In this document: one piece after another, positions 1 to 64,000 of the stretch
Layout of the letters: each line of letters opens with the position of its first letter
Position numbering within the stretch: the first letter of the stretch is position 1
Assembly: GCA_026418455.1 (NCBI GenBank)
Contig: JAOABH010000004.1
Coordinates: 124,001-188,000, forward strand
Length of the DNA: 64,000 nt
Reading direction: 5' to 3'
Source of the DNA: Hydrogenothermaceae bacterium
GTDB lineage: Bacteria > Aquificota > Aquificia > Aquificales > Hydrogenothermaceae
Translations under genes and position numbers: made by a program
The notes under the pieces: generated by a model
What the model was told of the DNA's origin: nothing
Seen by the model: only the letters and a program-made list of their open reading frames with translations
Database searches by the model: none

Positions 1-606
1 ACAAGAACATATGTTCCTCCATCTTTCTTCGAAATTGAGATGTCAAAAAACGGTCAAGACCTTTCTTCAGAAAAGTTAAAAGGTTTAAGCTTTGAAACGG
101 AGTATAAAAAAGATAACCATAAGCTAAATCTCTTTTATGGATACAGTGAGGCAAAAGATATGATCGTATTTTTTTCTTACTCCCAAAACTACAATAAAAC
201 CCTAAAAGGACACTACTTCAGTTTAGATTATGAGTATAGATTTGACAGTAATAATAAGTTATCATTTAATCTTTTTAAAACATTTAGTAACATTGATACA
301 ACCTTTTCAAGCGAAGATGGTGGATTTATTAAGCTGTTTAACTCTACCGATAAGTTTGATATATACAATGAGATTATTTATAGAAAAGGTTTTAAGGTGT
401 ATGGGTACAAAGTTAATGACAGTTTTAACTATAATGTAGGAATTTCTTATAGATTAAAAAATGACTGGTTTGTTAAACTAAAAGGTGAAAATCTTTTAAA
501 TAGTAGTCCTAAGGCTGTTTTTGTAATTCCTGTTCCACAACCTTCAGTAATCTCTTTGCCTTCTTACGACAGAAGAGTTATATTTAGTATTGAGAAGGTA
601 TTTTAG
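1..606 (+). CDS. TonB-dependent outer membrane receptor, C-terminal part
   Basis: The reading frame is open from base 1 (T-R-T-Y-V-P-P-S-F-F-E), so the start lies outside the window and only about 200 C-terminal residues are seen. The sequence alternates polar and aromatic residues as a beta-barrel does, contains a G-E-N-L-L-N motif common in TonB receptor barrels, and ends in Phe, the usual C-terminal residue of outer membrane barrels. The family imports siderophores, cobalamin or other ligands with energy from TonB. The plug domain is not visible, so the ligand cannot be guessed. The next gene starts 2 nt after the stop, which suggests a shared transcript with the YfiR-like and GGDEF-EAL genes. 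Confidence 0.8.
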   Translation, partial: TRTYVPPSFFEIEMSKNGQDLSSEKLKGLSFETEYKKDNHKLNLFYGYSEAKDMIVFFSYSQNYNKTLKGHYFSLDYEYRFDSNNKLSFNLFKTFSNIDTTFSSEDGGFIKLFNSTDKFDIYNEIIYRKGFKVYGYKVNDSFNYNVGISYRLKNDWFVKLKGENLLNSSPKAVFVIPVPQPSVISLPSYDRRVIFSIEKVF

Positions 607-608
607 AT

Positions 609-1124
609 ATGAAATTTTTAAAATCTAAAATCATCTTTATATTGGTGATAAGCCTTTTATCAACATTGAAAGCTCAAGAGTTAGCGGAAAAATATTTGGT
701 GATAAGCCTTTTATCAACATTGAAAGCTCAAGAGTTAGCGGAAAAATATGAAGTTAAACTTATAGAAAAGATAGTTATGGGTATAACCGGAAAAAGTTAT
801 CCTAAAATATGTACTGTAAATTATCCTGTTGATAGGATAAAAGAGTATTCAACATATCTTGTTATATCTTCCTGTAAACAAGCTGATATGGTGATAGCAG
901 GAACTGATGAGTTAGAGAGCTTTGATAAACCTATTTTATTAATTGGTGATACAGAAATCAAGGATAGAAAAGATGTAATAGGTGCTATCTTTTGGAAAAA
1001 AGGAAGACCTCAGATCATATTTATAGATAAAAATCTGAAACGCTTTGATATTCAGATTCCAAGAGAATACAACAAATATATAATAAAAAAGGACTCTTTA
1101 AAATATGCTGAAGCTGTTTTTTAG
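609..1124 (+). CDS. YfiR-like (DUF4154-like) periplasmic protein with duplicated signal-peptide segment
   Basis: 171 aa. The N-terminus is a signal peptide (MKFLKSKIIFILVISLLS, then LKA before QE). The 18 residues LVISLLSTLKAQELAEKY occur twice in tandem because of a perfect 54-bp DNA duplication, so the hydrophobic core and cleavage site are doubled. The mature part has an S-S-C-x-x-A-D segment, then a predicted strand (PILLIGD), a G-A-I-F-W turn and I-I-F-I-D-K-N. This order resembles YfiR/DUF4154 proteins, which restrain a partner diguanylate cyclase from the periplasm. The family call is my inference from that pattern and from the position between a TonB receptor and a membrane GGDEF gene, which it overlaps by 20 bp. 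Confidence 0.55.
   Translation: MKFLKSKIIFILVISLLSTLKAQELAEKYLVISLLSTLKAQELAEKYEVKLIEKIVMGITGKSYPKICTVNYPVDRIKEYSTYLVISSCKQADMVIAGTDELESFDKPILLIGDTEIKDRKDVIGAIFWKKGRPQIIFIDKNLKRFDIQIPREYNKYIIKKDSLKYAEAVF
642..749 (+). repeat. Perfect 54-bp tandem duplication
   Basis: Bases 642-695 and 696-749 are identical over 54 bp. The unit is a multiple of three, so the frame of the host gene is kept and 18 residues of the signal-peptide core and cleavage region are doubled. The exact identity points to a very recent event, or to an assembly artefact. Confidence 0.97.
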
Positions 1125-2988
1125 GGAGCTTTTAAAGGGTAAAATCAGTATAGGTGTAATCTCATTCTCTTTAATAGTGTATATATCATTTCTATTCTAT
1201 CTTCCAAACTTAGAAAAAAAGCTTCATAAACTAATAGTAGATAGGGATATAGAGAATATAGATACTTTCTCTGTATCTGTCTTAAATACACTTTCAAAAC
1301 ATTACGATAGAGGAGATTATAAAATTCTCACAGATATACTTGAAACATTAAATGTTAAAGATGTTAAGTATGTGTTTATAGTTTCAAAAAGTGAGAGAGG
1401 TTATAGAGTTTTAATTGATGCTTCAAAGAATGATAGATTACCTCCGGGAAGTCCTATACAGCTACTTCCAGAAGAGGAAAATATTTTACAGAATGTATAT
1501 ACAACAAAAGATAAAGTTGTTTTAAACCATGAAAATATAGACACAATAGGAATAACCATCTATAGACCTTTTATTAAAGATGGCGAAATTTTGGGAGTTC
1601 TGATAGTTGATTTTTCTACACGAAAATTAAAAGAGATATCTCAATTAGTTCATAATCTCAAGAATATTATAATTTTTATAGTAGCTGGTTTTCTTCTTAG
1701 TTTAAACGCTGTAATAATTTCAGTATTAAAAGCTGTATATCACAGGAAAAAAAGTAGGACTGACAGTTTAACAGGTTTGTACAACAGGACATTTTTGGAA
1801 GATTTAGAATATACAATGAATTTATCTAACTATGTTGTTGCTGTCATTGATGTTGACTTCTTTAAGAAGATAAATGATACTTATGGTCATGAAGTAGGAG
1901 ATATAGTGCTAAAAGAGGTTGCAAAAATACTTAAGAATAACATAAGGTCTGAAGACTACCTTATAAGGTACGGTGGAGAGGAGTTTTTACTTTTTATAAG
2001 AAAGAACAGGGAAGATATAAATAAAACTATAAACGGAATTGAGAGAATAAGGTCTGCAGTAGAAAATGAGAAAATATATATAAACGAGAAAAACTATATA
2101 AAAGTAACAATCTCAATAGGTGTAAATCTCTCTACTGAAAAGATGAAAGATATAGATGAAGCTATAAAGAAGGCAGATGTAGCTCTATACAGAGCTAAGG
2201 GTAAGGGAAGAAACAGGATTGAGATATACGATGAAGAGAGAGATACTAAAGAAGCAACATTAAAGATATCTCAGATAAAGAAAGCTTTAGAAGAAGGAAG
2301 AGTGATATCTTACTACCAGCCTATAGTTAATTTAAAAACCGGAGAATACACTCACCTTGAAGCTTTGGCAAGGATAGTTGGAGAAGATGGTAGTTTGATA
2401 CAGCCTTATATGTTTATAAATGTGATAGAGAACACATTCTTATACACTCAACTTACAAAACAGATAGTAGAGTATAACTTTAAAGTTCTTACTAAATACA
2501 GGGATTTAAAAGTAAGTATAAATCTAAAACCTGCTGATATTATAAATCAATCAACAATAGATTACCTTATTGAGTTATCTTCTAAATATCCGGATATTGC
2601 AGGTAGAATGCTCCTTGAGATTGTGGAAACGGAAGATGCTCTGATGTATGAACAGATTATCAAGAATATCCATTCTTTGAAGGAGAGGGGTTATAAAATC
2701 TGTATAGATGACTTTGGGTCAGGATACTCAAACTTTGTTTATCTTCTGAGATTGAATGTAGATTACCTGAAGTTAGATGCAAATCTAATAAAAAATATAG
2801 ATAAAGATAAAATATCTCAGGAAGTTGTGAAGATGATAGTTCAGTTCTGTAAAAAGATGAAGATAACAGTTATAGCAGAGTTTGTGGAAAATGAAAGTAT
2901 TTTAGAAACATTGAATCTGTTGGGAATAGAGTATGGTCAGGGATATCTCTTTTCAAAACCACAACCACTTGAAAAATTTATTAAATAA
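1105..2988 (+). CDS. Membrane GGDEF-EAL protein (diguanylate cyclase/phosphodiesterase)
   Basis: 627 aa. A first membrane helix (about 14-31), a periplasmic sensor region of about 155 residues and a second helix (about 187-212) precede a GGDEF domain (D-S-L-T-G-L-Y-N-R, then R-Y-G-G-E-E-F, so a GGEEF active site) and a C-terminal EAL domain. The EAL domain keeps L-E-A-L-A-R, D-D-F-G-S-G-Y, K-L-D and A-E-F-V-E, the residues needed for metal and c-di-GMP binding. Both halves therefore look catalytically competent and the protein could make or break c-di-GMP. Its start overlaps the YfiR-like gene by 20 bp, which fits periplasmic control by that protein, as in YfiBNR-type systems. Confidence 0.9.
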   Translation: MLKLFFRELLKGKISIGVISFSLIVYISFLFYLPNLEKKLHKLIVDRDIENIDTFSVSVLNTLSKHYDRGDYKILTDILETLNVKDVKYVFIVSKSERGYRVLIDASKNDRLPPGSPIQLLPEEENILQNVYTTKDKVVLNHENIDTIGITIYRPFIKDGEILGVLIVDFSTRKLKEISQLVHNLKNIIIFIVAGFLLSLNAVIISVLKAVYHRKKSRTDSLTGLYNRTFLEDLEYTMNLSNYVVAVIDVDFFKKINDTYGHEVGDIVLKEVAKILKNNIRSEDYLIRYGGEEFLLFIRKNREDINKTINGIERIRSAVENEKIYINEKNYIKVTISIGVNLSTEKMKDIDEAIKKADVALYRAKGKGRNRIEIYDEERDTKEATLKISQIKKALEEGRVISYYQPIVNLKTGEYTHLEALARIVGEDGSLIQPYMFINVIENTFLYTQLTKQIVEYNFKVLTKYRDLKVSINLKPADIINQSTIDYLIELSSKYPDIAGRMLLEIVETEDALMYEQIIKNIHSLKERGYKICIDDFGSGYSNFVYLLRLNVDYLKLDANLIKNIDKDKISQEVVKMIVQFCKKMKITVIAEFVENESILETLNLLGIEYGQGYLFSKPQPLEKFIK

Positions 2989-3079
2989 GATGCTGTTTTA
3001 CTCAACAAAGTTAAGACTTTCATTTAAAAATATATTAAAATATTTGATTACTTAAAATAAATCAGAAGAGGTAGATAAG

Positions 3080-6000
3080 TTGGTAGAGAGAGATGCCTGC
3101 GGTGTTGGATTTATAGCAAATATAAAAGGTGTAAAATCAAATAAAACATTAAATCAAGCACTCGAATCACTTTCAAACCTTGACCACAGGGGAGCTGTAA
3201 GTGCAGATGGTAAAACTGGAGATGGAGCCGGAATACTCACCCAGATACCTTATAAATTTTTTGTTAAAGAGTTTGAAAAGTTAGGTTATAAAATACCTCA
3301 AGCTGAAGATTTTGCTGTAGGTGTTTTTTTCTTACCAAAAGGAAAAGAAGAATCTATTAAAAAAGAGATAGAAGATATAATAAATCAAAAATTTAAATTT
3401 ATAGGATGGAGAGAAGTTCCTATAAAAGAAGATGAGATAGGAGAGATAGCAAAAAAAACTCAGCCAACAATATTCCAGGGATTTATATCGAAAGAGGGGA
3501 TAAAATCAGAAAATTTTGAAAGAGACCTGTTTATACTGAGAAAGAAACTTGAAAAACTTACAGATAATCCAGATTATAAAGATTTTTATATACCTTCTTT
3601 ATCATCAAAAAATATTGTGTATAAGGGACTTGTAACTGCACCTAAACTGAGAGATTTTTACTATGATCTTCAAGATGAAAACTATGAAACAGTTTATGCG
3701 ATATTTCATCAGAGATACTCAACAAACACATTCCCAAACTGGAAGTTAGCTCATCCGTTTAGAGTTCTTGCCCATAACGGAGAGATAAACACAATAACAG
3801 CAAATAGAAATTGGTTAAAGGCAAAAGAGCAGGATATAAGGGAAGTTTGGGGTGAGTATGCAGATTATATACTTCCTATAGTAAGGGATTCAGATAGTGA
3901 TTCTGCATCTTTGGATAATGCAGTTGAGTTTTTGATTCATTCAGGGAAAGATATCCTTACAGCTATAAATGTCCTTGTTCCAAGAGCTTGGGAAAATGAT
4001 GATAGACTAACACCTCAAGAGAGAGCTTTTTATGAATACTTTGCGTGTATATTTGAGAGTTGGGATGGTCCGGCAGCTATTGCATTTACAGATGGAAGAT
4101 TTATAGGGGGGAAACTCGATAGAAACGGTTTGAGACCTGCAAGGTATATTATCACTGAAGACACTCTCCTTATGGCTTCGGAAGTAGGTGTGGTAGAGTT
4201 TGAGGAAGATGAGATTAAAATAAAAGGTAGACTTGGACCGGGAGATAAGATAGCTCTTGATTTAGAGACTGGAAAAATTTACTTCTCTGAGGAGATTATT
4301 AACCAGATATCAAAGAATAAAAATTATAAAGAGTGGGTTGAGTCTAATATAGTACCGTTCTATACAGCAAAGGAATACCCAGAAATTAACCCTAAAGACT
4401 GTCTTAAAGAGCTTATAACTTTTGGATATGATAAAGATGAGATTAATATGGTTGTTAGAGAGATGGCTCTTAAAGGAGTTGAGCCTACTTACTCTATGGG
4501 AAACGATACTCCTATCTCAGTTTTATCAAGAAGACCAAAGATGCTTGCCTCTTACTTTAAACAGAGATTTGCTCAGGTGACGAATCCACCTATAGACCCT
4601 ATAAGGGAGAAAAAAGTTATGTCCTTAAGGACATACGTAGGTAAGAAAGAAAACTTCTTACTTGAAACACCTCAACATGCAGTTCAGATAGTTTTTGATT
4701 CACCTATTATCTTTGATAACGAGATGGAAGAGATAATAAAGGTATACTCAGACAGAGTGCAGATAATACCTACGATATTCTCTCCTTATGAAACTGCATT
4801 AGAGCCTACTCTTGATGAGATATGCCAGAGGGTGGAAGATGCTGTTGATAACGGTAAGGATATCATAATACTATCTGATAGAGATATATCCCTTGAAGGT
4901 GCCCCAATTCCTATGGGACTTGTGGTGGGAGCTGTAAACACTTATATGTCTAAGAAAGGAAAGAGAAGTAGATTGAGTATAATAGCAGACTGTGGAGAGG
5001 TTAGGGATACCCATAGTATAGCTTTCCTCATTGGTTACGGAGCTACACTTGTTAATCCTTATATGGCTGTTCAGATAATAAGAAATCTGGTTGAAGAAGA
5101 TAAAAAGTTTGAGCTATCTTTTGAAGAAGCTGTTAAAAATTATAAAAAAGCTGTAAATGAAGGACTTCTCAAGATAATGTCAAAGATGGGAATAGCTACG
5201 ATAAAGAGTTATAGAGGCTCCGGATTGTTTGAAGCTCTCGGGATATCTCAAGAAGTTATAGACAGATGTTTTCCTGGGACAGTGTCAAAGTTAGGTGGTA
5301 TTGGTTTTAAACAGATAGCTCAGGAAACACTTTTAAGATTTAATAAAGCTTTCTCGGGAGAGTTGAAGGACTTACCAGTCTATGGAGAGTATAGATACAG
5401 AAGAGAAGGTGGAGAGTTTCACTCTTGGAATCCGAAAGCTCTAACTTCTCTTCACAGAGCTGTAAGACAGGTTAAACTTGATGAGTATAAGGTATTTACT
5501 GAGCTTGCCTATCAGGAGAAACCTGTTGAAGTTAGAGACCTATTTGATATAGTTTCAGATAGACCTCCTATTCCTATTGAGGAAGTTGAACCTATTGAAA
5601 ACATCATGAAGAGATTTATCGGTGCCGGGATGTCGGTCGGTGCGTTAAGTAGGGAAGCCCATGAGACTATAGCGGAAGCCTTAAACAGAATAGGTGGAAA
5701 ATCAAACAGTGGAGAGGGTGGAGAAGACCCTGCAAGATATGGAACAATAAAAAATAGTAAGATAAAGCAGGTAGCATCTGGAAGATTCGGAGTAACTCCG
5801 GAGTATCTACTATCAGCTGAAGAGATAGAGATAAAGATAGCCCAAGGAGCAAAACCAGGTGAAGGTGGGCAACTTCCGGGTAAAAAGGTAGATGCCTATA
5901 TAGCATTTTTAAGACATGCAAAGCCAGGAGCTACTCTTATATCACCTCCTCCCCATCACGATATATACTCAATAGAAGACCTTGCTCAGCTCATATACGA

Positions 6001-7480
6001 TCTAAAGATGATAAATCCAAATGCAAAAGTTATAGTTAAACTTGTCTCTGAAAGCGGAATAGGAGTTGTTGCATCTGGAGTTGCAAAGGCTTTTGCAGAT
6101 ATAATCCATATATCTGGACATGATGGTGGAACAGGAGCATCTCCTCTATCTTCTATAAAGAATGCCGGAACTGTCTGGGAACTTGGACTATCTGAAGTTC
6201 AGCAGGCACTGATAGATAACGATTTAAGATCAAGGGTAAAACTTAGAGTAGATGGTGGTATAAAAACTGGAAGAGATATAATAATAGGTGCCTTACTTGG
6301 AGCAGAGGAATTTGGATTTGGAACAGCTCTTATGATTGCAGAAGGTTGTGTAATGGCAAGACAGTGTCACCTCAACACCTGTCCAGTAGGTATAACAACA
6401 CAAGATAAGAGATTGAGAGAGAAATTCCCAGGAACTCCGGATCATATAATAAATTACTTAAAGTTCGTAGCTCAGGAAGTTAGAGAGTATTTAGCAAATA
6501 TGGGTTACAGGTCCTTAGATGAGATTATAGGTAAGGTGGAGCTACTCAAACCTTCCATACCTTCTGACCATTACAAAGCAAAATATATATCTTTAGAACA
6601 CATACTAAAACCTTTACCTACTGATAAACCAAGAAAAGCAACTCAAGACGGCAACCCTATACCTCTTTCAAAACAGCCTTATGATCTTGAGATACTTAAA
6701 GATATACTTCCAGCAATAGAGAATGATACTGTTTATTCTGGATTTTACACTTTAAGAAATGTATACAGAAGTTTTGGAACAAGAATAGCTTATGAAATCG
6801 TTAAAAGATATGGAAATAAGGGGTTAAGAAACGGTAAAGTTGAGTTAAATTTAGTTGGAACAGCTGGACAGAGCTTTGGAGCTTTCTGTGTCCATGGATT
6901 AAATTTATTCCTATCCGGACAGGCTAATGACTATGTTGGAAAAGGTATGGCAGGTGGATTAATAGTTATAAAACCACCTTCAAACTTCAAAGGAAAAAGT
7001 CATGAGAATGTTATAGCAGGAAATACGATACTATACGGTGCTACCGGTGGGCAGGTATATATAAGTGGTATTGTAGGAGAGAGATTTGCAGTTAGAAACA
7101 GCGGAGCTGTTGCTGTAGTTGAAGGAGTAGGAGATCACGGCTGTGAGTATATGACGGAAGGAGTAGTAGTTGTCCTTGGTAACATAGGTGTTAACTTTGG
7201 TGCTGGAATGACAGGTGGTATTGCCTATATTTACAGTCCATCTCAAGATATAGATAAGTTAATAAACAAATCTTATGTAAAGATTGAGCAGCTTGAAGAT
7301 GAAGATATAGACCAGATAAGAACCCTTGTATCTAAACATAAAGTCTATACAAGCAGTGAGATAGCTGAAAAGATCCTCTCTGATTTTGAAAATGAAGTTA
7401 ATAACTTTGTTAAAGTAGTACCAATAGATGTAAAAAAACATTCAGATGATACAGATGAAGTTGAGGTGAAGAAAGATTGA
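3080..7480 (+). CDS. gltB: Glutamate synthase, large (alpha) subunit
   Basis: 1466 aa, normal length. It starts with TTG after a GAGGTA ribosome site. Cys7 (M-V-E-R-D-A-C-G-V-G-F) is the expected N-terminal nucleophile of the glutaminase domain, released after removal of only six residues. The central and FMN-binding synthase domains follow (S-N-S-G-E-G-G-E-D; H-D-G-G-T-G-A-S-P), then a 3Fe-4S cluster site at Cys1090, Cys1096 and Cys1101, and the C-terminal GXGXG beta-helix. It makes glutamate from glutamine and 2-oxoglutarate. No small subunit (gltD) is next to it, so the electron donor (a distant GltD or ferredoxin) is not known from this window. Confidence 0.96.
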   Translation: MVERDACGVGFIANIKGVKSNKTLNQALESLSNLDHRGAVSADGKTGDGAGILTQIPYKFFVKEFEKLGYKIPQAEDFAVGVFFLPKGKEESIKKEIEDIINQKFKFIGWREVPIKEDEIGEIAKKTQPTIFQGFISKEGIKSENFERDLFILRKKLEKLTDNPDYKDFYIPSLSSKNIVYKGLVTAPKLRDFYYDLQDENYETVYAIFHQRYSTNTFPNWKLAHPFRVLAHNGEINTITANRNWLKAKEQDIREVWGEYADYILPIVRDSDSDSASLDNAVEFLIHSGKDILTAINVLVPRAWENDDRLTPQERAFYEYFACIFESWDGPAAIAFTDGRFIGGKLDRNGLRPARYIITEDTLLMASEVGVVEFEEDEIKIKGRLGPGDKIALDLETGKIYFSEEIINQISKNKNYKEWVESNIVPFYTAKEYPEINPKDCLKELITFGYDKDEINMVVREMALKGVEPTYSMGNDTPISVLSRRPKMLASYFKQRFAQVTNPPIDPIREKKVMSLRTYVGKKENFLLETPQHAVQIVFDSPIIFDNEMEEIIKVYSDRVQIIPTIFSPYETALEPTLDEICQRVEDAVDNGKDIIILSDRDISLEGAPIPMGLVVGAVNTYMSKKGKRSRLSIIADCGEVRDTHSIAFLIGYGATLVNPYMAVQIIRNLVEEDKKFELSFEEAVKNYKKAVNEGLLKIMSKMGIATIKSYRGSGLFEALGISQEVIDRCFPGTVSKLGGIGFKQIAQETLLRFNKAFSGELKDLPVYGEYRYRREGGEFHSWNPKALTSLHRAVRQVKLDEYKVFTELAYQEKPVEVRDLFDIVSDRPPIPIEEVEPIENIMKRFIGAGMSVGALSREAHETIAEALNRIGGKSNSGEGGEDPARYGTIKNSKIKQVASGRFGVTPEYLLSAEEIEIKIAQGAKPGEGGQLPGKKVDAYIAFLRHAKPGATLISPPPHHDIYSIEDLAQLIYDLKMINPNAKVIVKLVSESGIGVVASGVAKAFADIIHISGHDGGTGASPLSSIKNAGTVWELGLSEVQQALIDNDLRSRVKLRVDGGIKTGRDIIIGALLGAEEFGFGTALMIAEGCVMARQCHLNTCPVGITTQDKRLREKFPGTPDHIINYLKFVAQEVREYLANMGYRSLDEIIGKVELLKPSIPSDHYKAKYISLEHILKPLPTDKPRKATQDGNPIPLSKQPYDLEILKDILPAIENDTVYSGFYTLRNVYRSFGTRIAYEIVKRYGNKGLRNGKVELNLVGTAGQSFGAFCVHGLNLFLSGQANDYVGKGMAGGLIVIKPPSNFKGKSHENVIAGNTILYGATGGQVYISGIVGERFAVRNSGAVAVVEGVGDHGCEYMTEGVVVVLGNIGVNFGAGMTGGIAYIYSPSQDIDKLINKSYVKIEQLEDEDIDQIRTLVSKHKVYTSSEIAEKILSDFENEVNNFVKVVPIDVKKHSDDTDEVEVKKD

Positions 7481-8016
7481 TTAACATTAAAAAGTTACAT
7501 TTCTTAGTTGTAGCATTATTTTTACTGCTTTTATCCTGTAAAAAAGAGGAAAAAGCAACTAACATTCCTAAAAATGTTAAGGAAGCAACAGTTGTAAGGG
7601 TTATTGACGGTGATACTATTGTTGTAAATATTGATGGAATGGAAGAAAAAGTAAGACTGATAGGAGTTGATACTCCTGAAAGTAGGGTAAATAAAAGAGC
7701 AACAGTTCAGGAAAGAGAGTTGAATAAAGATGTAGAAACCATAGTAGATTTAGGAAAGCAGGCAAAAGAATTTACAAAATCCCTTGTAAAGCCAGGTATG
7801 AAGGTTTATTTAGAGTTTGATGTTCAGCCAAGGGATAAATACGGCAGATTACTTGCTTATCTGTATTTACCAGATGGTAGAATGTTGAATAAAGAGATCA
7901 TCTGTAATGGATACGCTATGCCGTTAACAGTCCCACCAAATGTAAAATACGAGAAGGAATTTAGAGAATGTTTCCAAAAAGCAAGAGAAGAGAAGAAAGG
8001 TCTATGGAATGAGTAA
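7477..8016 (+). CDS. Thermonuclease-like (SNase) lipoprotein
   Basis: 179 aa, TTG start overlapping the gltB stop. The N-terminus is a lipoprotein signal with lipobox L-L-S-C (Cys21), so the protein is probably anchored in the envelope. The rest is a staphylococcal nuclease domain: V-I-D-G-D-T near residue 46, R-L-I-G-V-D-T-P-E and later K-Y-G-R-L-L-A-Y. Family members cut DNA and RNA with calcium. The substrate here is unknown; nucleotide scavenging at the cell surface is possible. It overlaps the following lepB gene by 8 bp. Confidence 0.85.
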   Translation: MINIKKLHFLVVALFLLLLSCKKEEKATNIPKNVKEATVVRVIDGDTIVVNIDGMEEKVRLIGVDTPESRVNKRATVQERELNKDVETIVDLGKQAKEFTKSLVKPGMKVYLEFDVQPRDKYGRLLAYLYLPDGRMLNKEIICNGYAMPLTVPPNVKYEKEFRECFQKAREEKKGLWNE

Positions 8017-8701
8017 AAAAGAGATAAAACATCTAGTAGAAACAATTCTCTTTATCTTTGTAGTTGTGTCCTTAGTTAGAGTTTTTTTAGTACAAGCTTT
8101 TAACATCCCTTCCGGTTCTATGAAACCATCTCTTCTGGTAGGAGATTTTATACTTGTAAATAAACTTGTTTATGGAAACTGGGATATAGGGATTCCTTTT
8201 ACAAATATAACTTTTTATCATAAAAACAACAGATTAGCTCAGATAGATAGAGGAGATGTTATAGTTTTCAAATATCCGGAAGATCCAAGTATAGACTTTA
8301 TTAAAAGAGTTATAGCTATTCCAGGAGATGTGGTAGAGGTAAAAGATGATATAGTCTATATAAACGGAAAAGCTCTTGACAGGAAGCCAGCAGGCTATTA
8401 TGAAGAAGAAAATGAGAAGGTGAAAATGTATGAAGAAACTAACATAAGGAGAAATGGTACTAAATACTCTTATACAGTTATGGAGATAGAGGATGGGATC
8501 GGTGCTGACTTTGGACCTATCCAAGTTCCTCCAAACAGTTACTTTGTTATGGGAGATAATAGAGACAACTCAAAGGACAGTAGGTTCTGGGGGTTTGTTC
8601 CCGATGACTATGTAGTGGGACAGGCTTTCGTTATATACTTTTCTATAAACACAAAGAAACCATCTATAAGGTTATCAAGACTTGGTAAAGTTATTCAATG
8701 A
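8009..8701 (+). CDS. lepB: Signal peptidase I
   Basis: 230 aa. An N-terminal membrane helix (about 9-28) leads into the catalytic Ser motif I-P-S-G-S-M (Ser37) and the catalytic Lys in F-I-K-R-V (Lys99). The conserved M-G-D-N-R-D-N-S-x-D-S-R box lies near residue 180. The enzyme removes signal peptides from exported proteins at the outer face of the inner membrane. It has a single N-terminal anchor, unlike the two of E. coli LepB. It is the last gene of the gltB run; 54 nt separate it from pyrC. Confidence 0.96.
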   Translation: MSKKEIKHLVETILFIFVVVSLVRVFLVQAFNIPSGSMKPSLLVGDFILVNKLVYGNWDIGIPFTNITFYHKNNRLAQIDRGDVIVFKYPEDPSIDFIKRVIAIPGDVVEVKDDIVYINGKALDRKPAGYYEEENEKVKMYEETNIRRNGTKYSYTVMEIEDGIGADFGPIQVPPNSYFVMGDNRDNSKDSRFWGFVPDDYVVGQAFVIYFSINTKKPSIRLSRLGKVIQ

Positions 8702-8755
8702 TTGATTTTTTCTCAACTTCTTGTAAATTTAAAGTAAAAAGCTAAGAGGAGTGTT

Positions 8756-10027
8756 ATGATACTGATAAAGAATGGATACGTAATTGACCCTGTGAGTAAT
8801 GTAGAAGGTAGTTTTGATATTTTGATAGAAAATGGTGTTATAACGAAGATTGAAAAAGAGATACAACCTTTTGCTGGTTGTGAAGTTATCGATGCAACTG
8901 AAAAGGTTATTTCACCTTCATTTGTAGATATTCACGTTCATTTCAGGGACCCAGGTCAGACTTACAAAGAAGATATATATACTGGAAGTTTAGCTGCTGT
9001 AGCAGGAGGTTATACAACTGTTGTATGTATGCCAAACACTTTACCTGCATTAGATGAAACATCTCTCATAAGATATGTTATAGAGAAAGGTAAAGAGGTT
9101 GGACTTTGTAGAGTTCTTCCTGCTGCTGCTATAACAAAAGGTAGAAGGGGAACACATCTTACAGAGATGGCTCTCTTAAAAGATGCTGGAGCTGTCTATT
9201 TTACAGATGACGGTGCTCCTGTTATGGATTCTTTTGTTATGAGAAAGGCTATGGAATATGCTGGTTCTATTGGTTCTTTTGTTGCTGATCACTGTGAAGA
9301 TCTTAACTTATCTCAAAGTGGTGTAGCCCATGAGGGAGAGATAGCTGCTGCCCTTGGACTTCCTCCACTACCTCCGGAAGCAGAGGATACAATGGTAGCA
9401 AGAAATTGTATTCTATCTATACAAACCGGTATGCCAGTTCATATCTGTCATATATCATCAAAACTCTCTATTGAGATAGTGGCATGGGCAAAGGCTATGG
9501 GAGCAAAGGTTACAACAGAAGTAACTCCTCACCATCTTTATTTAACAGATGAAGAGCTTTTAGATTTTTCTTGTAATGCAAAAGTTTCACCTCCACTTAG
9601 AACCCATGAAGATATTGAAGCTGCAAGATGGGCTTTATCCTCTGGAATAATAGACTGTGTAGCCACAGATCATGCACCACACGCTCACCATGAGAAAATG
9701 ATGGATTTACATCTATGTCCTCCGGGAATGATAGGACTTCAGTTCGCTCTACCTATCCTTTTAGAACTTGTAAAAAAAGATTATTTAGATTTAAGAAGGA
9801 TGGTAGAGGTTATGTCAACAAATCCTGCAAAAATCATAGGAATAAAACCACCGCAGATAAAGGTTGGAGAGATGGCAGAATTTACAATATTTGACCCCTT
9901 TGAAAGCTGGGAGGTAAATGAGGAAACAATACTTTCAAAAAGTAAAAATACACCTTTGCTTGGAAGAAAACTAATAGGAAAAGTTAAATACACATTTTAT
10001 AATGGTAAGATGGTTTATAGAGATTAA
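8756..10027 (+). CDS. pyrC: Dihydroorotase
   Basis: 423 aa, ATG after an AAGAGGAG ribosome site. The metal site D-I-H-V-H-F-R-D-P-G near residue 60 and the A-T-D-H-A-P-H motif near residue 305 mark a class I dihydroorotase of the amidohydrolase superfamily, which closes carbamoyl aspartate to dihydroorotate in pyrimidine synthesis. In Aquifex the enzyme works in complex with aspartate transcarbamoylase; pyrB is not in this window. Its stop overlaps the start of the next gene by 1 nt. Confidence 0.95.
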   Translation: MILIKNGYVIDPVSNVEGSFDILIENGVITKIEKEIQPFAGCEVIDATEKVISPSFVDIHVHFRDPGQTYKEDIYTGSLAAVAGGYTTVVCMPNTLPALDETSLIRYVIEKGKEVGLCRVLPAAAITKGRRGTHLTEMALLKDAGAVYFTDDGAPVMDSFVMRKAMEYAGSIGSFVADHCEDLNLSQSGVAHEGEIAAALGLPPLPPEAEDTMVARNCILSIQTGMPVHICHISSKLSIEIVAWAKAMGAKVTTEVTPHHLYLTDEELLDFSCNAKVSPPLRTHEDIEAARWALSSGIIDCVATDHAPHAHHEKMMDLHLCPPGMIGLQFALPILLELVKKDYLDLRRMVEVMSTNPAKIIGIKPPQIKVGEMAEFTIFDPFESWEVNEETILSKSKNTPLLGRKLIGKVKYTFYNGKMVYRD

Positions 10028-10896
10028 TGAAATACGATCTAACTTTAAAGGATATAATAGGAAAAGTTCCGGCAGTTTTTATCCGAGAGGTTTTAGGTAT
10101 AGATGCAAAAGAGGATGCTGTAGTTTTACATGTTAAACTTCAATATCCTTCTTATAGAGAACCGGACTTGGTGTTTATATCTGGTGGCAATCTTGTTCAT
10201 GTTGAAATTCAAACTGTAAATGATAACTTTATGGTTGAAAGAATGCTTGAATATTTTGTATTATTATTAAGATTCTCCAAAGAGAAATTAAAAAGAGAAT
10301 TAAACATAAGGCAGTTTGTTGTTTATATTGGTAATTCAAAGCTTGATATGAAAAATTTTTTTAAAAATGGAGATTTGACATACAAATTCAACATTTTAGA
10401 TATGAGAGAAGTAAAGTGTGAATCATTACTTACTGAACCTTCTGATGAAGCTTTTTTGTTGGCTTCTCTATGTAATATAGATGGAGATACTATATGTAGA
10501 GAGTTTTTGAAGAGATTGCAAAATAAAGACGAGAAAACTTCAAAAGAATTTGAAACAAAACTATTGAATTTACTTAATTTGAGACCTACATTATATGAAT
10601 ATTTTAAATATATTACTTCGGAGGTGATTAAAATGCCAATTCCAGTAGAAGATACTCCCTTATTTAAAGAAGGCAAAAAAGAGGGTAAAAAAGAAGGTAA
10701 AAGAGAAGGTATATTAACTGCTACCAAAAACCTAATTCTTGAAACTTTAGAATTAAAATTTGGCGTTGTTCCATCAGATGTTAAAAATCTTATAAAGAAG
10801 ATAGATAATCCTAATTTACTTAAAAAGGTACATAGAGTAGTTGTTCTGTCTGATTCTATAGAAGAGATTAATAAAACTTTAAAGGAGATTAGATGA
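10027..10896 (+). CDS. Rpn family PD-(D/E)XK nuclease / putative transposase-like protein
   Basis: 289 aa. The N-terminal half has the Rpn nuclease pattern: E-P-D-L-V-F, then V-H-V-E-I-Q-T, where Asp and the E-x-Q pair are the expected catalytic residues. The C-terminal half carries a K-E-G-K tetrad repeat (about residues 215-228) often seen in this family. Relatives (RpnA-E) are DNA endonucleases that promote RecA-independent recombination; they are labelled transposases but lack IS ends. The gene overlaps pyrC by 1 nt and typA by 4 nt, so it is translated inside a housekeeping operon. Confidence 0.8.
10669..10710 (+). repeat. Imperfect 12-bp tandem repeat (KEGK units)
   Basis: Three and a half copies of GAAGGTAAAAAA-like 12-bp units encode the repeated E-G-K-K tetrads of the Rpn-like protein. 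The copy number could change by slippage without breaking the frame. Confidence 0.8.
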
Positions 10897-12728
10897 GTTT
10901 AGTTGGAGAAGTGAAACAGAGTGAGAATCTCTCATATAGAGAGGACATTAGGAACATTGCAATTATTGCACACCTTGACCATGGAAAAACAACTTTAGTT
11001 GATGGAATGTTAAAACAGAGTGGTGTATTCAGGGATAATCAGGAAGTTGTAGAGAGAGTTATGGATAGTATAGACCTTGAAAGAGAACGTGGTATAACCA
11101 TAATGGCAAAAAATACTGCAATAAGGTATAAAAATTACAAAATAAATATTGTTGATACTCCGGGACACGCAGATTTTGGAGGAGAGGTAGAGAGAACTTT
11201 AAAAATGGTTGATGGTGTTATTCTCCTCGTAGATGCAGCAGAAGGACCATTACCTCAAACAAGATTTGTATTAAAAAAGGCGTTAGAATCTGGTTTGGTG
11301 CCAATAGTTGTTATAAACAAGATTGATAGACCTGATGCGAGAGTACAGGAAGTTATAAATGAGATTTATGACCTATTTATAGACCTTGATGCTACTGAAG
11401 ATCAACTTGAATTTCCGATTCTATACACAATAGCAAAAGATGGAGTAGCTAAGGAATCGTTAGATGATGATTCAAAAAATCTTCAACCTCTATTTGAAAA
11501 GATAATTGAGTATATACCAGCTCCTACATACGATGAAAATATGCCATTCCAGTTTTTGATAACCTCCCTTGATTATGATAACTTTGTTGGAAGGCTTGCT
11601 ATTGGAAGAATATTTAATGGTAGTGTTAAACAAAATCAACAGATAGCAGTAGTCAAAAAAGATGGTACTATCATCAAAGGAACTGTTAGAGTGTTATATA
11701 CATACGAGGGTTTAAATAAAGTAGAAGTAAAAGAAGCAAAAGCTGGAGATATAGTGGCAATAGCAGGGATAGATGATATAACAATAGGGGACACAATATC
11801 GGATATAGATAATCCTATAGCTTTACCTCCGATCACCGTAGAAGAGCCAACAATATCAGTAATTTTTTCGGTAAATGATTCTCCATTTGCTGGAAGAAGT
11901 GGAAAGTACATAACTTCAAGGCATCTTAGAGATAGACTCTATAAGGAGACATTAACAAACGTAGCCCTTAAAGTGCAAGACACTGAAAATCCTGACTCTT
12001 TCTTGGTTATGGGAAGAGGAGAGCTTCAGATAGCAATACTTGCAGAGATGATGAGAAGAGAAGGATACGAATTTGGTGTTTCAAAACCAGAAGTTATAGT
12101 GAAAGAGATTGATGGCAAGAAATATGAGCCTGTGGAGAGAGTTCTCATAGATGTTCCGGAGGAGTTTGTTGGTGTCGTTACTCAGAAACTTGGAAGTAGA
12201 AGAGGCAGAATGATAAATATGATAAATCATGGATTTGGTAGAGTCAGACTTGAATTTATAGTGCCATCAAGAGGTTTGATAGGTTATAGGTCTGAATTTA
12301 AAACAGATACCAGAGGAGAAGGACTGCTAAATACCATCTTTGAAGGTTGGGAAGAGTGGCAAGGTGAGATTAAAACAAGATTAAACGGTGCTTTAATTGC
12401 TGATAGGAAAGGGATTGCAACACCGTATGCAATTTTTGGTCTTCAAGATAGAGGAGTTTTCTTTATTGATCCGGGAACAGAAGTTTACGAAGGAATGATA
12501 GTGGGAGAACATTCAAGAGAAAACGACTTAAATGTAAATGTAAATAGAGAGAAGAAGCTAACAAATATGAGAGCTTCCGGAAGTGATGAAAACGTAAAGA
12601 TAATTCCTGCAAGAAAGATGGACTTTGAGAAAGCATTAGAGTGGATAAAAGATGATGAACTTATAGAAGTTACTCCGGATAGTATAAGAATAAGAAAGAA
12701 AATTTTGGAGGCAAATAAAAGGAGTTAG
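10893..12728 (+). CDS. typA: GTP-binding protein TypA/BipA
   Basis: 611 aa. The translational GTPase motifs are A-H-L-D-H-G-K-T-T near residue 26, R-G-I-T-I, D-T-P-G-H and N-K-I-D. They are followed by EF-G-like domains and the TypA-specific C-terminal domain (R-A-S-G-S-D-E-N). TypA binds 70S ribosomes and helps assembly and stress adaptation. It begins in an ATGA overlap with the Rpn-like gene. Its stop codon overlaps the stop of the convergent sigma-54 activator, so no terminator fits between them. Confidence 0.96.
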
Positions 12729-13948
12729 ATCTCTATTTTATATTCCCTGATTTTACGCCAAAGAGTTACTGGGCTTATACCCAGTAATTTTGCGGCTTCT
12801 TTTTTGTTTCCGTTTGTCTTTTTCAAAGCCTCTACTATTCTCCTCTCTTCACTAAATAAAACTTCTTCATTGACTTTTATAACATCAGACTCTATGTCAA
12901 AAGAAACAATCTCATCATACAGGTCTTTAACTTCAATTATGTTTTTAGAACCTGTTAATATACTTACAGACTCTAAAAATGCTATAAGCTCTCTAACATT
13001 TCCAAACCAATCCCTTGAAACTATAAACTCCATAGCCTCAGGAGTTATTCTCTTATTTCTTCTGTATAAGAAACTGTTTACAATAAGGGGAATATCTTCC
13101 TTTCTCTCTCTAAGGGGTGGTATCTCTATTTTTATGACTGCAAGTCTGTAATAAAGGTCTGTCCTAAATCCGCCTTTTCTTATTTCTTCTAATAAATTTT
13201 TATTGGTAGCTGATATTATTCTCACATCAACTCTTTTAGGTCTGTTTGCTCCCAACCTCTCAAACTCTTTTGTATCAACAAATACGAGAAGTTTAGCTTG
13301 CGAAGTTAGGGAAAGGTCTCCGATTTCATCTAAAAACAGTGTTCCCCCATCAGCAACTTCCACTTTTCCAGGTTTTGAATTTACAGCTCCGGTAAATGCA
13401 CCTTTCTCATAGCCAAAAAATTCGGATTCAAAAAGTGTTTCTGGTATTGCAGAGCAGTTTACAGAAACAAAATTATTTTTTATCCTTTTACTGTTATAAT
13501 GTATCCATTTTGCAAGCTTTGACTTTCCGGTTCCAGTCTCTCCAACTATTAAAACTGACACATCAGATTGAGCTACCAATGAAGCTCTCTCAAGGACTTT
13601 TTTCATATTTATATTCTGAGTGTTAAATGTGAAGTAATCTTCTTGTAAAGTTTGAAAAGATATATTTAAAATCTGTAAGATATAACCTCTGAAATCACCG
13701 TTTAGATCAAAAAGTTTTTGAGATGCTACATAATATTTGAAGATTGATCCATTTTTAGATTTTACAGATACGGAAAAGTTCTGACTGTCTATAAGGTTTT
13801 TTATACTTTTATCAAATATTATAGATATATCTTCTTCAATGACTTCTGAATGTTTATATCCCAAAGTCTCTAATAAAAACTCACTTATTCTCTTTATCTT
13901 AAACTCTTTATCTATTATAACTATAGATAGTTCATCTATGAAGTTCAT
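12725..13948 (-). CDS. Sigma-54-dependent transcriptional activator with PAS sensor
   Basis: 407 aa. A PAS-like domain (about 1-100) stands where NtrC proteins have a receiver. The AAA+ domain has Walker A G-E-T-G-T-G-K-S (about 136), G-A-F-T-G-A for contact with sigma-54, and Walker [10 protein letters not shown] Fis-type helix-turn-helix ends the protein ([11 protein letters not shown]). It should open sigma-54 promoters in response to a ligand or redox state sensed by PAS. No partner histidine kinase is nearby. A candidate sigma-54 promoter occurs at 39983. It is the last gene of a run that starts at gmhA. Confidence 0.93.
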
Positions 13949-13952
13949 AGCT

Positions 13953-14762
13953 TTACTCTGTGCTGTCTTTTTGTAGTTTTTCTAAAGTATAAAGTATATC
14001 TCTGTTATTTGGATGATAGCTTTTGGATCTTTCTAACATATCCTTAAATCCGGACGGTTTTTTCCCAGTTTTTGAGTATATATCAATCAAAAACTCTATA
14101 GCAGGTAAAAAATCAGGTTTTATATTTAGAGCATCTTTTGCAGACTCTATTGCAAGTTCTTCCTGTCCTATATTATGGTATAAAGTTGCAATCTTATACT
14201 TTAAAGTATAATCTGACTGATTTTCCGCAAAAGCTCTCAGGTAAAAGAATATTGCATACTTATAATTACCGATAGATTCATACTCCTGAGCTTTTTTTAA
14301 GAAAAAATCTCTTTTTGAAAGGATAGGGGTTTGTTGTGTAGGTAGACTCTGATTGTTTGTCTCTATCTTGATAGGTGGGATGTTCTTCGGTAAACTGTTT
14401 AAATCTGGAAGTTTTAAGCTTTTCTGAGCTATCTCTTCCAAAAGTTCTTCCTCTGACTTTATCTCTTTTTCCTTTATATACTCAATATTTACAGCTTGGA
14501 TAATCTTTTTTTCAAGCTCTGCAAGTATTATCTCTGTATCAAGGAAGTTTCTTATAATTGTGTAAGAGTTCTGTTTCATCTGGTATAGATCGTATATGGC
14601 ATATACAATAAATGAATAGGCAACAATAAGTGTGAAAATCAAAAAGTAATGTTTTTTATGTTTTTTTGGTTTTAATGCAGAAAGTGGATGAATTGTCAGT
14701 TCTCTTTCAGTTTCACTTAGTTCCTGGGCGGTTTTCTTTAAAAACTCACCTGTTTGGCTCAT
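13953..14762 (-). CDS. Single-span membrane protein with TPR repeats
   Basis: 269 aa. About 38 basic, hydrophilic residues precede one membrane helix ([16 protein letters not shown], about 39-60), so the N-terminus is probably cytoplasmic and the rest periplasmic. The C-terminal 100 residues hold TPR-like repeats ([23 protein letters not shown]). Such proteins scaffold envelope complexes; no specific role can be named. It overlaps gmhA by 17 bp and lies 4 nt before the sigma-54 activator. Confidence 0.75.
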
Positions 14763-15348
14763 AGTAATCCTCTATCTCTCCAGTTAGATACATATCAAGT
14801 ATATAACAGAGAGTATGTTCCAAAGTTAAATGGACTTCCTGAATTCTCGCAGTAGAGTCAGACCTGACTATAAAGGCTTTATCTACCATATCTTTTAGTG
14901 TCCCTCCATCTTTTCCAAGAAAACCCACTGTAAACATTCCTATATCTCTTGCCACCTTAACAGCTTCCACTACATTTTTAGAATTTCCACTTGTGGATAT
15001 ACCTATAAGTATATCCCCCTTGTTTCCAAGAGCTTCAACCTGTTTTGCAAAAACTTTATCAAATCCGTAATCATTTCCTATTGCGGTTAGAATAGATGTG
15101 TCCGTAGTTAAAGCTATAGCAGGGTAGCCTTTCTTTTCTTTCTCAAATCTTCCAACTATCTCTGCTGCAAAATGTTGGCTGTCTGCAGCAGAACCACCGT
15201 TTCCGCATATCAAAACTTTATAACCCATCTTCAATCTTCTACCTAAAAGGATACCAAGGTTAACTATGTCTTCTGCATACTCTTCTACAAACTCTCTCTT
15301 TAATCTAACACTTTCTTCAAAAATATCAATAACTTTCTCTTCTAACAT
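14746..15348 (-). CDS. gmhA: Phosphoheptose isomerase
   Basis: 200 aa, normal length. The SIS-domain signature [16 protein letters not shown] (about 48-63) and [10 protein letters not shown] are diagnostic. The enzyme converts sedoheptulose 7-phosphate to D-glycero-D-manno-heptose 7-phosphate, the first step to ADP-heptose for the LPS inner core. This fits the waaA gene elsewhere in the window. It is the first gene of the minus-strand run that goes on to the TPR protein and the sigma-54 activator. Confidence 0.95.
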
Positions 15349-15367
15349 TCCTCTCTGACCCTCAACT

Positions 15368-15397
15368 TTGATATCCCATATTATACTATGATATAAT
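15368..15397 (+). promoter_or_regulatory. Sigma-70-type promoter for the PepSY protein and recJ
   Basis: TTGATA (15368-15373), an 18-nt spacer and TATAAT (15392-15397) lie 28 nt before the PepSY start codon, in the gap between divergent genes. Confidence 0.6.
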
Positions 15398-15425
15398 TTT
15401 TCTAAACTTTTTCTGAGGTTTAACT

Positions 15426-15677
15426 ATGAAATCTGTTTTTGCTTTAATTTTATCATTTTTTGTTATATCTCATGCCTCAGAGTGTGTTTCTAACTTATCT
15501 ATCTCTCATGTTGAATCAACAGCAAAGAGTTTTGTTGGAAGTATAGAGAGTGTTAAGTTGGCAAAGGATAAAAGGGAAAATATATGTGTTTATAAAGTAA
15601 AAGGAGAAAATGGTTACGTTGTCGTAGATGCTTCAACCGGAGAAGTTTTAAAGTTTTACAAAAAGAGGTCTAAATGA
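15426..15677 (+). CDS. Small secreted PepSY-domain protein
   Basis: 83 aa. A short signal peptide (M-K-S-V-F-A-L-I-L-S-F-F-V-I-S-H-A-S) is followed by one PepSY-like unit ending in Y-V-V-V-D-A-S-T-G-E-V-L-K, the typical beta-hairpin with D-x-x-T-G-E. Free PepSY proteins are exported and often thought to modulate periplasmic proteases or metal handling; the role here is unknown. Two Cys (mature region and I-C-V-Y-K) could form a disulfide. It overlaps recJ by 4 nt. Confidence 0.75.
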   Translation: MKSVFALILSFFVISHASECVSNLSISHVESTAKSFVGSIESVKLAKDKRENICVYKVKGENGYVVVDASTGEVLKFYKKRSK

Positions 15678-17395
15678 TAGTTGGTATATCTGGATACCAA
15701 TGGGTAGTTTTAGAAGAGAGTAATCCGGTTCCGGACTTTCTCATAGATAGATACGGTAAAGTGTTAGGACAGATTATTTACAACAGAAAGGATCTCTTTG
15801 ATGAAAACTTTTCAGATGAGTATATAGAGCCAAAACTGAGTAATCTTATAAAGCCATCATTTTTTAATTACCTTGAAGAAATAGCTTTTAAGCTTGCTCA
15901 ATCAATAAAGAGTAATAAAAGGATAGTAGTCTATGGAGATTACGATGCCGATGGAATAACAAGTACATCTATTTTGGTGAATTTTTTTAGGAAAATAAAT
16001 GCATACTGTAAATATTACATACCAAGCAGATTTGATGAAGGCTATGGACTTAATAGAGAAGCTATTAAAGGTATATCAGAGTATGCTGATATTCTTATAG
16101 TGGTAGATAGTGGGACAAATGCCTTTGATGAGCTTTTATTTGCAAAACAGTGTGGCTTAGAGGTATATGTTCTTGATCACCATGAGCCATCCGATAGATG
16201 GAAAGAGTTAAATCCCCCTTATCTTGAAAGTGGCATATCTATAATAAATCCTAAATTTTTTGAAGATATAAATCCTCTTTTTAAACATCTTGCATCTGTT
16301 GGACTTTCATTTTACCTAATTGCTTCGTTAAAGAAATATTTTGATCCAGATATGAAACTTAGAGAGTTTTTAGATATAGTAGCATTGGGGACAGTAGCAG
16401 ATCTTGTTCCTATGTCTTTTATAAACAGAACTTTGGTTAAAGCAGGGATTGAAGAGATAAATAAAAAAAAGAGAGTAGGTATAAAAAAACTTATAGAGCA
16501 AGCAGGATTAAAAAGAGAGATAATGTCAACAGATATAGGTTTTATGTTAGGTCCAAGGATAAATGCATCTGGAAGGTTATCTGATGCAAGAAAAGCAGTT
16601 AAACTTCTAACAACCCAAGACTCTGTAAAAGCTCAAACCTTAGCTGTTGAGTTAGAGAATTTAAACAGGAAAAGACAGAAGATTACAGACGAAGTTACTA
16701 CACAGGCAGAGAAGAAGATAAAACTGTATAACTCTGAAAATGTTATAGTAGTAGATGATGAAAACTGGCACAGCGGTGTTATAGGAATTGTAGCCGGTAG
16801 GATAGCTCAGAAATATAGATTACCTACTGTGATACTTTCTAAGGAAAATGGTAAAGCTGTTGGCTCTGCAAGGAGTGTCTCAAAGGTAAATATCTATAAA
16901 GCTTTAAATATGTGTGGTGATCTTTTTGAGAAATTTGGAGGACATTCAGCAGCTGCAGGATTAACAATAGATTCTTCAAAGATAGATGAGCTTAGAGAGA
17001 GACTTGATTACTCTGTAAAAGAAGTTGCGGAAGAAAAACCATGGGCTGTAAAAGAGGTGGATATGTTTCTTCCACTTGATTACTGGAATATCCAGAGGGT
17101 TAAAGAGATATATAAACTGGAACCTTTCGGAGAGAAAAATCCTAAACCTAAGTTCTTAGCTACAAATTTAAAAATAGATTATTTTGAAGTTCCTTACAAA
17201 TCTTTAATAGTGTTTACATTAAAAGACCAATCAGCTAAAACTTTTGTAGCAAAGTGGTGGAAAACTGCAGAAGTTGTAAAGTATCTTACTATCGGTCAGA
17301 TTATAGATATAGTTTATACACCAAATATATCTACTTACAGAGATTTAGAGAGTGTAGAGTTTTTTGTAGATGATATCAGGATAGTTAAGGAATAA
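15674..17395 (+). CDS. recJ: Single-stranded-DNA-specific exonuclease RecJ
   Basis: 573 aa. DHH phosphoesterase motifs are clear: Y-G-D-Y-D-A-D-G (about 92-99), V-D-S-G-T-N, L-D-H-H-E-P and, in the DHHA1 domain, G-R-I-N-A-S-G-R-L and G-G-H-S-A-A-A-G. RecJ degrades single-stranded DNA 5' to 3' in recombination, base excision and mismatch repair. Its 3' end overlaps the convergent solute-binding protein gene by 11 bp, with no room for a terminator. Confidence 0.95.
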   Translation: MIVGISGYQWVVLEESNPVPDFLIDRYGKVLGQIIYNRKDLFDENFSDEYIEPKLSNLIKPSFFNYLEEIAFKLAQSIKSNKRIVVYGDYDADGITSTSILVNFFRKINAYCKYYIPSRFDEGYGLNREAIKGISEYADILIVVDSGTNAFDELLFAKQCGLEVYVLDHHEPSDRWKELNPPYLESGISIINPKFFEDINPLFKHLASVGLSFYLIASLKKYFDPDMKLREFLDIVALGTVADLVPMSFINRTLVKAGIEEINKKKRVGIKKLIEQAGLKREIMSTDIGFMLGPRINASGRLSDARKAVKLLTTQDSVKAQTLAVELENLNRKRQKITDEVTTQAEKKIKLYNSENVIVVDDENWHSGVIGIVAGRIAQKYRLPTVILSKENGKAVGSARSVSKVNIYKALNMCGDLFEKFGGHSAAAGLTIDSSKIDELRERLDYSVKEVAEEKPWAVKEVDMFLPLDYWNIQRVKEIYKLEPFGEKNPKPKFLATNLKIDYFEVPYKSLIVFTLKDQSAKTFVAKWWKTAEVVKYLTIGQIIDIVYTPNISTYRDLESVEFFVDDIRIVKE

Positions 17396-19130
17396 ACATA
17401 TACTCATCTTTATACCATCCCCAAACTGTGGGAAACACATTTTTCAATCTATTTCTGACTGCAACAAGCTCTTGAGGTGCTACTATGAATATCATAGGTT
17501 GATACTCTCCTATTATCTTAAAAGCTTCTTTATATAATTTATCTCTTTTAGATTGGTCTATCTCTATCGCTGCTTGATTGAAAAATTTGTCTATATTTGC
17601 TTCCCAATCTGTTTGAGGTTTTGGCTGTTTTGGATACCACATATGCATCTGTCCCGAAGACAGCCATACATTCTGTCCAAAGTATGGGTCCATACTTCCT
17701 GTTAATCCTATTATCACAGCATCATAGTCAAAACTACTCATTAATTTTGAAACTAAGTTGTTAAAATCAAGTCCCTGAAAATTAACTTCAACACCTATCT
17801 TTTTTAAATCCTCTTTTACTATATTACCTATGGCTTCTCTCTCTTTATTTCCTGCGTTTGTTATAAGCGTAAAACTTAATCTATGGTTTTCAGTATCATA
17901 GAGGTATCCATCTTTACCTTCTTTAAATCCTATTGATAGAAGTATCTCTTTTGCCTTTTTTAGATTGTAGGGATACTTGGGATAGTAGCTTTCATCGTAT
18001 AGCCTTCTGTTTGCGGGAGTCACTGCTGTGTATATAGGAGTTGCAAGCCCATTGTAAACCATACTTGCTATTCCTTCTCTGTCTATGGCATAAGATATTG
18101 CTTGACGGAATCTTTTGTCCTGAAACCATCTGAGTTTGTACGGTGGAATTGGTGCTTTTGGGTTTTGGTTAAATACTATAAACAGTGTTGAGGGTGTTGC
18201 TCCAAGGTTGTATATTGTAAAATCTCCTTTTTTTGCCTGTTCCATAAGTTTTCCCAAGTCAGAAGGCCTGACACCGTATATATCAGATTCTCCAGATAAA
18301 AACTTTATCAATGATACATTAGGGTCCTTTACTATCTGGGATTTAATTACCTTTATGTAAGGCAGTTGATTACCTATCTCATCTCTCTCCCAGTAGTATG
18401 GGTTTCTCTCATACACAACATACTGTCCTAACTGATACTTCACTAATCTATATGGACCTGTTCCTACTATCTGAGAAGGGTCTGTGTTTACATTCCATGT
18501 TGAAGGGAACTTTCCTTCTTTTACTGATTTTTCAAGTATATGTTTTGGTAATATTGGTTGTGATACAGCATTTAAGAATACTGCAAAAGGTTTTGGAAGT
18601 TCAAACTCAACAGTTTTATCATCAATCTTTCTTACTTTAAAAGGTTTTCCTTCTACTGTTAAGACATCCCTTGATGAAGTTGGAATACTGTCATTGTAAT
18701 ATATCTGGTTATATGTAAAAACAACATCATCTGCTGTAACTGGCTTACCATCAAACCATTTTGCATCTCTAAGGTAAAATCTCCAAACCGTCCCTTCTTT
18801 ATTACTTTCCCACTTTTCCGCCAAATCTGGCTCTGGAAGTAATGTTTTTACGTTGGTTTTTGTAAGTCCGTTGAAAAGAGGGGATATTATGGCTGTTGAG
18901 CTTGTTTCCTGTGCCATAACAGGATTTAAAGTTTTAGCATCTGAGGAGAGCAATCTCTGTAAAGTCCCTCCTTCTTTTCCTATCTGAGGCTCAAGATTAG
19001 ATATATCTATACTTTTTATTAGATTTACATTTTCAGATTTTTCAGGAGATATAAAGTATATTGGTAAAAACATTCCAACTATTAATAAAATAGATAGTAA
19101 GATATATTTAACTGTCTGTTTTATCATCAT
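17385..19130 (-). CDS. ABC transporter solute-binding protein, family 5 (peptide type)
   Basis: 581 aa. A hydrophobic N-terminal segment (about 8-28) without a lipobox Cys suggests a cleaved signal or a membrane anchor. The body matches family 5 oligopeptide/nickel/opine binding proteins: L-N-P-V-M-A, L-A-E-K-W-E, W-F-D-G-K-P-V-T-A-D-D-V-V-F, Y-A-I-D-R-E. No permease or ATPase gene is beside it, so the transporter it serves must be encoded elsewhere. It is the third gene of the yggS run and starts 23 bp inside the Trm112-like gene. Confidence 0.88.
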   Translation of the reverse strand: MMIKQTVKYILLSILLIVGMFLPIYFISPEKSENVNLIKSIDISNLEPQIGKEGGTLQRLLSSDAKTLNPVMAQETSSTAIISPLFNGLTKTNVKTLLPEPDLAEKWESNKEGTVWRFYLRDAKWFDGKPVTADDVVFTYNQIYYNDSIPTSSRDVLTVEGKPFKVRKIDDKTVEFELPKPFAVFLNAVSQPILPKHILEKSVKEGKFPSTWNVNTDPSQIVGTGPYRLVKYQLGQYVVYERNPYYWERDEIGNQLPYIKVIKSQIVKDPNVSLIKFLSGESDIYGVRPSDLGKLMEQAKKGDFTIYNLGATPSTLFIVFNQNPKAPIPPYKLRWFQDKRFRQAISYAIDREGIASMVYNGLATPIYTAVTPANRRLYDESYYPKYPYNLKKAKEILLSIGFKEGKDGYLYDTENHRLSFTLITNAGNKEREAIGNIVKEDLKKIGVEVNFQGLDFNNLVSKLMSSFDYDAVIIGLTGSMDPYFGQNVWLSSGQMHMWYPKQPKPQTDWEANIDKFFNQAAIEIDQSKRDKLYKEAFKIIGEYQPMIFIVAPQELVAVRNRLKNVFPTVWGWYKDEYMFIP

Positions 19131-19284
19131 CTTTTACGGCTTCACTTATAAGTAATATAGGAATACCATCTTCTACAGGATATTTAAGTTTACAGTTTTT
19201 GCAGATAAGATACTCACCTCTATCTTCAAGGTCAGATTTACAAGCAGGACAACAGAGTATATCAAGCATCTCCTTATCTATCAT
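19108..19284 (-). CDS. Trm112-like / UPF0434 zinc-binding small protein
   Basis: 58 aa. It starts with M-I-D-K-E-M-L-D-I-L-C-C-P-A-C-K and continues with C-K-N-C-K-L-K-Y-P-V-E-D-G-I-P-I-L-L, the pattern of the Trm112/YcaR family: a CPxC knuckle, a second CxxC, then Y-P-V-x-D-G-I-P. Trm112 proteins activate methyltransferases in eukaryotes and archaea; the bacterial ones are less well defined. The start codon overlaps the yggS stop (ATGA) and the end overlaps the solute-binding gene by 23 bp, which argues for coupled translation. Confidence 0.88.
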   Translation of the reverse strand: MIDKEMLDILCCPACKSDLEDRGEYLICKNCKLKYPVEDGIPILLISEAVKDDDKTDS

Positions 19285-19964
19285 TTCCTTTCTCCAAAAA
19301 TAGCCGTTCCCACTCTAACTATTGTGGCTCCTTCTTCAATAGCAACCTCAAAATCGTGGGACATACCCATAGAAAGATGAGGTAACTTAATATTATACAT
19401 TTTTTCCAACTCTTCTTTTAATTTCCTTAATTTAATAAAGTATGGTCTAACATCCTCAGGATCTTCAAAGTATGGAGGAATTGCCATCAACCCGGTTATC
19501 TTAATATTTCTTAAAGATAAACAGTATTCAAACAGCTTATTTAAATTCTCCTCTTTTACCCCGTATTTAGACTCTTCTCCAAAGTTAACCTCTATAAAAC
19601 ATTCCTGAATTTTTCCTATTTTGAAAGCTCTATTATCTATCTCTCTTGCTAACTCTTCTCTATCAACAGAGTGTATAACTTCAAAGTATTTAACTGCGTA
19701 CTTTGCTTTGTTTGTTTGAAGTCCTCCTATAAGATGCCAGTGTATATCCTTATACTCTTTTAAAGTTTCTATTTTTTGTATTCCTTCTTGAACTTTATTC
19801 TCTCCAAAGTATCTTATACCGCATTTATAAGCCTGTGTAACTTTTTCCGGAGGCTGAGTTTTTGATGCTGCAAGTAGGATAACATCTTTAGGATCTCTTC
19901 CAACCTTTAAACAGGTTCTATATATTCTCTCTAAAATCTCTTCTACATTCCTACATATCTCCAT
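19281..19964 (-). CDS. yggS: Pyridoxal 5'-phosphate homeostasis protein (YggS/PLPBP family)
   Basis: 227 aa, standard length. The PLP-binding Lys35 sits in L-A-A-S-K-T-Q. H-W-H-L-I-G-G-L-Q-T-N-K, S-V-D-R and the C-terminal L-S-M-G-M-S-x-D-F-E-x-A-I-E-E-G-A-T-x-V-R-V-G motif are all present. The protein has an alanine-racemase-like barrel but no known catalysis; it balances cellular PLP and amino acid pools. It opens a three-gene minus-strand operon and is preceded by an extended -10 promoter. Confidence 0.95.
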   Translation of the reverse strand: MEICRNVEEILERIYRTCLKVGRDPKDVILLAASKTQPPEKVTQAYKCGIRYFGENKVQEGIQKIETLKEYKDIHWHLIGGLQTNKAKYAVKYFEVIHSVDREELAREIDNRAFKIGKIQECFIEVNFGEESKYGVKEENLNKLFEYCLSLRNIKITGLMAIPPYFEDPEDVRPYFIKLRKLKEELEKMYNIKLPHLSMGMSHDFEVAIEEGATIVRVGTAIFGERK

Positions 19965-19992
19965 AACTCTTTCCCTGCCTTTGGTTTTAAAA

Positions 19993-20001
19993 ATTATACC
20001 A
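19993..20001 (-). promoter_or_regulatory. Extended -10 promoter for yggS
   Basis: On the minus strand TGGTATAAT matches the extended -10 pattern TGnTATAAT, 28 nt before the yggS ATG. No convincing -35 box is seen at 16-18 nt, as is common for extended -10 promoters. Confidence 0.5.
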
Positions 20002-20048
20002 CTTTAAGAATTACAAATATGTGAGTTTTGTATAGTTAGATTATTTGA

Positions 20049-20064
20049 TTTTACTATAGTAAAA
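20049..20064. promoter_or_regulatory. Perfect 16-bp palindrome upstream of groES
   Basis: TTTTACTATAGTAAAA is a perfect palindrome ending 4 bp before the -35 box of the groES promoter. It is a candidate operator for heat-shock control. It is not CIRCE, which I did not find here. Confidence 0.5.
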
Positions 20065-20068
20065 CCTC

Positions 20069-20097
20069 TTGACAAAATATAGATTATGATGTATCAT
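20069..20097 (+). promoter_or_regulatory. Consensus sigma-70 promoter of groESL
   Basis: TTGACA (20069-20074), a 17-nt spacer and TATCAT (20092-20097) stand 40 nt before the groES ATG. This is the best-matching promoter in the window and suits a strongly expressed chaperonin operon. Confidence 0.8.
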
Positions 20098-20137
20098 TTA
20101 AAATGTAATAAAAAATTTAGAAAGGAGGTAAGAAAGC

Positions 20138-20431
20138 ATGGCAAAGTTAAGACCTCTCTATGACAGAGTTGTTATTAAAAGAGTTGAGGAAGAAGTTGCA
20201 AAAACTCCAGCTGGAATCATAATCCCGGATACAGCAAAAGAAAAACCACAGATCGGTGAAGTGGTTGCAGTTGGAGAAGGTAAAGTTTTAGAAAACGGAA
20301 ATGTAGTTCCTCTCAAAGTGAAAGTTGGTGATAAAGTTTATTTCAGCAAGTATGCTGGAAATGAAGTGAAAGTTGACGGTGAAGAGCTTATCATCTTAAG
20401 AGAAGATGATATACTTGCAGTAATTGAGTAA
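20138..20431 (+). CDS. groES: Co-chaperonin GroES
   Basis: 97 aa, normal length, preceded by a very strong AAAGGAGGT ribosome site. [12 protein letters not shown] at the N-terminus, the mobile loop [13 protein letters not shown] and Y-F-S-K-Y-A-G are typical. Seven subunits cap the GroEL ring. It lies 30 nt before groEL. Both genes share almost the same leader (AAAGGAGGTAAGAA), which is complementary to a stretch after groEL. Confidence 0.98.
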
Positions 20432-20461
20432 TAAAAAATTTAAGATAAAGGAGGTAAGAAG

Positions 20462-22096
<1,635 letters not shown>

Positions 22097-22104
22097 GATA
22101 AACG

Positions 22105-22114
22105 CTTACCTCCT
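22105..22114 (+). other. Anti-Shine-Dalgarno stretch in groEL 3' UTR
   Basis: CTTACCTCCT is the exact reverse complement of AGGAGGTAAG, found at 20123-20132 before groES and at 20449-20458 before groEL. It lies between the groEL stop and the terminator, so the full-length mRNA could pair its 3' UTR with either ribosome site. The pairing is visible; regulation is inferred. Confidence 0.45.
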
Positions 22115-22121
22115 CCTATTG

Positions 22122-22153
22122 AAGCCCCTCATAACGAGGGGCTTTTTTATTTT
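22122..22153 (+). terminator. Intrinsic terminator of groESL
   Basis: Stem AAGCCCCTC / GAGGGGCTT (9 bp, perfect) with loop ATAAC, followed directly by a T-rich run. It is the clearest rho-independent terminator in the window. Confidence 0.92.
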
Positions 22154-22170
22154 TATGATAGAATAAATCT

Positions 22171-24412
<2,242 letters not shown>

Positions 24413-24437
24413 AAAAACTAAACAAAGGAGTAGTGCC

Positions 24438-24662
24438 ATGACAAGAGAAGAAGCTATCCAAAAACTATTGGAAACTGATAATGAGTTTAAACAGATGTAT
24501 GAGGAACACAAAGAACTCGAGTGGAAAGTTTCAAAGATAGAAAAACATTTTCCTCCAGATCCTGAACTTGAAGCAGAAGAAGAGAGATTAAAAAGAAGAA
24601 AGCTCTATCTAAAAGATATGATGGAACTCAAAATAAAAGAGTTTATGTCTAAAAATCAGTAA
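24438..24662 (+). CDS. YdcH/DUF465-family small coiled-coil protein
   Basis: 74 aa from the ATG at 24438. That start has an AAAGGAG ribosome site 8 nt ahead, so it is preferred over an upstream ATG at 24402 that lies inside ahcY. The sequence is charged and helical: E-F-K-Q-M-Y-E-E-H-K-E-L-E, then E-E-E-R-L-K-R-R-K-L-Y-L-K-D, the closing L-K-x-x-K-L-x-L-K-D signature of DUF465. The function of the family is not settled. A hairpin follows the stop. Confidence 0.75.
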   Translation: MTREEAIQKLLETDNEFKQMYEEHKELEWKVSKIEKHFPPDPELEAEEERLKRRKLYLKDMMELKIKEFMSKNQ

Positions 24663-24673
24663 ATCTTATCTTT

Positions 24674-24691
24674 AGGGGGCTTTTGTCCCCT
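24674..24691 (+). terminator. Hairpin after the DUF465 gene
   Basis: AGGGGGC / GTCCCCT form a 7-bp stem (one G-T pair) with loop TTTT, 11 nt after the stop. The T-run behind it is poor, so termination may be partial. Confidence 0.55.
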
Positions 24692-24789
24692 TCATCGTTT
24701 TAAATATCTTATGAATCTGATGAAAATCTTACCAAAATTTCTAATCTTGATGTAATATATTTATTCAAACAAACTTCAAGGAGTAAATA

Positions 24790-26463
24790 ATGAGAAGTGA
24801 TGAGATTAAAAAAGGTTTAGAGAGGGCTCCCCACAGAAGTCTTTTAAGAGCATGTGGTTTAACAGAAGAAGATTTTGGTAAACCATTTATAGGAGTAGCA
24901 AACTCATACATAGATATAATTCCTGGACATGTTCATCTGAGGGAATTTGCCCAGTATGTTAAAGAAGCCATAAGAGAAGCTGGTGGAGTTCCATTTGAGT
25001 TTAATGTTATAGGTGTTGATGACGGTATTGCGATGGGACATTCAGGAATGTTTTACTCTCTCCCAAGTAGAGAGCTTATAGCAGATTCTGTAGAAACGGT
25101 TGTTCAAGCCCATAAACTTGACGGATTGGTTCTTATACCTAACTGTGATAAGATAGTTCCAGGGATGATAATGGCAGCAGCAAGAGTTAATATACCAACT
25201 ATACTCGTAAGTGGTGGTCCAATGGCGGCTGGACATACATCTACCGGAAAACCTATAGACTTGGCAACTGTTTTTGAAGCTGTAGGTTCTATAAAGAAAG
25301 GTTTAATATCACAAGAAGAACTTAAAGACATTGAGCAACATGCCTGTCCTACTTGTGGTTCTTGCTCTGGAATGTTTACTGCAAACTCTATGAACTGTTT
25401 GGCTGAGGTTTTAGGTATAGCTCTCCCAGGAAATGGTTCTATCTTGGCAGTAGATCCAAGAAGAAAAGAGCTTGCAAAACAAGCAGGAAGACAGATAGTT
25501 GAACTTGTCAAAGCAGGAGTTAAATTTAGAGATATAGTAAATTTTGAAACTATAGAGAATGCATTTACACTTGATATAGCTATGGGAGGCTCTTCAAATA
25601 CAGTCCTGCATCTACTTGCGATAGCCCATGAAGCAGGTATAGAGTTTCCTGTCGAAAAGATAGATGAGATATCAGACAGAACACCAACATTATGTAAATT
25701 AGCTCCAGCTTCAACTTACCATATGGAAGATTTAGATAGAGCTGGAGGTGTATATGCTATACTTAAAGAGTTATCTAAGAAAAATCTCCTTCACCTTAAT
25801 AGACCAACAGTCCTAATGAAGACCTTAGGAGAAGCCATAAAAGATGTAGAGGTAAAAGATTACAATGTTATTAGGCCTATAGATAATCCTTATAGTGATA
25901 AAGGAGGATTGGCAGTCTTGTTTGGAAATCTTGCTCCTTACGGAGGAGTGGTTAAAGCTGCGGCAGTAGATCCAAAAATTATGGTTCATAGAGGAAAAGC
26001 AGTTGTATTTGACAGTGAGGAAGAAGCAATAGAAGGTATTACAAGCGGAAAAGTTAAGGAAGGTAATGTAGTAGTAATAAGATATGAAGGGCCTAAAGGT
26101 GGTCCCGGAATGAGAGAGATGCTGGCTCCTACTTCTACTCTTATGGGAATGGGATTAGGAGATAAAGTTTCCCTCATAACAGACGGAAGATTTTCTGGGG
26201 CAACAAGGGGAGCCTGTGTTGGACATATATCTCCAGAGGCAGCAGCAGGAGGTCCAATAGGTATAGTTCAAGATGGTGATGAGATACTTATAGATATACC
26301 AAACAGAAAAATAGAGCTTCTCATATCTGATGAAGAGTTTAACAGAAGGATGAAGGAGTTTAAACCGAAGAAAAAAGAGATACAGAGCCCTTGGCTTAGA
26401 AGATACTCAAAGTTTGTCACATCTGCAAACAAAGGAGCAGTTTTATCAGATGAATGTTCATAA
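24790..26463 (+). CDS. ilvD: Dihydroxy-acid dehydratase
   Basis: 557 aa. Iron-sulfur ligands and family boxes are visible: C-D-K-I-V-P-G-M near residue 118 and [18 protein letters not shown] near residue 187, then [13 protein letters not shown] and G-H-I-S-P-E-A. It makes the 2-oxo acids of the isoleucine/valine pathway. No other ilv gene is adjacent. metK follows with only a few nt between. Confidence 0.97.
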
Positions 26464-26472
26464 GGGGTGAAT

Positions 26473-27561
26473 ATGAGATATATTCAATCAGCAGAAAGTG
26501 TATGTTTAGGACATCCTGATAAGATAGCAGATATAATAGCAGATGCTATTTTAGACGACCTTATAAAAAAAGATCCATATACGCGGGCATCTATAGAAGT
26601 ACTTATAACCATGGGACTTATACATGTTGCTGGAGAGATATCTACGGATGCCTATGCTGATATACCTACTATAGCAAGAAATACACTTATAGAGATAGGT
26701 TATACTAAACCAGAATATGGATTTGATGGTTATACAGCAGGAGTTATAACAACCATAAACGACCAAAGTCCGGAGCTTGCCCTTGGGATACCATCAAATG
26801 GAGCCGGAGACAGCTGTATAGTTGTAGGTTATGCTACAGATGAAACAGATAACTATATGCCTTTAGCATCAAATGTGGCAAATGAGATAACGAAGAAACT
26901 TGATACTTTGAGAAAAGATGGAACCTTAGAGTTCTTACGTCCTGATGGAAAAGCTATAGTGGTTGTTGAGTATGAAGATGATAAACCAGTTAGAATTCAA
27001 AGTATAGCTATTATGATCCAACATGAACCTTACATAACAGAAAAATCCCTCAGGGAAGCCATACATGAAGAGATTATAAAAAAGTTAAAATACAGAGAAT
27101 ATATAGATGAAAAAACAAACATAATAATAAATCCCCTTGGTAGATTTGTAATAGGGGGACCTATGGCTGATACCGGACTAACCGGTAGAAAAATAGTTGC
27201 AGATACATACGGAACAGCTGTGGCAAGTGGTGGAAGTGCATTTTCAGGAAAAGATCCAACAAAAATAGATAGATCTGCCTCATACTTTGCAAGATATGTT
27301 GCTAAAAATATAGTTGCGAAAAAAATAGCATCTAAATGTAAGGTTGAGATGGTGTATGTTATAGGACTTGAAAAACCTGTGGCTATAAACATTTCCTTGG
27401 AAGATGAAAAAATCGTAAAAAGACTTTACAATTTTACTGTAAATGATATAATAGAGATGTTTAATTTGAGGAAGCCCATCTATAAGAAGACGGCAGTTTT
27501 GGGACATTTTGGAGTTGATGAAGAAGAATTTTTATGGGAAAATTTAGATTTAAATTTTTAA
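26473..27561 (+). CDS. metK: S-adenosylmethionine synthase, divergent bacterial type
   Basis: 362 aa from the ATG at 26473, chosen because AAGGGG stands 5 nt before it; a GTG at 26467 would sit on the ribosome site. S-A-E-S-V-C-L-G-H-P-D-K-I-A-D, N-P-L-G-R-F-V-I-G-G-P and T-G-L-T-G-R-K-I-V-A-D-T-Y-G are standard. Two signature boxes deviate: G-A-G-D-S-C for the usual GAGDQG, and G-G-S-A-F-S-G-K-D for GGGAFSGKD. It makes SAM from methionine and ATP, completing the cycle with ahcY. Confidence 0.92.
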   Translation: MRYIQSAESVCLGHPDKIADIIADAILDDLIKKDPYTRASIEVLITMGLIHVAGEISTDAYADIPTIARNTLIEIGYTKPEYGFDGYTAGVITTINDQSPELALGIPSNGAGDSCIVVGYATDETDNYMPLASNVANEITKKLDTLRKDGTLEFLRPDGKAIVVVEYEDDKPVRIQSIAIMIQHEPYITEKSLREAIHEEIIKKLKYREYIDEKTNIIINPLGRFVIGGPMADTGLTGRKIVADTYGTAVASGGSAFSGKDPTKIDRSASYFARYVAKNIVAKKIASKCKVEMVYVIGLEKPVAINISLEDEKIVKRLYNFTVNDIIEMFNLRKPIYKKTAVLGHFGVDEEEFLWENLDLNF

Positions 27562-27574
27562 ATGGGGGATAGAA

Positions 27575-28009
27575 ATGATAGAAACTGAAAATATAAGGAT
27601 TTATAATTTTGAAGTTTTTAAAGCTCTTGTTGAGATAGAAATCGAAAGGATAAAGAGATATAAAAAATCAGAGAAATTTTCCATAGCTTTTATGTACTTT
27701 CCATCTATTGCGAACATACTTTCTCAGAACAAACCAAAAGATTTTGCAGGTCCTGTTTTTAAATTGAGAGAAAATATAAGATCTGTAGATGTTATATCAC
27801 CTGTAGATGAGGATTTTGTTTTTTTATTTTTCCCGGAAACAGGTAAAAAAGAAACTGAAAAGGTTATAAATAGGGTAAAAAATGCAGTTAAGTTGAATAT
27901 AATAGAAGGAATAGCTTCTTATCCTGAAGATGGTAAAAATAGTAGAGAGTTATTTGATAAACTTGTCAATGTTATGAACGATAAACTTCTACCTGTTATT
28001 AAGATATAA
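27575..28009 (+). CDS. Degenerate GGDEF-domain protein
   Basis: 144 aa. The fold order of a GGDEF domain can be followed: F-E-V-F-K-A-L-V-E-I-E-I-E-R, then F-S-I-A-F-M-Y-F where the metal-binding Asp should be, V-D-E-D-F at the place of GGDEF, and G-I-A-S-Y-P-E-D-G near the end. The catalytic Gly-Gly and both metal ligands seem lost, so it should not make c-di-GMP; it may bind c-di-GMP or GTP, or only act as a scaffold. It follows metK by 13 nt and overlaps the convergent hydrogenase gene by 21 bp. Confidence 0.6.
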   Translation: MIETENIRIYNFEVFKALVEIEIERIKRYKKSEKFSIAFMYFPSIANILSQNKPKDFAGPVFKLRENIRSVDVISPVDEDFVFLFFPETGKKETEKVINRVKNAVKLNIIEGIASYPEDGKNSRELFDKLVNVMNDKLLPVIKI

Positions 28010-29281
28010 CTTATCCACCTTTAAAAAGTGGGTAGCACATGATATACATGGGTCATAATTTCTTATAGATTTTTCCGCTTCCAAAACTCTTTCTCTTATC
28101 TCATCTTCTTTTACTTCTAAAAGTTTTCTCTTTACATCACTTTCCATAATATACTGGTTTTGAGATGTAGGGGGTATTATGTTGGCTTCCAAAATTCTTC
28201 CTGTTTCACTGATTACATACCTGTGCCATAGTATCCCTCTTGGTGCTTCAGAAACTCCTACACCTACACCGGCTTTAACTTCAAAATCTACGGTAGCCTT
28301 ATCTATCCTTCTGTAATTCTCAATTAAACTTTTAGACCTGTATAGACAGTCCAAAATCTCAATTAATCTTATCAGTATGGATCTATAAGGATTATAAATC
28401 GGAGGAGTTATACTATACTTTTTTGCTGTCTCTCTTACTAAAGGTAATAATTTATCAAATGTGTTATTGAATCTCGCTATCGGTCCAACTATGTAGTGTT
28501 TGCCATCTTTCTTTACGGAGAATTTTGCGGTAGAATGTGGAACTTCATACTCATTGAAATACTCTAAAAACTCCTCTTTTTTAATTGTTAACCCATCACT
28601 TGAATATATATCTCCTTTTAGTATTGGATAGTTATCTCCATCTTTAAGTGATACAAATAACACATTTTCTATGCTGTAATCTGGAAAGTTTAATCTTGAT
28701 ACGTAATCTATAGCTTTCACAGTGTCTTCTAAAACAAGATTTATATCTTTTAAGATCTCTTTTAGATTATTTTCTTCAGGAGTTTTATAAAATCCACCTA
28801 CAGCTGCTGTTACAGGATGGGATACCCTACCTCCTATTATCTCTATCAACTTTGAGCTAAACCTTTTTAAGTTAAATGCTATTTTGACTATCTCCGGATT
28901 TATCTTGTTTACCTCAAATATGGAGGGAAGATTAAAGAAATCAGGAAGATGCAAAAAGAAAATATGGAGAGTGTGACTCTGTATCCACTCACCGTAGTAA
29001 AATAATCTTCTTAAATCTTCTATCTCCTTTGGAATATCTATTCCGAAAGCTGACTCAAAAGCTTGAACACTGCTCATTTGATATGCAATTGGACATATGC
29101 CACATATTCTTGCCGTTATGTCCGGAGCTACATCATAATTTTTACCAACCAAAATACCTTCAAAGAATCTTGGAGGTTCAAATATATTCAGAAAAACATC
29201 ATTAACTTTACCATCTTTTATACTTACAATAACTCTTCCTTCTCCTTCTACCCTTGTTAATGGATTTAGTTTTATCTCCAT
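27989..29281 (-). CDS. [NiFe] hydrogenase large subunit, group 3b-like (sulfhydrogenase alpha)
   Basis: 430 aa. The active-site Cys pairs are R-I-C-G-I-C-P (about 57-63) and D-P-C-I-S-C-A-T-H near the C-terminus; a 12-residue tail after the final His is probably removed by a maturation protease. The residue after C-P-I-A is Tyr where many relatives have His. It binds the Ni-Fe centre of a cytoplasmic NAD(P)-linked hydrogenase. It is the last gene of a beta-gamma-delta-alpha operon and overlaps the delta gene by 10 bp. Confidence 0.92.
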   Translation of the reverse strand: MEIKLNPLTRVEGEGRVIVSIKDGKVNDVFLNIFEPPRFFEGILVGKNYDVAPDITARICGICPIAYQMSSVQAFESAFGIDIPKEIEDLRRLFYYGEWIQSHTLHIFFLHLPDFFNLPSIFEVNKINPEIVKIAFNLKRFSSKLIEIIGGRVSHPVTAAVGGFYKTPEENNLKEILKDINLVLEDTVKAIDYVSRLNFPDYSIENVLFVSLKDGDNYPILKGDIYSSDGLTIKKEEFLEYFNEYEVPHSTAKFSVKKDGKHYIVGPIARFNNTFDKLLPLVRETAKKYSITPPIYNPYRSILIRLIEILDCLYRSKSLIENYRRIDKATVDFEVKAGVGVGVSEAPRGILWHRYVISETGRILEANIIPPTSQNQYIMESDVKRKLLEVKEDEIRERVLEAEKSIRNYDPCISCATHFLKVDKLYLNNR

Positions 29282-30015
29282 ATAACACCTCTAAAATACG
29301 GATTGTAAGCATTAAAACCGGTTTTTATTAACTCTTCAAAGTTGAAACCTCTCTCTTTAAAGAGGTCCCTTAAACTTTCAAAGTTTGCCCCTTTTATAGG
29401 TCCAAAACATCCATAACAACCTCTATTTAAAGATGGACATAATGCACCACATCCATCAACAGTTATTGGACCAAGACAAGGAGATCCCATCACAAGTAGA
29501 CATGGTATAGATTTTCTCTTACATTCTATACAGACAGGTGATTCATTTATATGTGGTGTTTTATTAAGTAGTAAAGATGTGATTATCTCAATTATCTCTT
29601 CTGCATTTACCGGACAACCTCTTACTGTATAATCTACACTAACAAAATCTGATATCGGCTTTGAAAGTGGGTTTATATCTTTAAAGTAGTTTTCTCTGTA
29701 AGTAAAACTATATATCTCTTCAAAGTTCCCGAAATTCCTTGCAGACTGGATACCTCCGGAGACAGCACATGCACCTATTGCCACAACTATCTTTGACCTA
29801 TCTCTTATATCTTTTATCCTCTCCTCTTCCTCTCTTGTGGAGATAGATCCCTCTACAAAGGCAACATCAAATCTGTCATAAATATTGAAAGATGTAGCTT
29901 CTAAAAAATAAGATATCTCGATATATTCTGAATTTATAATTTCAGGAGCTATATCAAAAAATGCAAGTTGACAGCCATCACACGAAGAAAATTTAAAAAC
30001 TCCTATCTTCATCAC
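29272..30015 (-). CDS. [NiFe] hydrogenase small subunit (delta)
   Basis: 247 aa. S-S-C-D-G-C-Q-L-A-F-F-D near residue 10 holds the proximal cluster ligands, with R-G-C-P in the middle and G-S-P-C-L-G-P-I-T-x-x-G-C-G-A-x-C-P and C-Y-G-C-F-G-P for the remaining clusters. No Tat signal is present, so the enzyme is cytoplasmic. It passes electrons between the Ni-Fe site and the gamma/beta subunits. The start overlaps the gamma stop (ATGA). Confidence 0.93.
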   Translation of the reverse strand: MMKIGVFKFSSCDGCQLAFFDIAPEIINSEYIEISYFLEATSFNIYDRFDVAFVEGSISTREEEERIKDIRDRSKIVVAIGACAVSGGIQSARNFGNFEEIYSFTYRENYFKDINPLSKPISDFVSVDYTVRGCPVNAEEIIEIITSLLLNKTPHINESPVCIECKRKSIPCLLVMGSPCLGPITVDGCGALCPSLNRGCYGCFGPIKGANFESLRDLFKERGFNFEELIKTGFNAYNPYFRGVIWR

Positions 30016-30818
30016 ACACCTTTTTTATCAAAGAAGTGATCTATATCTGAAAACCTAAATACCGGTCCGTCTTTACATACAAAGAATGGTCCAAACATAC
30101 AGTGTCCACATGTTCCTACAGAACATTTCATATGTCTCTCCAAGGATACTTTTATGTTAGATTTATCTACGCCTATATTGTAAAGTTGATTTACAACAGC
30201 TTTTACCATCGGGTCTGGACCACAGATAAAAACTCCGCAATCTTTATCTATCTTAACTTTCTCAATTAAGTCTGTAATTAAACCAACATCCTTACTCCAA
30301 GCTTCACTTGGATTTTGAACTATCACAGAAAATCTGATCTTACTGCTCCAATTTTCATACTCTTCTCTGTATAACAGGTCATCAACACTCTTTACACCGT
30401 AAAGTGATATAACTTCCTTGAATCTATCTCTATTCTGTATAGCTTCTTCCATAAGCCATCTTGTTGCTGCAATTCCCAGCCCTCCGGAGATTATTATGAT
30501 CTGCCGTCCTTCAAACTCCATCAAATCCCAAGAATTACCATAAGGTCCTCTTAAATATATGTCATCACCTTCACTTATCCTATTAAAATATCCGGTAACA
30601 TCACCTACAATCCTTATAGTATGTAAGGATATTCCATCATTATAACTTGCAACTGTTATAGGGGCTTCTCCTCTACCAAACCCATAGAAGATTACATACT
30701 GCCCATTTTCCGGTTTAATATCACTCCTGATCCATACAGATACTGTATTGTAGTTCTCTCTCTTTACCTTTATTACTTTCCCATTTATTAAACAGTAAGG
30801 ATTCTGTAAAATCATCAT
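30012..30818 (-). CDS. Hydrogenase gamma subunit, FAD/NAD(P)H-binding
   Basis: 268 aa from the ATG at 30818, which overlaps the beta stop in an ATGA and has GAGGGA before it; longer starts would run far into the beta gene. It is a ferredoxin-reductase-like protein: a FAD-binding barrel, G-P-Y-G-N-S-W, G-G-L-G-I-A-A-T-R for the nucleotide, C-G-P-D-P-M-V-K, and a C-terminal 2Fe-2S site C-S-V-G-T-C-G-H-C with a later Cys. It should exchange electrons with NAD(P)H. Confidence 0.9.
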   Translation of the reverse strand: MMILQNPYCLINGKVIKVKRENYNTVSVWIRSDIKPENGQYVIFYGFGRGEAPITVASYNDGISLHTIRIVGDVTGYFNRISEGDDIYLRGPYGNSWDLMEFEGRQIIIISGGLGIAATRWLMEEAIQNRDRFKEVISLYGVKSVDDLLYREEYENWSSKIRFSVIVQNPSEAWSKDVGLITDLIEKVKIDKDCGVFICGPDPMVKAVVNQLYNIGVDKSNIKVSLERHMKCSVGTCGHCMFGPFFVCKDGPVFRFSDIDHFFDKKGV

Positions 30819-31897
30819 AAATCCCTCAACTTCTGTGTCTCTATCTGTATATCTATCTTTACAGGACACCATGTTATACATCTTCCACAACCGATACATC
30901 CAAATGTTCCAAACTGGTCCTGCCAGTATGCCATCTTATGCATAAGCCACTGTCTGTACCTGTGGGATATCTTCTCCCTTAGATTAAATTTATGAACCGT
31001 TGCAAATGTTTGGTTGAAACAGCTATCCCAGACAAAGTATCTCTCTGAGACCTTCATATCTAAACTGTTTTCTTCTCTTATATCAAAGCAGAAGCAGGTG
31101 GGACATACCTGAGTGCAACTTGTGCAGCTTAAACATCTCTTTCCCAATTCTTCCCAATAAGGACTGTCTATCTTTGAGTAGAGGATATCTTTTAGATTTT
31201 CGGTATTAAGCTTCTTTTTTATAGTGGTTTTGAATTTTTCTATAACCTCTTCTTTTTTATTTAAATTCATACTCTGTTGCTTTTTTAACTTTATCTTATT
31301 TAAAAAGTTTTTACCTTTTTCTGTAAGGACTTCAACCAAGAAATTTTTATCTATCTCCGTTATAAATATATCTGCACCGTAACCTTCTTCAAAATTTATA
31401 TCCATTGATTCACAGAAGCATACGTCGGAGGCTTTTAAACAGTTAACACCAACTATAAACATATTTTCTCTTACAGTTTTATACTGTATATCCGGATATT
31501 TATTTTCTATAAAAACTTTATCAAGTATATATAGAGCCTTCAGGTCACATCTTCTTACATCAAAAAATGCATACTTTTCATACTTTAAATGATATTCAAA
31601 TGTCAAATTGTTATCAATTCTCCTTACTGTCATAAAATTAACCTTAGGAGGTCTCAAAAACTGTTTTAATGAGTTGTAAGGTCTTATATAACTAAAATAA
31701 CAGTCATCTGTTGTCTTTACGGTATAAAATCCGGCACTTTCCATTTGAGTATAACCAAAAGGTAAATCTTTAAAGTCTATATTTTGGCTATATTGTATAA
31801 CACCATCTTTTAAAGTGGGGGAAATCAGTTTATACTCATCTTTTATTATACTGTAAAGTTCTTCAAGTTGGTCTATGGTTAAGATATATCTTTCCAT
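30815..31897 (-). CDS. Hydrogenase beta subunit, 4Fe-4S protein
   Basis: 360 aa. The N-terminal two thirds match the sulfhydrogenase beta family, with three Cys (R-C-D-L; C-L-K-A; C-F-C-E-S). The C-terminus has two cluster motifs, C-L-S-C-T-S-C-T-Q-V-C-P and C-I-G-C-G-R-C-I-T-W-C-P. It carries electrons inside the group 3b-like hydrogenase. It is the first gene of the operon, with GGAAGGA before its ATG. The hyp maturation genes are not in this window. Confidence 0.9.
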   Translation of the reverse strand: MERYILTIDQLEELYSIIKDEYKLISPTLKDGVIQYSQNIDFKDLPFGYTQMESAGFYTVKTTDDCYFSYIRPYNSLKQFLRPPKVNFMTVRRIDNNLTFEYHLKYEKYAFFDVRRCDLKALYILDKVFIENKYPDIQYKTVRENMFIVGVNCLKASDVCFCESMDINFEEGYGADIFITEIDKNFLVEVLTEKGKNFLNKIKLKKQQSMNLNKKEEVIEKFKTTIKKKLNTENLKDILYSKIDSPYWEELGKRCLSCTSCTQVCPTCFCFDIREENSLDMKVSERYFVWDSCFNQTFATVHKFNLREKISHRYRQWLMHKMAYWQDQFGTFGCIGCGRCITWCPVKIDIQIETQKLRDL

Positions 31898-32038
31898 CTT
31901 TTCCTTCCATCTGTTTTTATTACTAATGATACAGGTTTAGTTTTAAAATTTCCAGTTAAATATGTTTTATCCCATAGAAAGTTTCTCTATTAAGTGTGAT
32001 AGAATTAGATAACAGTTTTATATAGAGAGAGGTTGGAT

Positions 32039-32329
32039 ATGGGTAAGTTGAAAGTTGTTGTAGACAGGACTCTTTGTGAAGGTATAGGAGTTTGCGTTCC
32101 TGAGGCTCCAAAGTATATAGTTTTGGATAAAAAACATAAAGCTGTAATATTAAAGCCCGGTAAAGATAAAGACGAGATATTTAAGGAGGTTTTAGAGAAG
32201 AAGAGACAGGAAGAAATCCTTGATTTAACAGTGGATGAGGAAGAAGATATTTTCAGAGCAGCAGAAGCCTGTCCTGTTAAAGCTATCTTTATATATGATC
32301 CTGAGACAGGTGAACAACTATATCCATAA
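32039..32329 (+). CDS. Small ferredoxin, single cluster
   Basis: 96 aa from the ATG at 32039; a TTG six bases upstream is less likely because GAGAGAGG is better spaced to the ATG. Ligands: C-E-G-I-G-V-C near residue 14 and A-A-E-A-C-P-V-K-A-I near residue 81, three Cys in all. This is the pattern of monocluster [3Fe-4S] or [4Fe-4S] ferredoxins. A 40-residue charged insert separates the halves. It diverges from the hydrogenase operon, for which it could be a partner, and is followed by a tiny membrane-protein ORF. Confidence 0.85.
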   Translation: MGKLKVVVDRTLCEGIGVCVPEAPKYIVLDKKHKAVILKPGKDKDEIFKEVLEKKRQEEILDLTVDEEEDIFRAAEACPVKAIFIYDPETGEQLYP

Positions 32330-32338
32330 GGAGATATT

Positions 32339-32449
32339 ATGTTAGATAGGATATTTTCAATTTACGAGAGAAATATAAAATATATACTGATTGTTATACC
32401 TGCTTTACTCTTTATTGTTATGGCTTATTTGTATATAAAATCTTCTTAA
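32339..32449 (+). CDS. 36-aa single-span membrane protein
   Basis: An ATG with AAGGAG 4 nt before it opens a 36-codon ORF, 9 nt after the ferredoxin stop. The product (M-L-D-R-I-F-S-I-Y-E-R-N-I-K, then about 18 hydrophobic residues I-L-I-V-I-P-A-L-L-F-I-V-M-A-Y-L-Y-I, then K-S-S) is a clear single-span membrane peptide. It ends 1 nt before the convergent yicC stop. Function unknown. Confidence 0.6.
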   Translation: MLDRIFSIYERNIKYILIVIPALLFIVMAYLYIKSS

Positions 32450-32450
32450 T

Positions 32451-33305
32451 TTACTCTATATTCTGAACTTGTTGCCGGATTTTTTCTATCTGGCTTTTTA
32501 TTTCTATGGTTAGCTTACTGAAATCTGGCATTTTATTTCCTAAGGTGTTTATCTCTCTGTGCATCTCCTGACAGAGAAAGTCCATCTTTCTTCCAACAGG
32601 TTCGTCTATATTTAATAATTCTAAAAATCTGTTTATATGGTTTTTTAGTCTTACTATCTCTTCAGTTATATCCATTTTCTGAGCTATTAATGAAGCTTCT
32701 ATAAAAGCTCTTTCTGAGAACTCTTCCCCAAGTAGTTGTTTTACTTTTTGACTCATTTTATCTTGAGCTATCTTTATAAGTTCATCTTTCTTTGAATCTA
32801 TATCCTCTATATATTTCTCTATAAGTTTCAATCTCTCTTCTATATCTTTTATTAAACTATCTCCCTCTTTTTTCCTTTCTACTTTCAATATTTCAAAAGC
32901 TTCAGTTAGAGAGTTAATTATATCTTCTTTTAGCTGAGGGTTTAAGTCTTCACTGTTATTGGAAGAGTAATTTGCTGAGTAATCAAGGATTTTATCGTCA
33001 GATGTATTTAAGCCGGATTCTTTAAATATCTCCTTAAATAGATTTACCATCTCTTTTAACTTTTGAGGATCTATATTTATAACAGGTTTTTTATATATAA
33101 CATTTATAACTACAGAAATAGTTCCTCTCTCAAAAAATTGTTGAGCTAACTTCTTAATCTCTATCTCTAAAAAATTTTGGACTGTTTTGTCTCCCTTTAA
33201 GGACAACTCTAATATCTTTCCATTTAGAGATTTTACTTTAATATCTATATCATAATCTTGGAAATTTTTCTTTAAACTTACAAATCCTGTCATACTATAA
33301 GGCAT
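32451..33305 (-). CDS. yicC: YicC/YloC-family endoribonuclease
   Basis: 284 aa. The family signature is complete: M-P-Y-S-M-T-G-F at the start, L-N-G-K-x-L-E in the first quarter, and G-R-K-M-D-F-L-C-Q-E-M-H-R-E-I-N-T-L-G-N-K near the C-terminus. E. coli YicC takes part in sRNA turnover and has RNase activity. It lies 11 nt after the VIT-family transporter gene in a minus-strand run. Confidence 0.9.
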   Translation of the reverse strand: MPYSMTGFVSLKKNFQDYDIDIKVKSLNGKILELSLKGDKTVQNFLEIEIKKLAQQFFERGTISVVINVIYKKPVINIDPQKLKEMVNLFKEIFKESGLNTSDDKILDYSANYSSNNSEDLNPQLKEDIINSLTEAFEILKVERKKEGDSLIKDIEERLKLIEKYIEDIDSKKDELIKIAQDKMSQKVKQLLGEEFSERAFIEASLIAQKMDITEEIVRLKNHINRFLELLNIDEPVGRKMDFLCQEMHREINTLGNKMPDFSKLTIEIKSQIEKIRQQVQNIE

Positions 33306-33316
33306 CTATATCTCCT

Positions 33317-34393
33317 TTAAATCTCTATGTTAAATAAAGTTTGAACTATTTTACCAAAGCTAAAAGATAAAAGTGCAGCGATAGATGATGCCGTAACCAT
33401 TTCAAAAATCTTTTTCTTTATAGGTATTCCGGAGAAAATGGATACAACTCCGGAAACTAGGGATATAACTAAAAGTGAAAATAGTATAGATAAAGGTAGA
33501 GCTATATAAGAACTTGAACTGAAAAAGAATGGAATAACAGGAAAGAAAACACCGAGTAAATATGACAGCCCTGTAAAAATTCCAGACCTATACTCATTCT
33601 CTTTATTACTTTTGACAAGTAAAGAGCCTATATCTATTTTATACTTCTTTACTGTTTCTATGAATTTTTCTTTAATATCTTGCGGTAGGTCAGGAATTAT
33701 TTCATCAATTAGATCATAACTTTTTTGAGGATCTACTTTAAGTAAAATTTTCTGTTTAAACTCTAAAGCTTCATTTACCTGTTTTTGAGACCTTACAGAA
33801 ACAAAAGCTCCTATTCCCATAGATAAAGCTCCGGCTATTCCTACAACAAGACCACTAACTCCAATAATCTGTGGATTATTTTGATAAACTGCTGTAAGTC
33901 CTGCTACTGTTCCCATAATCTCCACAAGTCCATCATTCATTCCAAGTATAACATCCCTTACATTATTAAGTCCAAGTTTTTCCGACACTTTTTCAAAGTA
34001 TGTCTCATGTTCAAACTCATCTAAAATTATCATTTTTAAAGATTTAGATTCGTACTCGTCAAGTTCTGTACTATTTAAAAAGTCATAGTAAGATTTTAAA
34101 GCGGAAGTTTCTCCGGACTCCAATATTGATATCAGATAGATAGGATTTATAAATTTGGCTAAAAATTTTATAAACTTTAATTTTATAGGCTCCTCTAAAT
34201 TATCTTCTACCTCTACTGCCCTTTTTTCTAAAAATTTCTTCCAGAAGTTAGAATGTTTTTCTTCCGTTTTTGATATTCTAATCAGGTTTTCTTTTAGATC
34301 TTCATCCTTAACAAGATAGGACAGTTCCCTGTATAGATTCCTATCAAGAAGTTCTCCTCTATAAAACTCTTTTGCTTTTTGTATTACGTCCAT
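33317..34393 (-). CDS. Ferritin-like / VIT1 (CCC1) family membrane transporter
   Basis: 358 aa. Residues 1-140 look like a rubrerythrin-type four-helix domain with E-E-K-H-S-N-F-W and D-E-F-E-H-E-T-Y-F as iron ligands. The C-terminal part is a VIT1/CCC1 transporter (V-I-L-G-M-N-D-G-L-V-E-I, then A-G-A-L-S-M-G-I-G-A-F-V-S-V-R-S-Q) with about five membrane helices. Proteins of this build export iron or manganese in response to the ferritin-like sensor. It overlaps waaA by 10 bp; fetB is the next gene beyond. Confidence 0.87.
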   Translation of the reverse strand: MDVIQKAKEFYRGELLDRNLYRELSYLVKDEDLKENLIRISKTEEKHSNFWKKFLEKRAVEVEDNLEEPIKLKFIKFLAKFINPIYLISILESGETSALKSYYDFLNSTELDEYESKSLKMIILDEFEHETYFEKVSEKLGLNNVRDVILGMNDGLVEIMGTVAGLTAVYQNNPQIIGVSGLVVGIAGALSMGIGAFVSVRSQKQVNEALEFKQKILLKVDPQKSYDLIDEIIPDLPQDIKEKFIETVKKYKIDIGSLLVKSNKENEYRSGIFTGLSYLLGVFFPVIPFFFSSSSYIALPLSILFSLLVISLVSGVVSIFSGIPIKKKIFEMVTASSIAALLSFSFGKIVQTLFNIEI

Positions 34394-35544
34394 TTATCTA
34401 TCTCCTCAGTATAACAGCTAAAAATTTTGCGTTGAATATCTTTAATGGATATATTTAGTTTGCCATCTTCTAAAAGTTCTTTAATAGCCTGTTTCAACTC
34501 TTCTTTATTTTTTACTATTCTAACTGCATCTAACTTTTTTGCTTCCTCTACAATATCTCTTATCTTATTGTAATTGTCTCCTATTATAACTTTTTTCCCA
34601 GAGAGTATAGGCTCAAATATGTTATGTCCTCCTACTTTTGATATAGTTCCACCTACAAAAACTACATCTGCATACTTATACAGTGAAGTAAGTTCTCCAA
34701 TGGTATCTATTATATATATATCTGTTTTCGGATTTTTTGTCTGAGACCTGAGAGAGTAGGATAACTTCATCTTCTCTGCTAAAATTTCTATCTCCCTTAC
34801 CCTCTCTATATGTCTTGGTGCTACTACTAAAATCATATTTTCATCTTTTATTTCTTTGTAAATCTCAAATAAAATCTGCTCTTCTGGATGATGGGTACTT
34901 CCGGCAATTATAACTTTTTTTTCTCCAAAGTCTATGTCCAACTTTTTATCCTCTACTTTTGATAGAAGTTTTAGATTGCCACAAACTTTTATCTTTTCTC
35001 TATCCACAAAAGATTTTAAAACTTCCTTATCTGCTTCACTTTTCACTATAAAAGAAGATATTTTATCTAAAAAAAGTCTAATAAAGGGACTTTTTGGCAT
35101 ATTTGTATTTATTGATATAACAGGTATATATTTACTACTTACTGTTATAAGATTAAACCAGAACTCTGCTTCTTCTACAATTAAAATTTTTGGTTTGTAT
35201 GTTTTTATAAACTTTTTAATCAAAAAAGAAAAATCAAAAGGTAAAAAAGTAGTAGGAATGTTTAAGCTTTTTGCAAATTTGTAAGCTCTTGGTGAAAATA
35301 CAGTTAATATAACCGGCTCTTTTGAAGATATATATTCAATTATAGGCATTGCTGTTTTTATCTCACCAACGCTGGCACAGTGAATCCACACAGCTCTTGT
35401 CGGTAAATTCTCTTTTTTCATCACTACTCGCTCTCTCAAGCCTATAGAATATCCCCTCTTTTTGTTTAAAAAAATCCACACTGGTAAAACTATAACCAAG
35501 CTAAAAAATAACAAAAAATTATAGATTAACCTTATAAATCCCAT
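34384..35544 (-). CDS. waaA: 3-deoxy-D-manno-octulosonic acid (Kdo) transferase
   Basis: 386 aa. An N-terminal membrane anchor (about 6-26) is followed by G-L-R-E-R, W-I-H-C-A-S-V-G-E-I near residue 53 (the acid-base Glu) and G-G-H-N-I-F-E-P in the C-terminal GT-B half. The enzyme adds Kdo to lipid A precursor at the inner membrane, so the cell makes LPS. It overlaps fetB by 13 bp and the VIT gene by 10 bp. Confidence 0.94.
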   Translation of the reverse strand: MGFIRLIYNFLLFFSLVIVLPVWIFLNKKRGYSIGLRERVVMKKENLPTRAVWIHCASVGEIKTAMPIIEYISSKEPVILTVFSPRAYKFAKSLNIPTTFLPFDFSFLIKKFIKTYKPKILIVEEAEFWFNLITVSSKYIPVISINTNMPKSPFIRLFLDKISSFIVKSEADKEVLKSFVDREKIKVCGNLKLLSKVEDKKLDIDFGEKKVIIAGSTHHPEEQILFEIYKEIKDENMILVVAPRHIERVREIEILAEKMKLSYSLRSQTKNPKTDIYIIDTIGELTSLYKYADVVFVGGTISKVGGHNIFEPILSGKKVIIGDNYNKIRDIVEEAKKLDAVRIVKNKEELKQAIKELLEDGKLNISIKDIQRKIFSCYTEEIDKWT

Positions 35545-36257
35545 AGTATATATCTATAACTGAAATTTGTTGTAAAGTATGATGTGAGAACTGCAACGGC
35601 AACCATACTAAACATAATAACAAGCTGAAAAAAAACAGCTTCCATAGGATTTGCCCCCGCAAGTATCATCCCTGCTGTAATTCCTGGAATCCAGATAATA
35701 CCAAGGGTCTTTAAATTGTTTAATATAGGGATTAGTGCTGCTTTTATAGAGTTTCTTATCTGTATTCTAAATGCTTCTTTTAATGGTGTCCCCAAAGCTA
35801 TGAAATTTTCTATAAGATCTAAATTATTTTTGACATCATTTTTAAATCTATCTATCGTTTGACTGTATGCATTTAAAGAGTTACCTATTATCATTCCTCC
35901 TATTGGAATAATCTGATTTGCTTTCAAACTTAATACTCCAACTCCTACTAATGAAAATATAACAATAAAAGTTGATAAAAATATTGATAGAAATGCTATT
36001 TTATAACCTTTATGTAAATTTAATTTTGAGTTTGCAGTGTATGTAGCAAACAACACCATAATAAAGAGAATACCTAAAAGCTCAAAAACATTAGAGAGCT
36101 TTAAAACATATATAAGTATGTATCCTAACAAGATAAGTTGAACAAAAGCCCTTATACTACTTATAATCAGATCTTTCTCTAATCCAACTTTTTCCCTATA
36201 TAAAATATAGACAGCTATAGCTATAAGGATATAAGAAAGTAAAAATTTGTATTCCAT
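35532..36257 (-). CDS. fetB: FetB-type (UPF0014) ABC transporter permease
   Basis: 241 aa with about seven hydrophobic helices. S-S-I-R-A-F-V-Q-L-I-L-L-G-Y near residue 35, G-N-S-L-N-A-Y-S, I-P-G-I-T-A-G-M-I-L-A-G-A-N-P and A-V-F-F-Q-L-V-I-M are UPF0014 hallmarks. E. coli FetAB exports iron. The ATPase partner FetA is not adjacent. It overlaps the hemN stop/start by 1 nt. Confidence 0.88.
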   Translation of the reverse strand: MEYKFLLSYILIAIAVYILYREKVGLEKDLIISSIRAFVQLILLGYILIYVLKLSNVFELLGILFIMVLFATYTANSKLNLHKGYKIAFLSIFLSTFIVIFSLVGVGVLSLKANQIIPIGGMIIGNSLNAYSQTIDRFKNDVKNNLDLIENFIALGTPLKEAFRIQIRNSIKAALIPILNNLKTLGIIWIPGITAGMILAGANPMEAVFFQLVIMFSMVAVAVLTSYFTTNFSYRYILWDL

Positions 36258-37645
36258 TAAATTGCTTTTGAGAATCTTCTCTCCTTTTTATTTCTTAAGT
36301 ATATATCAAAGGTGGAAGCTATATTTCTTATAAGTAGTCTTCCTATCGGTGTTACATCTATTCTATCAGTATATAAAATTAAAAGTCCGTCATTTTCCAT
36401 CTCTTTCAGTTGTTCTAACTCATATCCAAAATATCTATCAAAATCTATTTTAAATTTCTCTTCAATTTCGGATTTTACCAATCTAAAGTGGCACATCAGC
36501 CTCATTATAACATCTCTTCTGACTATATCATCTTCGTTTAGATAAACTCCCCTTTCGATCGGTAAATTTCCAGCTTCTAATGTTTCGTAGTAATCTCTAA
36601 GTATTTTGTAATTTTGTACATATCCATCGTATAGCATACTTATTGAGGTAGCTCCAAATCCAAATAATTCAGCATCTGCTTTCGTTGTATACCCTTGAAA
36701 ATTTCTGTGAAGTGTTCTCTCTCTCTGAGCTATAGCAAGTTCATCGTTAGGTTTTGCAAAATGATCCATCCCTATAAATACATATCCGGCTTTTGTAAGT
36801 TTCTCTATTGTCATTTGAAGTATTTTTAACTTTTCTTCTGGTGGAGGTAATGTTTTTTCATCTATGTTTCTCTGTAATCTCTTAAGCCAAGGAACATAAG
36901 CAAAGTTAAAAACAGCTATTCTGTCTGGATTTAGCTTTATAGTTTTTTCTATTGTGTCTGTAAAAGTTTCAAGAGTCTGATATGGAAGTCCATATATAAG
37001 GTCTATATTTACACTTTCAAATCCAGCTTCTCTCATCCATCTCATAACATCAAATATCATCTCTTCCGGTTGTATTCTATTTACAGCTTCCTGTACTTTA
37101 TAGTTGAAATCCTGAATGCCAAAACTTACCCTATTAAATCCTATATCTTTAAGTAGAAATATTCTTTCTCTGTCAACATGTCTTGGATCTATCTCTATGG
37201 ATATCTCTGCTTTAGGCTCAAACTCAAATCTACTCTTTATCTGTTTAAACAACTCAACAGTTTGGTCATCACTTAAATAGTTTGGTGTTCCTCCGCCCCA
37301 GTGTAGCTGAGCTACTTTTCTATTATTTGTATCTATCAATGTTTTGTATATATCCATCTCTCTATACAGATGTTGCAGATAAGGTTCAACAACTTCTTTT
37401 CTTCTCGTTATAATCACATTACAACCACAAAAATGACAAGCATTTTCACAAAACGGTATATGAAAATATAGAGATAGGGGAGTTTTTCTTTCATTAGATT
37501 GAATTATCTTTTTCACATATTCAGTTTTATTTATTTTGCTACTAAATTCCGTAGCTGGAGGATAACTGGTATATCTTGGAGCAGGTTTATCATACTTTTT
37601 TATTAACTCTTTATTGAATTTTACTTCTTGTGATAACTGCTGCAT
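36257..37645 (-). CDS. hemN: Oxygen-independent coproporphyrinogen III oxidase
   Basis: 462 aa. The radical-SAM motif is [10 protein letters not shown] (CxxxCxxC plus the extra Cys of HemN, near residue 66), followed by H-W-G-G-G-T-P-N-Y and E-I-D-P-R. The length and the C-terminal domain fit true HemN rather than the shorter HemW. It decarboxylates coproporphyrinogen III to protoporphyrinogen IX without oxygen. It starts a minus-strand run hemN-fetB-waaA-VIT-yicC that mixes heme, iron and LPS genes. Confidence 0.94.
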
Positions 37646-37689
37646 TTTAAACTCCTACAGATTAAGATTCTGATATAATTTACTATATT

Positions 37690-37706
37690 CTTGTGATTAT
37701 TACAAG
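37690..37706. promoter_or_regulatory. Inverted repeat between hemN and ftrB
   Basis: CTTGT / ACAAG arms are 7 nt apart, in the gap between divergent hemN and the FTR gene. The half-sites loosely recall CRP/FNR-type operators. Candidate only. Confidence 0.25.
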
Positions 37707-37785
37707 TTGATGATAAAAGTCATTTTTAAACTGTATGTATAGTTAATAATACTTACTGAATATTTTTATTATGTGGAGGAAAGAT

Positions 37786-38271
37786 ATGAAAGAGCCTAAA
37801 AAGGAAACTTTAGAGAAGATGATAAATTTTGTAAATACATTTGCAGAAAAGTCCGGAACAGTTCCAAATCCAAATGAAGATGTTAGAATGGCTGTTATTC
37901 AGGGTCTTGCATCTCATGTTGATGAACTTGGAAAACCGTTATGTCCTTGTAATTTTTACCCTAACAAAGAAGAGGAAGTGAAGAAAAGGAGATGGATATG
38001 TGCATGCGATGAGATGCAGATATTTAAATACTGCCACTGTCTTTTATTTGTTACTCCTGAAGGCTTACCTATAACTGAATACCTTCCTGAGTGGCACGAA
38101 GGGAGAAAGATATACGGATTAGTAAAAGATCCAACTCCAGAGAAAGGAAGAGCCTTATCAAAAGTTGAAAACATAATAGAAAATCTTAAAGAACATGTAA
38201 AAGAACAAGGTTTAGACATTCCTGAGGAAGAAATAGTAGAATTTGCACAAAAAACTGCAAAGAAAAAGTAA
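37786..38271 (+). CDS. Ferredoxin:thioredoxin reductase, catalytic chain
   Basis: 161 aa from the ATG at 37786; GTGGAGGAAAG precedes it, so the ATG 15 bp upstream is not the start. The cysteine pattern C-P-C, 16 residues, C-A-C, 8 residues, C-H-C is exactly that of FTR catalytic chains, which hold a 4Fe-4S cluster beside a redox disulfide. A helical extension of about 55 residues follows. The enzyme passes electrons from ferredoxin to thioredoxin. No variable chain is encoded here. Confidence 0.9.
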   Translation: MKEPKKETLEKMINFVNTFAEKSGTVPNPNEDVRMAVIQGLASHVDELGKPLCPCNFYPNKEEEVKKRRWICACDEMQIFKYCHCLLFVTPEGLPITEYLPEWHEGRKIYGLVKDPTPEKGRALSKVENIIENLKEHVKEQGLDIPEEEIVEFAQKTAKKK

Positions 38272-38332
38272 AGTTCTTGATAAATTCTGTCGAAGGATAA
38301 AGTAATTTAAATATGAAAAAAAAGGAAATATA

Positions 38333-39376
38333 ATGGAGTGTAAGCTTGAGAGAGAGCTTTCTCAAGATGTTATAACAAAGGAAACTACAGAGAAGGTTCT
38401 TGAAATTGTTAGAAGAGAGCTTAAATTTTTGATAAAGCATAACATTCTTATGACACCAAGAAATTTTTCAAATTGGTTTAAAGTTTTCTGCTATTTGGTG
38501 GAAAATAATAAAAATCTATCAGATGTGGAGATTTTTTCTCTGTATGAAGAGTACATTAACGATAAAATTAATTTGACAGATGGTCAAGTAGTTAATATCC
38601 CCAACAGGAAGGAAATAGCAGATACACTTGAAAAAATAGCAGAAGCTATAGATGAAAAACTTATAGAGGCAATAGGTGTTATATACTTTCATCAAGAAAA
38701 TATAGATACCCACACTAAGAATATACAGAAAAATGTGGAAAAACTTGAAGCAAAAGATAAATTTCAAAAAATACTAGAAGAACTCTCCATCTTAAGATCT
38801 CAAAATGAAAGTTTAATGCAAAAACTTGAAGAATACCATAAAGAGATCACAAAATTAAATACAGAGATAAAAATTGCCAAAGAAGAAGCAAACGGAGACT
38901 TTCTAACAGGTTTAGTTAATAGGAGAAGCTTTGAGAGATCCGTCAAAGATTTACTAAAAGAAGTTAAAGAGAAAGATTACACTTTTTCTTTAATAATAAT
39001 GGATATAGATAATTTTAAATATGTAAATGATACATATGGACATCTTGCAGGAGATGAAGTTTTAAAAGAAATTGCGATGCTTTTAAGGATATTTTTGAGA
39101 GCAAATACTATAATTGGTAGATTAGGTGGAGAAGAGTTTGGTATTATCCTACCAAATGTTAATATAGAGAATGCTGTAAAAGTAGCTGAAAGGTTGAGAA
39201 ATGCTATTGAAAATAGGGAGATAAAGTTTAATAACCATATCATAAAGGTGACCGCAAGTTTTGGAGTTACTGAGACAAAAAAAACAGATGATTACATCTC
39301 TTTGTTTGAAAGAGCTGATAAGGCTCTTTATAAAGCTAAAAACAACGGCAAGAATAGAATAGAAATTATTTTATAA
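38333..39376 (+). CDS. Cytoplasmic diguanylate cyclase
   Basis: 347 aa with no membrane segment. Residues 1-130 are a helical domain I cannot name, 130-180 a coiled coil (L-R-S-Q-N-E-S-L-M-Q-K-L-E-E-Y), and 185-347 a GGDEF domain with F-L-T-G-L-V-N-R-R, M-D-I-D-N-F-K, D-T-Y-G-H and G-G-E-E-F. The catalytic residues are intact, so it should make c-di-GMP. There is no obvious RxxD inhibitory site just before the GGEEF. A bidirectional hairpin follows. Confidence 0.92.
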   Translation: MECKLERELSQDVITKETTEKVLEIVRRELKFLIKHNILMTPRNFSNWFKVFCYLVENNKNLSDVEIFSLYEEYINDKINLTDGQVVNIPNRKEIADTLEKIAEAIDEKLIEAIGVIYFHQENIDTHTKNIQKNVEKLEAKDKFQKILEELSILRSQNESLMQKLEEYHKEITKLNTEIKIAKEEANGDFLTGLVNRRSFERSVKDLLKEVKEKDYTFSLIIMDIDNFKYVNDTYGHLAGDEVLKEIAMLLRIFLRANTIIGRLGGEEFGIILPNVNIENAVKVAERLRNAIENREIKFNNHIIKVTASFGVTETKKTDDYISLFERADKALYKAKNNGKNRIEIIL

Positions 39377-39399
39377 AGGAGGGATTTTTCTCCCTCCTT
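39376..39399. terminator. Bidirectional hairpin between the GGDEF gene and speH
   Basis: AAGGAGGGA / TCCCTCCTT form a perfect 9-bp stem with loop TTTTTC, right at the stop of the GGDEF gene and 8 nt from the convergent speH stop. The T-run is short on both strands. Confidence 0.7.
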
Positions 39400-39406
39400 A
39401 TAATGA

Positions 39407-39832
39407 TTAGTATAGTCTTCTTCTTTGAGAATCTGTTATTGTTGTTGCTAAAGCTATGTCTCTTGGAAACTCTGTTCCTCTTGAAGTTGTCTGTATCTCA
39501 AGTTTATCTGTTCTAAAGAAAGATTTTATTATATCTAATGCAGCTGGAATATCAAAATCTTTACATGAGAATATATCTATTGAAAAATATCCTTTTTCCG
39601 GAAAAGTGTGGATACTTATGTGGCTTTCTGCTATTATTACAAATCCAGAAACACCCCAATCTTCTGGCTTTTCTCCTCCATCGTACTTAAACACATACGG
39701 AGGCATAATCTTTGTCATACCTATCTGAGCTGGAAGAGTATCCAAAAACTCAGTTACAGCTTCTACACTTGCAAGTGCCTCAAAAGAACCTTCGTAACCA
39801 TCAACCATCAAATGAGGTCCAAATCCTATCAA
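39407..39832 (-). CDS. speH: S-adenosylmethionine decarboxylase proenzyme
   Basis: 141 aa from a TTG at 39832, which has an AAAGGAGG ribosome site 10 nt before it. An upstream ATG would add about 30 odd residues translated from AT-rich leader. The self-cleavage site is the Ser of [12 protein letters not shown], which becomes the pyruvoyl group, and F-S-I-D-I-F-S-C follows as in the bacterial SpeH class. The enzyme gives the aminopropyl donor for spermidine and longer polyamines typical of thermophiles. It draws on the SAM pool made by metK. Confidence 0.9.
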
Positions 39833-39905
39833 CTCTGGTTTTCCTCCTTTCAAATAAATTTTGTGGTATAAAAATATATTAAATTTTCTTTGATGTAAAT
39901 ACATT

Positions 39906-39956
39906 ATTGCACAAAAAAAGTGCAATTTGAAATTTAAAGCTTGAAAAAGTCAAGCT
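39906..39956 (-). promoter_or_regulatory. Two adjacent perfect hairpins upstream of speH
   Basis: Arms ATTGCAC/GTGCAAT (39906-39912, 39920-39926, loop of seven A) and AGCTTGA/TCAAGCT (39938-39944, 39950-39956, 5-nt loop) stand 74 and 106 nt upstream of the speH start codon. Seen from the speH strand the loops are T-rich. They could be a leader structure of speH or mark the back of the glcF-like promoter region. Confidence 0.45.
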
Positions 39957-39982
39957 GAAAATATGATTTTTTTTAGTGTTAA

Positions 39983-39998
39983 TGGATGTTAACTTGCA
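39983..39998 (+). promoter_or_regulatory. Candidate sigma-54 (-24/-12) promoter
   Basis: TGGATGTTAACTTGCA keeps the invariant TGG at -24 and TTGCA at -12 with the exact 10-nt GG-to-GC spacing; only the CAC after TGG is not consensus. The predicted transcript would begin near 40010, 28 nt before the Fe-S oxidoreductase start. Confidence 0.45.
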
Positions 39999-40013
39999 TA
40001 TGTTATTTAACAT
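39986..40013. promoter_or_regulatory. 28-bp dyad ATGTTAA-N14-TTAACAT
   Basis: Perfect 7-bp inverted arms, 14 nt apart, overlap the candidate sigma-54 promoter and its expected start site. This is the position of a repressor operator, but no regulator can be named. Confidence 0.4.
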
Positions 40014-40037
40014 AATCAACCAGTAGGAGTTTAGTTA

Positions 40038-41300
40038 ATGAAAGAACATTTAATAGAACCTAAATTAACCATAGAGCTTGCCCATCAATGTGTAAAATGC
40101 TCAGCCTGTCGTCAAGTATGCCCTACTTACAGTGTGGTAAAAGAAGAGAGATCTTCTCCCAGGGGAAGATTAGCATTAGCTGAGGCCGTCGTTGATGGAG
40201 TTTTACCTTTAACAGAAGATATAGCAGCTCAATGGAATCAATGTGCGATGTGTAGAAGGTGCGAATGGATATGTCCCAACGAAGTTGAATATAAAGAGAT
40301 TATGTTTAGAGCAAGAAACATGGCAAAAGAAAAATCTAAAAAAGATTACTTTAAAACGGTAGTCTTTAAGGGTCTTTCTATGATGGGAAATCCATTAACC
40401 AAGATTGGTATGAAATTTGCCCCCACATTGCTTGAGGCTTATGGAAAAGTTTTAGGTAAAGAAGTGCCAGAATATAACTCTGTATATATAGATGTAGGTA
40501 TTCCTAAGTATGCTAAACTGATGCCAAAACCTTCTGCAAAACCCTTTGGACTCAGAGGTAAAGAAGTTAAGCCAAAAGAAAAGTCAAAGGGAAGACTTTT
40601 ATTCTTTACGGGTTGCATGATAGATGCTTTTCATGGTAAAACCGGAGAAAGTGTTCTTAAACTTATGGAAAAAGCTGGCTATGAAGTAGTAGTTCCAAAG
40701 AATATAAGATGTTGTGGAGCACCACATCTTTACAGTGGTGAGATAGATGCTTTTAACAGTCTTATGGCCCATAATAAAGAAGAGATAGATAAATATAAGT
40801 TTGACTATATAGTTGTAGCCTGTCCAACATGTGGTGGTGCTTTAAAAGAAGAGTATAAATATCCTGTTAAAGATTTTGCTGAAATTCTTAGAGAGGAAGG
40901 ATATGTAACATTTAAAGGTAATGGTGAAAAAGTCTCATTTCACTTCCCATGCCACTCCTATACGGCTATGAAGACAGACCCTAATGTTTTTAGAGATCTG
41001 CTAAAAAATGTAAATAATACCACATATGTGGAAGGTGAAGAAGCTATGATGTGCTGTGGATTTGCCGGATACTTCTCGGTGGCAAACTATGAAGTAGCTT
41101 CAGAGCTTCAGAAGAGAAAAATTGATGATTTAAGAAAGACAGAAGCTACTTACGTTTTAAGTGATTGTCCCGGATGTGTTTTAAATATAGCTGACGGAAT
41201 GTATAAACATGGACATTATAAAGAAGTAAAAGTTATGCACCTTGCAGAGTATCTTGCAGAGAGACTTATAGAGGGTGAAAGTGATGAAGATAAAAAGTAA
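40038..41300 (+). CDS. GlcF/LutA/HdrD-like iron-sulfur oxidoreductase
   Basis: 420 aa. Two classical 4Fe-4S motifs open the protein (C-V-K-C-S-A-C-R-Q-V-C-P and C-A-M-C-R-R-C-E-W-I-C-P), and two cysteine-rich CCG domains follow (R-C-C-G-A-P-H near residue 230 and M-C-C-G-F-A-G-Y near 340). This build is shared by the glycolate oxidase Fe-S subunit, LutA and HdrD. No FAD-linked oxidase subunit is adjacent, so the substrate is open. AGGAG precedes the ATG; rubredoxin overlaps its 3' end. Confidence 0.85.
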   Translation: MKEHLIEPKLTIELAHQCVKCSACRQVCPTYSVVKEERSSPRGRLALAEAVVDGVLPLTEDIAAQWNQCAMCRRCEWICPNEVEYKEIMFRARNMAKEKSKKDYFKTVVFKGLSMMGNPLTKIGMKFAPTLLEAYGKVLGKEVPEYNSVYIDVGIPKYAKLMPKPSAKPFGLRGKEVKPKEKSKGRLLFFTGCMIDAFHGKTGESVLKLMEKAGYEVVVPKNIRCCGAPHLYSGEIDAFNSLMAHNKEEIDKYKFDYIVVACPTCGGALKEEYKYPVKDFAEILREEGYVTFKGNGEKVSFHFPCHSYTAMKTDPNVFRDLLKNVNNTTYVEGEEAMMCCGFAGYFSVANYEVASELQKRKIDDLRKTEATYVLSDCPGCVLNIADGMYKHGHYKEVKVMHLAEYLAERLIEGESDEDKK

Positions 41301-41475
41301 AAAAGCTGTAAATGTTATCTACAGATGTAGAGTTTGTGGTTATGTTTACGATCCTTCCCAAGGAGATCCAGTGAGGGGGATATCTCCCGGTGTAGATTTT
41401 TTAGATCTGCCGGATGGTTGGAGATGTCCGATCTGTAAATATACTAAAAAAGAGTTTAGGGAGATAAAATTATGA
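41284..41475 (+). CDS. Rubredoxin
   Basis: 63 aa from the ATG at 41284, best spaced to GAGGG at 41271. The two iron knuckles are C-R-V-C-G-Y-V-Y-D-P and C-P-I-C-K, with the usual G-D-P-x-x-G-I-x-P-G and D-L-P-D-G-W between them. It is a one-electron carrier. It overlaps the Fe-S oxidoreductase gene by 17 bp, which suggests it serves that enzyme. Confidence 0.94.
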   Translation: MKIKSKKAVNVIYRCRVCGYVYDPSQGDPVRGISPGVDFLDLPDGWRCPICKYTKKEFREIKL

Positions 41476-41490
41476 TATGATTAATATCAT
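41472..41490. promoter_or_regulatory. Inverted repeat ATGATAT-N5-ATATCAT
   Basis: Perfect 7-bp arms straddle the rubredoxin stop and lie 20 nt before the TPR gene start. It may be a weak hairpin or an operator; no T-run follows. Confidence 0.3.
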
Positions 41491-41510
41491 AAACAATGGA
41501 GGTGTTTGTT

Positions 41511-42500
41511 ATGACTGCCGCCACAGAGGCTTACCATCTTTTAAACAAAGCTATATATCACTACGAAAATGAAAATTACGAGATGGCTATTACGTTGTTG
41601 GATGAAGCAATCTTACTTAATCCGGAGCTTCCTGACCTTTACTACTGGAGAGGAAAAGTTGCTACCCATGACCTAAACCAAGAAAGCCTTGATGTTGCAA
41701 TTACACTTTTCTCAGAAGCATTAAGAATAAAACCTGATTACGCACAAGCACATTTTGAGAGAGGTAAAGTTTATGTCCAAAAGGGAGAATTTAAAGAAGC
41801 AAAAGAAGATTTAGAAGAGGCGATAAAACTAAATCCAGATATTAAAGAAGCTTACTCTCTCCTTGCTCAGATAGAGCTTATTGAAGGAAACGATCAAAAA
41901 GCTATGGAATACCTTAATAAAGTATCTGCAAAAGAGGGAGATGATAGATACTACTACTCTCTGGGAAAAATACTTTACAATGCAGGAAAGTATCAGCAGG
42001 CAATAGAGCAGTTTAATAAAGTAATTGAAAAAAATAAATATTTTGTTGATGCCTATGTATATAAAGCTCACTCACTGGCAAATCTTGGGCTTTATGAAGA
42101 AGCTATAGAGAATCTTAAAAAAGCTGTGATATTAGTTCCGGAAGAGATAACTCACTTTTTAGATATAGCTAAATACTACTTTGAACTTGGTAAGTTGAAA
42201 GCAAAAGAAGGAGACAGTATAAAAGCTTCTGAATATTTTGTAAAAGGACTTCAGATAGATTATAACTTAAAACTTGAACCGGAGTATATAAAAGTAATAG
42301 AAGATGCTACTAAGAAATTGTTTGATAAAGGAGATTATAAAAGAGGTTTAGAGCTTTTAGATCAGCTTGAACTTTTAGTTAAGGAACCAGAATATTTTGA
42401 TATGAAAGAAGAGGTTGAGAAAATAAAAAAAGAGGTTATGAAGAAACTTCCTTTGAAAGAGAAGATAACAAAGTTTATAATGGATATATACACAAAATAA
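41511..42500 (+). CDS. Tetratricopeptide repeat protein
   Basis: 329 aa from the ATG at 41511; TGGAGGTG precedes it, so the ATG at 41496, which contains that site, is rejected. At least six TPR units are readable, for example Y-E-M-A-I-T-L-L-D-E-A-I-L-L-N-P-E, A-H-F-E-R-G-K-V-Y and Y-Q-Q-A-I-E-Q-F-N-K-V-I-E-K-N. There is no signal peptide, so it is cytoplasmic. Such repeats hold protein partners; none is known. It is 12 nt ahead of serS. Confidence 0.82.
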   Translation: MTAATEAYHLLNKAIYHYENENYEMAITLLDEAILLNPELPDLYYWRGKVATHDLNQESLDVAITLFSEALRIKPDYAQAHFERGKVYVQKGEFKEAKEDLEEAIKLNPDIKEAYSLLAQIELIEGNDQKAMEYLNKVSAKEGDDRYYYSLGKILYNAGKYQQAIEQFNKVIEKNKYFVDAYVYKAHSLANLGLYEEAIENLKKAVILVPEEITHFLDIAKYYFELGKLKAKEGDSIKASEYFVKGLQIDYNLKLEPEYIKVIEDATKKLFDKGDYKRGLELLDQLELLVKEPEYFDMKEEVEKIKKEVMKKLPLKEKITKFIMDIYTK

Positions 42501-42512
42501 TGGAGGTTGTAG

Positions 42513-44648
<2,136 letters not shown>

Positions 44649-44656
<8 letters not shown>

Positions 44657-45797
44657 CTATATCATAGTTGGAGCCGGTTTTGCCGGATCTGTAATAGCAG
44701 AAAGAATTGCAAATGTCTTGAATAGGAAAGTACTTATAATAGAAAAAAGAAACCATATTGGTGGAAACTGTTATGATTACAAAGATGAAAACAATATTAT
44801 TATCCATAAATATGGTCCTCATTTGTTTCATACAGATTACAAAGAAGTTTGGAACTATCTTTCTAACTTTACAGAATGGGAGTATTATCACCATAGAGTT
44901 TTAGCTTTTGTTGATGGAAAAAAAATTCCAATACCTTTTAACCTTAACAGTATATATGAGATTTTTCCAAAAAAATTAGCTGAAAGATTAGAAGATAAAC
45001 TTTTATCTAAATACACTTACAACTCAAAAGTTTCAGTTTTAGAATTTTTAAAAGAAGAAGATCAAGATTTAAAGTTTTTAGCAAATTTTATATATGATAA
45101 AATATTTAAAAACTACACTGCAAAACAATGGGGCTTAAAACCAGAAGATATAGACCCACAAGTTACAGCAAGAGTACCTATTTACATAAATAGAGATAAT
45201 AGATACTTTACCGACAAATATCAAGGTGTACCAAAGGAAGGATACACTAAAATATTCGAAAGGATATTAAATAACAAAAACATAAAGATTATGCTTAACA
45301 CAAATTTTAATGAACTGATAAATATAGATTTAGAAAATAAGAAGATATTTTTCTACGGACAAGAGTTTAAAGGGAAACTGATATTTACCGGAATGATAGA
45401 TGAACTCTTTGACTTTAAATATGGATATTTACCTTACAGAAGCTTAGATTTAAAGTTTGAAGTAATAGAAAAAGAATACTTTCAAGAAGCACCAGTTGTA
45501 AATTATCCAAATAATTATGATTTTACAAGGATAACAGAGTTTAAACATATACATCCAGTAAAATCAGATAAAACCACAATATTAAAAGAATACCCAAAAG
45601 CGTATGAGCCAAACAAAGATATACCATACTACCCTGTATTTACCGAAGAAAATCAAGAGCTTTATAACAGATACAAAGAAGAAGCGGAGAGCTTTAAAAA
45701 TCTAATACTTATAGGTAGACTTGCAGAGTATAGATACTACGATATGGATAATGTTATAAAGAGAGCTTTAGAAATCTTCGAGGAGAAGGTGAGATGA
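44649..45797 (+). CDS. glf: UDP-galactopyranose mutase
   Basis: 382 aa. The FAD fold begins F-D-Y-I-I-V-G-A-G-F-A-G-S-V; H-I-G-G-N-C-Y-D, the Y-G-P-H-L-F-H-T box, and F-K-N-Y-T-A-K-Q-W-G are typical of bacterial Glf. It ring-contracts UDP-Gal to UDP-Galf, used in O-antigens and capsules. Flanking glycosyltransferases overlap it on both sides, so the three genes form one unit. Confidence 0.94.
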
Positions 45798-46786
45798 TAG
45801 AAATATATAAAGATACAAAAGTTTATATCGTTGCTCCTGCAGTTGCAGCTACAGGTGGTCCTGAGCTACTTCACCAACTTGCTTTTGAATTAAGGAATCA
45901 ATTTAACATTGATGCTTATATGTTTTATATTCCTTACTGCGAAGACCCTGTCCATGAAGAGTATAAATCTTACAAAGTTCCTTATGTATTTTCTGCCGAA
46001 GATAAAAAAGAAAACATTCTTATAGTTCCTGAGGTAAAGCTATTAATGGAGATAATGAATCAATATCAGCAGATAAGAAAAGTTATATGGTGGTTAAGTG
46101 TAGATAATTATTACTCTACTAGAAAAGGATTAATAGAAGAAATATTTAAAAAATTCGGTAAATTTGTAAATATAGATCTTTTATCTATTGATCCTTTTGT
46201 AAAAGCTGCAGATTTTCATTTAGTTCAATCTTACTATGCATATAAGCATCTACTTTTAAACAGATTAGATAAAAAGAAGATTTTCTATTTATCTGATTAT
46301 ATAAATCAGCAGTTTTTAACGGAGTATGTAGACTACTCTATGAAAAGAGATATAGTTGTGTTTAATCCAAGAAAAGGATTTGAATTTACTAAATTATTAA
46401 TAGATCAAGCAAAAGAGATAGAATTTGTACCTATTATTAATATGTCACGGCAAGAAGTAATAGACCTTTTAAAGAAAGCTAAGGTTTATATAGATTTTGG
46501 AAACCATCCTGGTAAAGATAGAATACCAAGAGAAGCTGCTATTTTGGGCTGTTGTGTGATTACCGGAAAAAAAGGAAGTGCAGGAAATAGCAAGGATGTA
46601 CCTATACCAAAAGAGTTTAAATTTGACGATAGACCAGATCAAATACCGTTTATAATAAAGAAAATAAAGGATTGCTTTACTAATTATGAAGAAAATCTTG
46701 AGAAGCAATCTGAGTACAGAAAAATTATAGCTTCAGAAAGAGAAAGATTTTTGGAAGATATATCCAAAATTTTTGTTAGAGTTTAA
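45794..46786 (+). CDS. GT-B-like glycosyltransferase
   Basis: 330 aa. A first Rossmann-like half (V-Y-I-V-A-P-A-V-A-A-T-G-G-P-E-L-L-H-Q-L) and a second half with A-K-V-Y-I-D-F-G-N-H-P-G-K-D-R-I-P-R-E-A-A-I-L-G, where the Glu matches the donor-binding acidic residue of GT4-like enzymes. The middle is unlike families I can name, so the class is tentative. It ends the serS-glf run, 4 nt from the convergent rhodanese gene. Confidence 0.65.
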   Translation: MIEIYKDTKVYIVAPAVAATGGPELLHQLAFELRNQFNIDAYMFYIPYCEDPVHEEYKSYKVPYVFSAEDKKENILIVPEVKLLMEIMNQYQQIRKVIWWLSVDNYYSTRKGLIEEIFKKFGKFVNIDLLSIDPFVKAADFHLVQSYYAYKHLLLNRLDKKKIFYLSDYINQQFLTEYVDYSMKRDIVVFNPRKGFEFTKLLIDQAKEIEFVPIINMSRQEVIDLLKKAKVYIDFGNHPGKDRIPREAAILGCCVITGKKGSAGNSKDVPIPKEFKFDDRPDQIPFIIKKIKDCFTNYEENLEKQSEYRKIIASERERFLEDISKIFVRV

Positions 46787-46790
46787 TTAA

Positions 46791-47168
46791 CTACTTATAC
46801 TCAACTGGAAGGTTGGATTTTTTCCATTCTATTATGCCGCCTTTTAGGTTATATACATATTTGAAGCTATTTTGTTCCAAGAATTTTGAAGCTACTATGC
46901 TTCTGTTTCCACTTCTACAATAAACGAGTATCTTCTTATCTCTGAATTTATCAAGCTCCTTTATATACTGAGGTAAGATCTGAATCGGAATCAATATAGA
47001 CCCAGAAATATGACCATCTTCTCTATACTCCTGAGGAGTTCTAACATCTAAAATCAGGATACCTTTCTCCTTGTTTGTCAAATTGTAAAAATCTTTTGCA
47101 GACAGATTTTCAAAGGCAAAGGATATATTAACGAAGATAAGTAATAACACTGTTATAGCTTTTTTCAT
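46791..47168 (-). CDS. Exported rhodanese-like protein
   Basis: 125 aa. A signal peptide (M-K-K-A-I-T-V-L-L-L-I-F-V-N-I-S-F-A) is followed by one rhodanese domain with D-V-R-T-P-Q-E-Y and the active-site loop V-Y-C-R-S-G-N-R-S. The catalytic Cys is present. Periplasmic rhodaneses handle sulfane sulfur, which fits a sulfur-metabolising organism. It lies about 30 nt downstream of the ChaN-like gene on the same strand. Confidence 0.88.
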   Translation of the reverse strand: MKKAITVLLLIFVNISFAFENLSAKDFYNLTNKEKGILILDVRTPQEYREDGHISGSILIPIQILPQYIKELDKFRDKKILVYCRSGNRSIVASKFLEQNSFKYVYNLKGGIIEWKKSNLPVEYK

Positions 47169-47199
47169 ATTTTAAACTCCATAAATATATTCATATAAC

Positions 47200-47886
47200 T
47201 TAATATACACTAACTTCCAGTGATTTATCAATGGTTTTAATAAATCTTGATACTGCCTCTTGATGACCTTTCCCTATTAAAACTATAACTTTGTAATCAG
47301 GATACTCTTTTTTTATTTTCACTATCTTGTAAGCCATTCCAATATCCCAAGCCTTTTGTATATTAAAGAAAACTTTCTCATCTTTCAATTTATGTCCTTC
47401 GAGAGCTTCCTTTATAAATTGAATTTCTGATGGTAAATAATCAAACTTACCCTGTGGTATGTAAGGACTTTTTATGTTCTCTAATCCCTTCTCTCTTATC
47501 TCCTTAAGTAGTTCTGTCGGAATATTTAAAGCTACTATTTTTATCTTATTTTCTTTTGCAAATCTAAGTATATCACGATAAAACTCAAAACTGTGTCCCC
47601 ATCTCCTTTTATACTCAGTTTTTTCTATAAGCTGTTCTTCCGATAATTTTCCATCTATGTACTCATCTAAATACTTCTGAAAAGGTTGCTGAAACATCTC
47701 CATAGCTATTATAATTTTTTCTGTTTTTGATAAATCTTTTATAACTTCAAGTTGCTTTTTATGGTCATAAATATCTGTATGATTTTCTCCTACAATTATG
47801 ATATCCGGATTTCTGTATGCCCCCCATATTGTTAAAACTCCTACAAAAAATAGTATAAATGGGTTTATCCAAATCTTAACCATCAA
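47200..47886 (-). CDS. ChaN-like (DUF399) heme-binding family protein
   Basis: 228 aa. An N-terminal hydrophobic segment (about 8-22) without a lipobox suggests export. I-I-I-V-G-E-N-H-T-D (about 30-39), A-M-E-M-F-Q-Q-P-F, R-R-W-G-H-S-F-E-F-Y and V-A-L-N-I-P follow the ChaN pattern, in which a Tyr and a His hold cofacial hemes. Campylobacter ChaN works with iron uptake. It diverges from mutS. Confidence 0.75.
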   Translation of the reverse strand: MMVKIWINPFILFFVGVLTIWGAYRNPDIIIVGENHTDIYDHKKQLEVIKDLSKTEKIIIAMEMFQQPFQKYLDEYIDGKLSEEQLIEKTEYKRRWGHSFEFYRDILRFAKENKIKIVALNIPTELLKEIREKGLENIKSPYIPQGKFDYLPSEIQFIKEALEGHKLKDEKVFFNIQKAWDIGMAYKIVKIKKEYPDYKVIVLIGKGHQEAVSRFIKTIDKSLEVSVY

Positions 47887-47957
47887 TGCCTCTTTATTGC
47901 AAATCTACCAAAAAATGATAACATATATACCGTTTAAAATATCAGAAAGGTGCAGTA

Positions 47958-50521
47958 ATGGAAGAAAACTTAACACCTATGATAGCTCAGTATAATGCTA
48001 TAAAAAATCAGTATAAAGATTATCTTTTACTTTACAGACTTGGAGATTTTTATGAGCTGTTTTATGAAGATGCTATTATAGGTGCAAGGGAGTTGAATAT
48101 AGTTTTAACAAAGAAAAAGATATCTAAGGATAAAGATATTCCTATGTGTGGTATTCCTTACCATTCAGCTGATAGTTATATATCAAAACTTGTTTCCAAG
48201 GGCTACACAGTTGCAATATGTGAGCAACTTGAAGATGCATCTCAATCAAAAGGAATAGTTAGAAGAGATGTTATAAGGATTATAACTCCGGGAACATACT
48301 TTGACAATGATAAGTTAAAAACTGGAGTTGTTTCTATTATAAAAAAGGAGAAAACTTCTCTACTTCCTATATAAATCTATCTACAGGAGAGTTTTACTGT
48401 AGTGTATTCAATCAGGAAGGTTTGGTTAGCTTTTTAAACAAATTTTCACCAAAGGAAGTGGTGGTTGAAAAGGAAAAAGATTTTTCTTTTATAAGACAGC
48501 AGTTTAAAAATCTATTTTTAACTGAACTTGATAATCAGTTTTTTGAAGAGAGTAAAATAGATATACTTTTAAAACATTTCAATGTATCCCATTACAGAGC
48601 ATTTGGGATAGACCAAAAAGATGAATTTGCTTTACAATCTGCCTCCGTTATTCTTAACTATGTTAAAACAACCCAGAAAAATTTTCTGCCTTTTATCTTC
48701 CCTCCTAAACTTTATAGAGAAGATATTTATATGAGATTAGATCAAAATGCTATAAAACATCTTGAAGTTATAAACAGTGAAGGAGGGATATCCCTTTTCT
48801 CTCTTATAGATAGAACACTTACCGGAATGGGTAGAAGAAAACTAAAATTTTTCCTACTTCATCCATTAAAAGATAAAAAAGATATAGACAAAAGATTTGA
48901 AGCTGTAGAAGAGTTATACAAAAATCATAGTCTCAGAAATGAAATAAGAGAGATTTTAAAAGATATATTTGATATTGAGAGGTTAATATCAAGGATAACA
49001 TCTAATACTCTCACTCCACGGGATATGGTATCTCTAAAACAGTCTTTAAAAAATGTTTCAAAACTTAAAGAGTTAAAATCTAAAGTTAAATCCCATTTAC
49101 TTATAGAGATAATCAGAAATATAAACGATCATACAGAACTTACAGAATTACTTGAAACACATCTTGAAGATAATCCTCCTATACATTTTAGAGAAGGAGG
49201 ATTGATTAAAGATGGTGTTGATAACTATCTTGATGAATTAAGAAAGATAAAAGAAAAAGCTCAGGAGTGGATAACTAAATATCAAGAAGAAGAGAGAAAA
49301 AGAACTGGAATCAGCAGTTTAAAAATAGGTTATAACAAGGTTATGGGATACTATATAGAGGTAACAAAACCAAATCTAAAATTCATTCCTTCTAATTATA
49401 GAAGAAGACAGACTTTATCAAATGCAGAGAGATTTATAACTACAGAACTTCAGGAGTTTGAGGATAAAGTTTTATCTGCAGATGAAAAAATAAAAAATTT
49501 AGAGTATGAGATATTCAGTAAAATCAGGGAAGAGGTTATAAAACAGTCTCCTTCAATTGAAGAGACAGCAAGATGGGTAGCCTTTTTAGACGCCATAACT
49601 TCTCTTGCCCAGATTTCTGTTGAGAAAGGTTGGAGAAAACCGGAGATAACCGAAAGTTATGATATGTATTTAGAAGAAGCTGTCCATCCTGTAGTTGCAA
49701 GTAACTATCCAGAGTTTGTCCCTAACTCTGTAAAATTTGATAAAGATAACTTTATCCATATAATAACCGGACCAAATATGTCCGGGAAAAGCACATTTAT
49801 AAGACAGGTTGGACTCATTGTATTACTTGCCCATGTGGGATGTTTTATTCCTGCATCTTCCGGAATAATTCCCATAACAGATGCTATCTATACGAGGATA
49901 GGATCCGGAGATAACCTATCTAAGGGACTATCTACTTTTATGGTAGAGATGCTTGAAGTGGCAAATATACTTAATAACGCAACGGAGAGAAGTTTAATAA
50001 TCCTTGATGAAGTTGGAAGAGGGACAAGCACCTATGATGGTATCTCTATCGCTTGGTCTCTATGCGAAAAGATAGCCAAAGATATTAAAGCCAAAACCCT
50101 GTTTTCAAGCCATTATCATGAACTTACAGAGATAGAAAAAGATATAAGGGGAGTTAGAAACTACTTTATGGCTGTTGTAGAGGAAAAAGACAGTATAAGA
50201 TTCTTGTATAAAATATTGGAAGGAAAATCAGATAAAAGTTACGGTATACACGTGGCAAAACTTGCCGGACTGCCTAAGGATGTTATAGATAGAGCCAACC
50301 ATATACTAACTAAACTTGAAAGAGATGAAAAACAGGAAAAACTGTATTTCAACCAAACTGTTCTTGAGAAAATGTTGCCAATAGAGGAACATTCAGAATT
50401 AACTGAGGTTATCAAAATGTTAGAAGATTTGGATATAGCAAATTTAACTCCCTTGCAAGCTTTAATAATACTTAATGACCTTAAAAATAGCTTAAAAATT
50501 AAAAAAACTCTTGACAAATGA
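47958..50521 (+). CDS. mutS: DNA mismatch repair protein MutS, reading frame broken (possible -1 frameshift)
   Basis: The frame starting at 47958 codes 138 residues and stops at 48374; the rest of MutS continues in the -1 frame to 50521. Joined at 48347 the product is about 854 aa, the family length. The N-terminal part has the mismatch-reading F-Y-E (G-D-F-Y-E-L-F); the larger part has Walker [21 protein letters not shown] and S-S-H-Y-H-E-L. The break sits at A-AAA-AAG, so it may be programmed slippage, a real mutation, or a homopolymer sequencing error. If unrepaired the cell would lack MutS. Confidence 0.88.
48341..48395 (+). promoter_or_regulatory. mutS: Candidate -1 frameshift site in mutS
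   Basis: A-AAA-AAG (48341-48347) is in the correct zero-frame phase. GGAG lies 13 nt upstream (48324-48327). Downstream, 48351-48361 can pair with 48386-48395 (about 10 pairs, one bulge). This is the layout of the E. coli dnaX site. Slipping by -1 reads on as [16 protein letters not shown], the expected MutS sequence. Confidence 0.5.
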
Positions 50522-50540
50522 CGATATAGTAGTGTAAATT
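50511..50540 (+). promoter_or_regulatory. Promoter of the HU gene
   Basis: TTGACA (50511-50516), an 18-nt spacer and TAAATT (50535-50540) overlap the 3' end of mutS and lie 33 nt before the HU start codon. Confidence 0.6.
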
Positions 50541-50572
50541 TAAGATTACTAATCTATTTAAGGAGGGACGCT

Positions 50573-50845
50573 ATGACAAAGTCAGAGCTCGTTTCAAAAA
50601 CTGCTGAGAAGGCAGGAATCACTAAGGCAGCAGCAGAGAGAGCAGTTAACGCTGCTATTGAAGCTGTTGTTGAAGCTCTTGCGAAGGGTGAGAGAGTTGC
50701 TATTCCAGGACTTGGAGTTTTCAACGTAAGACAGAGAAAGGCAAGAAAAGGCAGAAACCCAAGAACTGGAAAACCAATCACTATCCCGGCAAGAAAAGTT
50801 GTATCATTTACTGCTGCAAAATCTCTAAAAGAGAAAGTGAAGTAA
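50573..50845 (+). CDS. DNA-binding protein HU
   Basis: 90 aa, standard length. M-T-K-S-E-L-V-S-K-T-A-E-K-A-G-I at the N-terminus, the G-L-G-V-F loop and the DNA-binding arm with R-x-G-R-N-P-R-T-G-K-P-I, where the Pro intercalates, are all present. It bends and compacts DNA. It has its own promoter, a strong AAGGAGGGA ribosome site and a terminator, so it is expressed apart from mutS. Confidence 0.97.
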   Translation: MTKSELVSKTAEKAGITKAAAERAVNAAIEAVVEALAKGERVAIPGLGVFNVRQRKARKGRNPRTGKPITIPARKVVSFTAAKSLKEKVK

Positions 50846-50852
50846 TCTTTAT

Positions 50853-50874
50853 AAAGGGGGTATATCCCCCTTTT
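50853..50874 (+). terminator. Hairpin terminator after HU
   Basis: AAAGGGGG / CCCCCTTT form a perfect 8-bp stem with loop TATAT, 8 nt after the HU stop. Only four T follow before an A-run that leads into the next ribosome site. Confidence 0.8.
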
Positions 50875-50890
50875 AAAAAAGGAGATAAAA

Positions 50891-51619
50891 ATTAGGTTAG
50901 ATAAATTTCTTTCTAATCGAGGATTTGGAAGTAGAACACAGGTTCAAAGACTTATAAGGCAAGGTTTTGTTAAAGTTAACAGTCAAACTGTAAAAGATCC
51001 CTCTATCAAAATAGATCCTATGAAGGATAAAGTTTCTGTTGATGATGAAGATGTATATTTTCAGGAAAATTATTACTTTATGTTAAACAAGCCCGCTGGA
51101 TATATAACGGCTACATTTGATGAAAATGAACCTACAGTTTTAGATTTTTTTATGGATTTTCCATTAGTAGAAAAACTTTTTCCGGTAGGTAGATTAGATA
51201 GAGATACGGAAGGACTTCTTATAATAACAACAGATGGTCAGTTTGCTCACCGTTTAGCTCATCCCAAGTGGAACATTGAGAAGGAGTATTTTGCTATTGT
51301 AGAAGGTGATGTATCTGATATAGATTTTTCTCCATACGAGAAAAAAGGATTATATTTAAGGAAAGATAAATACACTACAAAACCTTTTAAAGTAAGAGTT
51401 ATAAAAAGTTCTCCTGAAAAATCTGAGATCTATATTACTGTTTCTGAAGGGAAGTATCACATTGTAAAAAAGATAATGGGAGAGCTTAAACATCCGGTTT
51501 TGTATTTAAAGAGAGTACGTATAGGTAATTTAATTTTAGATGAGATATTAGAAGCAGGTGAATATAGGGAACTAACAAAAGAAGAGATAGAATATCTTAA
51601 AAGTTTGGTTAGGCTATGA
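50891..51619 (+). CDS. RsuA/RluE-family rRNA pseudouridine synthase with ATT start
   Basis: 242 aa if read from ATT at 50891. From there R-L-D-K-F-L-S-N-R-G-F-G-S-R gives a full S4 RNA-binding domain, and AAGGAG ends 6 nt before the ATT. No ATG, GTG or TTG exists between the stop at 50852 and the ATG at 51020, which would cut the S4 domain away. The catalytic Asp is in G-R-L-D-R-D-T-E-G-L-L. The enzyme makes pseudouridine in 16S or 23S rRNA. It overlaps the MFS gene by 4 nt. Confidence 0.85.
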   Translation: MRLDKFLSNRGFGSRTQVQRLIRQGFVKVNSQTVKDPSIKIDPMKDKVSVDDEDVYFQENYYFMLNKPAGYITATFDENEPTVLDFFMDFPLVEKLFPVGRLDRDTEGLLIITTDGQFAHRLAHPKWNIEKEYFAIVEGDVSDIDFSPYEKKGLYLRKDKYTTKPFKVRVIKSSPEKSEIYITVSEGKYHIVKKIMGELKHPVLYLKRVRIGNLILDEILEAGEYRELTKEEIEYLKSLVRL

Positions 51620-52731
51620 AGAAAACTCTGTCATTTTCTCTATTTGATACAGGGGAAACTATACTCGGAGCTTTAATCTTTTCCACATTCTTCCCCCTTT
51701 ACATAACAAAACATATTGACACTAAAATATACAGTTATACATATAGTTTTGCATTTTTAGTATCATTTTTATTTGCATTACACCTGGGTAAGATAGCAGA
51801 TAGATATGCTCTGAGAAAGCAGTTTTTTATAACTTTTGTTTTGATAACGACCTTAATGTGTATATCTCTATTTTTTACTACAAATTTCCCAGTTTTGTCT
51901 TTACTAATCTTTGTCCTTATGGCAGTATCCCATCAGCAGAGTTTTGTTTTCTATAATTCTTTACTTCTTGATTTTCAGAGCAGAGGGCTGGCTTCTGGTA
52001 TAGGTGTTAGCTTTGGTTATATAGGCTCTGCTGTTGCTCTTATATTTTTGGCAGATAAACTTTCTATTCCAATTGTTTACTTAGTAGTGGCTTTTTTATT
52101 CTTAATCCTATCTCTCCCATCTATGGTATTTCTTGAAAATCCAAAGATCTCAACATCTGTTTCTCTGAAAGAGATTTTTAAAGATAGAAAATTTCTATTA
52201 ACCATCGTATCAATACTATCTATTACAGAAGTTGCAAACACTCTCATTGCAATGATGGGGATATATTTAAAAAAAGTTTTTGGATTTGAGGATATTTTTG
52301 TATATAAGGTTATAGGACTGTCTGCTGTAGGTGGCATATTAGGTGGAATCTTCTGGGGGTTTCTATCTGATAGATTTTCTGCCACTAAAATCTTTCCTAT
52401 AGGATTCTTCATATGGAGTTTATTGTTGTTAACTTTACCTTTCGTTACTTCTGAAACTGTCCTTTTATTTGGATTTTTTGCCGGATTTTCCTTGTCTCAT
52501 CTTTGGACAGTTTCAAGGGTTTATATAATAGAGGAATTCCCAGCTAAGGAAGTTTCTACAAGGATGTCATTTCTGTCCCTAACAGAGAGGATTGCGGCTA
52601 CCACAGGACTGTTTATATGGGGAACTTTACTGTATTTGACTAATGATAACTATCCACTTTCAGCTGCTTCTATGTCTATTTTCCCACTAATTGGATTCTT
52701 TATATATCTTCTATCCAAGAAGATCACTTAA
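51616..52731 (+). CDS. MFS transporter, UMF1-like
   Basis: 371 aa with about 11-12 hydrophobic helices. S-L-F-D-T-G-E-T-I-L-G-A at the start and F-P-L-Y, then G-K-I-A-D-R-Y-A-L-R-K as the loop 2-3 motif, and G-F-L-S-D-R-F-S in the second half point to the UMF1 (Atg22-like) branch of the major facilitator superfamily. The substrate is unknown; relatives are linked to amino acid efflux. It begins in a 4-nt overlap with the pseudouridine synthase and converges on the cupredoxin gene with an 8-bp overlap. Confidence 0.8.
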   Translation: MKKTLSFSLFDTGETILGALIFSTFFPLYITKHIDTKIYSYTYSFAFLVSFLFALHLGKIADRYALRKQFFITFVLITTLMCISLFFTTNFPVLSLLIFVLMAVSHQQSFVFYNSLLLDFQSRGLASGIGVSFGYIGSAVALIFLADKLSIPIVYLVVAFLFLILSLPSMVFLENPKISTSVSLKEIFKDRKFLLTIVSILSITEVANTLIAMMGIYLKKVFGFEDIFVYKVIGLSAVGGILGGIFWGFLSDRFSATKIFPIGFFIWSLLLLTLPFVTSETVLLFGFFAGFSLSHLWTVSRVYIIEEFPAKEVSTRMSFLSLTERIAATTGLFIWGTLLYLTNDNYPLSAASMSIFPLIGFFIYLLSKKIT

Positions 52732-53113
52732 CATATATATCTCCCTTCGTTGGAAAGAAATTTGAACAGTATGGACAGGTAAATATATGATGTCCTGGAT
52801 ATATCATCTTCACTTTTACTTCTTTTGTTCCCCCTTTTCCTATGTTTTCCACCATAACATCATAAGGGGGCATTATATAGAAGCAGTGCCCGTAGTGTTT
52901 TTGATTTGTATCTTCTCCTATACCTTCATCTACAGATGTTATTCTAAATAGAACTACTTTTCCTCTTGGAATTTCTATAACATCTGGCTTGTATCCCTCT
53001 TTGGATACCTGTATATCAACAACTATATCTGGTTTTTCCTCTGTCTTTGTACAAGATATTATAAAAATCAAAGATAGTAAATTAACAATCAGACTTAATC
53101 TTTTCAAAAACAT
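52724..53113 (-). CDS. Cupredoxin-domain lipoprotein
   Basis: 129 aa. A signal peptide ends in lipobox F-I-I-S-C (Cys21). The rest is a small beta-barrel: S-K-E-G-Y-K-P-D-V-I-E-I-P-R-G-K-V-V-L-F-R-I-T, then Y-G-H-C-F-Y-I, and G-H-H-I-F-T-C-P-Y-C-S near the C-terminus. His and Cys are placed as in copper proteins, but the usual final His/Met is not clear and a CxxC is there instead. A CuA-like or thiol site is possible. It overlaps coaE by 32 bp. Confidence 0.7.
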   Translation of the reverse strand: MFLKRLSLIVNLLSLIFIISCTKTEEKPDIVVDIQVSKEGYKPDVIEIPRGKVVLFRITSVDEGIGEDTNQKHYGHCFYIMPPYDVMVENIGKGGTKEVKVKMIYPGHHIFTCPYCSNFFPTKGDIYVK

Positions 53114-53678
53114 CTTTAACCTCTCTTTCTAAATCTTCCAAGGTTGAAGTATTATATATAACATAATCTGCATACTTTAACTTTTCATCTATATCCATCT
53201 GTGCATCTATTCTGCTTATAGCTTCCTCTTGTGTATATCCTTTTTTTAAGAGCCTTTTTATCTGTAAATCTTTGGTAGCATAAACCAGTATGATTTTGTC
53301 ATACTTCTTATAAGATCCTGTTTCTATCATAAGTGGAACTGATACTATTACTATAGCATCTGGGTCTTTTTTTGATATCTCCTCTATCCAGTTTTCTATA
53401 AATCTATTAACTTGTGGATGTATTAAACTTTCTAAAATCTTCCTTTTAGATATATCTTTAAACACTATCTGGGCCAACTTCTTTCTATCTATCTCTCCGT
53501 ATTCATCAAAAACTTCATCTGTAAAAAGGTCTTTTATTTTTTTCTTTATGATTTCATCTTTATAAAGGCTGTGAACTACTTTATCTGCATCAATAACATA
53601 GCAACCAAGTTTTTTAAATATCTCTTCAACAGTACTTTTTCCTGTTCCTATTCCACCTGTAAGTCCTATAATTTTCAT
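53082..53678 (-). CDS. coaE: Dephospho-CoA kinase
   Basis: 198 aa. The P-loop G-L-T-G-G-I-G-T-G-K-S-T is at residues 5-16; D-A-D-K-V-V-H and H-P-Q-V are substrate-binding boxes, and the lid has R-L-L-K-K. It catalyses the last step of CoA synthesis. It overlaps the MscS gene start region by 4 bp and belongs to the long minus-strand run that starts at cysS. Confidence 0.94.
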   Translation of the reverse strand: MKIIGLTGGIGTGKSTVEEIFKKLGCYVIDADKVVHSLYKDEIIKKKIKDLFTDEVFDEYGEIDRKKLAQIVFKDISKRKILESLIHPQVNRFIENWIEEISKKDPDAIVIVSVPLMIETGSYKKYDKIILVYATKDLQIKRLLKKGYTQEEAISRIDAQMDIDEKLKYADYVIYNTSTLEDLEREVKDVFEKIKSDC

Positions 53679-54709
53679 TTTGCCATCTCTTTTATGTATA
53701 TATCAATCTTGTTATATGGTATCTCTATTCCTTCATCTTTTAATCTCTTAAAAATTCTTTTCCTTAGCTCACTTTCAACATGAAAGCTTGAGTTGTAATC
53801 TTTTGCAAAAACAAAGAGAGTAAAATTAAGGGAGCTATTTCCGAAACCTGGTATAAATCTTAAAACTACAGGTTGGTCTTTTACAATACTTTCATCTTCC
53901 TCCATAAATCTATTTACTTCCTCTATTACCACTCTCTCAAACTTTTCAATATCAGTTTCGTAAGATACAGGTATCTGTATGGCTGTCCTGTATATCTCTA
54001 CAGGTTTTGCTCTATTCACAATAACACTCTGGGCTAACTTTTCATTTGGAACTATAATTAGGTCGTTTGATAGAGTTTTAAGGACAGTTGTCCTCCAATT
54101 TATATCTGTAATATATCCTTTTCTGGTATCATCTAACTCTATGAAATCTCCAATATCTATCCTCTTTTCCATAATTATATATATTCCAGAGAATATATTT
54201 GAAAGTGTATCCTTTAAAGCAAGACCTACAGCAAGTCCTCCTATACCAAGAGTTGTTATTATAGGTGTTATTGATACTCCTAAGTGGGATAGCAGTATCA
54301 GTATTCCAGTGATGTATATTATCACTTGAACTATTATAAATGTTAAGCTTGAACCAGCAGTTGGTAGATTTTTCTCTTCTATAAATTTTTTTAGAAGGGC
54401 TTTTGAAAGATTTGCAATAAATATAGTTATAGATATTATTAAAACTCCATAGATTAACTTAACTATGAAAGATTTATATTTCTCAAGAAGTTCGGAAAAT
54501 TCAAGAGTAAAGTGTAGAGAAAGGATAAATATCCACAGTATAGATGGAAGTTTGATCTGATTGAGTATTACATCGTCTATTTTATTTTCTGTCTTTTCTG
54601 TTAAAACCTTAAAAATTTTAAAGAGTATTAATCTGAAAATATATAGAGCTATAAAAGAGGATATAAAAATAAAAGCAGTTTCCAAATGGTGTTGTCTTAT
54701 ATATTCCAT
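53675..54709 (-). CDS. MscS-family mechanosensitive channel
   Basis: 344 aa. Four to five hydrophobic segments lie in the first 165 residues. The pore helix and gate region is G-I-G-G-L-A-V-G-L-A-L-K-D-T-L-S-N-I-F-S-G, and the beta domain carries I-D-I-G-D-F-I-E-L, G-Y-I-T-D-I-N-W-R-T-T and I-V-P-N-E-K-L-A. It releases solutes on osmotic downshock. It starts 38 nt after the tRNA-Arg gene on the same strand. Confidence 0.92.
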   Translation of the reverse strand: MEYIRQHHLETAFIFISSFIALYIFRLILFKIFKVLTEKTENKIDDVILNQIKLPSILWIFILSLHFTLEFSELLEKYKSFIVKLIYGVLIISITIFIANLSKALLKKFIEEKNLPTAGSSLTFIIVQVIIYITGILILLSHLGVSITPIITTLGIGGLAVGLALKDTLSNIFSGIYIIMEKRIDIGDFIELDDTRKGYITDINWRTTVLKTLSNDLIIVPNEKLAQSVIVNRAKPVEIYRTAIQIPVSYETDIEKFERVVIEEVNRFMEEDESIVKDQPVVLRFIPGFGNSSLNFTLFVFAKDYNSSFHVESELRKRIFKRLKDEGIEIPYNKIDIYIKEMAK

Positions 54710-54746
54710 CTCCTAAAAATCTACCTCTAAAATTTTTAATACATAA

Positions 54747-54820
54747 TGTCCCCGGGCGGATTCGAACCGCCGACCTCCAGATTAGGAATCTAGTGCTCTA
54801 TCCTACTGAGCTACGGGGAC
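54747..54820 (-). tRNA. tRNA-Arg (anticodon CCT)
   Basis: 74 nt, full cloverleaf: acceptor GTCCCCG/CGGGGAC, D stem GCTC/GAGC, anticodon arm CTAGA-TTCCTAA-TCTGG, variable AGGTC, T arm GGCGG-TTCGAAT-CCGCC, discriminator A. The anticodon CCT reads AGG. CCA is not encoded. It lies 2 nt after the stop of the M16 protease gene and 37 nt before the MscS gene, all on the minus strand. Confidence 0.96.
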
Positions 54821-54822
54821 TT

Positions 54823-56121
54823 TTAATGTTCCGGTAATAAGATAACTTCTGTATAGTTATCATCCCTAAGTTGATTTTTAAGGATCTGCTCTACTTCTTC
54901 CTTCTTAACAGCTTTAATCATCTCTGTAAATCTTAACTCGTAATCTAAGCTTCCAGCCACAGATAATGCATAGCCTATTCTCTCTGCTTCTTCACTTACT
55001 TCTTCTCTGGCAAAAATTTCCCTATTTATAATCCTCTTTTTAGATTCCTCAAACAGATCTTGTGGAATACCTTCTTTCCTAAATCTATTTAGTATCTCAA
55101 AAACTTTTTCTTTAGCAATATCTCTTTTGTTAGTATCTGTTGTCAGATATATTAAAAACTGCCCTGTCCCAAGGTGTGGCATATAACCACCGCTTACACC
55201 TTGCACTATACCTGTTTCCTTTAACTGTTGATACATTATTGAACTTTTTCCTCCAAATAGGATATCTTCAAGAACCATAAAAGCTACTGCTTTTTTATCT
55301 CTTATCGATGGTGCTTGCCAACCTATAACAGAGTAAGCTCTTGTAACTTGAGTTTTTTTTAATGTTTTTGATATAACCTCTCTTTGTGGGTCTTCAAGAG
55401 GAACGGAAGGGGGATGATACTCTGCTCCTTTTACAGAGCCAAATGTTTCTTCCACAGCCTTCTCAACTTCCTCTTTGTTTACATTTCCAACTACAACTAT
55501 AGTAGCAACAGAAGGTGTGTAATGGGTATAGAAGTAGTTTCTCACAAGCTCTCCTGTAAAATTCTGTATAGTTTCTCTATACCCTATAATAGGGTGCTTA
55601 TAGTTTGATTTTTTGTATGCCAACTCATTAAAGGTATCCCAGAGTAAACTCTTTGGGTTGTCTAAATGTCTGTTTAACTCTTCTAAAACTATCGGTTTTT
55701 CCTTCTCTACCATCTTATTTGAAAGAGTAGGAGCTGTTGTCATAAAGTATAGATATCTAAGAGCATCCTGCCAGAAGATATTAGCTATCTCTATATAGTA
55801 AAATGTATAATCAAAACTTGTTGCTGCATTTATCATCCCACCTTTTTTCTCAACTTCAAACTCTATCTCTCCAGGAGCTGTGTATTTTGTTCCGTTAAAC
55901 AACATATGTTCCAAAAAGTGGGATATACCTCTTTCATTATCTTTCTCATATATGGACCCAATACCAAACCAAATTTGAACTGATACTGTTTGGGTATCGT
56001 CTCTCTCCTTCACTACTAAGGTATAACCGTTTTTTAACTTTTTAACATAGAGGTCTTGAGCCTCTGCAACAGCTACAGTCATTATCACACTCCATAGAAA
56101 TAATAAAATTTTCCTAAACAT
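54823..56121 (-). CDS. M16-family zinc metalloprotease, exported
   Basis: 432 aa. A signal peptide (about 1-21, ending A-E-A) precedes the inverted zinc motif H-F-L-E-H-M-L-F (about 67-74), with the third ligand Glu in the E-x-x-x-x-x-E region about 75 residues on. A second, inactive M16 half fills the C-terminus. It is a single-domain-pair protease as in PqqL/YmxG-like proteins, here periplasmic. It follows rnr by 4 nt and ends 2 nt before tRNA-Arg. Confidence 0.92.
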   Translation of the reverse strand: MFRKILLFLWSVIMTVAVAEAQDLYVKKLKNGYTLVVKERDDTQTVSVQIWFGIGSIYEKDNERGISHFLEHMLFNGTKYTAPGEIEFEVEKKGGMINAATSFDYTFYYIEIANIFWQDALRYLYFMTTAPTLSNKMVEKEKPIVLEELNRHLDNPKSLLWDTFNELAYKKSNYKHPIIGYRETIQNFTGELVRNYFYTHYTPSVATIVVVGNVNKEEVEKAVEETFGSVKGAEYHPPSVPLEDPQREVISKTLKKTQVTRAYSVIGWQAPSIRDKKAVAFMVLEDILFGGKSSIMYQQLKETGIVQGVSGGYMPHLGTGQFLIYLTTDTNKRDIAKEKVFEILNRFRKEGIPQDLFEESKKRIINREIFAREEVSEEAERIGYALSVAGSLDYELRFTEMIKAVKKEEVEQILKNQLRDDNYTEVILLPEH

Positions 56122-56125
56122 ATCT

Positions 56126-58219
56126 CTATTTTACCAAATCCAGATCTATCTTTTTAGTATCTTCATCAACATTAACTATCTTAACTTTAATTTTATCTCC
56201 GAGTCTGTATCTTAATTTATCAGACCTGAAACAGTGGTTAGCTTCATCATATTTCATATCTTTTGGTAAAGATGTTACTGGGATAAGACCTTCTATAATA
56301 TACCTTTCTATCTCAACAAATATTCCAAATGGCATTACTCCGGTTATTATTCCATCAAACTCTTCTCCTATTTTGTCTTTGAGTATTCTCAATTTTAGGA
56401 TATCAAGTGCATCTCTCTCAGCATCGTCAGCTACTCTTTCAGTTGATGAGCATTGTTGTGCTATCACTTCCAACTTTTTAGGTAGCTCTTCTAAATCCTT
56501 TTTTGTAAACTTTTTCTTAATTGCTTTTTTAAGCAACCTATGAACCCATACATCTGCATATCTTCTTATAGGTGATGTAAAGTGTGTATAACATTCTGAA
56601 GCAAGTCCAAAATGTCCTATATTTTCCGATGAGTATTTTGCCTGTTTCATTGCCCTTAATGCTAAAAATCTAACCAATGACTCTTCCGGAGTTCCAACAG
56701 CTATGTTTATAAGTTTCTGTATAAATTTAGATGTTATCTCTCCTTTTGGATATTCAACTTTGTATCCTAACCCTGCCAGTATATCTACAAATGATTCTAC
56801 TTTTTCCGGCTTTGGATTTTCATGGATACGGTATATAAATGGATAACCATTTTTCTCCATATGTTTTGCTACGGTTTCATTAGCTATTATCATAAACTCC
56901 TCTATTATCCTGTGGGTAAGATGTCTCTCATAAGGGACAACATCATACGGATCTCCTGTCTCTGTAAATAGTATCTTTGACTCTGGCATATCAAAGTCTA
57001 TACTACCTCTTTCCTCTTTAGCCTTCATCAGTATCTTAGCAAGTTCTTCCATATACTTCAATGGTTCTACCAAGTCAGGAAATTTTTCAATAAGCTCTGG
57101 CTCTCCAACTATTATTCCAAGAGCTTGATCGTATGTAAGTTTTGCTTTACTTTCTATAACACTTTCATATATATCATACTCAACCACATTCCCCTTTCTA
57201 TCTATAAGCATCTCACAGGTAAATGCGTACTTTTTCTCAAATGGTCTTAAACTACATAGGTCTGCAGCAAGTCTCTCAGGAAGCATATGTAATGCTCTTT
57301 CTGGAAGATAGTAAGTGTTTCCTCTCTCAAAAGCTTCTCTATCTATAGCTGAGCCTTCCTTAACATAGTGAGAAACGTCTGCTATATGGACAAATAGCCT
57401 GTATTTATCTCCTTCTTTTTCTATTGCAACTGCATCATCATGGTCTCTTGCACTTTCTGGGTCTATTGTAAAACATATCTGTTTTGTTAAATCTCTTCTG
57501 TTCTTTGTTATTTTTACAGCTTTTGGAAGTTTTTCTGCCTCTTCTAATGCTTCCTTTGAGTGTTCCATCGGTAAATTATACTTTCTGGCTATAATCTCTG
57601 CTACTGTCTGCGTATTTTTAACTTTTCCAAGAGATTTTATAATTTTTCCTTTGGCTTCTATACCTTTAGCTGGGTACTGAGTAATCTCAACTACTACATA
57701 CTCGTCAATCTCATATTTTTTAGCATCCTTTTTATTTACATAAATTTTGTGAGGTATAACAAAGTCAAGTAGATGAACAAAGTATCTATCTTTTTCTTTT
57801 TTCAGTTTTCCGACTGCTGTTTTTACTTTTCTCTCTAAAACTTTTACTATCTTGGCTTCTTTTTTTCCTCTGTATAACTTTTCCTGAGCTAAAACTATGT
57901 CTCCGTCAAACAGATAATCCATCTCCGGAGGTGGTATAAATAGATCTGGTTCTCCATCATCTCTAATCAAAAACCCAAATCCACTCTCATGGGCTTCTAC
58001 TTTTCCTTTTATATACTTTTCCTCTTCTTTTTCCTTTGATATACTGTATTTCCCTTTATAAAATTTGATTACTCCCTTCTTTTGTAATTTTTTCAGTAAT
58101 TTTTTTAGTTCTTTCTTTTGACTTTTCTCTAATTTTAATCCTTTAAGAATAGTATTAAAAAATACATTCTGTTTTCTCTTCCTGATAAACTCTAAAACTT
58201 TTTCTTCTGTTAACTCCAC
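56126..58219 (-). CDS. rnr: Ribonuclease R
   Basis: 697 aa. An N-terminal winged-helix-like part, cold-shock domains (G-F-G-F-L-I-R-D-D), the RNB catalytic core with F-T-I-D-P-E-S-A-R-D-H-D-D-A (about 245-258, the metal-binding Asp cluster), Y-T-H-F-T-S-P-I-R-R-Y-A-D, and a C-terminal S1 domain. It degrades structured RNA 3' to 5'. It lies in an operon with a tRNA whose trailer it could trim. Confidence 0.95.
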   Translation of the reverse strand: MELTEEKVLEFIRKRKQNVFFNTILKGLKLEKSQKKELKKLLKKLQKKGVIKFYKGKYSISKEKEEEKYIKGKVEAHESGFGFLIRDDGEPDLFIPPPEMDYLFDGDIVLAQEKLYRGKKEAKIVKVLERKVKTAVGKLKKEKDRYFVHLLDFVIPHKIYVNKKDAKKYEIDEYVVVEITQYPAKGIEAKGKIIKSLGKVKNTQTVAEIIARKYNLPMEHSKEALEEAEKLPKAVKITKNRRDLTKQICFTIDPESARDHDDAVAIEKEGDKYRLFVHIADVSHYVKEGSAIDREAFERGNTYYLPERALHMLPERLAADLCSLRPFEKKYAFTCEMLIDRKGNVVEYDIYESVIESKAKLTYDQALGIIVGEPELIEKFPDLVEPLKYMEELAKILMKAKEERGSIDFDMPESKILFTETGDPYDVVPYERHLTHRIIEEFMIIANETVAKHMEKNGYPFIYRIHENPKPEKVESFVDILAGLGYKVEYPKGEITSKFIQKLINIAVGTPEESLVRFLALRAMKQAKYSSENIGHFGLASECYTHFTSPIRRYADVWVHRLLKKAIKKKFTKKDLEELPKKLEVIAQQCSSTERVADDAERDALDILKLRILKDKIGEEFDGIITGVMPFGIFVEIERYIIEGLIPVTSLPKDMKYDEANHCFRSDKLRYRLGDKIKVKIVNVDEDTKKIDLDLVK

Positions 58220-58221
58220 TT

Positions 58222-58716
58222 TTACCCCTCTTTTTTTACGTCTCTATTAATTGCATCATAATAAGTATAAGGACAGTTTTTGGGAATTTCAAAATCTTCA
58301 GGTTCATAGTTATTGTTTAATAACCAGATTTTCAATCTTTTTCTTGCCTCTATCCAAGCAGAATCTATTTCAGAAGGTAGTTTAGCTCTTAAGCTTGGAT
58401 ATCTGTCCAGTAAAGCCTCTATTTCTATCCTTGAATTCCTTATACTTCTTATCCAGCTTTTACCGGCTGTTTCTCCTCCTGCTATATCTTTAAAATTGTC
58501 AAGTTTGTATAGATGTTCTAAAATAACAGCCAAGAAGCTGATACATGCATCGAGATATCTAAGACCCATATCCTCAATCTCCTCAAGTAGATTGTCCCAA
58601 TCTACTAACTCATAAGCCTTTTCTTTTAGAAGTTGTAGATTTATATCCACCCAAAGGGGAAAATCTTTCATATATAACTGTTTTAAATCTTCTTTTGATA
58701 TCGTTTTGACTTCCAT
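58222..58716 (-). CDS. DUF29-family protein
   Basis: 164 aa. F-P-L-W-V-D-I-N-L-Q-L-L-K, D-W-D-N-L-L-E-E-I-E-D-M-G and H-L-Y-K-L, then S-W-x-x-S-I-R-N-S-R and a closing Y-D-A-I-N are the conserved features of DUF29, a helical family frequent in cyanobacteria and Aquificota. The function is unknown; the D-W-x-x-L-x-E-E-I-E region suggests a helical bundle with conserved acidic residues. It sits 2 nt from both argD and rnr. Confidence 0.82.
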   Translation of the reverse strand: MEVKTISKEDLKQLYMKDFPLWVDINLQLLKEKAYELVDWDNLLEEIEDMGLRYLDACISFLAVILEHLYKLDNFKDIAGGETAGKSWIRSIRNSRIEIEALLDRYPSLRAKLPSEIDSAWIEARKRLKIWLLNNNYEPEDFEIPKNCPYTYYDAINRDVKKEG

Positions 58717-58718
58717 AT

Positions 58719-59876
58719 CTATGCTCCTATGAATGAATCAATCACTCCTTTTAAAATTTCTACTGATAAATCTATCTCTTGTTTTGATATTATCAATGGT
58801 GGGACAAATCTTAATGTGTTACTCCCAGCTGTTCCAATTATCAAACCTCTTTTGAGACACTCTTCCATAACTTTTTTTGCCGATATACTTTCAGGTAAAT
58901 CAACTCCAATCATTAGTCCTAATCCTTTTGTTGGATATCCAGTTTCTTTCAGTCTCTTTTTCAAATACTCCCCTTTTTCTTCTATGCTTTTTAAAAATCC
59001 ATCAGACAAAACCTCTTCCAGTACAACTTTTGCTGCTACTGTTGATAAGTAATTTCCTCCAAAGGTTGAAGCATGTGTTCCCGGTGTAAATGATTTTGCA
59101 ACTTCACTTTTTGCTACTATTGCACCTATCGGCACACCTCCACCTAAACCCTTTGCTACTGAAAATATATCTGGTTGAATGTTATAATGCTGAAAAGCAA
59201 ACAGTTTTCCTGTTCTCCCTATACCTGTTTGAACCTCATCTACACAGAAGAGCAATCCTTTCTCTTGACATAGAGAGTAGAGTTTATCTATAAAATCTCT
59301 ATCTGCTGGATTTACTCCACCTTCTCCCTGAACCATCTCTATTAAAATTGCAGCAGTTTTATCAGTTATCAACTTCTTTACAGAATCAATATCATTAAAC
59401 TTCGCATACTTAAATCCTTCAACTAACGGCTCAAAACCTTTATGATACTTTGGTTGAGCTGTAGCCGTTAATGCTGCTAAGGTTCTACCGTGAAAACTTC
59501 CTTCAAAGGTAATTATCTCATATCTGTTTTCACCTTTATCGTAAAAATACTTCCTAACTAACTTGATTAACGCCTCGTTTGCTTCTGCTCCGCTATTACA
59601 GAAAAAAACTTTACCATCTTTTATGGAGTTTTCAACCAAAATCTCTGCCACTTCTTCCTGAGGCTCTATCTTAAATAGATTTGATATATGAATTATCTTT
59701 GAAGCTTGCTGACATATAGCCTGTGTTAATTTAGGATGATTGTATCCAAGGCAGTTTACAGCTATTCCGGATAGCATATCTAAATATTTTTTACCATCTT
59801 TATCAAAGAGATAACAGCCTTCTCCCCTTTCAAAGTAGTAATCAAATCTCCCATAGTTTTCCATTAAATAACTCAT
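58719..59876 (-). CDS. argD: Acetylornithine aminotransferase
   Basis: 385 aa. Class III PLP aminotransferase: F-C-N-S-G-A-E-A-N-E-A, G-S-F-H-G-R-T-L-A-A-L, the cofactor Asp in F-C-V-D-E-V-Q-T-G-I-G-R-T-G, and the Schiff-base Lys in S-V-A-K-G-L-G-G-G-V-P-I-G-A. It makes N-acetylornithine for arginine; it may also serve lysine synthesis. It overlaps the methyltransferase gene by 1 nt. Confidence 0.94.
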   Translation of the reverse strand: MSYLMENYGRFDYYFERGEGCYLFDKDGKKYLDMLSGIAVNCLGYNHPKLTQAICQQASKIIHISNLFKIEPQEEVAEILVENSIKDGKVFFCNSGAEANEALIKLVRKYFYDKGENRYEIITFEGSFHGRTLAALTATAQPKYHKGFEPLVEGFKYAKFNDIDSVKKLITDKTAAILIEMVQGEGGVNPADRDFIDKLYSLCQEKGLLFCVDEVQTGIGRTGKLFAFQHYNIQPDIFSVAKGLGGGVPIGAIVAKSEVAKSFTPGTHASTFGGNYLSTVAAKVVLEEVLSDGFLKSIEEKGEYLKKRLKETGYPTKGLGLMIGVDLPESISAKKVMEECLKRGLIIGTAGSNTLRFVPPLIISKQEIDLSVEILKGVIDSFIGA

Positions 59877-60559
59877 TATTCCTCCCTTTTGAATACAGCT
59901 ATATGTATAAGTCCAAAAAATCTTTTTGAGTAGTAATGGCTTTTAAATCCATTTTTCATAAAAAACTCTATCAGCTCTTTTCTTGTCATACTGTTTTTTA
60001 TTGAGTCCACAAAGTAATCCCATTCTACTTTTGAAAATAGAACTCTTCCGAAAGGTCTAAATATCTTGTCTGTTAAAAGTATCATAAGAGAGTATAAAAA
60101 CCTGCTATTTGGTTTTGCTATTTCAACGATAGAGATATACCCATCTTTAACTAAAACTCTTTTTGACTCATATAAAATTTTATCAGCAGGTAGATGTCTA
60201 AATACGAGAGAGAAAAATATATTATCCACAGAGCTATCTTTAATCGGCATATTCAGGGCATCTGCTTTTAGAAGTAAAAAATTTTTTACCCCTTGATTTT
60301 CCAATTTTCTTTTTGCAACTTTCAGCATATTCAATGATATATCTAAACCTAACAGATTTAAATCTTTTTTTATTGCCGATAATTTTAGTAAGATCTCTCC
60401 CGTCCCTGTTCCTACATCTACAACATACTTTCCTAAAGGTGTGCTATTTATAACTTCTAACTGCCAGCTGTTTATCTTTTTTAAAGTGGCAAAATTTAAA
60501 AATCTATCATAAGCTCTATGAACAGAATCAAAGATACTCTCTGCTACGCTTTTTTCCAT
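59876..60559 (-). CDS. UbiE/MenG-like quinone methyltransferase
   Basis: 227 aa. Class I SAM-dependent fold: Y-D-R-F-L-N near the start, V-V-D-V-G-T-G-T-G-E-I as motif I, and L-G-L-D-I-S-L-N-M-L. The length and the early Y-D-x-x-N fit demethylmenaquinone methyltransferase, the likely last step of the (thio)menaquinone made by these bacteria; another small-molecule methyltransferase cannot be excluded. It overlaps cysS by 16 bp. Confidence 0.8.
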   Translation of the reverse strand: MEKSVAESIFDSVHRAYDRFLNFATLKKINSWQLEVINSTPLGKYVVDVGTGTGEILLKLSAIKKDLNLLGLDISLNMLKVAKRKLENQGVKNFLLLKADALNMPIKDSSVDNIFFSLVFRHLPADKILYESKRVLVKDGYISIVEIAKPNSRFLYSLMILLTDKIFRPFGRVLFSKVEWDYFVDSIKNSMTRKELIEFFMKNGFKSHYYSKRFFGLIHIAVFKREE

Positions 60560-62007
60560 TTGGTCCCTACAGGTGTATCTTCTATAACTATACCTTTTTC
60601 CTGCAGTTTATCTCTTATATAATCAGCTATACTATACTGTTTTTCTTTTCTTGCTTTATCTCTCACATCAAGTATTATCTGAATTATATCTTCGTTTAAC
60701 CCTTCTTCTTTCTTTTCTGCTTTTATCTCTTCTGTTTTTACACATGGTTGTAAGCTGTCAAACAGACCAAATATATCTCTGCAGAGGTTGTGTATTGCTT
60801 TTGATGCTTCTTTGTATGACTCAAGAGCTTTCTTTGAAATACCGCCACTTTTTATGGCTTTGTCTTTTAAAATATTCATCTCTCTTACAAGTCCAAATAA
60901 AGATGCCAAAGCCTCCGGTGTATTAAAGTCATCACTCATTGCACTGTAAAATCCACTTTGGGCTTTCTGTATCTGCTGATATAGATCTCCATCAAAATTT
61001 TCGTCTGCTGGTAACTTAGAAAGTATCTCATACTCATCTATGGCATTTTTTAGTCTTTCATATGCCTTTTTTGTCTCTTCCATTTTTTCCCAAGAGAAGT
61101 CAAGTGGGCTTCTGTAATGGACAGATAAAACCAAAAGTCTAAGTATATCTGGCTCATATTTTGAGTAAATTTCCTTCATTGTTATATAATTTCCAAGAGA
61201 TTTTGACATCTTTTGACCATTTACAGTAACAAGTCCGTTGTGTATCCAGTATCTTGCAAAAGGCTTTCCTGTTAATGCTTCTGCCTGAGCTATCTCGTTT
61301 TCGTGATGGGGGAATGTTAAATCTAATCCTCCTCCGTGTATATCTATAGTCTCTCCTAAATGTTTAAATATCATCGCACAACATTCAGTATGCCAGCCTG
61401 GTCTTCCCTTACCCCATGGCGAATCCCAGTAAGGTTCTCCCGCTTTTGAAGCTTTCCATAGAGCAAAATCAAGTGGATCTTTTTTCTTTTCTCCTGGTTC
61501 TATCCTCGCACCAACCAAAAGCTCATCAACGCTTCTCTTTGACAGTTTACCGTAATCTTTAAACTTTCTTACAGAAAAATATACATCACCATCAACTTCG
61601 TAAGCATAACCTTTATCTATTAAATCCTGTATAAATTTTATGATATCAGGAATATGGGTTGTAACTCTTGGTTCTATATCTGCAGGCTCTATTCTAAACT
61701 TTTCAGCGTCGTCAAAATACTCTTTTATATATCTATCTGATATAACGGAGAAAGGAACACATTCATTTTTCGCTCTGTTTATTATTTTGTCATCAACGTC
61801 TGTAAAGTTTCTAACAAATATAACATGGTATCCAAGGTATCTTAGGTATCTTCTAATTACATCAAAAACTATTAAACTTCTTCCATGTCCTACATGGTTG
61901 TAATCGTAAACAGTAACACCGCAGGTGTATATCTTAACCTCACCGGGTTTTATAGGTGCAAAATCTTCTTTTTTTCCGGAAAGTGTGTTATATATCTTTA
62001 AACTCAT
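60544..62007 (-). CDS. cysS: Cysteinyl-tRNA synthetase
   Basis: 487 aa, standard length. Class I motifs: H-V-G-H-G-R-S (HIGH) near residue 37 and K-M-S-K-S near residue 268. Zinc ligands are in T-C-G-V, W-H-T-E-C-C, and F-P-H-H-E-N-E. It charges tRNA-Cys. It is the first gene of a minus-strand run of nine protein genes and one tRNA that ends at 52724. Confidence 0.97.
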   Translation of the reverse strand: MSLKIYNTLSGKKEDFAPIKPGEVKIYTCGVTVYDYNHVGHGRSLIVFDVIRRYLRYLGYHVIFVRNFTDVDDKIINRAKNECVPFSVISDRYIKEYFDDAEKFRIEPADIEPRVTTHIPDIIKFIQDLIDKGYAYEVDGDVYFSVRKFKDYGKLSKRSVDELLVGARIEPGEKKKDPLDFALWKASKAGEPYWDSPWGKGRPGWHTECCAMIFKHLGETIDIHGGGLDLTFPHHENEIAQAEALTGKPFARYWIHNGLVTVNGQKMSKSLGNYITMKEIYSKYEPDILRLLVLSVHYRSPLDFSWEKMEETKKAYERLKNAIDEYEILSKLPADENFDGDLYQQIQKAQSGFYSAMSDDFNTPEALASLFGLVREMNILKDKAIKSGGISKKALESYKEASKAIHNLCRDIFGLFDSLQPCVKTEEIKAEKKEEGLNEDIIQIILDVRDKARKEKQYSIADYIRDKLQEKGIVIEDTPVGTKWKKA

Positions 62008-62051
62008 CTACAAACCCTCATAGGTTTTAATTTATCAAAAATTTTACCATA

Positions 62052-62969
62052 TCAGCTGTAGCTTTCGTTTCTCTTTTTTGATATTAGCCAGTAAACTATT
62101 CCAAGTATTAGAATAACAACACCAAAACTTAATATCTCCAGAGCTTTTTTTTCATCAGCAGGAGAGAGAGAAGCTATAAGTAGTTTCCTTATCATGGCTG
62201 CAAGGGCTATGCCTATGAATGCGTAAAGGGCAAATCCGCCTCCTCTAAAATGTTTTATCTCTTCATTCATAAGCTCTCCTACAGCCCAAAGAATCAGTAG
62301 GCTACCTAAGGTTGCTACTATGGCTTCTTCAAAAGGTACTATATTGAAAAGTAGTTTATAAATATCATAGAAGAAAAGACCCACAACAAAAATTGCAACA
62401 ATCACTAAAGCAGACAGTATAGATAGATCTATAAAATCTGCAAACTTCCTAGCAAAGCTGAATAATTTTTTTTCTAACGGAGACATAACAGCATATTTTG
62501 AAAGCTCCTCTTCTCTATAAGCCATTGTAAGCATATCCAAATTCATATCAAGTAGTTTCCCTACGGAAGCTACATACATATTTCTCTCTTTTCTGTCCTC
62601 TATTTCCATATCTATTTTTTCAATGATAAATCTTCTAACGAAGTTAAAGCTGGCGTTTACATAGTGAGTAGGGAGTCCTATATTGACATGAACCTGACCA
62701 ATCCTATTTAGCTTTAGAAAATACTCAATTCCATAGCTTCCACTAAATAAGTCTAAAAACCATCCTTTTACTTTTTCTCTATGTCTTTTTATTATCTCTT
62801 CATTTTTTAAATATCTTTGGGCTTCTGGAAATTTAAATATAAATTTGTAAAATCTATCTATAAATTCTGTTTGGTATTTTTCCATAATTGGTTTTAATTT
62901 AACTATTCTATCAATGTCAGATTCATCAAACTCATAATCTTTTTTCAGTTGTTCAATGTTTTCTATCAT
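62052..62969 (-). CDS. Globin-coupled (protoglobin-like) sensor fused to PsiE-like membrane domain
   Basis: 305 aa. Residues 1-160 resemble the globin-coupled sensor domain: F-Y-x-x-I, R-H-R-E-K-V-K-G-W, and R-I-G-Q-V-H-V-N-I-G-L-P-T-H-Y-V-N-A with the likely proximal heme His. Residues 175-300 hold four hydrophobic segments like PsiE (F-A-D-F-I-D-L-S, V-P-F-E-E-A-I-V-A-T, M-N-E-E-I-K-H-F-R-G-G, A-L-A-A-M-I-R-K). The heme part would sit in the cytoplasm and signal oxygen, NO or CO to the membrane part. It stands alone, with GAGGAT before its ATG. Confidence 0.75.
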   Translation of the reverse strand: MIENIEQLKKDYEFDESDIDRIVKLKPIMEKYQTEFIDRFYKFIFKFPEAQRYLKNEEIIKRHREKVKGWFLDLFSGSYGIEYFLKLNRIGQVHVNIGLPTHYVNASFNFVRRFIIEKIDMEIEDRKERNMYVASVGKLLDMNLDMLTMAYREEELSKYAVMSPLEKKLFSFARKFADFIDLSILSALVIVAIFVVGLFFYDIYKLLFNIVPFEEAIVATLGSLLILWAVGELMNEEIKHFRGGGFALYAFIGIALAAMIRKLLIASLSPADEKKALEILSFGVVILILGIVYWLISKKRNESYS

Positions 62970-63026
62970 TGAATATATCCTCTTGTATATATAAATTATA
63001 CAAATAAATATACATTGGAAAGTTTA

Positions 63027-63137
63027 ATGTGTAAAGAATATAAATTTAAAGAGATTGAATGTCTTAAATGTAGCAGTAAAAGAGATCTAAAAGAAGACCC
63101 TAACATAGAAGGGATATATTTTTGTGAGGAATGTTGA
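63027..63137 (+). CDS. 36-aa zinc-ribbon-like peptide
   Basis: ATG at 63027 with GGAAAG 4 nt before it. The product has C-L-K-C near residue 13 and C-E-E-C at the very end, spaced like a zinc ribbon, with charged residues between. The TGA stop comes directly after the last Cys, and the same frame stays open for 13 more hydrophilic codons (E-E-R-E-R-T-E-I-N-E-K-L-G) up to a TAA at 63079+98 (63177). A longer 50-residue ancestor, or recoding at TGA, is possible. Confidence 0.5.
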   Translation: MCKEYKFKEIECLKCSSKRDLKEDPNIEGIYFCEEC

Positions 63138-63185
63138 GAAGAAAGAGAAAGAACGGAGATTAATGAAAAGTTGGGATAAGATTAT

Positions 63186-63209
63186 AGCTTACCCGACGAC
63201 GGGTAAGCT
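63186..63209. terminator. Perfect 10-bp hairpin after the sco gene
   Basis: Arms AGCTTACCCG and CGGGTAAGCT enclose the loop ACGA, 11 nt beyond the stop of the minus-strand Sco1-like gene and also downstream of the plus-strand zinc-ribbon ORF. No T-run follows on either strand, so it could be a rho-independent terminator without U-tract or an mRNA 3' protector. Confidence 0.55.
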
Positions 63210-63220
63210 CTGGAGAGTAC

Positions 63221-63823
63221 CTACTTCTTTATAAGTTCTTCTACATCTTCTACAATTTTTTCAACTGGTAGATATATACCAAGCCACTCTTCAATCTGTT
63301 TTCCATCTTTATCTATTATTATAGTTCTAACCGGTGTATGAGTTATCATTTTATGTTTCATTTTATGGCCTCCATGATCCATTTCCATTATCTTCTCTTT
63401 AACTTCTATTCCGTAAGCATCCCAGACTTTCTTTAAATCTTTTGGATTACCTGTTAAAAATGCAAAATCATCAAGGTTTCTTGTGGTTTTATACTCTTTT
63501 AAAACTTCGGGACTGTCTTTTGGATCCACTGTTATAAAAACTATCTGGTATTTACCTTTATAACCCTTTTCATTTAGTTTTTCACTAACTTGTTTTAATG
63601 CTGCAGTTAGAGTAGGACATACATGCATACAGTTTGTAAATCCAAAGTAAAGTATGACCACCTTTCCTTTAAAGTCCCCTAACTTTGTAGGTTTTCCTTC
63701 TTCATTTACTAAGTTTTCAACTTCTACCACCGGTTTTGGAAATCCCTTTGTACTTCCCTGTAATGCAAAGGAACCTGAGAAGATAAAAAACGGCAAGATC
63801 AACATTAAAACTATCCTTTTCAT
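63221..63823 (-). CDS. Sco1/SenC/PrrC-family copper chaperone or thiol oxidoreductase
   Basis: 200 aa. A signal peptide (about 1-20, S-G-S-F-A) and a thioredoxin-like fold with F-T-N-C-M-H-V-C-P (Cys65, Cys69) and a distal His in I-T-H-T-P-V-R-T-I, the three copper ligands of Sco proteins. It delivers copper to the CuA centre of cytochrome oxidase or keeps it reduced. An inserted H-G-G-H-K-M-K-H segment near residue 150 adds further metal-binding side chains. GGAGGT precedes the ATG. Confidence 0.92.
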   Translation of the reverse strand: MKRIVLMLILPFFIFSGSFALQGSTKGFPKPVVEVENLVNEEGKPTKLGDFKGKVVILYFGFTNCMHVCPTLTAALKQVSEKLNEKGYKGKYQIVFITVDPKDSPEVLKEYKTTRNLDDFAFLTGNPKDLKKVWDAYGIEVKEKIMEMDHGGHKMKHKMITHTPVRTIIIDKDGKQIEEWLGIYLPVEKIVEDVEELIKK

Positions 63824-63852
63824 CTTTTTACCTCCAATATTGGTTTATATCA

Positions 63853-63881
63853 ATTTTAGTTTAAAGTAATGTTAAAATCAA
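63853..63881 (-). promoter_or_regulatory. Sigma-70-type promoter of the sco gene
   Basis: On the minus strand TTGATT, a 17-nt spacer and TAAAAT lie about 30 nt before the sco start codon. Confidence 0.55.
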
Positions 63882-63958
63882 GTAAAAATTTAACATAGAA
63901 AAACTGTCCTGTTTTGAAGTGTTAAAATATATTAAGTGAATTTTTGAAGAGGTAAAAG

Positions 63959-64000
63959 ATGGAAGATAGATTAAGTAAAATCAGGAACTTTTCTATAATA
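63959..64000 (+). CDS. lepA: Elongation factor 4 (LepA), first 14 codons
   Basis: ATG at 63959 after GAAGAGGT. The visible residues M-E-D-R-L-S-K-I-R-N-F-S-I-I match the start of LepA, in which I-R-N-F-S-I-I runs into the GTPase P-loop (A-H-I-D-H-G-K-S). TypA, the other candidate, starts I-R-N-I-A-I-I, as the copy in this window does. The rest lies beyond the window. Confidence 0.75.
   Translation, partial: MEDRLSKIRNFSII

Follow-up and report, generated by a model that had tools for sequence, protein, structure and literature searches.

The closest described systems are genes translated from AUU, AUA, or AUC (AUH) codons. The start of infC is AUU in Escherichia coli, where it serves IF3 autocontrol, and AUA in Staphylococcus aureus (PMC13009471). 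In E. coli pcnB, an AUU start (Binns and Masters, 2002, as cited in PMC13009471) limits an RNA-modifying enzyme needed in small amounts. Two further S. aureus genes, cvfC1 (AUU) and ccpN (AUA), were documented by ribosome profiling and reporters, and in S. aureus reporters AUU and AUA reach ~10–30% of AUG (PMC13009471). An AUU start has also been proposed for two lepA genes (PMC1780047). Conservation of such codons as starts is very rare: one reconstruction found 1 AUG-to-AUU switch per 61,358 ancestral AUG starts (PMC5622118). Our literature search, which had incomplete coverage, did not turn up an AUU start for rsuA.

We analyzed a 64,000-nt stretch of DNA (the window) from a heat-loving member of the Hydrogenothermaceae, in which an rsuA-like gene appears to open with ATT. 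The gene has an AUH codon at a conserved N-terminus and a well-spaced Shine-Dalgarno (SD) sequence, and the arrangement is conserved in the window genome and 13 relatives. Judged by these comparisons, rsuA adds a new, conserved case to the infC/pcnB class of AUU/AUA/AUC starts, with an unusually clear comparative record. It resembles infC in combining an AUH codon with a strong SD and in conservation among relatives, but it does not encode IF3, control would be in trans, and its AUH start is not family-wide. By analogy with pcnB, the AUU may limit an RNA-modifying enzyme needed in small amounts, although the enzyme and the lineage differ. With cvfC1 and ccpN it shares the conserved non-canonical start and strong SD; those genes have other functions, and the evidence for rsuA is comparative.

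Architecture of the rsuA-like Locus

The locus contains the following features.
50573–50845, + strand: gene for an HU-type DNA-binding protein, the upstream neighbor (open reading frame; HU named from sequence), with an ATG start and the SD AAGGAGG
50852–50854, + strand: in-frame stop TAA 5′ of the rsuA frame (read from the sequence)
50853–50873, + strand: hairpin AAAGGGGG-UAUAU-CCCCCUUU followed by a T-run, probable HU terminator (stem present in both MFE and centroid folds)
50879–50884, + strand: SD AAGGAG, ending 6 nt short of the ATT, with a duplex energy of −8.7 kcal/mol
50891–50893, + strand: ATT start codon (ATT, ATA, or ATC in 14/34 orthologous loci, by comparison of those loci)
50891–51619, + strand: RsuA-like pseudouridine synthase, 242 aa, with S4 at residues 2–44 and PseudoU_synth_2 at 61–196 (Pfam, profile, and structure matches)
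51020–51022, + strand: ATG at codon 44, the earliest canonical codon of the frame; has neither an SD nor conservation and was rejected as the start
51616–52731, + strand: transporter-like gene (12-TM MFS type, by reading of the sequence), overlapping the rsuA stop by 4 nt

Direct reading of the sequence shows the SD separated from the ATT by ATAAAA (6 nt), and the ATT followed by AGG TTA GAT AAA (RLDK) in a frame of 242 codons that ends at 51619. Between the TAA at 50852–50854 and the ATT the frame reads agg ggg tat atc ccc ctt tta aaa aag gag ata aaa and contains no ATG, GTG, TTG, or CTG, so the earliest canonical codon in the frame is the ATG at 51020–51022. The preliminary description, made from the letters alone, had proposed the ATT as the start; its coordinates for the locus are all right, and our reading bears out both the AAGGAG with its 6-nt gap and the lack of any in-frame ATG, GTG, or TTG back to the stop at 50852. 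A start at the in-frame ATA at 50885 was rejected, since this codon follows the SD without a gap.

The ATT lies 45 nt behind the HU gene, and HU is found 5′ of rsuA in 31 of the 34 orthologous loci. The hairpin at 50853–50873 was not listed by a simple scan; similar G/C-rich hairpins occur 5′ of most rsuA orthologues, and save for this terminator-like element the fold of the rsuA start region is not unusual (z = −1.03). An Rfam scan of the 64,000-nt window returned only a tRNA, and thus no known riboregulator at the rsuA start. Downstream, the transporter-like neighbor is kept in genera g1, g9, and g10, and in g6 and g7 at 33–36% identity. Transcription of the rsuA-like gene probably comes from HU transcripts that continue past the terminator.

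Identity of the Encoded Protein

The S4 and PseudoU_synth_2 domains score above the curated Pfam cut-offs (52.8 and 75.4 bits, respectively), and the model of the RsuA/RluB/E/F pseudouridine synthase family, TIGR00093, is passed at 134.3 bits (cut-off 109.3). RsuA is by far the top scorer among the equivalog models, but at 186.7 bits the protein falls below the NCBI RsuA equivalog cut-off (NF008097, 275 bits), and it is therefore named RsuA-like. Among proteins of solved structure the top matches are two RsuA proteins (1vio, 174.9 bits; 1ksk, 154.5 bits), with RluB at 77 bits. The alignment to RsuA, the 16S rRNA pseudouridine 516 synthase, begins at the ATT codon and is full length from residue 1, with the same domain order and a shared GRLDxDTxGL motif. 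In RsuA the S4 domain matters in substrate recognition, and the substrate is early 30S assembly intermediates (PMC7356742).

Start Codons of the Orthologues

A full orthologue is present in 33 of 41 Hydrogenothermaceae genomes, which together with one further contig (L037) gave 34 orthologous loci. In 14 of these, from six genera of one family, the codon aligned with Met1 is ATT (10), ATA (3), or ATC (1), without a plausible canonical start. They comprise the window genome, its congener, every complete orthologue of the sister genus g9 (five), representatives of g5, g6, and g10, and four near-identical members of g7. Upstream candidates exist in three of the 14: an ATG at −39 nt (L007) and a GTG at −54 nt (L012), both without an SD, and, in L020, a CTG at −6 nt, which is crowded by the SD. 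In six loci (L009, L010, L017, L018, L021, and L032) a stop closes the frame five or six codons 5′ of the ATH codon, leaving no alternative start save another rare codon.

The remaining 20 loci have a canonical ATG or TTG, placed three codons upstream in 14, mostly reading M/L-K-K-x-RLD, and at the Met1 column itself in six. In the 14 loci with the upstream canonical codon the Met1 column holds ATC, ATA, GTA, GTT, TTA, or CTC, never ATG, which suggests, without proof, that the AUH state is the older and the upstream canonical starts came later. The tree, in which the ATH count is one too high because G125 is tagged ATH despite an ATG four codons upstream, is compatible with a single AUH origin followed by losses or with several gains. 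Relatives with ATG, which the preliminary description had named as evidence against its proposal, do occur, but only in more distant genera and in the nearby contig L037; the congener and the nearest genomes all have ATT, ATA, or ATC. A sequencing error as the source of the ATT was rejected, since 13 other genomes agree.

Contig L037 (JAPYWU010000093.1) is filed under a Dictyoglomaceae MAG, although its rsuA is of Hydrogenothermaceae type (69% identical) and falls inside the family, beside g1 and g9; it is likely mis-binned. Its start is an ATG with a good SD.

Controls gave ordinary starts. In each of the 13 family genomes read, the rsuA paralogue carries an ATG at the column or next to it. 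Canonical starts also mark the 20 orthologous loci read beyond the family, at two or three of which the start is displaced upstream by a few codons. The orthologues outside the family have an ordinary SD with ATG, TTG, or GTG, and no HU neighbor within the kilobase examined.

Among seven close relatives, divergence at codon positions 1/2/3 is 0.56/0.58/0.54 over the 12 codons 5′ of the ATH codon. The corresponding values are 0.17/0.11/0.36 for codons 2–43 and 0.23/0.13/0.50 for the remainder of the gene. This change from flat differences to a coding pattern at codon 2 indicates that protein-coding selection on the rsuA frame begins at the ATH codon. Translation of the rsuA-like gene from the AUU at 50891 is thus well supported by comparison of relatives, more strongly than could be known from the window's letters.

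Strength of Initiation behind the HU Gene

The SD–antiSD energy has a median of −8.3 kcal/mol for the AUH starts, with weaker values (−4.0 to −5.9) in the four near-identical g7 genomes, and of +1.0 at the 20 loci with a canonical start, L037 being an exception at −8.9. The difference gives p = 9e-6 (Mann-Whitney), a value that is descriptive only, as the genomes are related. Starts without an SD (energy at or above −1) make up 8.6% of 314 genes in the window genome and 7.9% of 114 genes in G016, whose rsuA is of the TTG-AAG-AAA type. Because SD-less canonical starts are this rare (8–9% of genes), both rsuA arrangements appear weak. We infer that in nearly every family member rsuA behind HU is weakly initiated, either because the codon is weak, though served by a good SD, or because a canonical codon has no SD; as far as comparison can tell, the property conserved in the family is thus low initiation downstream of HU, achieved by two routes.

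AUH Starts in Other Genes of the Family

The start codon of infC (IF3) was ATT, or ATC in g4, in 30 of 30 family loci read (L067–L096), mostly after GGAGG-type sites. We surveyed 720 kb of the window genome against 1.2 Mb of a second genome, G033 (about half of the former and three quarters of the latter), for an ATH codon with a strong SD at a conserved N-terminus and no canonical start before the conserved sequence. AUH starts that have a weak SD, or that are followed within a few codons by a canonical one, would escape this design. Among 424 usable reciprocal gene pairs, only rsuA and one MBL-fold gene fit the pattern. On these pairs, the idea of general AUH use in the lineage was rejected: most of the 43 raw candidates proved on inspection to be internal Ile codons, leaving these two genes. 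In one pair (a42/b75), homology 5′ of the first canonical codon was traced to a switch of reading frame at a conserved A run rather than to an AUH start. The combination of two genomes, the boundary of coding constraint, and the SD is a simple way to find further AUH genes.

The MBL-fold gene (PF12706) is RNase Z-like, far below the equivalog cut-offs. It has ATT or ATA in g1, g9, g10, and g5 and ATG/TTG/GTG-type starts in other genera. At the loci read (L197, at G000:C3:32719-32850 on the minus strand, L198–L206, and L217) the codon is ATT, or ATA in g5, with GGAGG ~9 nt upstream, and the gene overlaps the end of the preceding one. The AUH codon is therefore not reserved for rRNA modification.

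Proposed Role of the AUU Start

The AUU of rsuA probably acts as a translational throttle, and IF3 sensitivity would follow from the codon. The HU transcript would pass the probable terminator, and read-through would reach the rsuA-like gene; there the strong AAGGAG would compensate for the near-cognate AUU at 50891, and the codon would keep a low-demand enzyme scarce, as in E. coli pcnB. Initiation on rsuA is presumably slow. We favor throttling as the selected function since weak initiation is kept in both ways and the HU message is presumably abundant, while the product of the next gene would have to stay scarce. The account is incomplete, in that two loci (L010 and L011) keep ATT without HU, so that an HU neighbor is not a strict part of the arrangement. 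Also weighing against it are the ATG or TTG starts of 20 of the 34 loci, the weaker SD of the four g7 genomes, and the ATG with a good SD in L037. The AUU may in addition tie the enzyme to the translation machinery: a rise of IF3 relative to 30S subunits would lower rsuA expression, as for infC.

The preliminary description had proposed a feedback in which an rRNA-modifying enzyme is set by the balance of IF3 and ribosomes. In such a scheme the AUU couples an enzyme of early 30S assembly to the IF3/30S ratio, and 30S subunits exceeding IF3 give more RsuA. IF3 discriminates against codons without a 3′ G, according to a review, and AUH codons are so discriminated in other bacteria (PMC4611024). 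Since the family's infC itself carries such a codon (ATT or ATC in the 30 loci read), it is fair to predict that rsuA is IF3-sensitive. The scheme also draws on the action of RsuA on early 30S assembly intermediates (PMC7356742) and on the interchange of ATT, ATA, and ATC with avoidance of ATG in 14 genomes. Against it, other genera of the family use SD-less ATG or TTG starts, which are weak but not sensed by codon, and an AUH start is found in the RNase Z-like gene as well. Selection for IF3 sensing is on balance unlikely and is not the simplest reading of the AUU, although a physiological feedback loop is possible. Somewhat more doubtful is a broader version, in which the AUH class of the family (infC, rsuA, and the RNase Z-like gene) would be a small regulon set by the IF3/30S ratio, the AUH of rsuA being ancestral and later replaced by SD-less canonical starts. 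The occurrence of AUH across genera in a ribosome-modifying enzyme, beside an AUU-started infC, provides a natural comparative test of throttling versus IF3 sensing.

Neutral drift, in which an AUH codon is tolerated in a lineage with good SD usage and brings no gain from low expression or IF3 sensitivity, would accommodate the second AUH gene in the same lineages and the repeated loss or gain of the AUH state of rsuA. It appears improbable given the rarity of AUH starts here (2 genes in 424 pairs) and of AUG-to-AUU switches in general (1 in 61,358; PMC5622118), and given that a third-base G, a one-step change, is absent from the Met1 codon in all 14 AUH genomes.

Alternatives to Initiation at AUU

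Initiation at the ATG at 51020, or at another internal codon, with the S4-encoding sequence upstream left untranslated, is very improbable. That ATG is the first canonical codon in the frame, but it lacks an SD, the first canonical codon of relatives varies in place (codons +43 to +63), and codons 2–43 show coding constraint. Because Pfam places S4 at residues 2–44, upstream of this ATG as the preliminary description had noted, a start there would remove the domain, and gene finders restricted to ATG, GTG, and TTG would cut it from the RsuA-like protein in the same way.

Entry into the rsuA frame from HU by stop read-through or frameshifting, giving a fusion instead of an AUU start, is likewise very improbable: HU and rsuA share one frame in the window (stops at 50843 and 50852), but two in-frame stops and the hairpin lie between them, the upstream codons are unconstrained, HU–rsuA spacing varies among relatives, and L010 and L011 keep the ATT without HU upstream.

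Frame Changes at A Runs Elsewhere

The mutS gene of the window (47958–50521, + strand) is split into two frames, the N-terminal part running from the ATG at 47958 to a stop at ~48374. The frames exchange near an A6 run at ~48341, and mutS of G033 is a longer uninterrupted frame. Slippage or a genuine lesion could underlie the split, as could an error in sequencing or assembly. Programmed slippage or frameshifting has been described for E. coli copA. Near 661,600 (+ strand) of G000:C3, with matches in G033 and G016, a heavy-metal P-type ATPase-like gene changes frame at an A9 run (TTTTGAAAAAAAAAGTTAGA); three genera share the run without change, and this gene may therefore undergo programmed slippage or frameshifting.

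Follow-up and report, generated by a model that had tools for sequence, protein, structure and literature searches.

A globin-coupled sensor joined to a PsiE membrane domain in a Hydrogenothermaceae bacterium and its relatives

PsiE has been named and a regulator of it is known, but its function is not. A gene that places a PsiE domain behind a globin raises the question of whether the one could be the output of the other. Such a gene, here called GCS-PsiE, lies in a 64,000-nucleotide stretch of DNA from a heat-loving Hydrogenothermaceae bacterium (the window, to which plain coordinates refer). The open reading frame read from the sequence spans 62052..62969 on the minus strand, starts with ATG and encodes 305 residues; all features of the gene given below are on that strand. 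An earlier note on this DNA had proposed an N-terminal globin sensor and a C-terminal PsiE-like domain, and Pfam searches recovered both. Protoglobin (PF11563) matched residues 4-155 (62505..62960) with 101.6 bits against a cut-off of 25 (E 5.6e-29), and PsiE (PF06146) matched residues 183-300 (62070..62423) with 76.7 bits against a cut-off of 23.9 (E 2.2e-21). Between them lies a linker, residues 156-182 (62424..62504), that is almost entirely helical in AF2 models. NCBIfam equivalogs of the E. coli type of PsiE scored far below their cut-offs (23.2 bits against 138, 19.1 against 222 and 16.7 against 207), and we therefore regard the C-terminal half as a PsiE-family domain and not as an E. 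coli-type PsiE. With an N-terminal Protoglobin domain, an F8 histidine (H94) and a C-terminal domain of another kind in the same frame, the protein is a globin-coupled sensor, and a globin of the GsGCS subfamily followed by PsiE in a single frame gives it the GsGCS-type architecture. Its genome (G000) contains no other protoglobin match and three further PsiE matches.

The nearest PDB match to the protein by sequence is 2w31, the globin domain of GsGCS from Geobacter sulfurreducens (E 4.3e-32). An AF2 model of the whole protein had a mean pLDDT of 79.6 and a pTM of 0.51, with globin blocks mostly at 86-96 and linker blocks at 63-75. The earlier note had staked the globin reading on a predicted structure, and the globin half of the model indeed overlays 2w31 with a Foldseek TM of 0.92 by target length and an rmsd of 1.3 A; it also overlays the HemAT and AfGcHK domains. 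The histidine of the motif G-Q-V-H-V, around which that note had expected the heme pocket, is H94 (62688..62690) and aligns with the proximal F8 His. For the distal side, Y41 (62847..62849) aligns with Tyr43 (B10) of E. coli DosC, and H63 (62781..62783) falls on the site of DosC Leu65, which a reference title in PMC5549716 places on the heme distal side of that protein (YddV). We propose H63 as the distal His, and from its aligned position it would contact the heme. Its E7 register is fixed by HisE11 of GsGCS: extracts of PMC4476040 describe a bis-histidyl GsGCS globin with His66 at E11 as sixth heme ligand, a site taken in the window protein by V67 (62769..62771). The narrow-sense trait of the GsGCS subfamily, bis-His ligation with HisE11, is thus absent from the window protein, where E11 is Val67 and E7 is His63. 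In protoglobin the ligand path is independent of E7, according to PMC3680402. The window protein accordingly belongs with the GsGCS-type sensors, PsiE forming its membrane half, and represents a variant with the distal His at E7.

Both domains recur in one frame well beyond the window. Among 136 Aquificota genomes, 98 had a protoglobin match and 124 a PsiE match, and at least 74 frames in at least 73 genomes carry both, where frames of equal length in the same genome among 85 PsiE and 123 protoglobin rows were counted as fused. Outside this count stand G034 and G097, seemingly fused and incomplete, and G008, where the PsiE part is broken. A contig scan for three peptide patterns, all globin-derived, turned up 268 relatives once hits had been confirmed with just the GsGCS globin, and of these we kept the best 80: 43 Geobacterales-type loci (L022-L064), 33 of Campylobacterota type, and L065, L087, L097, L099 (Nitrospinae). 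A PsiE profile matched the selected frame in all of these best 80 of 268, a figure biased towards the GCS-PsiE family because the scan patterns derive from it. That the fusion is an accident of sequencing or gene calling, as the broken frame of G008 or the 161-residue selected frame of L068 (holding just part of the globin) might suggest, is virtually inconceivable, since independent genomes refute it, with single open frames in at least 73 of the 136 from Aquificota and also outside that phylum. The both-domain frames in these Aquificota genomes and in all of the best 80 of 268 loci show that the fusion has been maintained; it is real, widespread and conserved. As a separate observation, G008 (contig 1, L112) has, beside the fusion that is frame-broken in its PsiE part, four other PsiE matches, one of them from the same broken gene.

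The earlier note's expectation of an unusual architecture did not hold, however. The closest relatives of GsGCS that we found (64% identity and below) share the globin-PsiE layout, which is neither rare nor new, and the GsGCS globin had already been crystallised (2w31; reportedly Pesce 2009). Descriptions of GsGCS itself give it a C-terminal membrane region to which no function is assigned; judging from its relatives, full-length G. sulfurreducens GsGCS probably carries a PsiE half there. In a Campylobacterota sample PsiE matched in 32 of 249 genomes, with nine frames of 301-331 residues (the one looked at, that of G139, being L067 and L136), and in a sample of Geobacter's phylum in 92 of 247 genomes, where 15 of 20 long PsiE frames carry a globin and five do not. 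As candidates for other PsiE fusions in the three phyla sampled, L187, L188, L189, L204 and L205 were rejected, since they look like lone PsiE with a long upstream open frame. Lone PsiE proteins are common in the genome searches of Aquificota and Geobacter's phylum, and in a PsiE-domain tree nearly all fused PsiE domains cluster in one group. A plasmid search matched 39 records, none with one place covering 80% of the query; among the 30 plasmid matches listed, coverage was at most 56% and lay in the globin half. A PHROGs search gave no match.

Is the globin of these proteins built to hold heme? We aligned 119 fusions, comprising 17 of the 18 rows of Aquificota alignment A2 (L012 omitted), 76 of the 80 globin-pattern loci (four were left out for a frame below 290 residues or an X), the 15 globin-bearing long-frame loci from Geobacter's phylum and 11 further Aquificota. 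The F8 His is present in 116 of the 119 and Tyr B10 in 111. A distal His stands at E7, as in the window protein, in 62 and at E11, as in GsGCS, in 44; none has both and 13 have neither, so that 106 of 119 carry one or the other. Such conservation of the F8 His, Tyr B10 and a distal His is what selection for heme binding would predict. The two distal positions follow the branches of the family: HisE11 occurs in 42 of 43 Geobacterales-type loci and HisE7 in 32 of 33 Campylobacterota-type loci, the remaining one being a gap (both counts from the best 80 of 268 relatives), and HisE7 in 17 of the 18 Aquificota proteins of A2. On a quick tree of the 119 fusions, in which long branches were flagged, the three E7/E11 states need 5 changes against a shuffled mean of 46.4. 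That the distal His differs by one helical turn between two branches of a single family makes a clean case of heme-sensor retuning. An apparent coupling of HisE11 to Glu in place of Lys at position 262 was considered and rejected, as the pattern follows clades and L202, read by eye, combines HisE11 with Lys. We also noted a second histidine soon after H94, H102 in the globin motif G-L-P-T-H-Y, that is kept in at least 95% of the 119 fusions.

A few globins depart from this pattern. The F8 column holds Tyr in L011 and Phe in L169 and L170, with the globin otherwise retained; the latter two belong to family f3 and, being on long branches, are less surely aligned, and Pfam still detects the globin of L169. 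Since these three keep a globin without the usual pocket, heme may not be required in all fusions. Together with L179 and L180, where most of the pocket is gone, they could be taken to mean that the globin serves for dimerisation or protein contact and senses no gas through heme. Sensor globins without heme do exist, such as RsbR of Bacillus subtilis in extracts of PMC4476040, and these five loci have likewise lost the F8 His or the pocket. As an account of the family this is nevertheless very unlikely, as 116 of 119 fusions keep the F8 His and 106 a distal His, the window protein among them. The window protein differs from RsbR in retaining its pocket, and family f2, described below, from RsbR in holding seven PsiE genes without any globin.

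What the PsiE half contributes is harder to read from known proteins. It has four hydrophobic helices by Pfam, hydropathy and an AF2 model of residues 150-305 (59 sequences), which is helical with a pLDDT of 86.9; hydropathy peaks in the window protein lie at residues 184-202, 219-226 (with breaks), 254-260 and 283-290. E232 (62274..62276) and R261 (62187..62189) are invariant in all 119 fusions, and across 59 PsiE sequences, six of them lone PsiE, R261 is the only column without variation. A Foldseek search of the PsiE-half model against the PDB gave nothing at E <= 0.001. VIA-align gave Z up to 9.9 with unrelated helical proteins (LMP1, rhodopsins, BAR domains, Orai and SdhD), which we take as no guide to function because these Z values lie in the tool's uninformative range for helical bundles. 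When the sequence of the PsiE half was searched against the PDB, nothing credible emerged: one search was empty and the other gave a single match at E 0.17. To our knowledge no activity has been assigned to PsiE. Extracts of the literature report that E. coli psiE is controlled by PhoB and CRP (PMC4415409) and that a PsiE-like protein is a member of a stress-tolerance locus (PMC8290217, PMC7010813); in these extracts no biochemical activity for PsiE is given.

PsiE could then be a mere anchor, with the globin as the working part, a heme protein kept at the membrane to transfer electrons or to clear NO or O2. This would suit the lack of a known PsiE effector activity, the bis-histidyl state of the GsGCS globin (extracts of PMC4476040) and the redox roles proposed for other membrane-bound hexacoordinate globins (PMC3520999 and PMC4686822). 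Against it, an anchor would have no need of the invariant E232 and R261, and lone PsiE proteins are common. The more telling evidence comes from family f2 of the Aquificota, where the globin has decayed or disappeared and PsiE has stayed. Pocket residues are present in L013, L014 and L168. In L011 the F8 His is replaced by Tyr, and in L015 the B-C region and the E7 His are missing and the F8 His is aligned. L179 and L180 have a shrunken globin, matched by our own globin profile with E 4e-13 and 2e-14 and lacking the F-helix His motif by eye; that of L179 was not reported by Pfam. Seven further loci (L178 and L181-L186) have PsiE and no globin.

In the PsiE-domain tree all nine of these forms, globin-less or shrunken, fall with the fused L168 and L015 into a single clade inside f2 (support 98/92), and the seven globin-less ones group among themselves (90/90). 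Of six lone PsiE from elsewhere, five lie outside the fused group, and the placement of the last, L177, next to f2 on a long branch is weakly supported (84/80). The locus agrees with the tree. Among the nine globin-less or shrunken f2 loci folE adjoins in eight and a HesB/IscA-like gene in all nine, matching the fused L168; the other f2 loci in that search (L164-L167 and L174) gave no match to a folE or HesB/IscA-like neighbour. Of the six f2 loci in this search that have a globin frame of annotated length L168 alone shares the folE locus, and loss of the globin in place is therefore demonstrated against one fused relative. The globin-less PsiE genes gave dN/dS values of about 0.11 for L181-L182, 0.08 for L182-L185 and 0.11 for L181-L185, and of about 0.05 for L181-L184 and L182-L184, two pairs with dS above 1; the remaining pairs were saturated. 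PsiE without the globin thus evolves under purifying selection. Chiefly because the f2 series loses the globin and yet keeps PsiE under this selection, at a shared locus where it has no globin to anchor, we conclude that the effector is probably PsiE, with the globin as an input that can be dispensed with, and hold the role of mere anchor to be unlikely.

Gene neighbourhoods were of less help in naming the process that PsiE acts on. The window gene lies next to SCO1/SenC and cysteinyl-tRNA synthetase genes, which we do not take as a functional pointer because the same pair recurs in a locus of the same genus (L155). Between GCS-PsiE and the SCO1-like gene a 36-codon frame (63027-63137, plus strand) could encode a tiny Cys-rich, zinc-ribbon-like peptide, as judged by eye. 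Among the 43 Geobacterales-type loci from the best 80 of 268 relatives, some of them cut by contig ends, 24 have the hydrogenase-maturation gene hypD, and in all 23 that could be measured hypD lies on the same strand and abuts GCS-PsiE from upstream. For one such locus, L034, HypD, HypF and a CobW/HypB-type fragment are backed by Pfam and NCBIfam. A HAD-type hydrolase gene (L034:4893-5486) often follows GCS-PsiE in hyp-linked loci, and its family occurs in 27 Geobacterales-type loci. We found no neighbour common to the Campylobacterota loci or to the Aquificota loci. The neighbourhood was accordingly set aside as a functional pointer, as no neighbour is common to different phyla and the hypD link is confined to Geobacterales-type loci.

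Lone PsiE genes have neighbours of their own. One in G000 (contig 6, L176:2314-3434), like those of L207 and L213, immediately precedes a gene for a PhoB-like response regulator that is read from the same strand; the arrangement is rare (G000 and two of 20 loci checked, in G001 and G010), and the nearest NCBIfam model of these regulators is PhoB, with scores below cut-off. Another in G000 (contig 3, L175:2342-3336) follows an Hsp20 gene, as in L222, an equally rare pairing (G000 and one of 20 loci checked, in G108) that recalls the stress-tolerance locus, where extracts of PMC7010813 place small heat-shock proteins together with PsiE.

Taken together our results favour a globin-coupled sensor of the GsGCS kind whose output is PsiE, the heme state of the globin switching PsiE in the membrane, and we consider this reading reasonably probable. 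The globin would lie on the cytoplasmic side and bind heme by way of H94, while H63 and Y41 would occupy the distal side. A change of heme state, by binding of O2, CO or NO or by iron redox, would shift the last globin helix, and the helical linker would carry the shift to PsiE, whose four helices would lie in the inner membrane, and so switch its activity. PsiE would be the effector in this scheme and the globin its optional input. Heme binding, the identity of the ligand, dimer formation, membrane orientation and signalling from helix to membrane are presumed here. That PsiE answers a gas or redox signal, as the earlier note had suggested, gains support from the relatives that kept PsiE after losing the sensor, the signalling step itself being presumed. 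We may speculate further that PsiE protects or tunes oxygen-sensitive metal-cofactor metabolism and that GCS-PsiE is its O2- or redox-gated form, with the distal His changing sites (E7 or E11) so that the heme is retuned to each niche and with the switch removed in some thermophiles to leave PsiE always on. This builds on the Geobacterales gene at the end of a hydrogenase-maturation cluster and on the HesB-like iron-sulfur assembly gene beside the locus in part of f2, and we regard it as quite unlikely.

Compared with known systems, GsGCS is closest to the window protein, its globin being the best PDB match in both sequence and fold. E. coli DosC, AfGcHK and HemAT belong to the same globin class and share its proximal His and B10 Tyr, whereas their outputs are GGDEF, kinase or chemotaxis and that of the window protein is PsiE. 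E. coli PsiE and the PsiE-like protein of the stress-tolerance locus carry the same Pfam domain, PF06146; these are lone membrane proteins, whereas the window PsiE is fused and below the NCBIfam equivalog cut-offs. Our literature search, in which subscription papers were thinly covered, returned no paper joining a globin-coupled sensor to PsiE, and the fusion may well be listed in domain databases. New here are the alternation of the distal His between E7 and E11, the loss of the globin in f2 with PsiE kept and the hypD link in Geobacterales-type loci. The hope that the fusion would give a handle on PsiE is partly borne out in that it places PsiE under a sensor, although it does not yet reveal the job of PsiE. 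A heme-switched PsiE, controllable by a defined ligand, would make PsiE activity testable in membranes or cells. Relatives with an intact pocket, a damaged pocket or no globin at all form a natural experiment that separates sensor from effector, and the main interest of the family lies in this separation, by which PsiE becomes testable.
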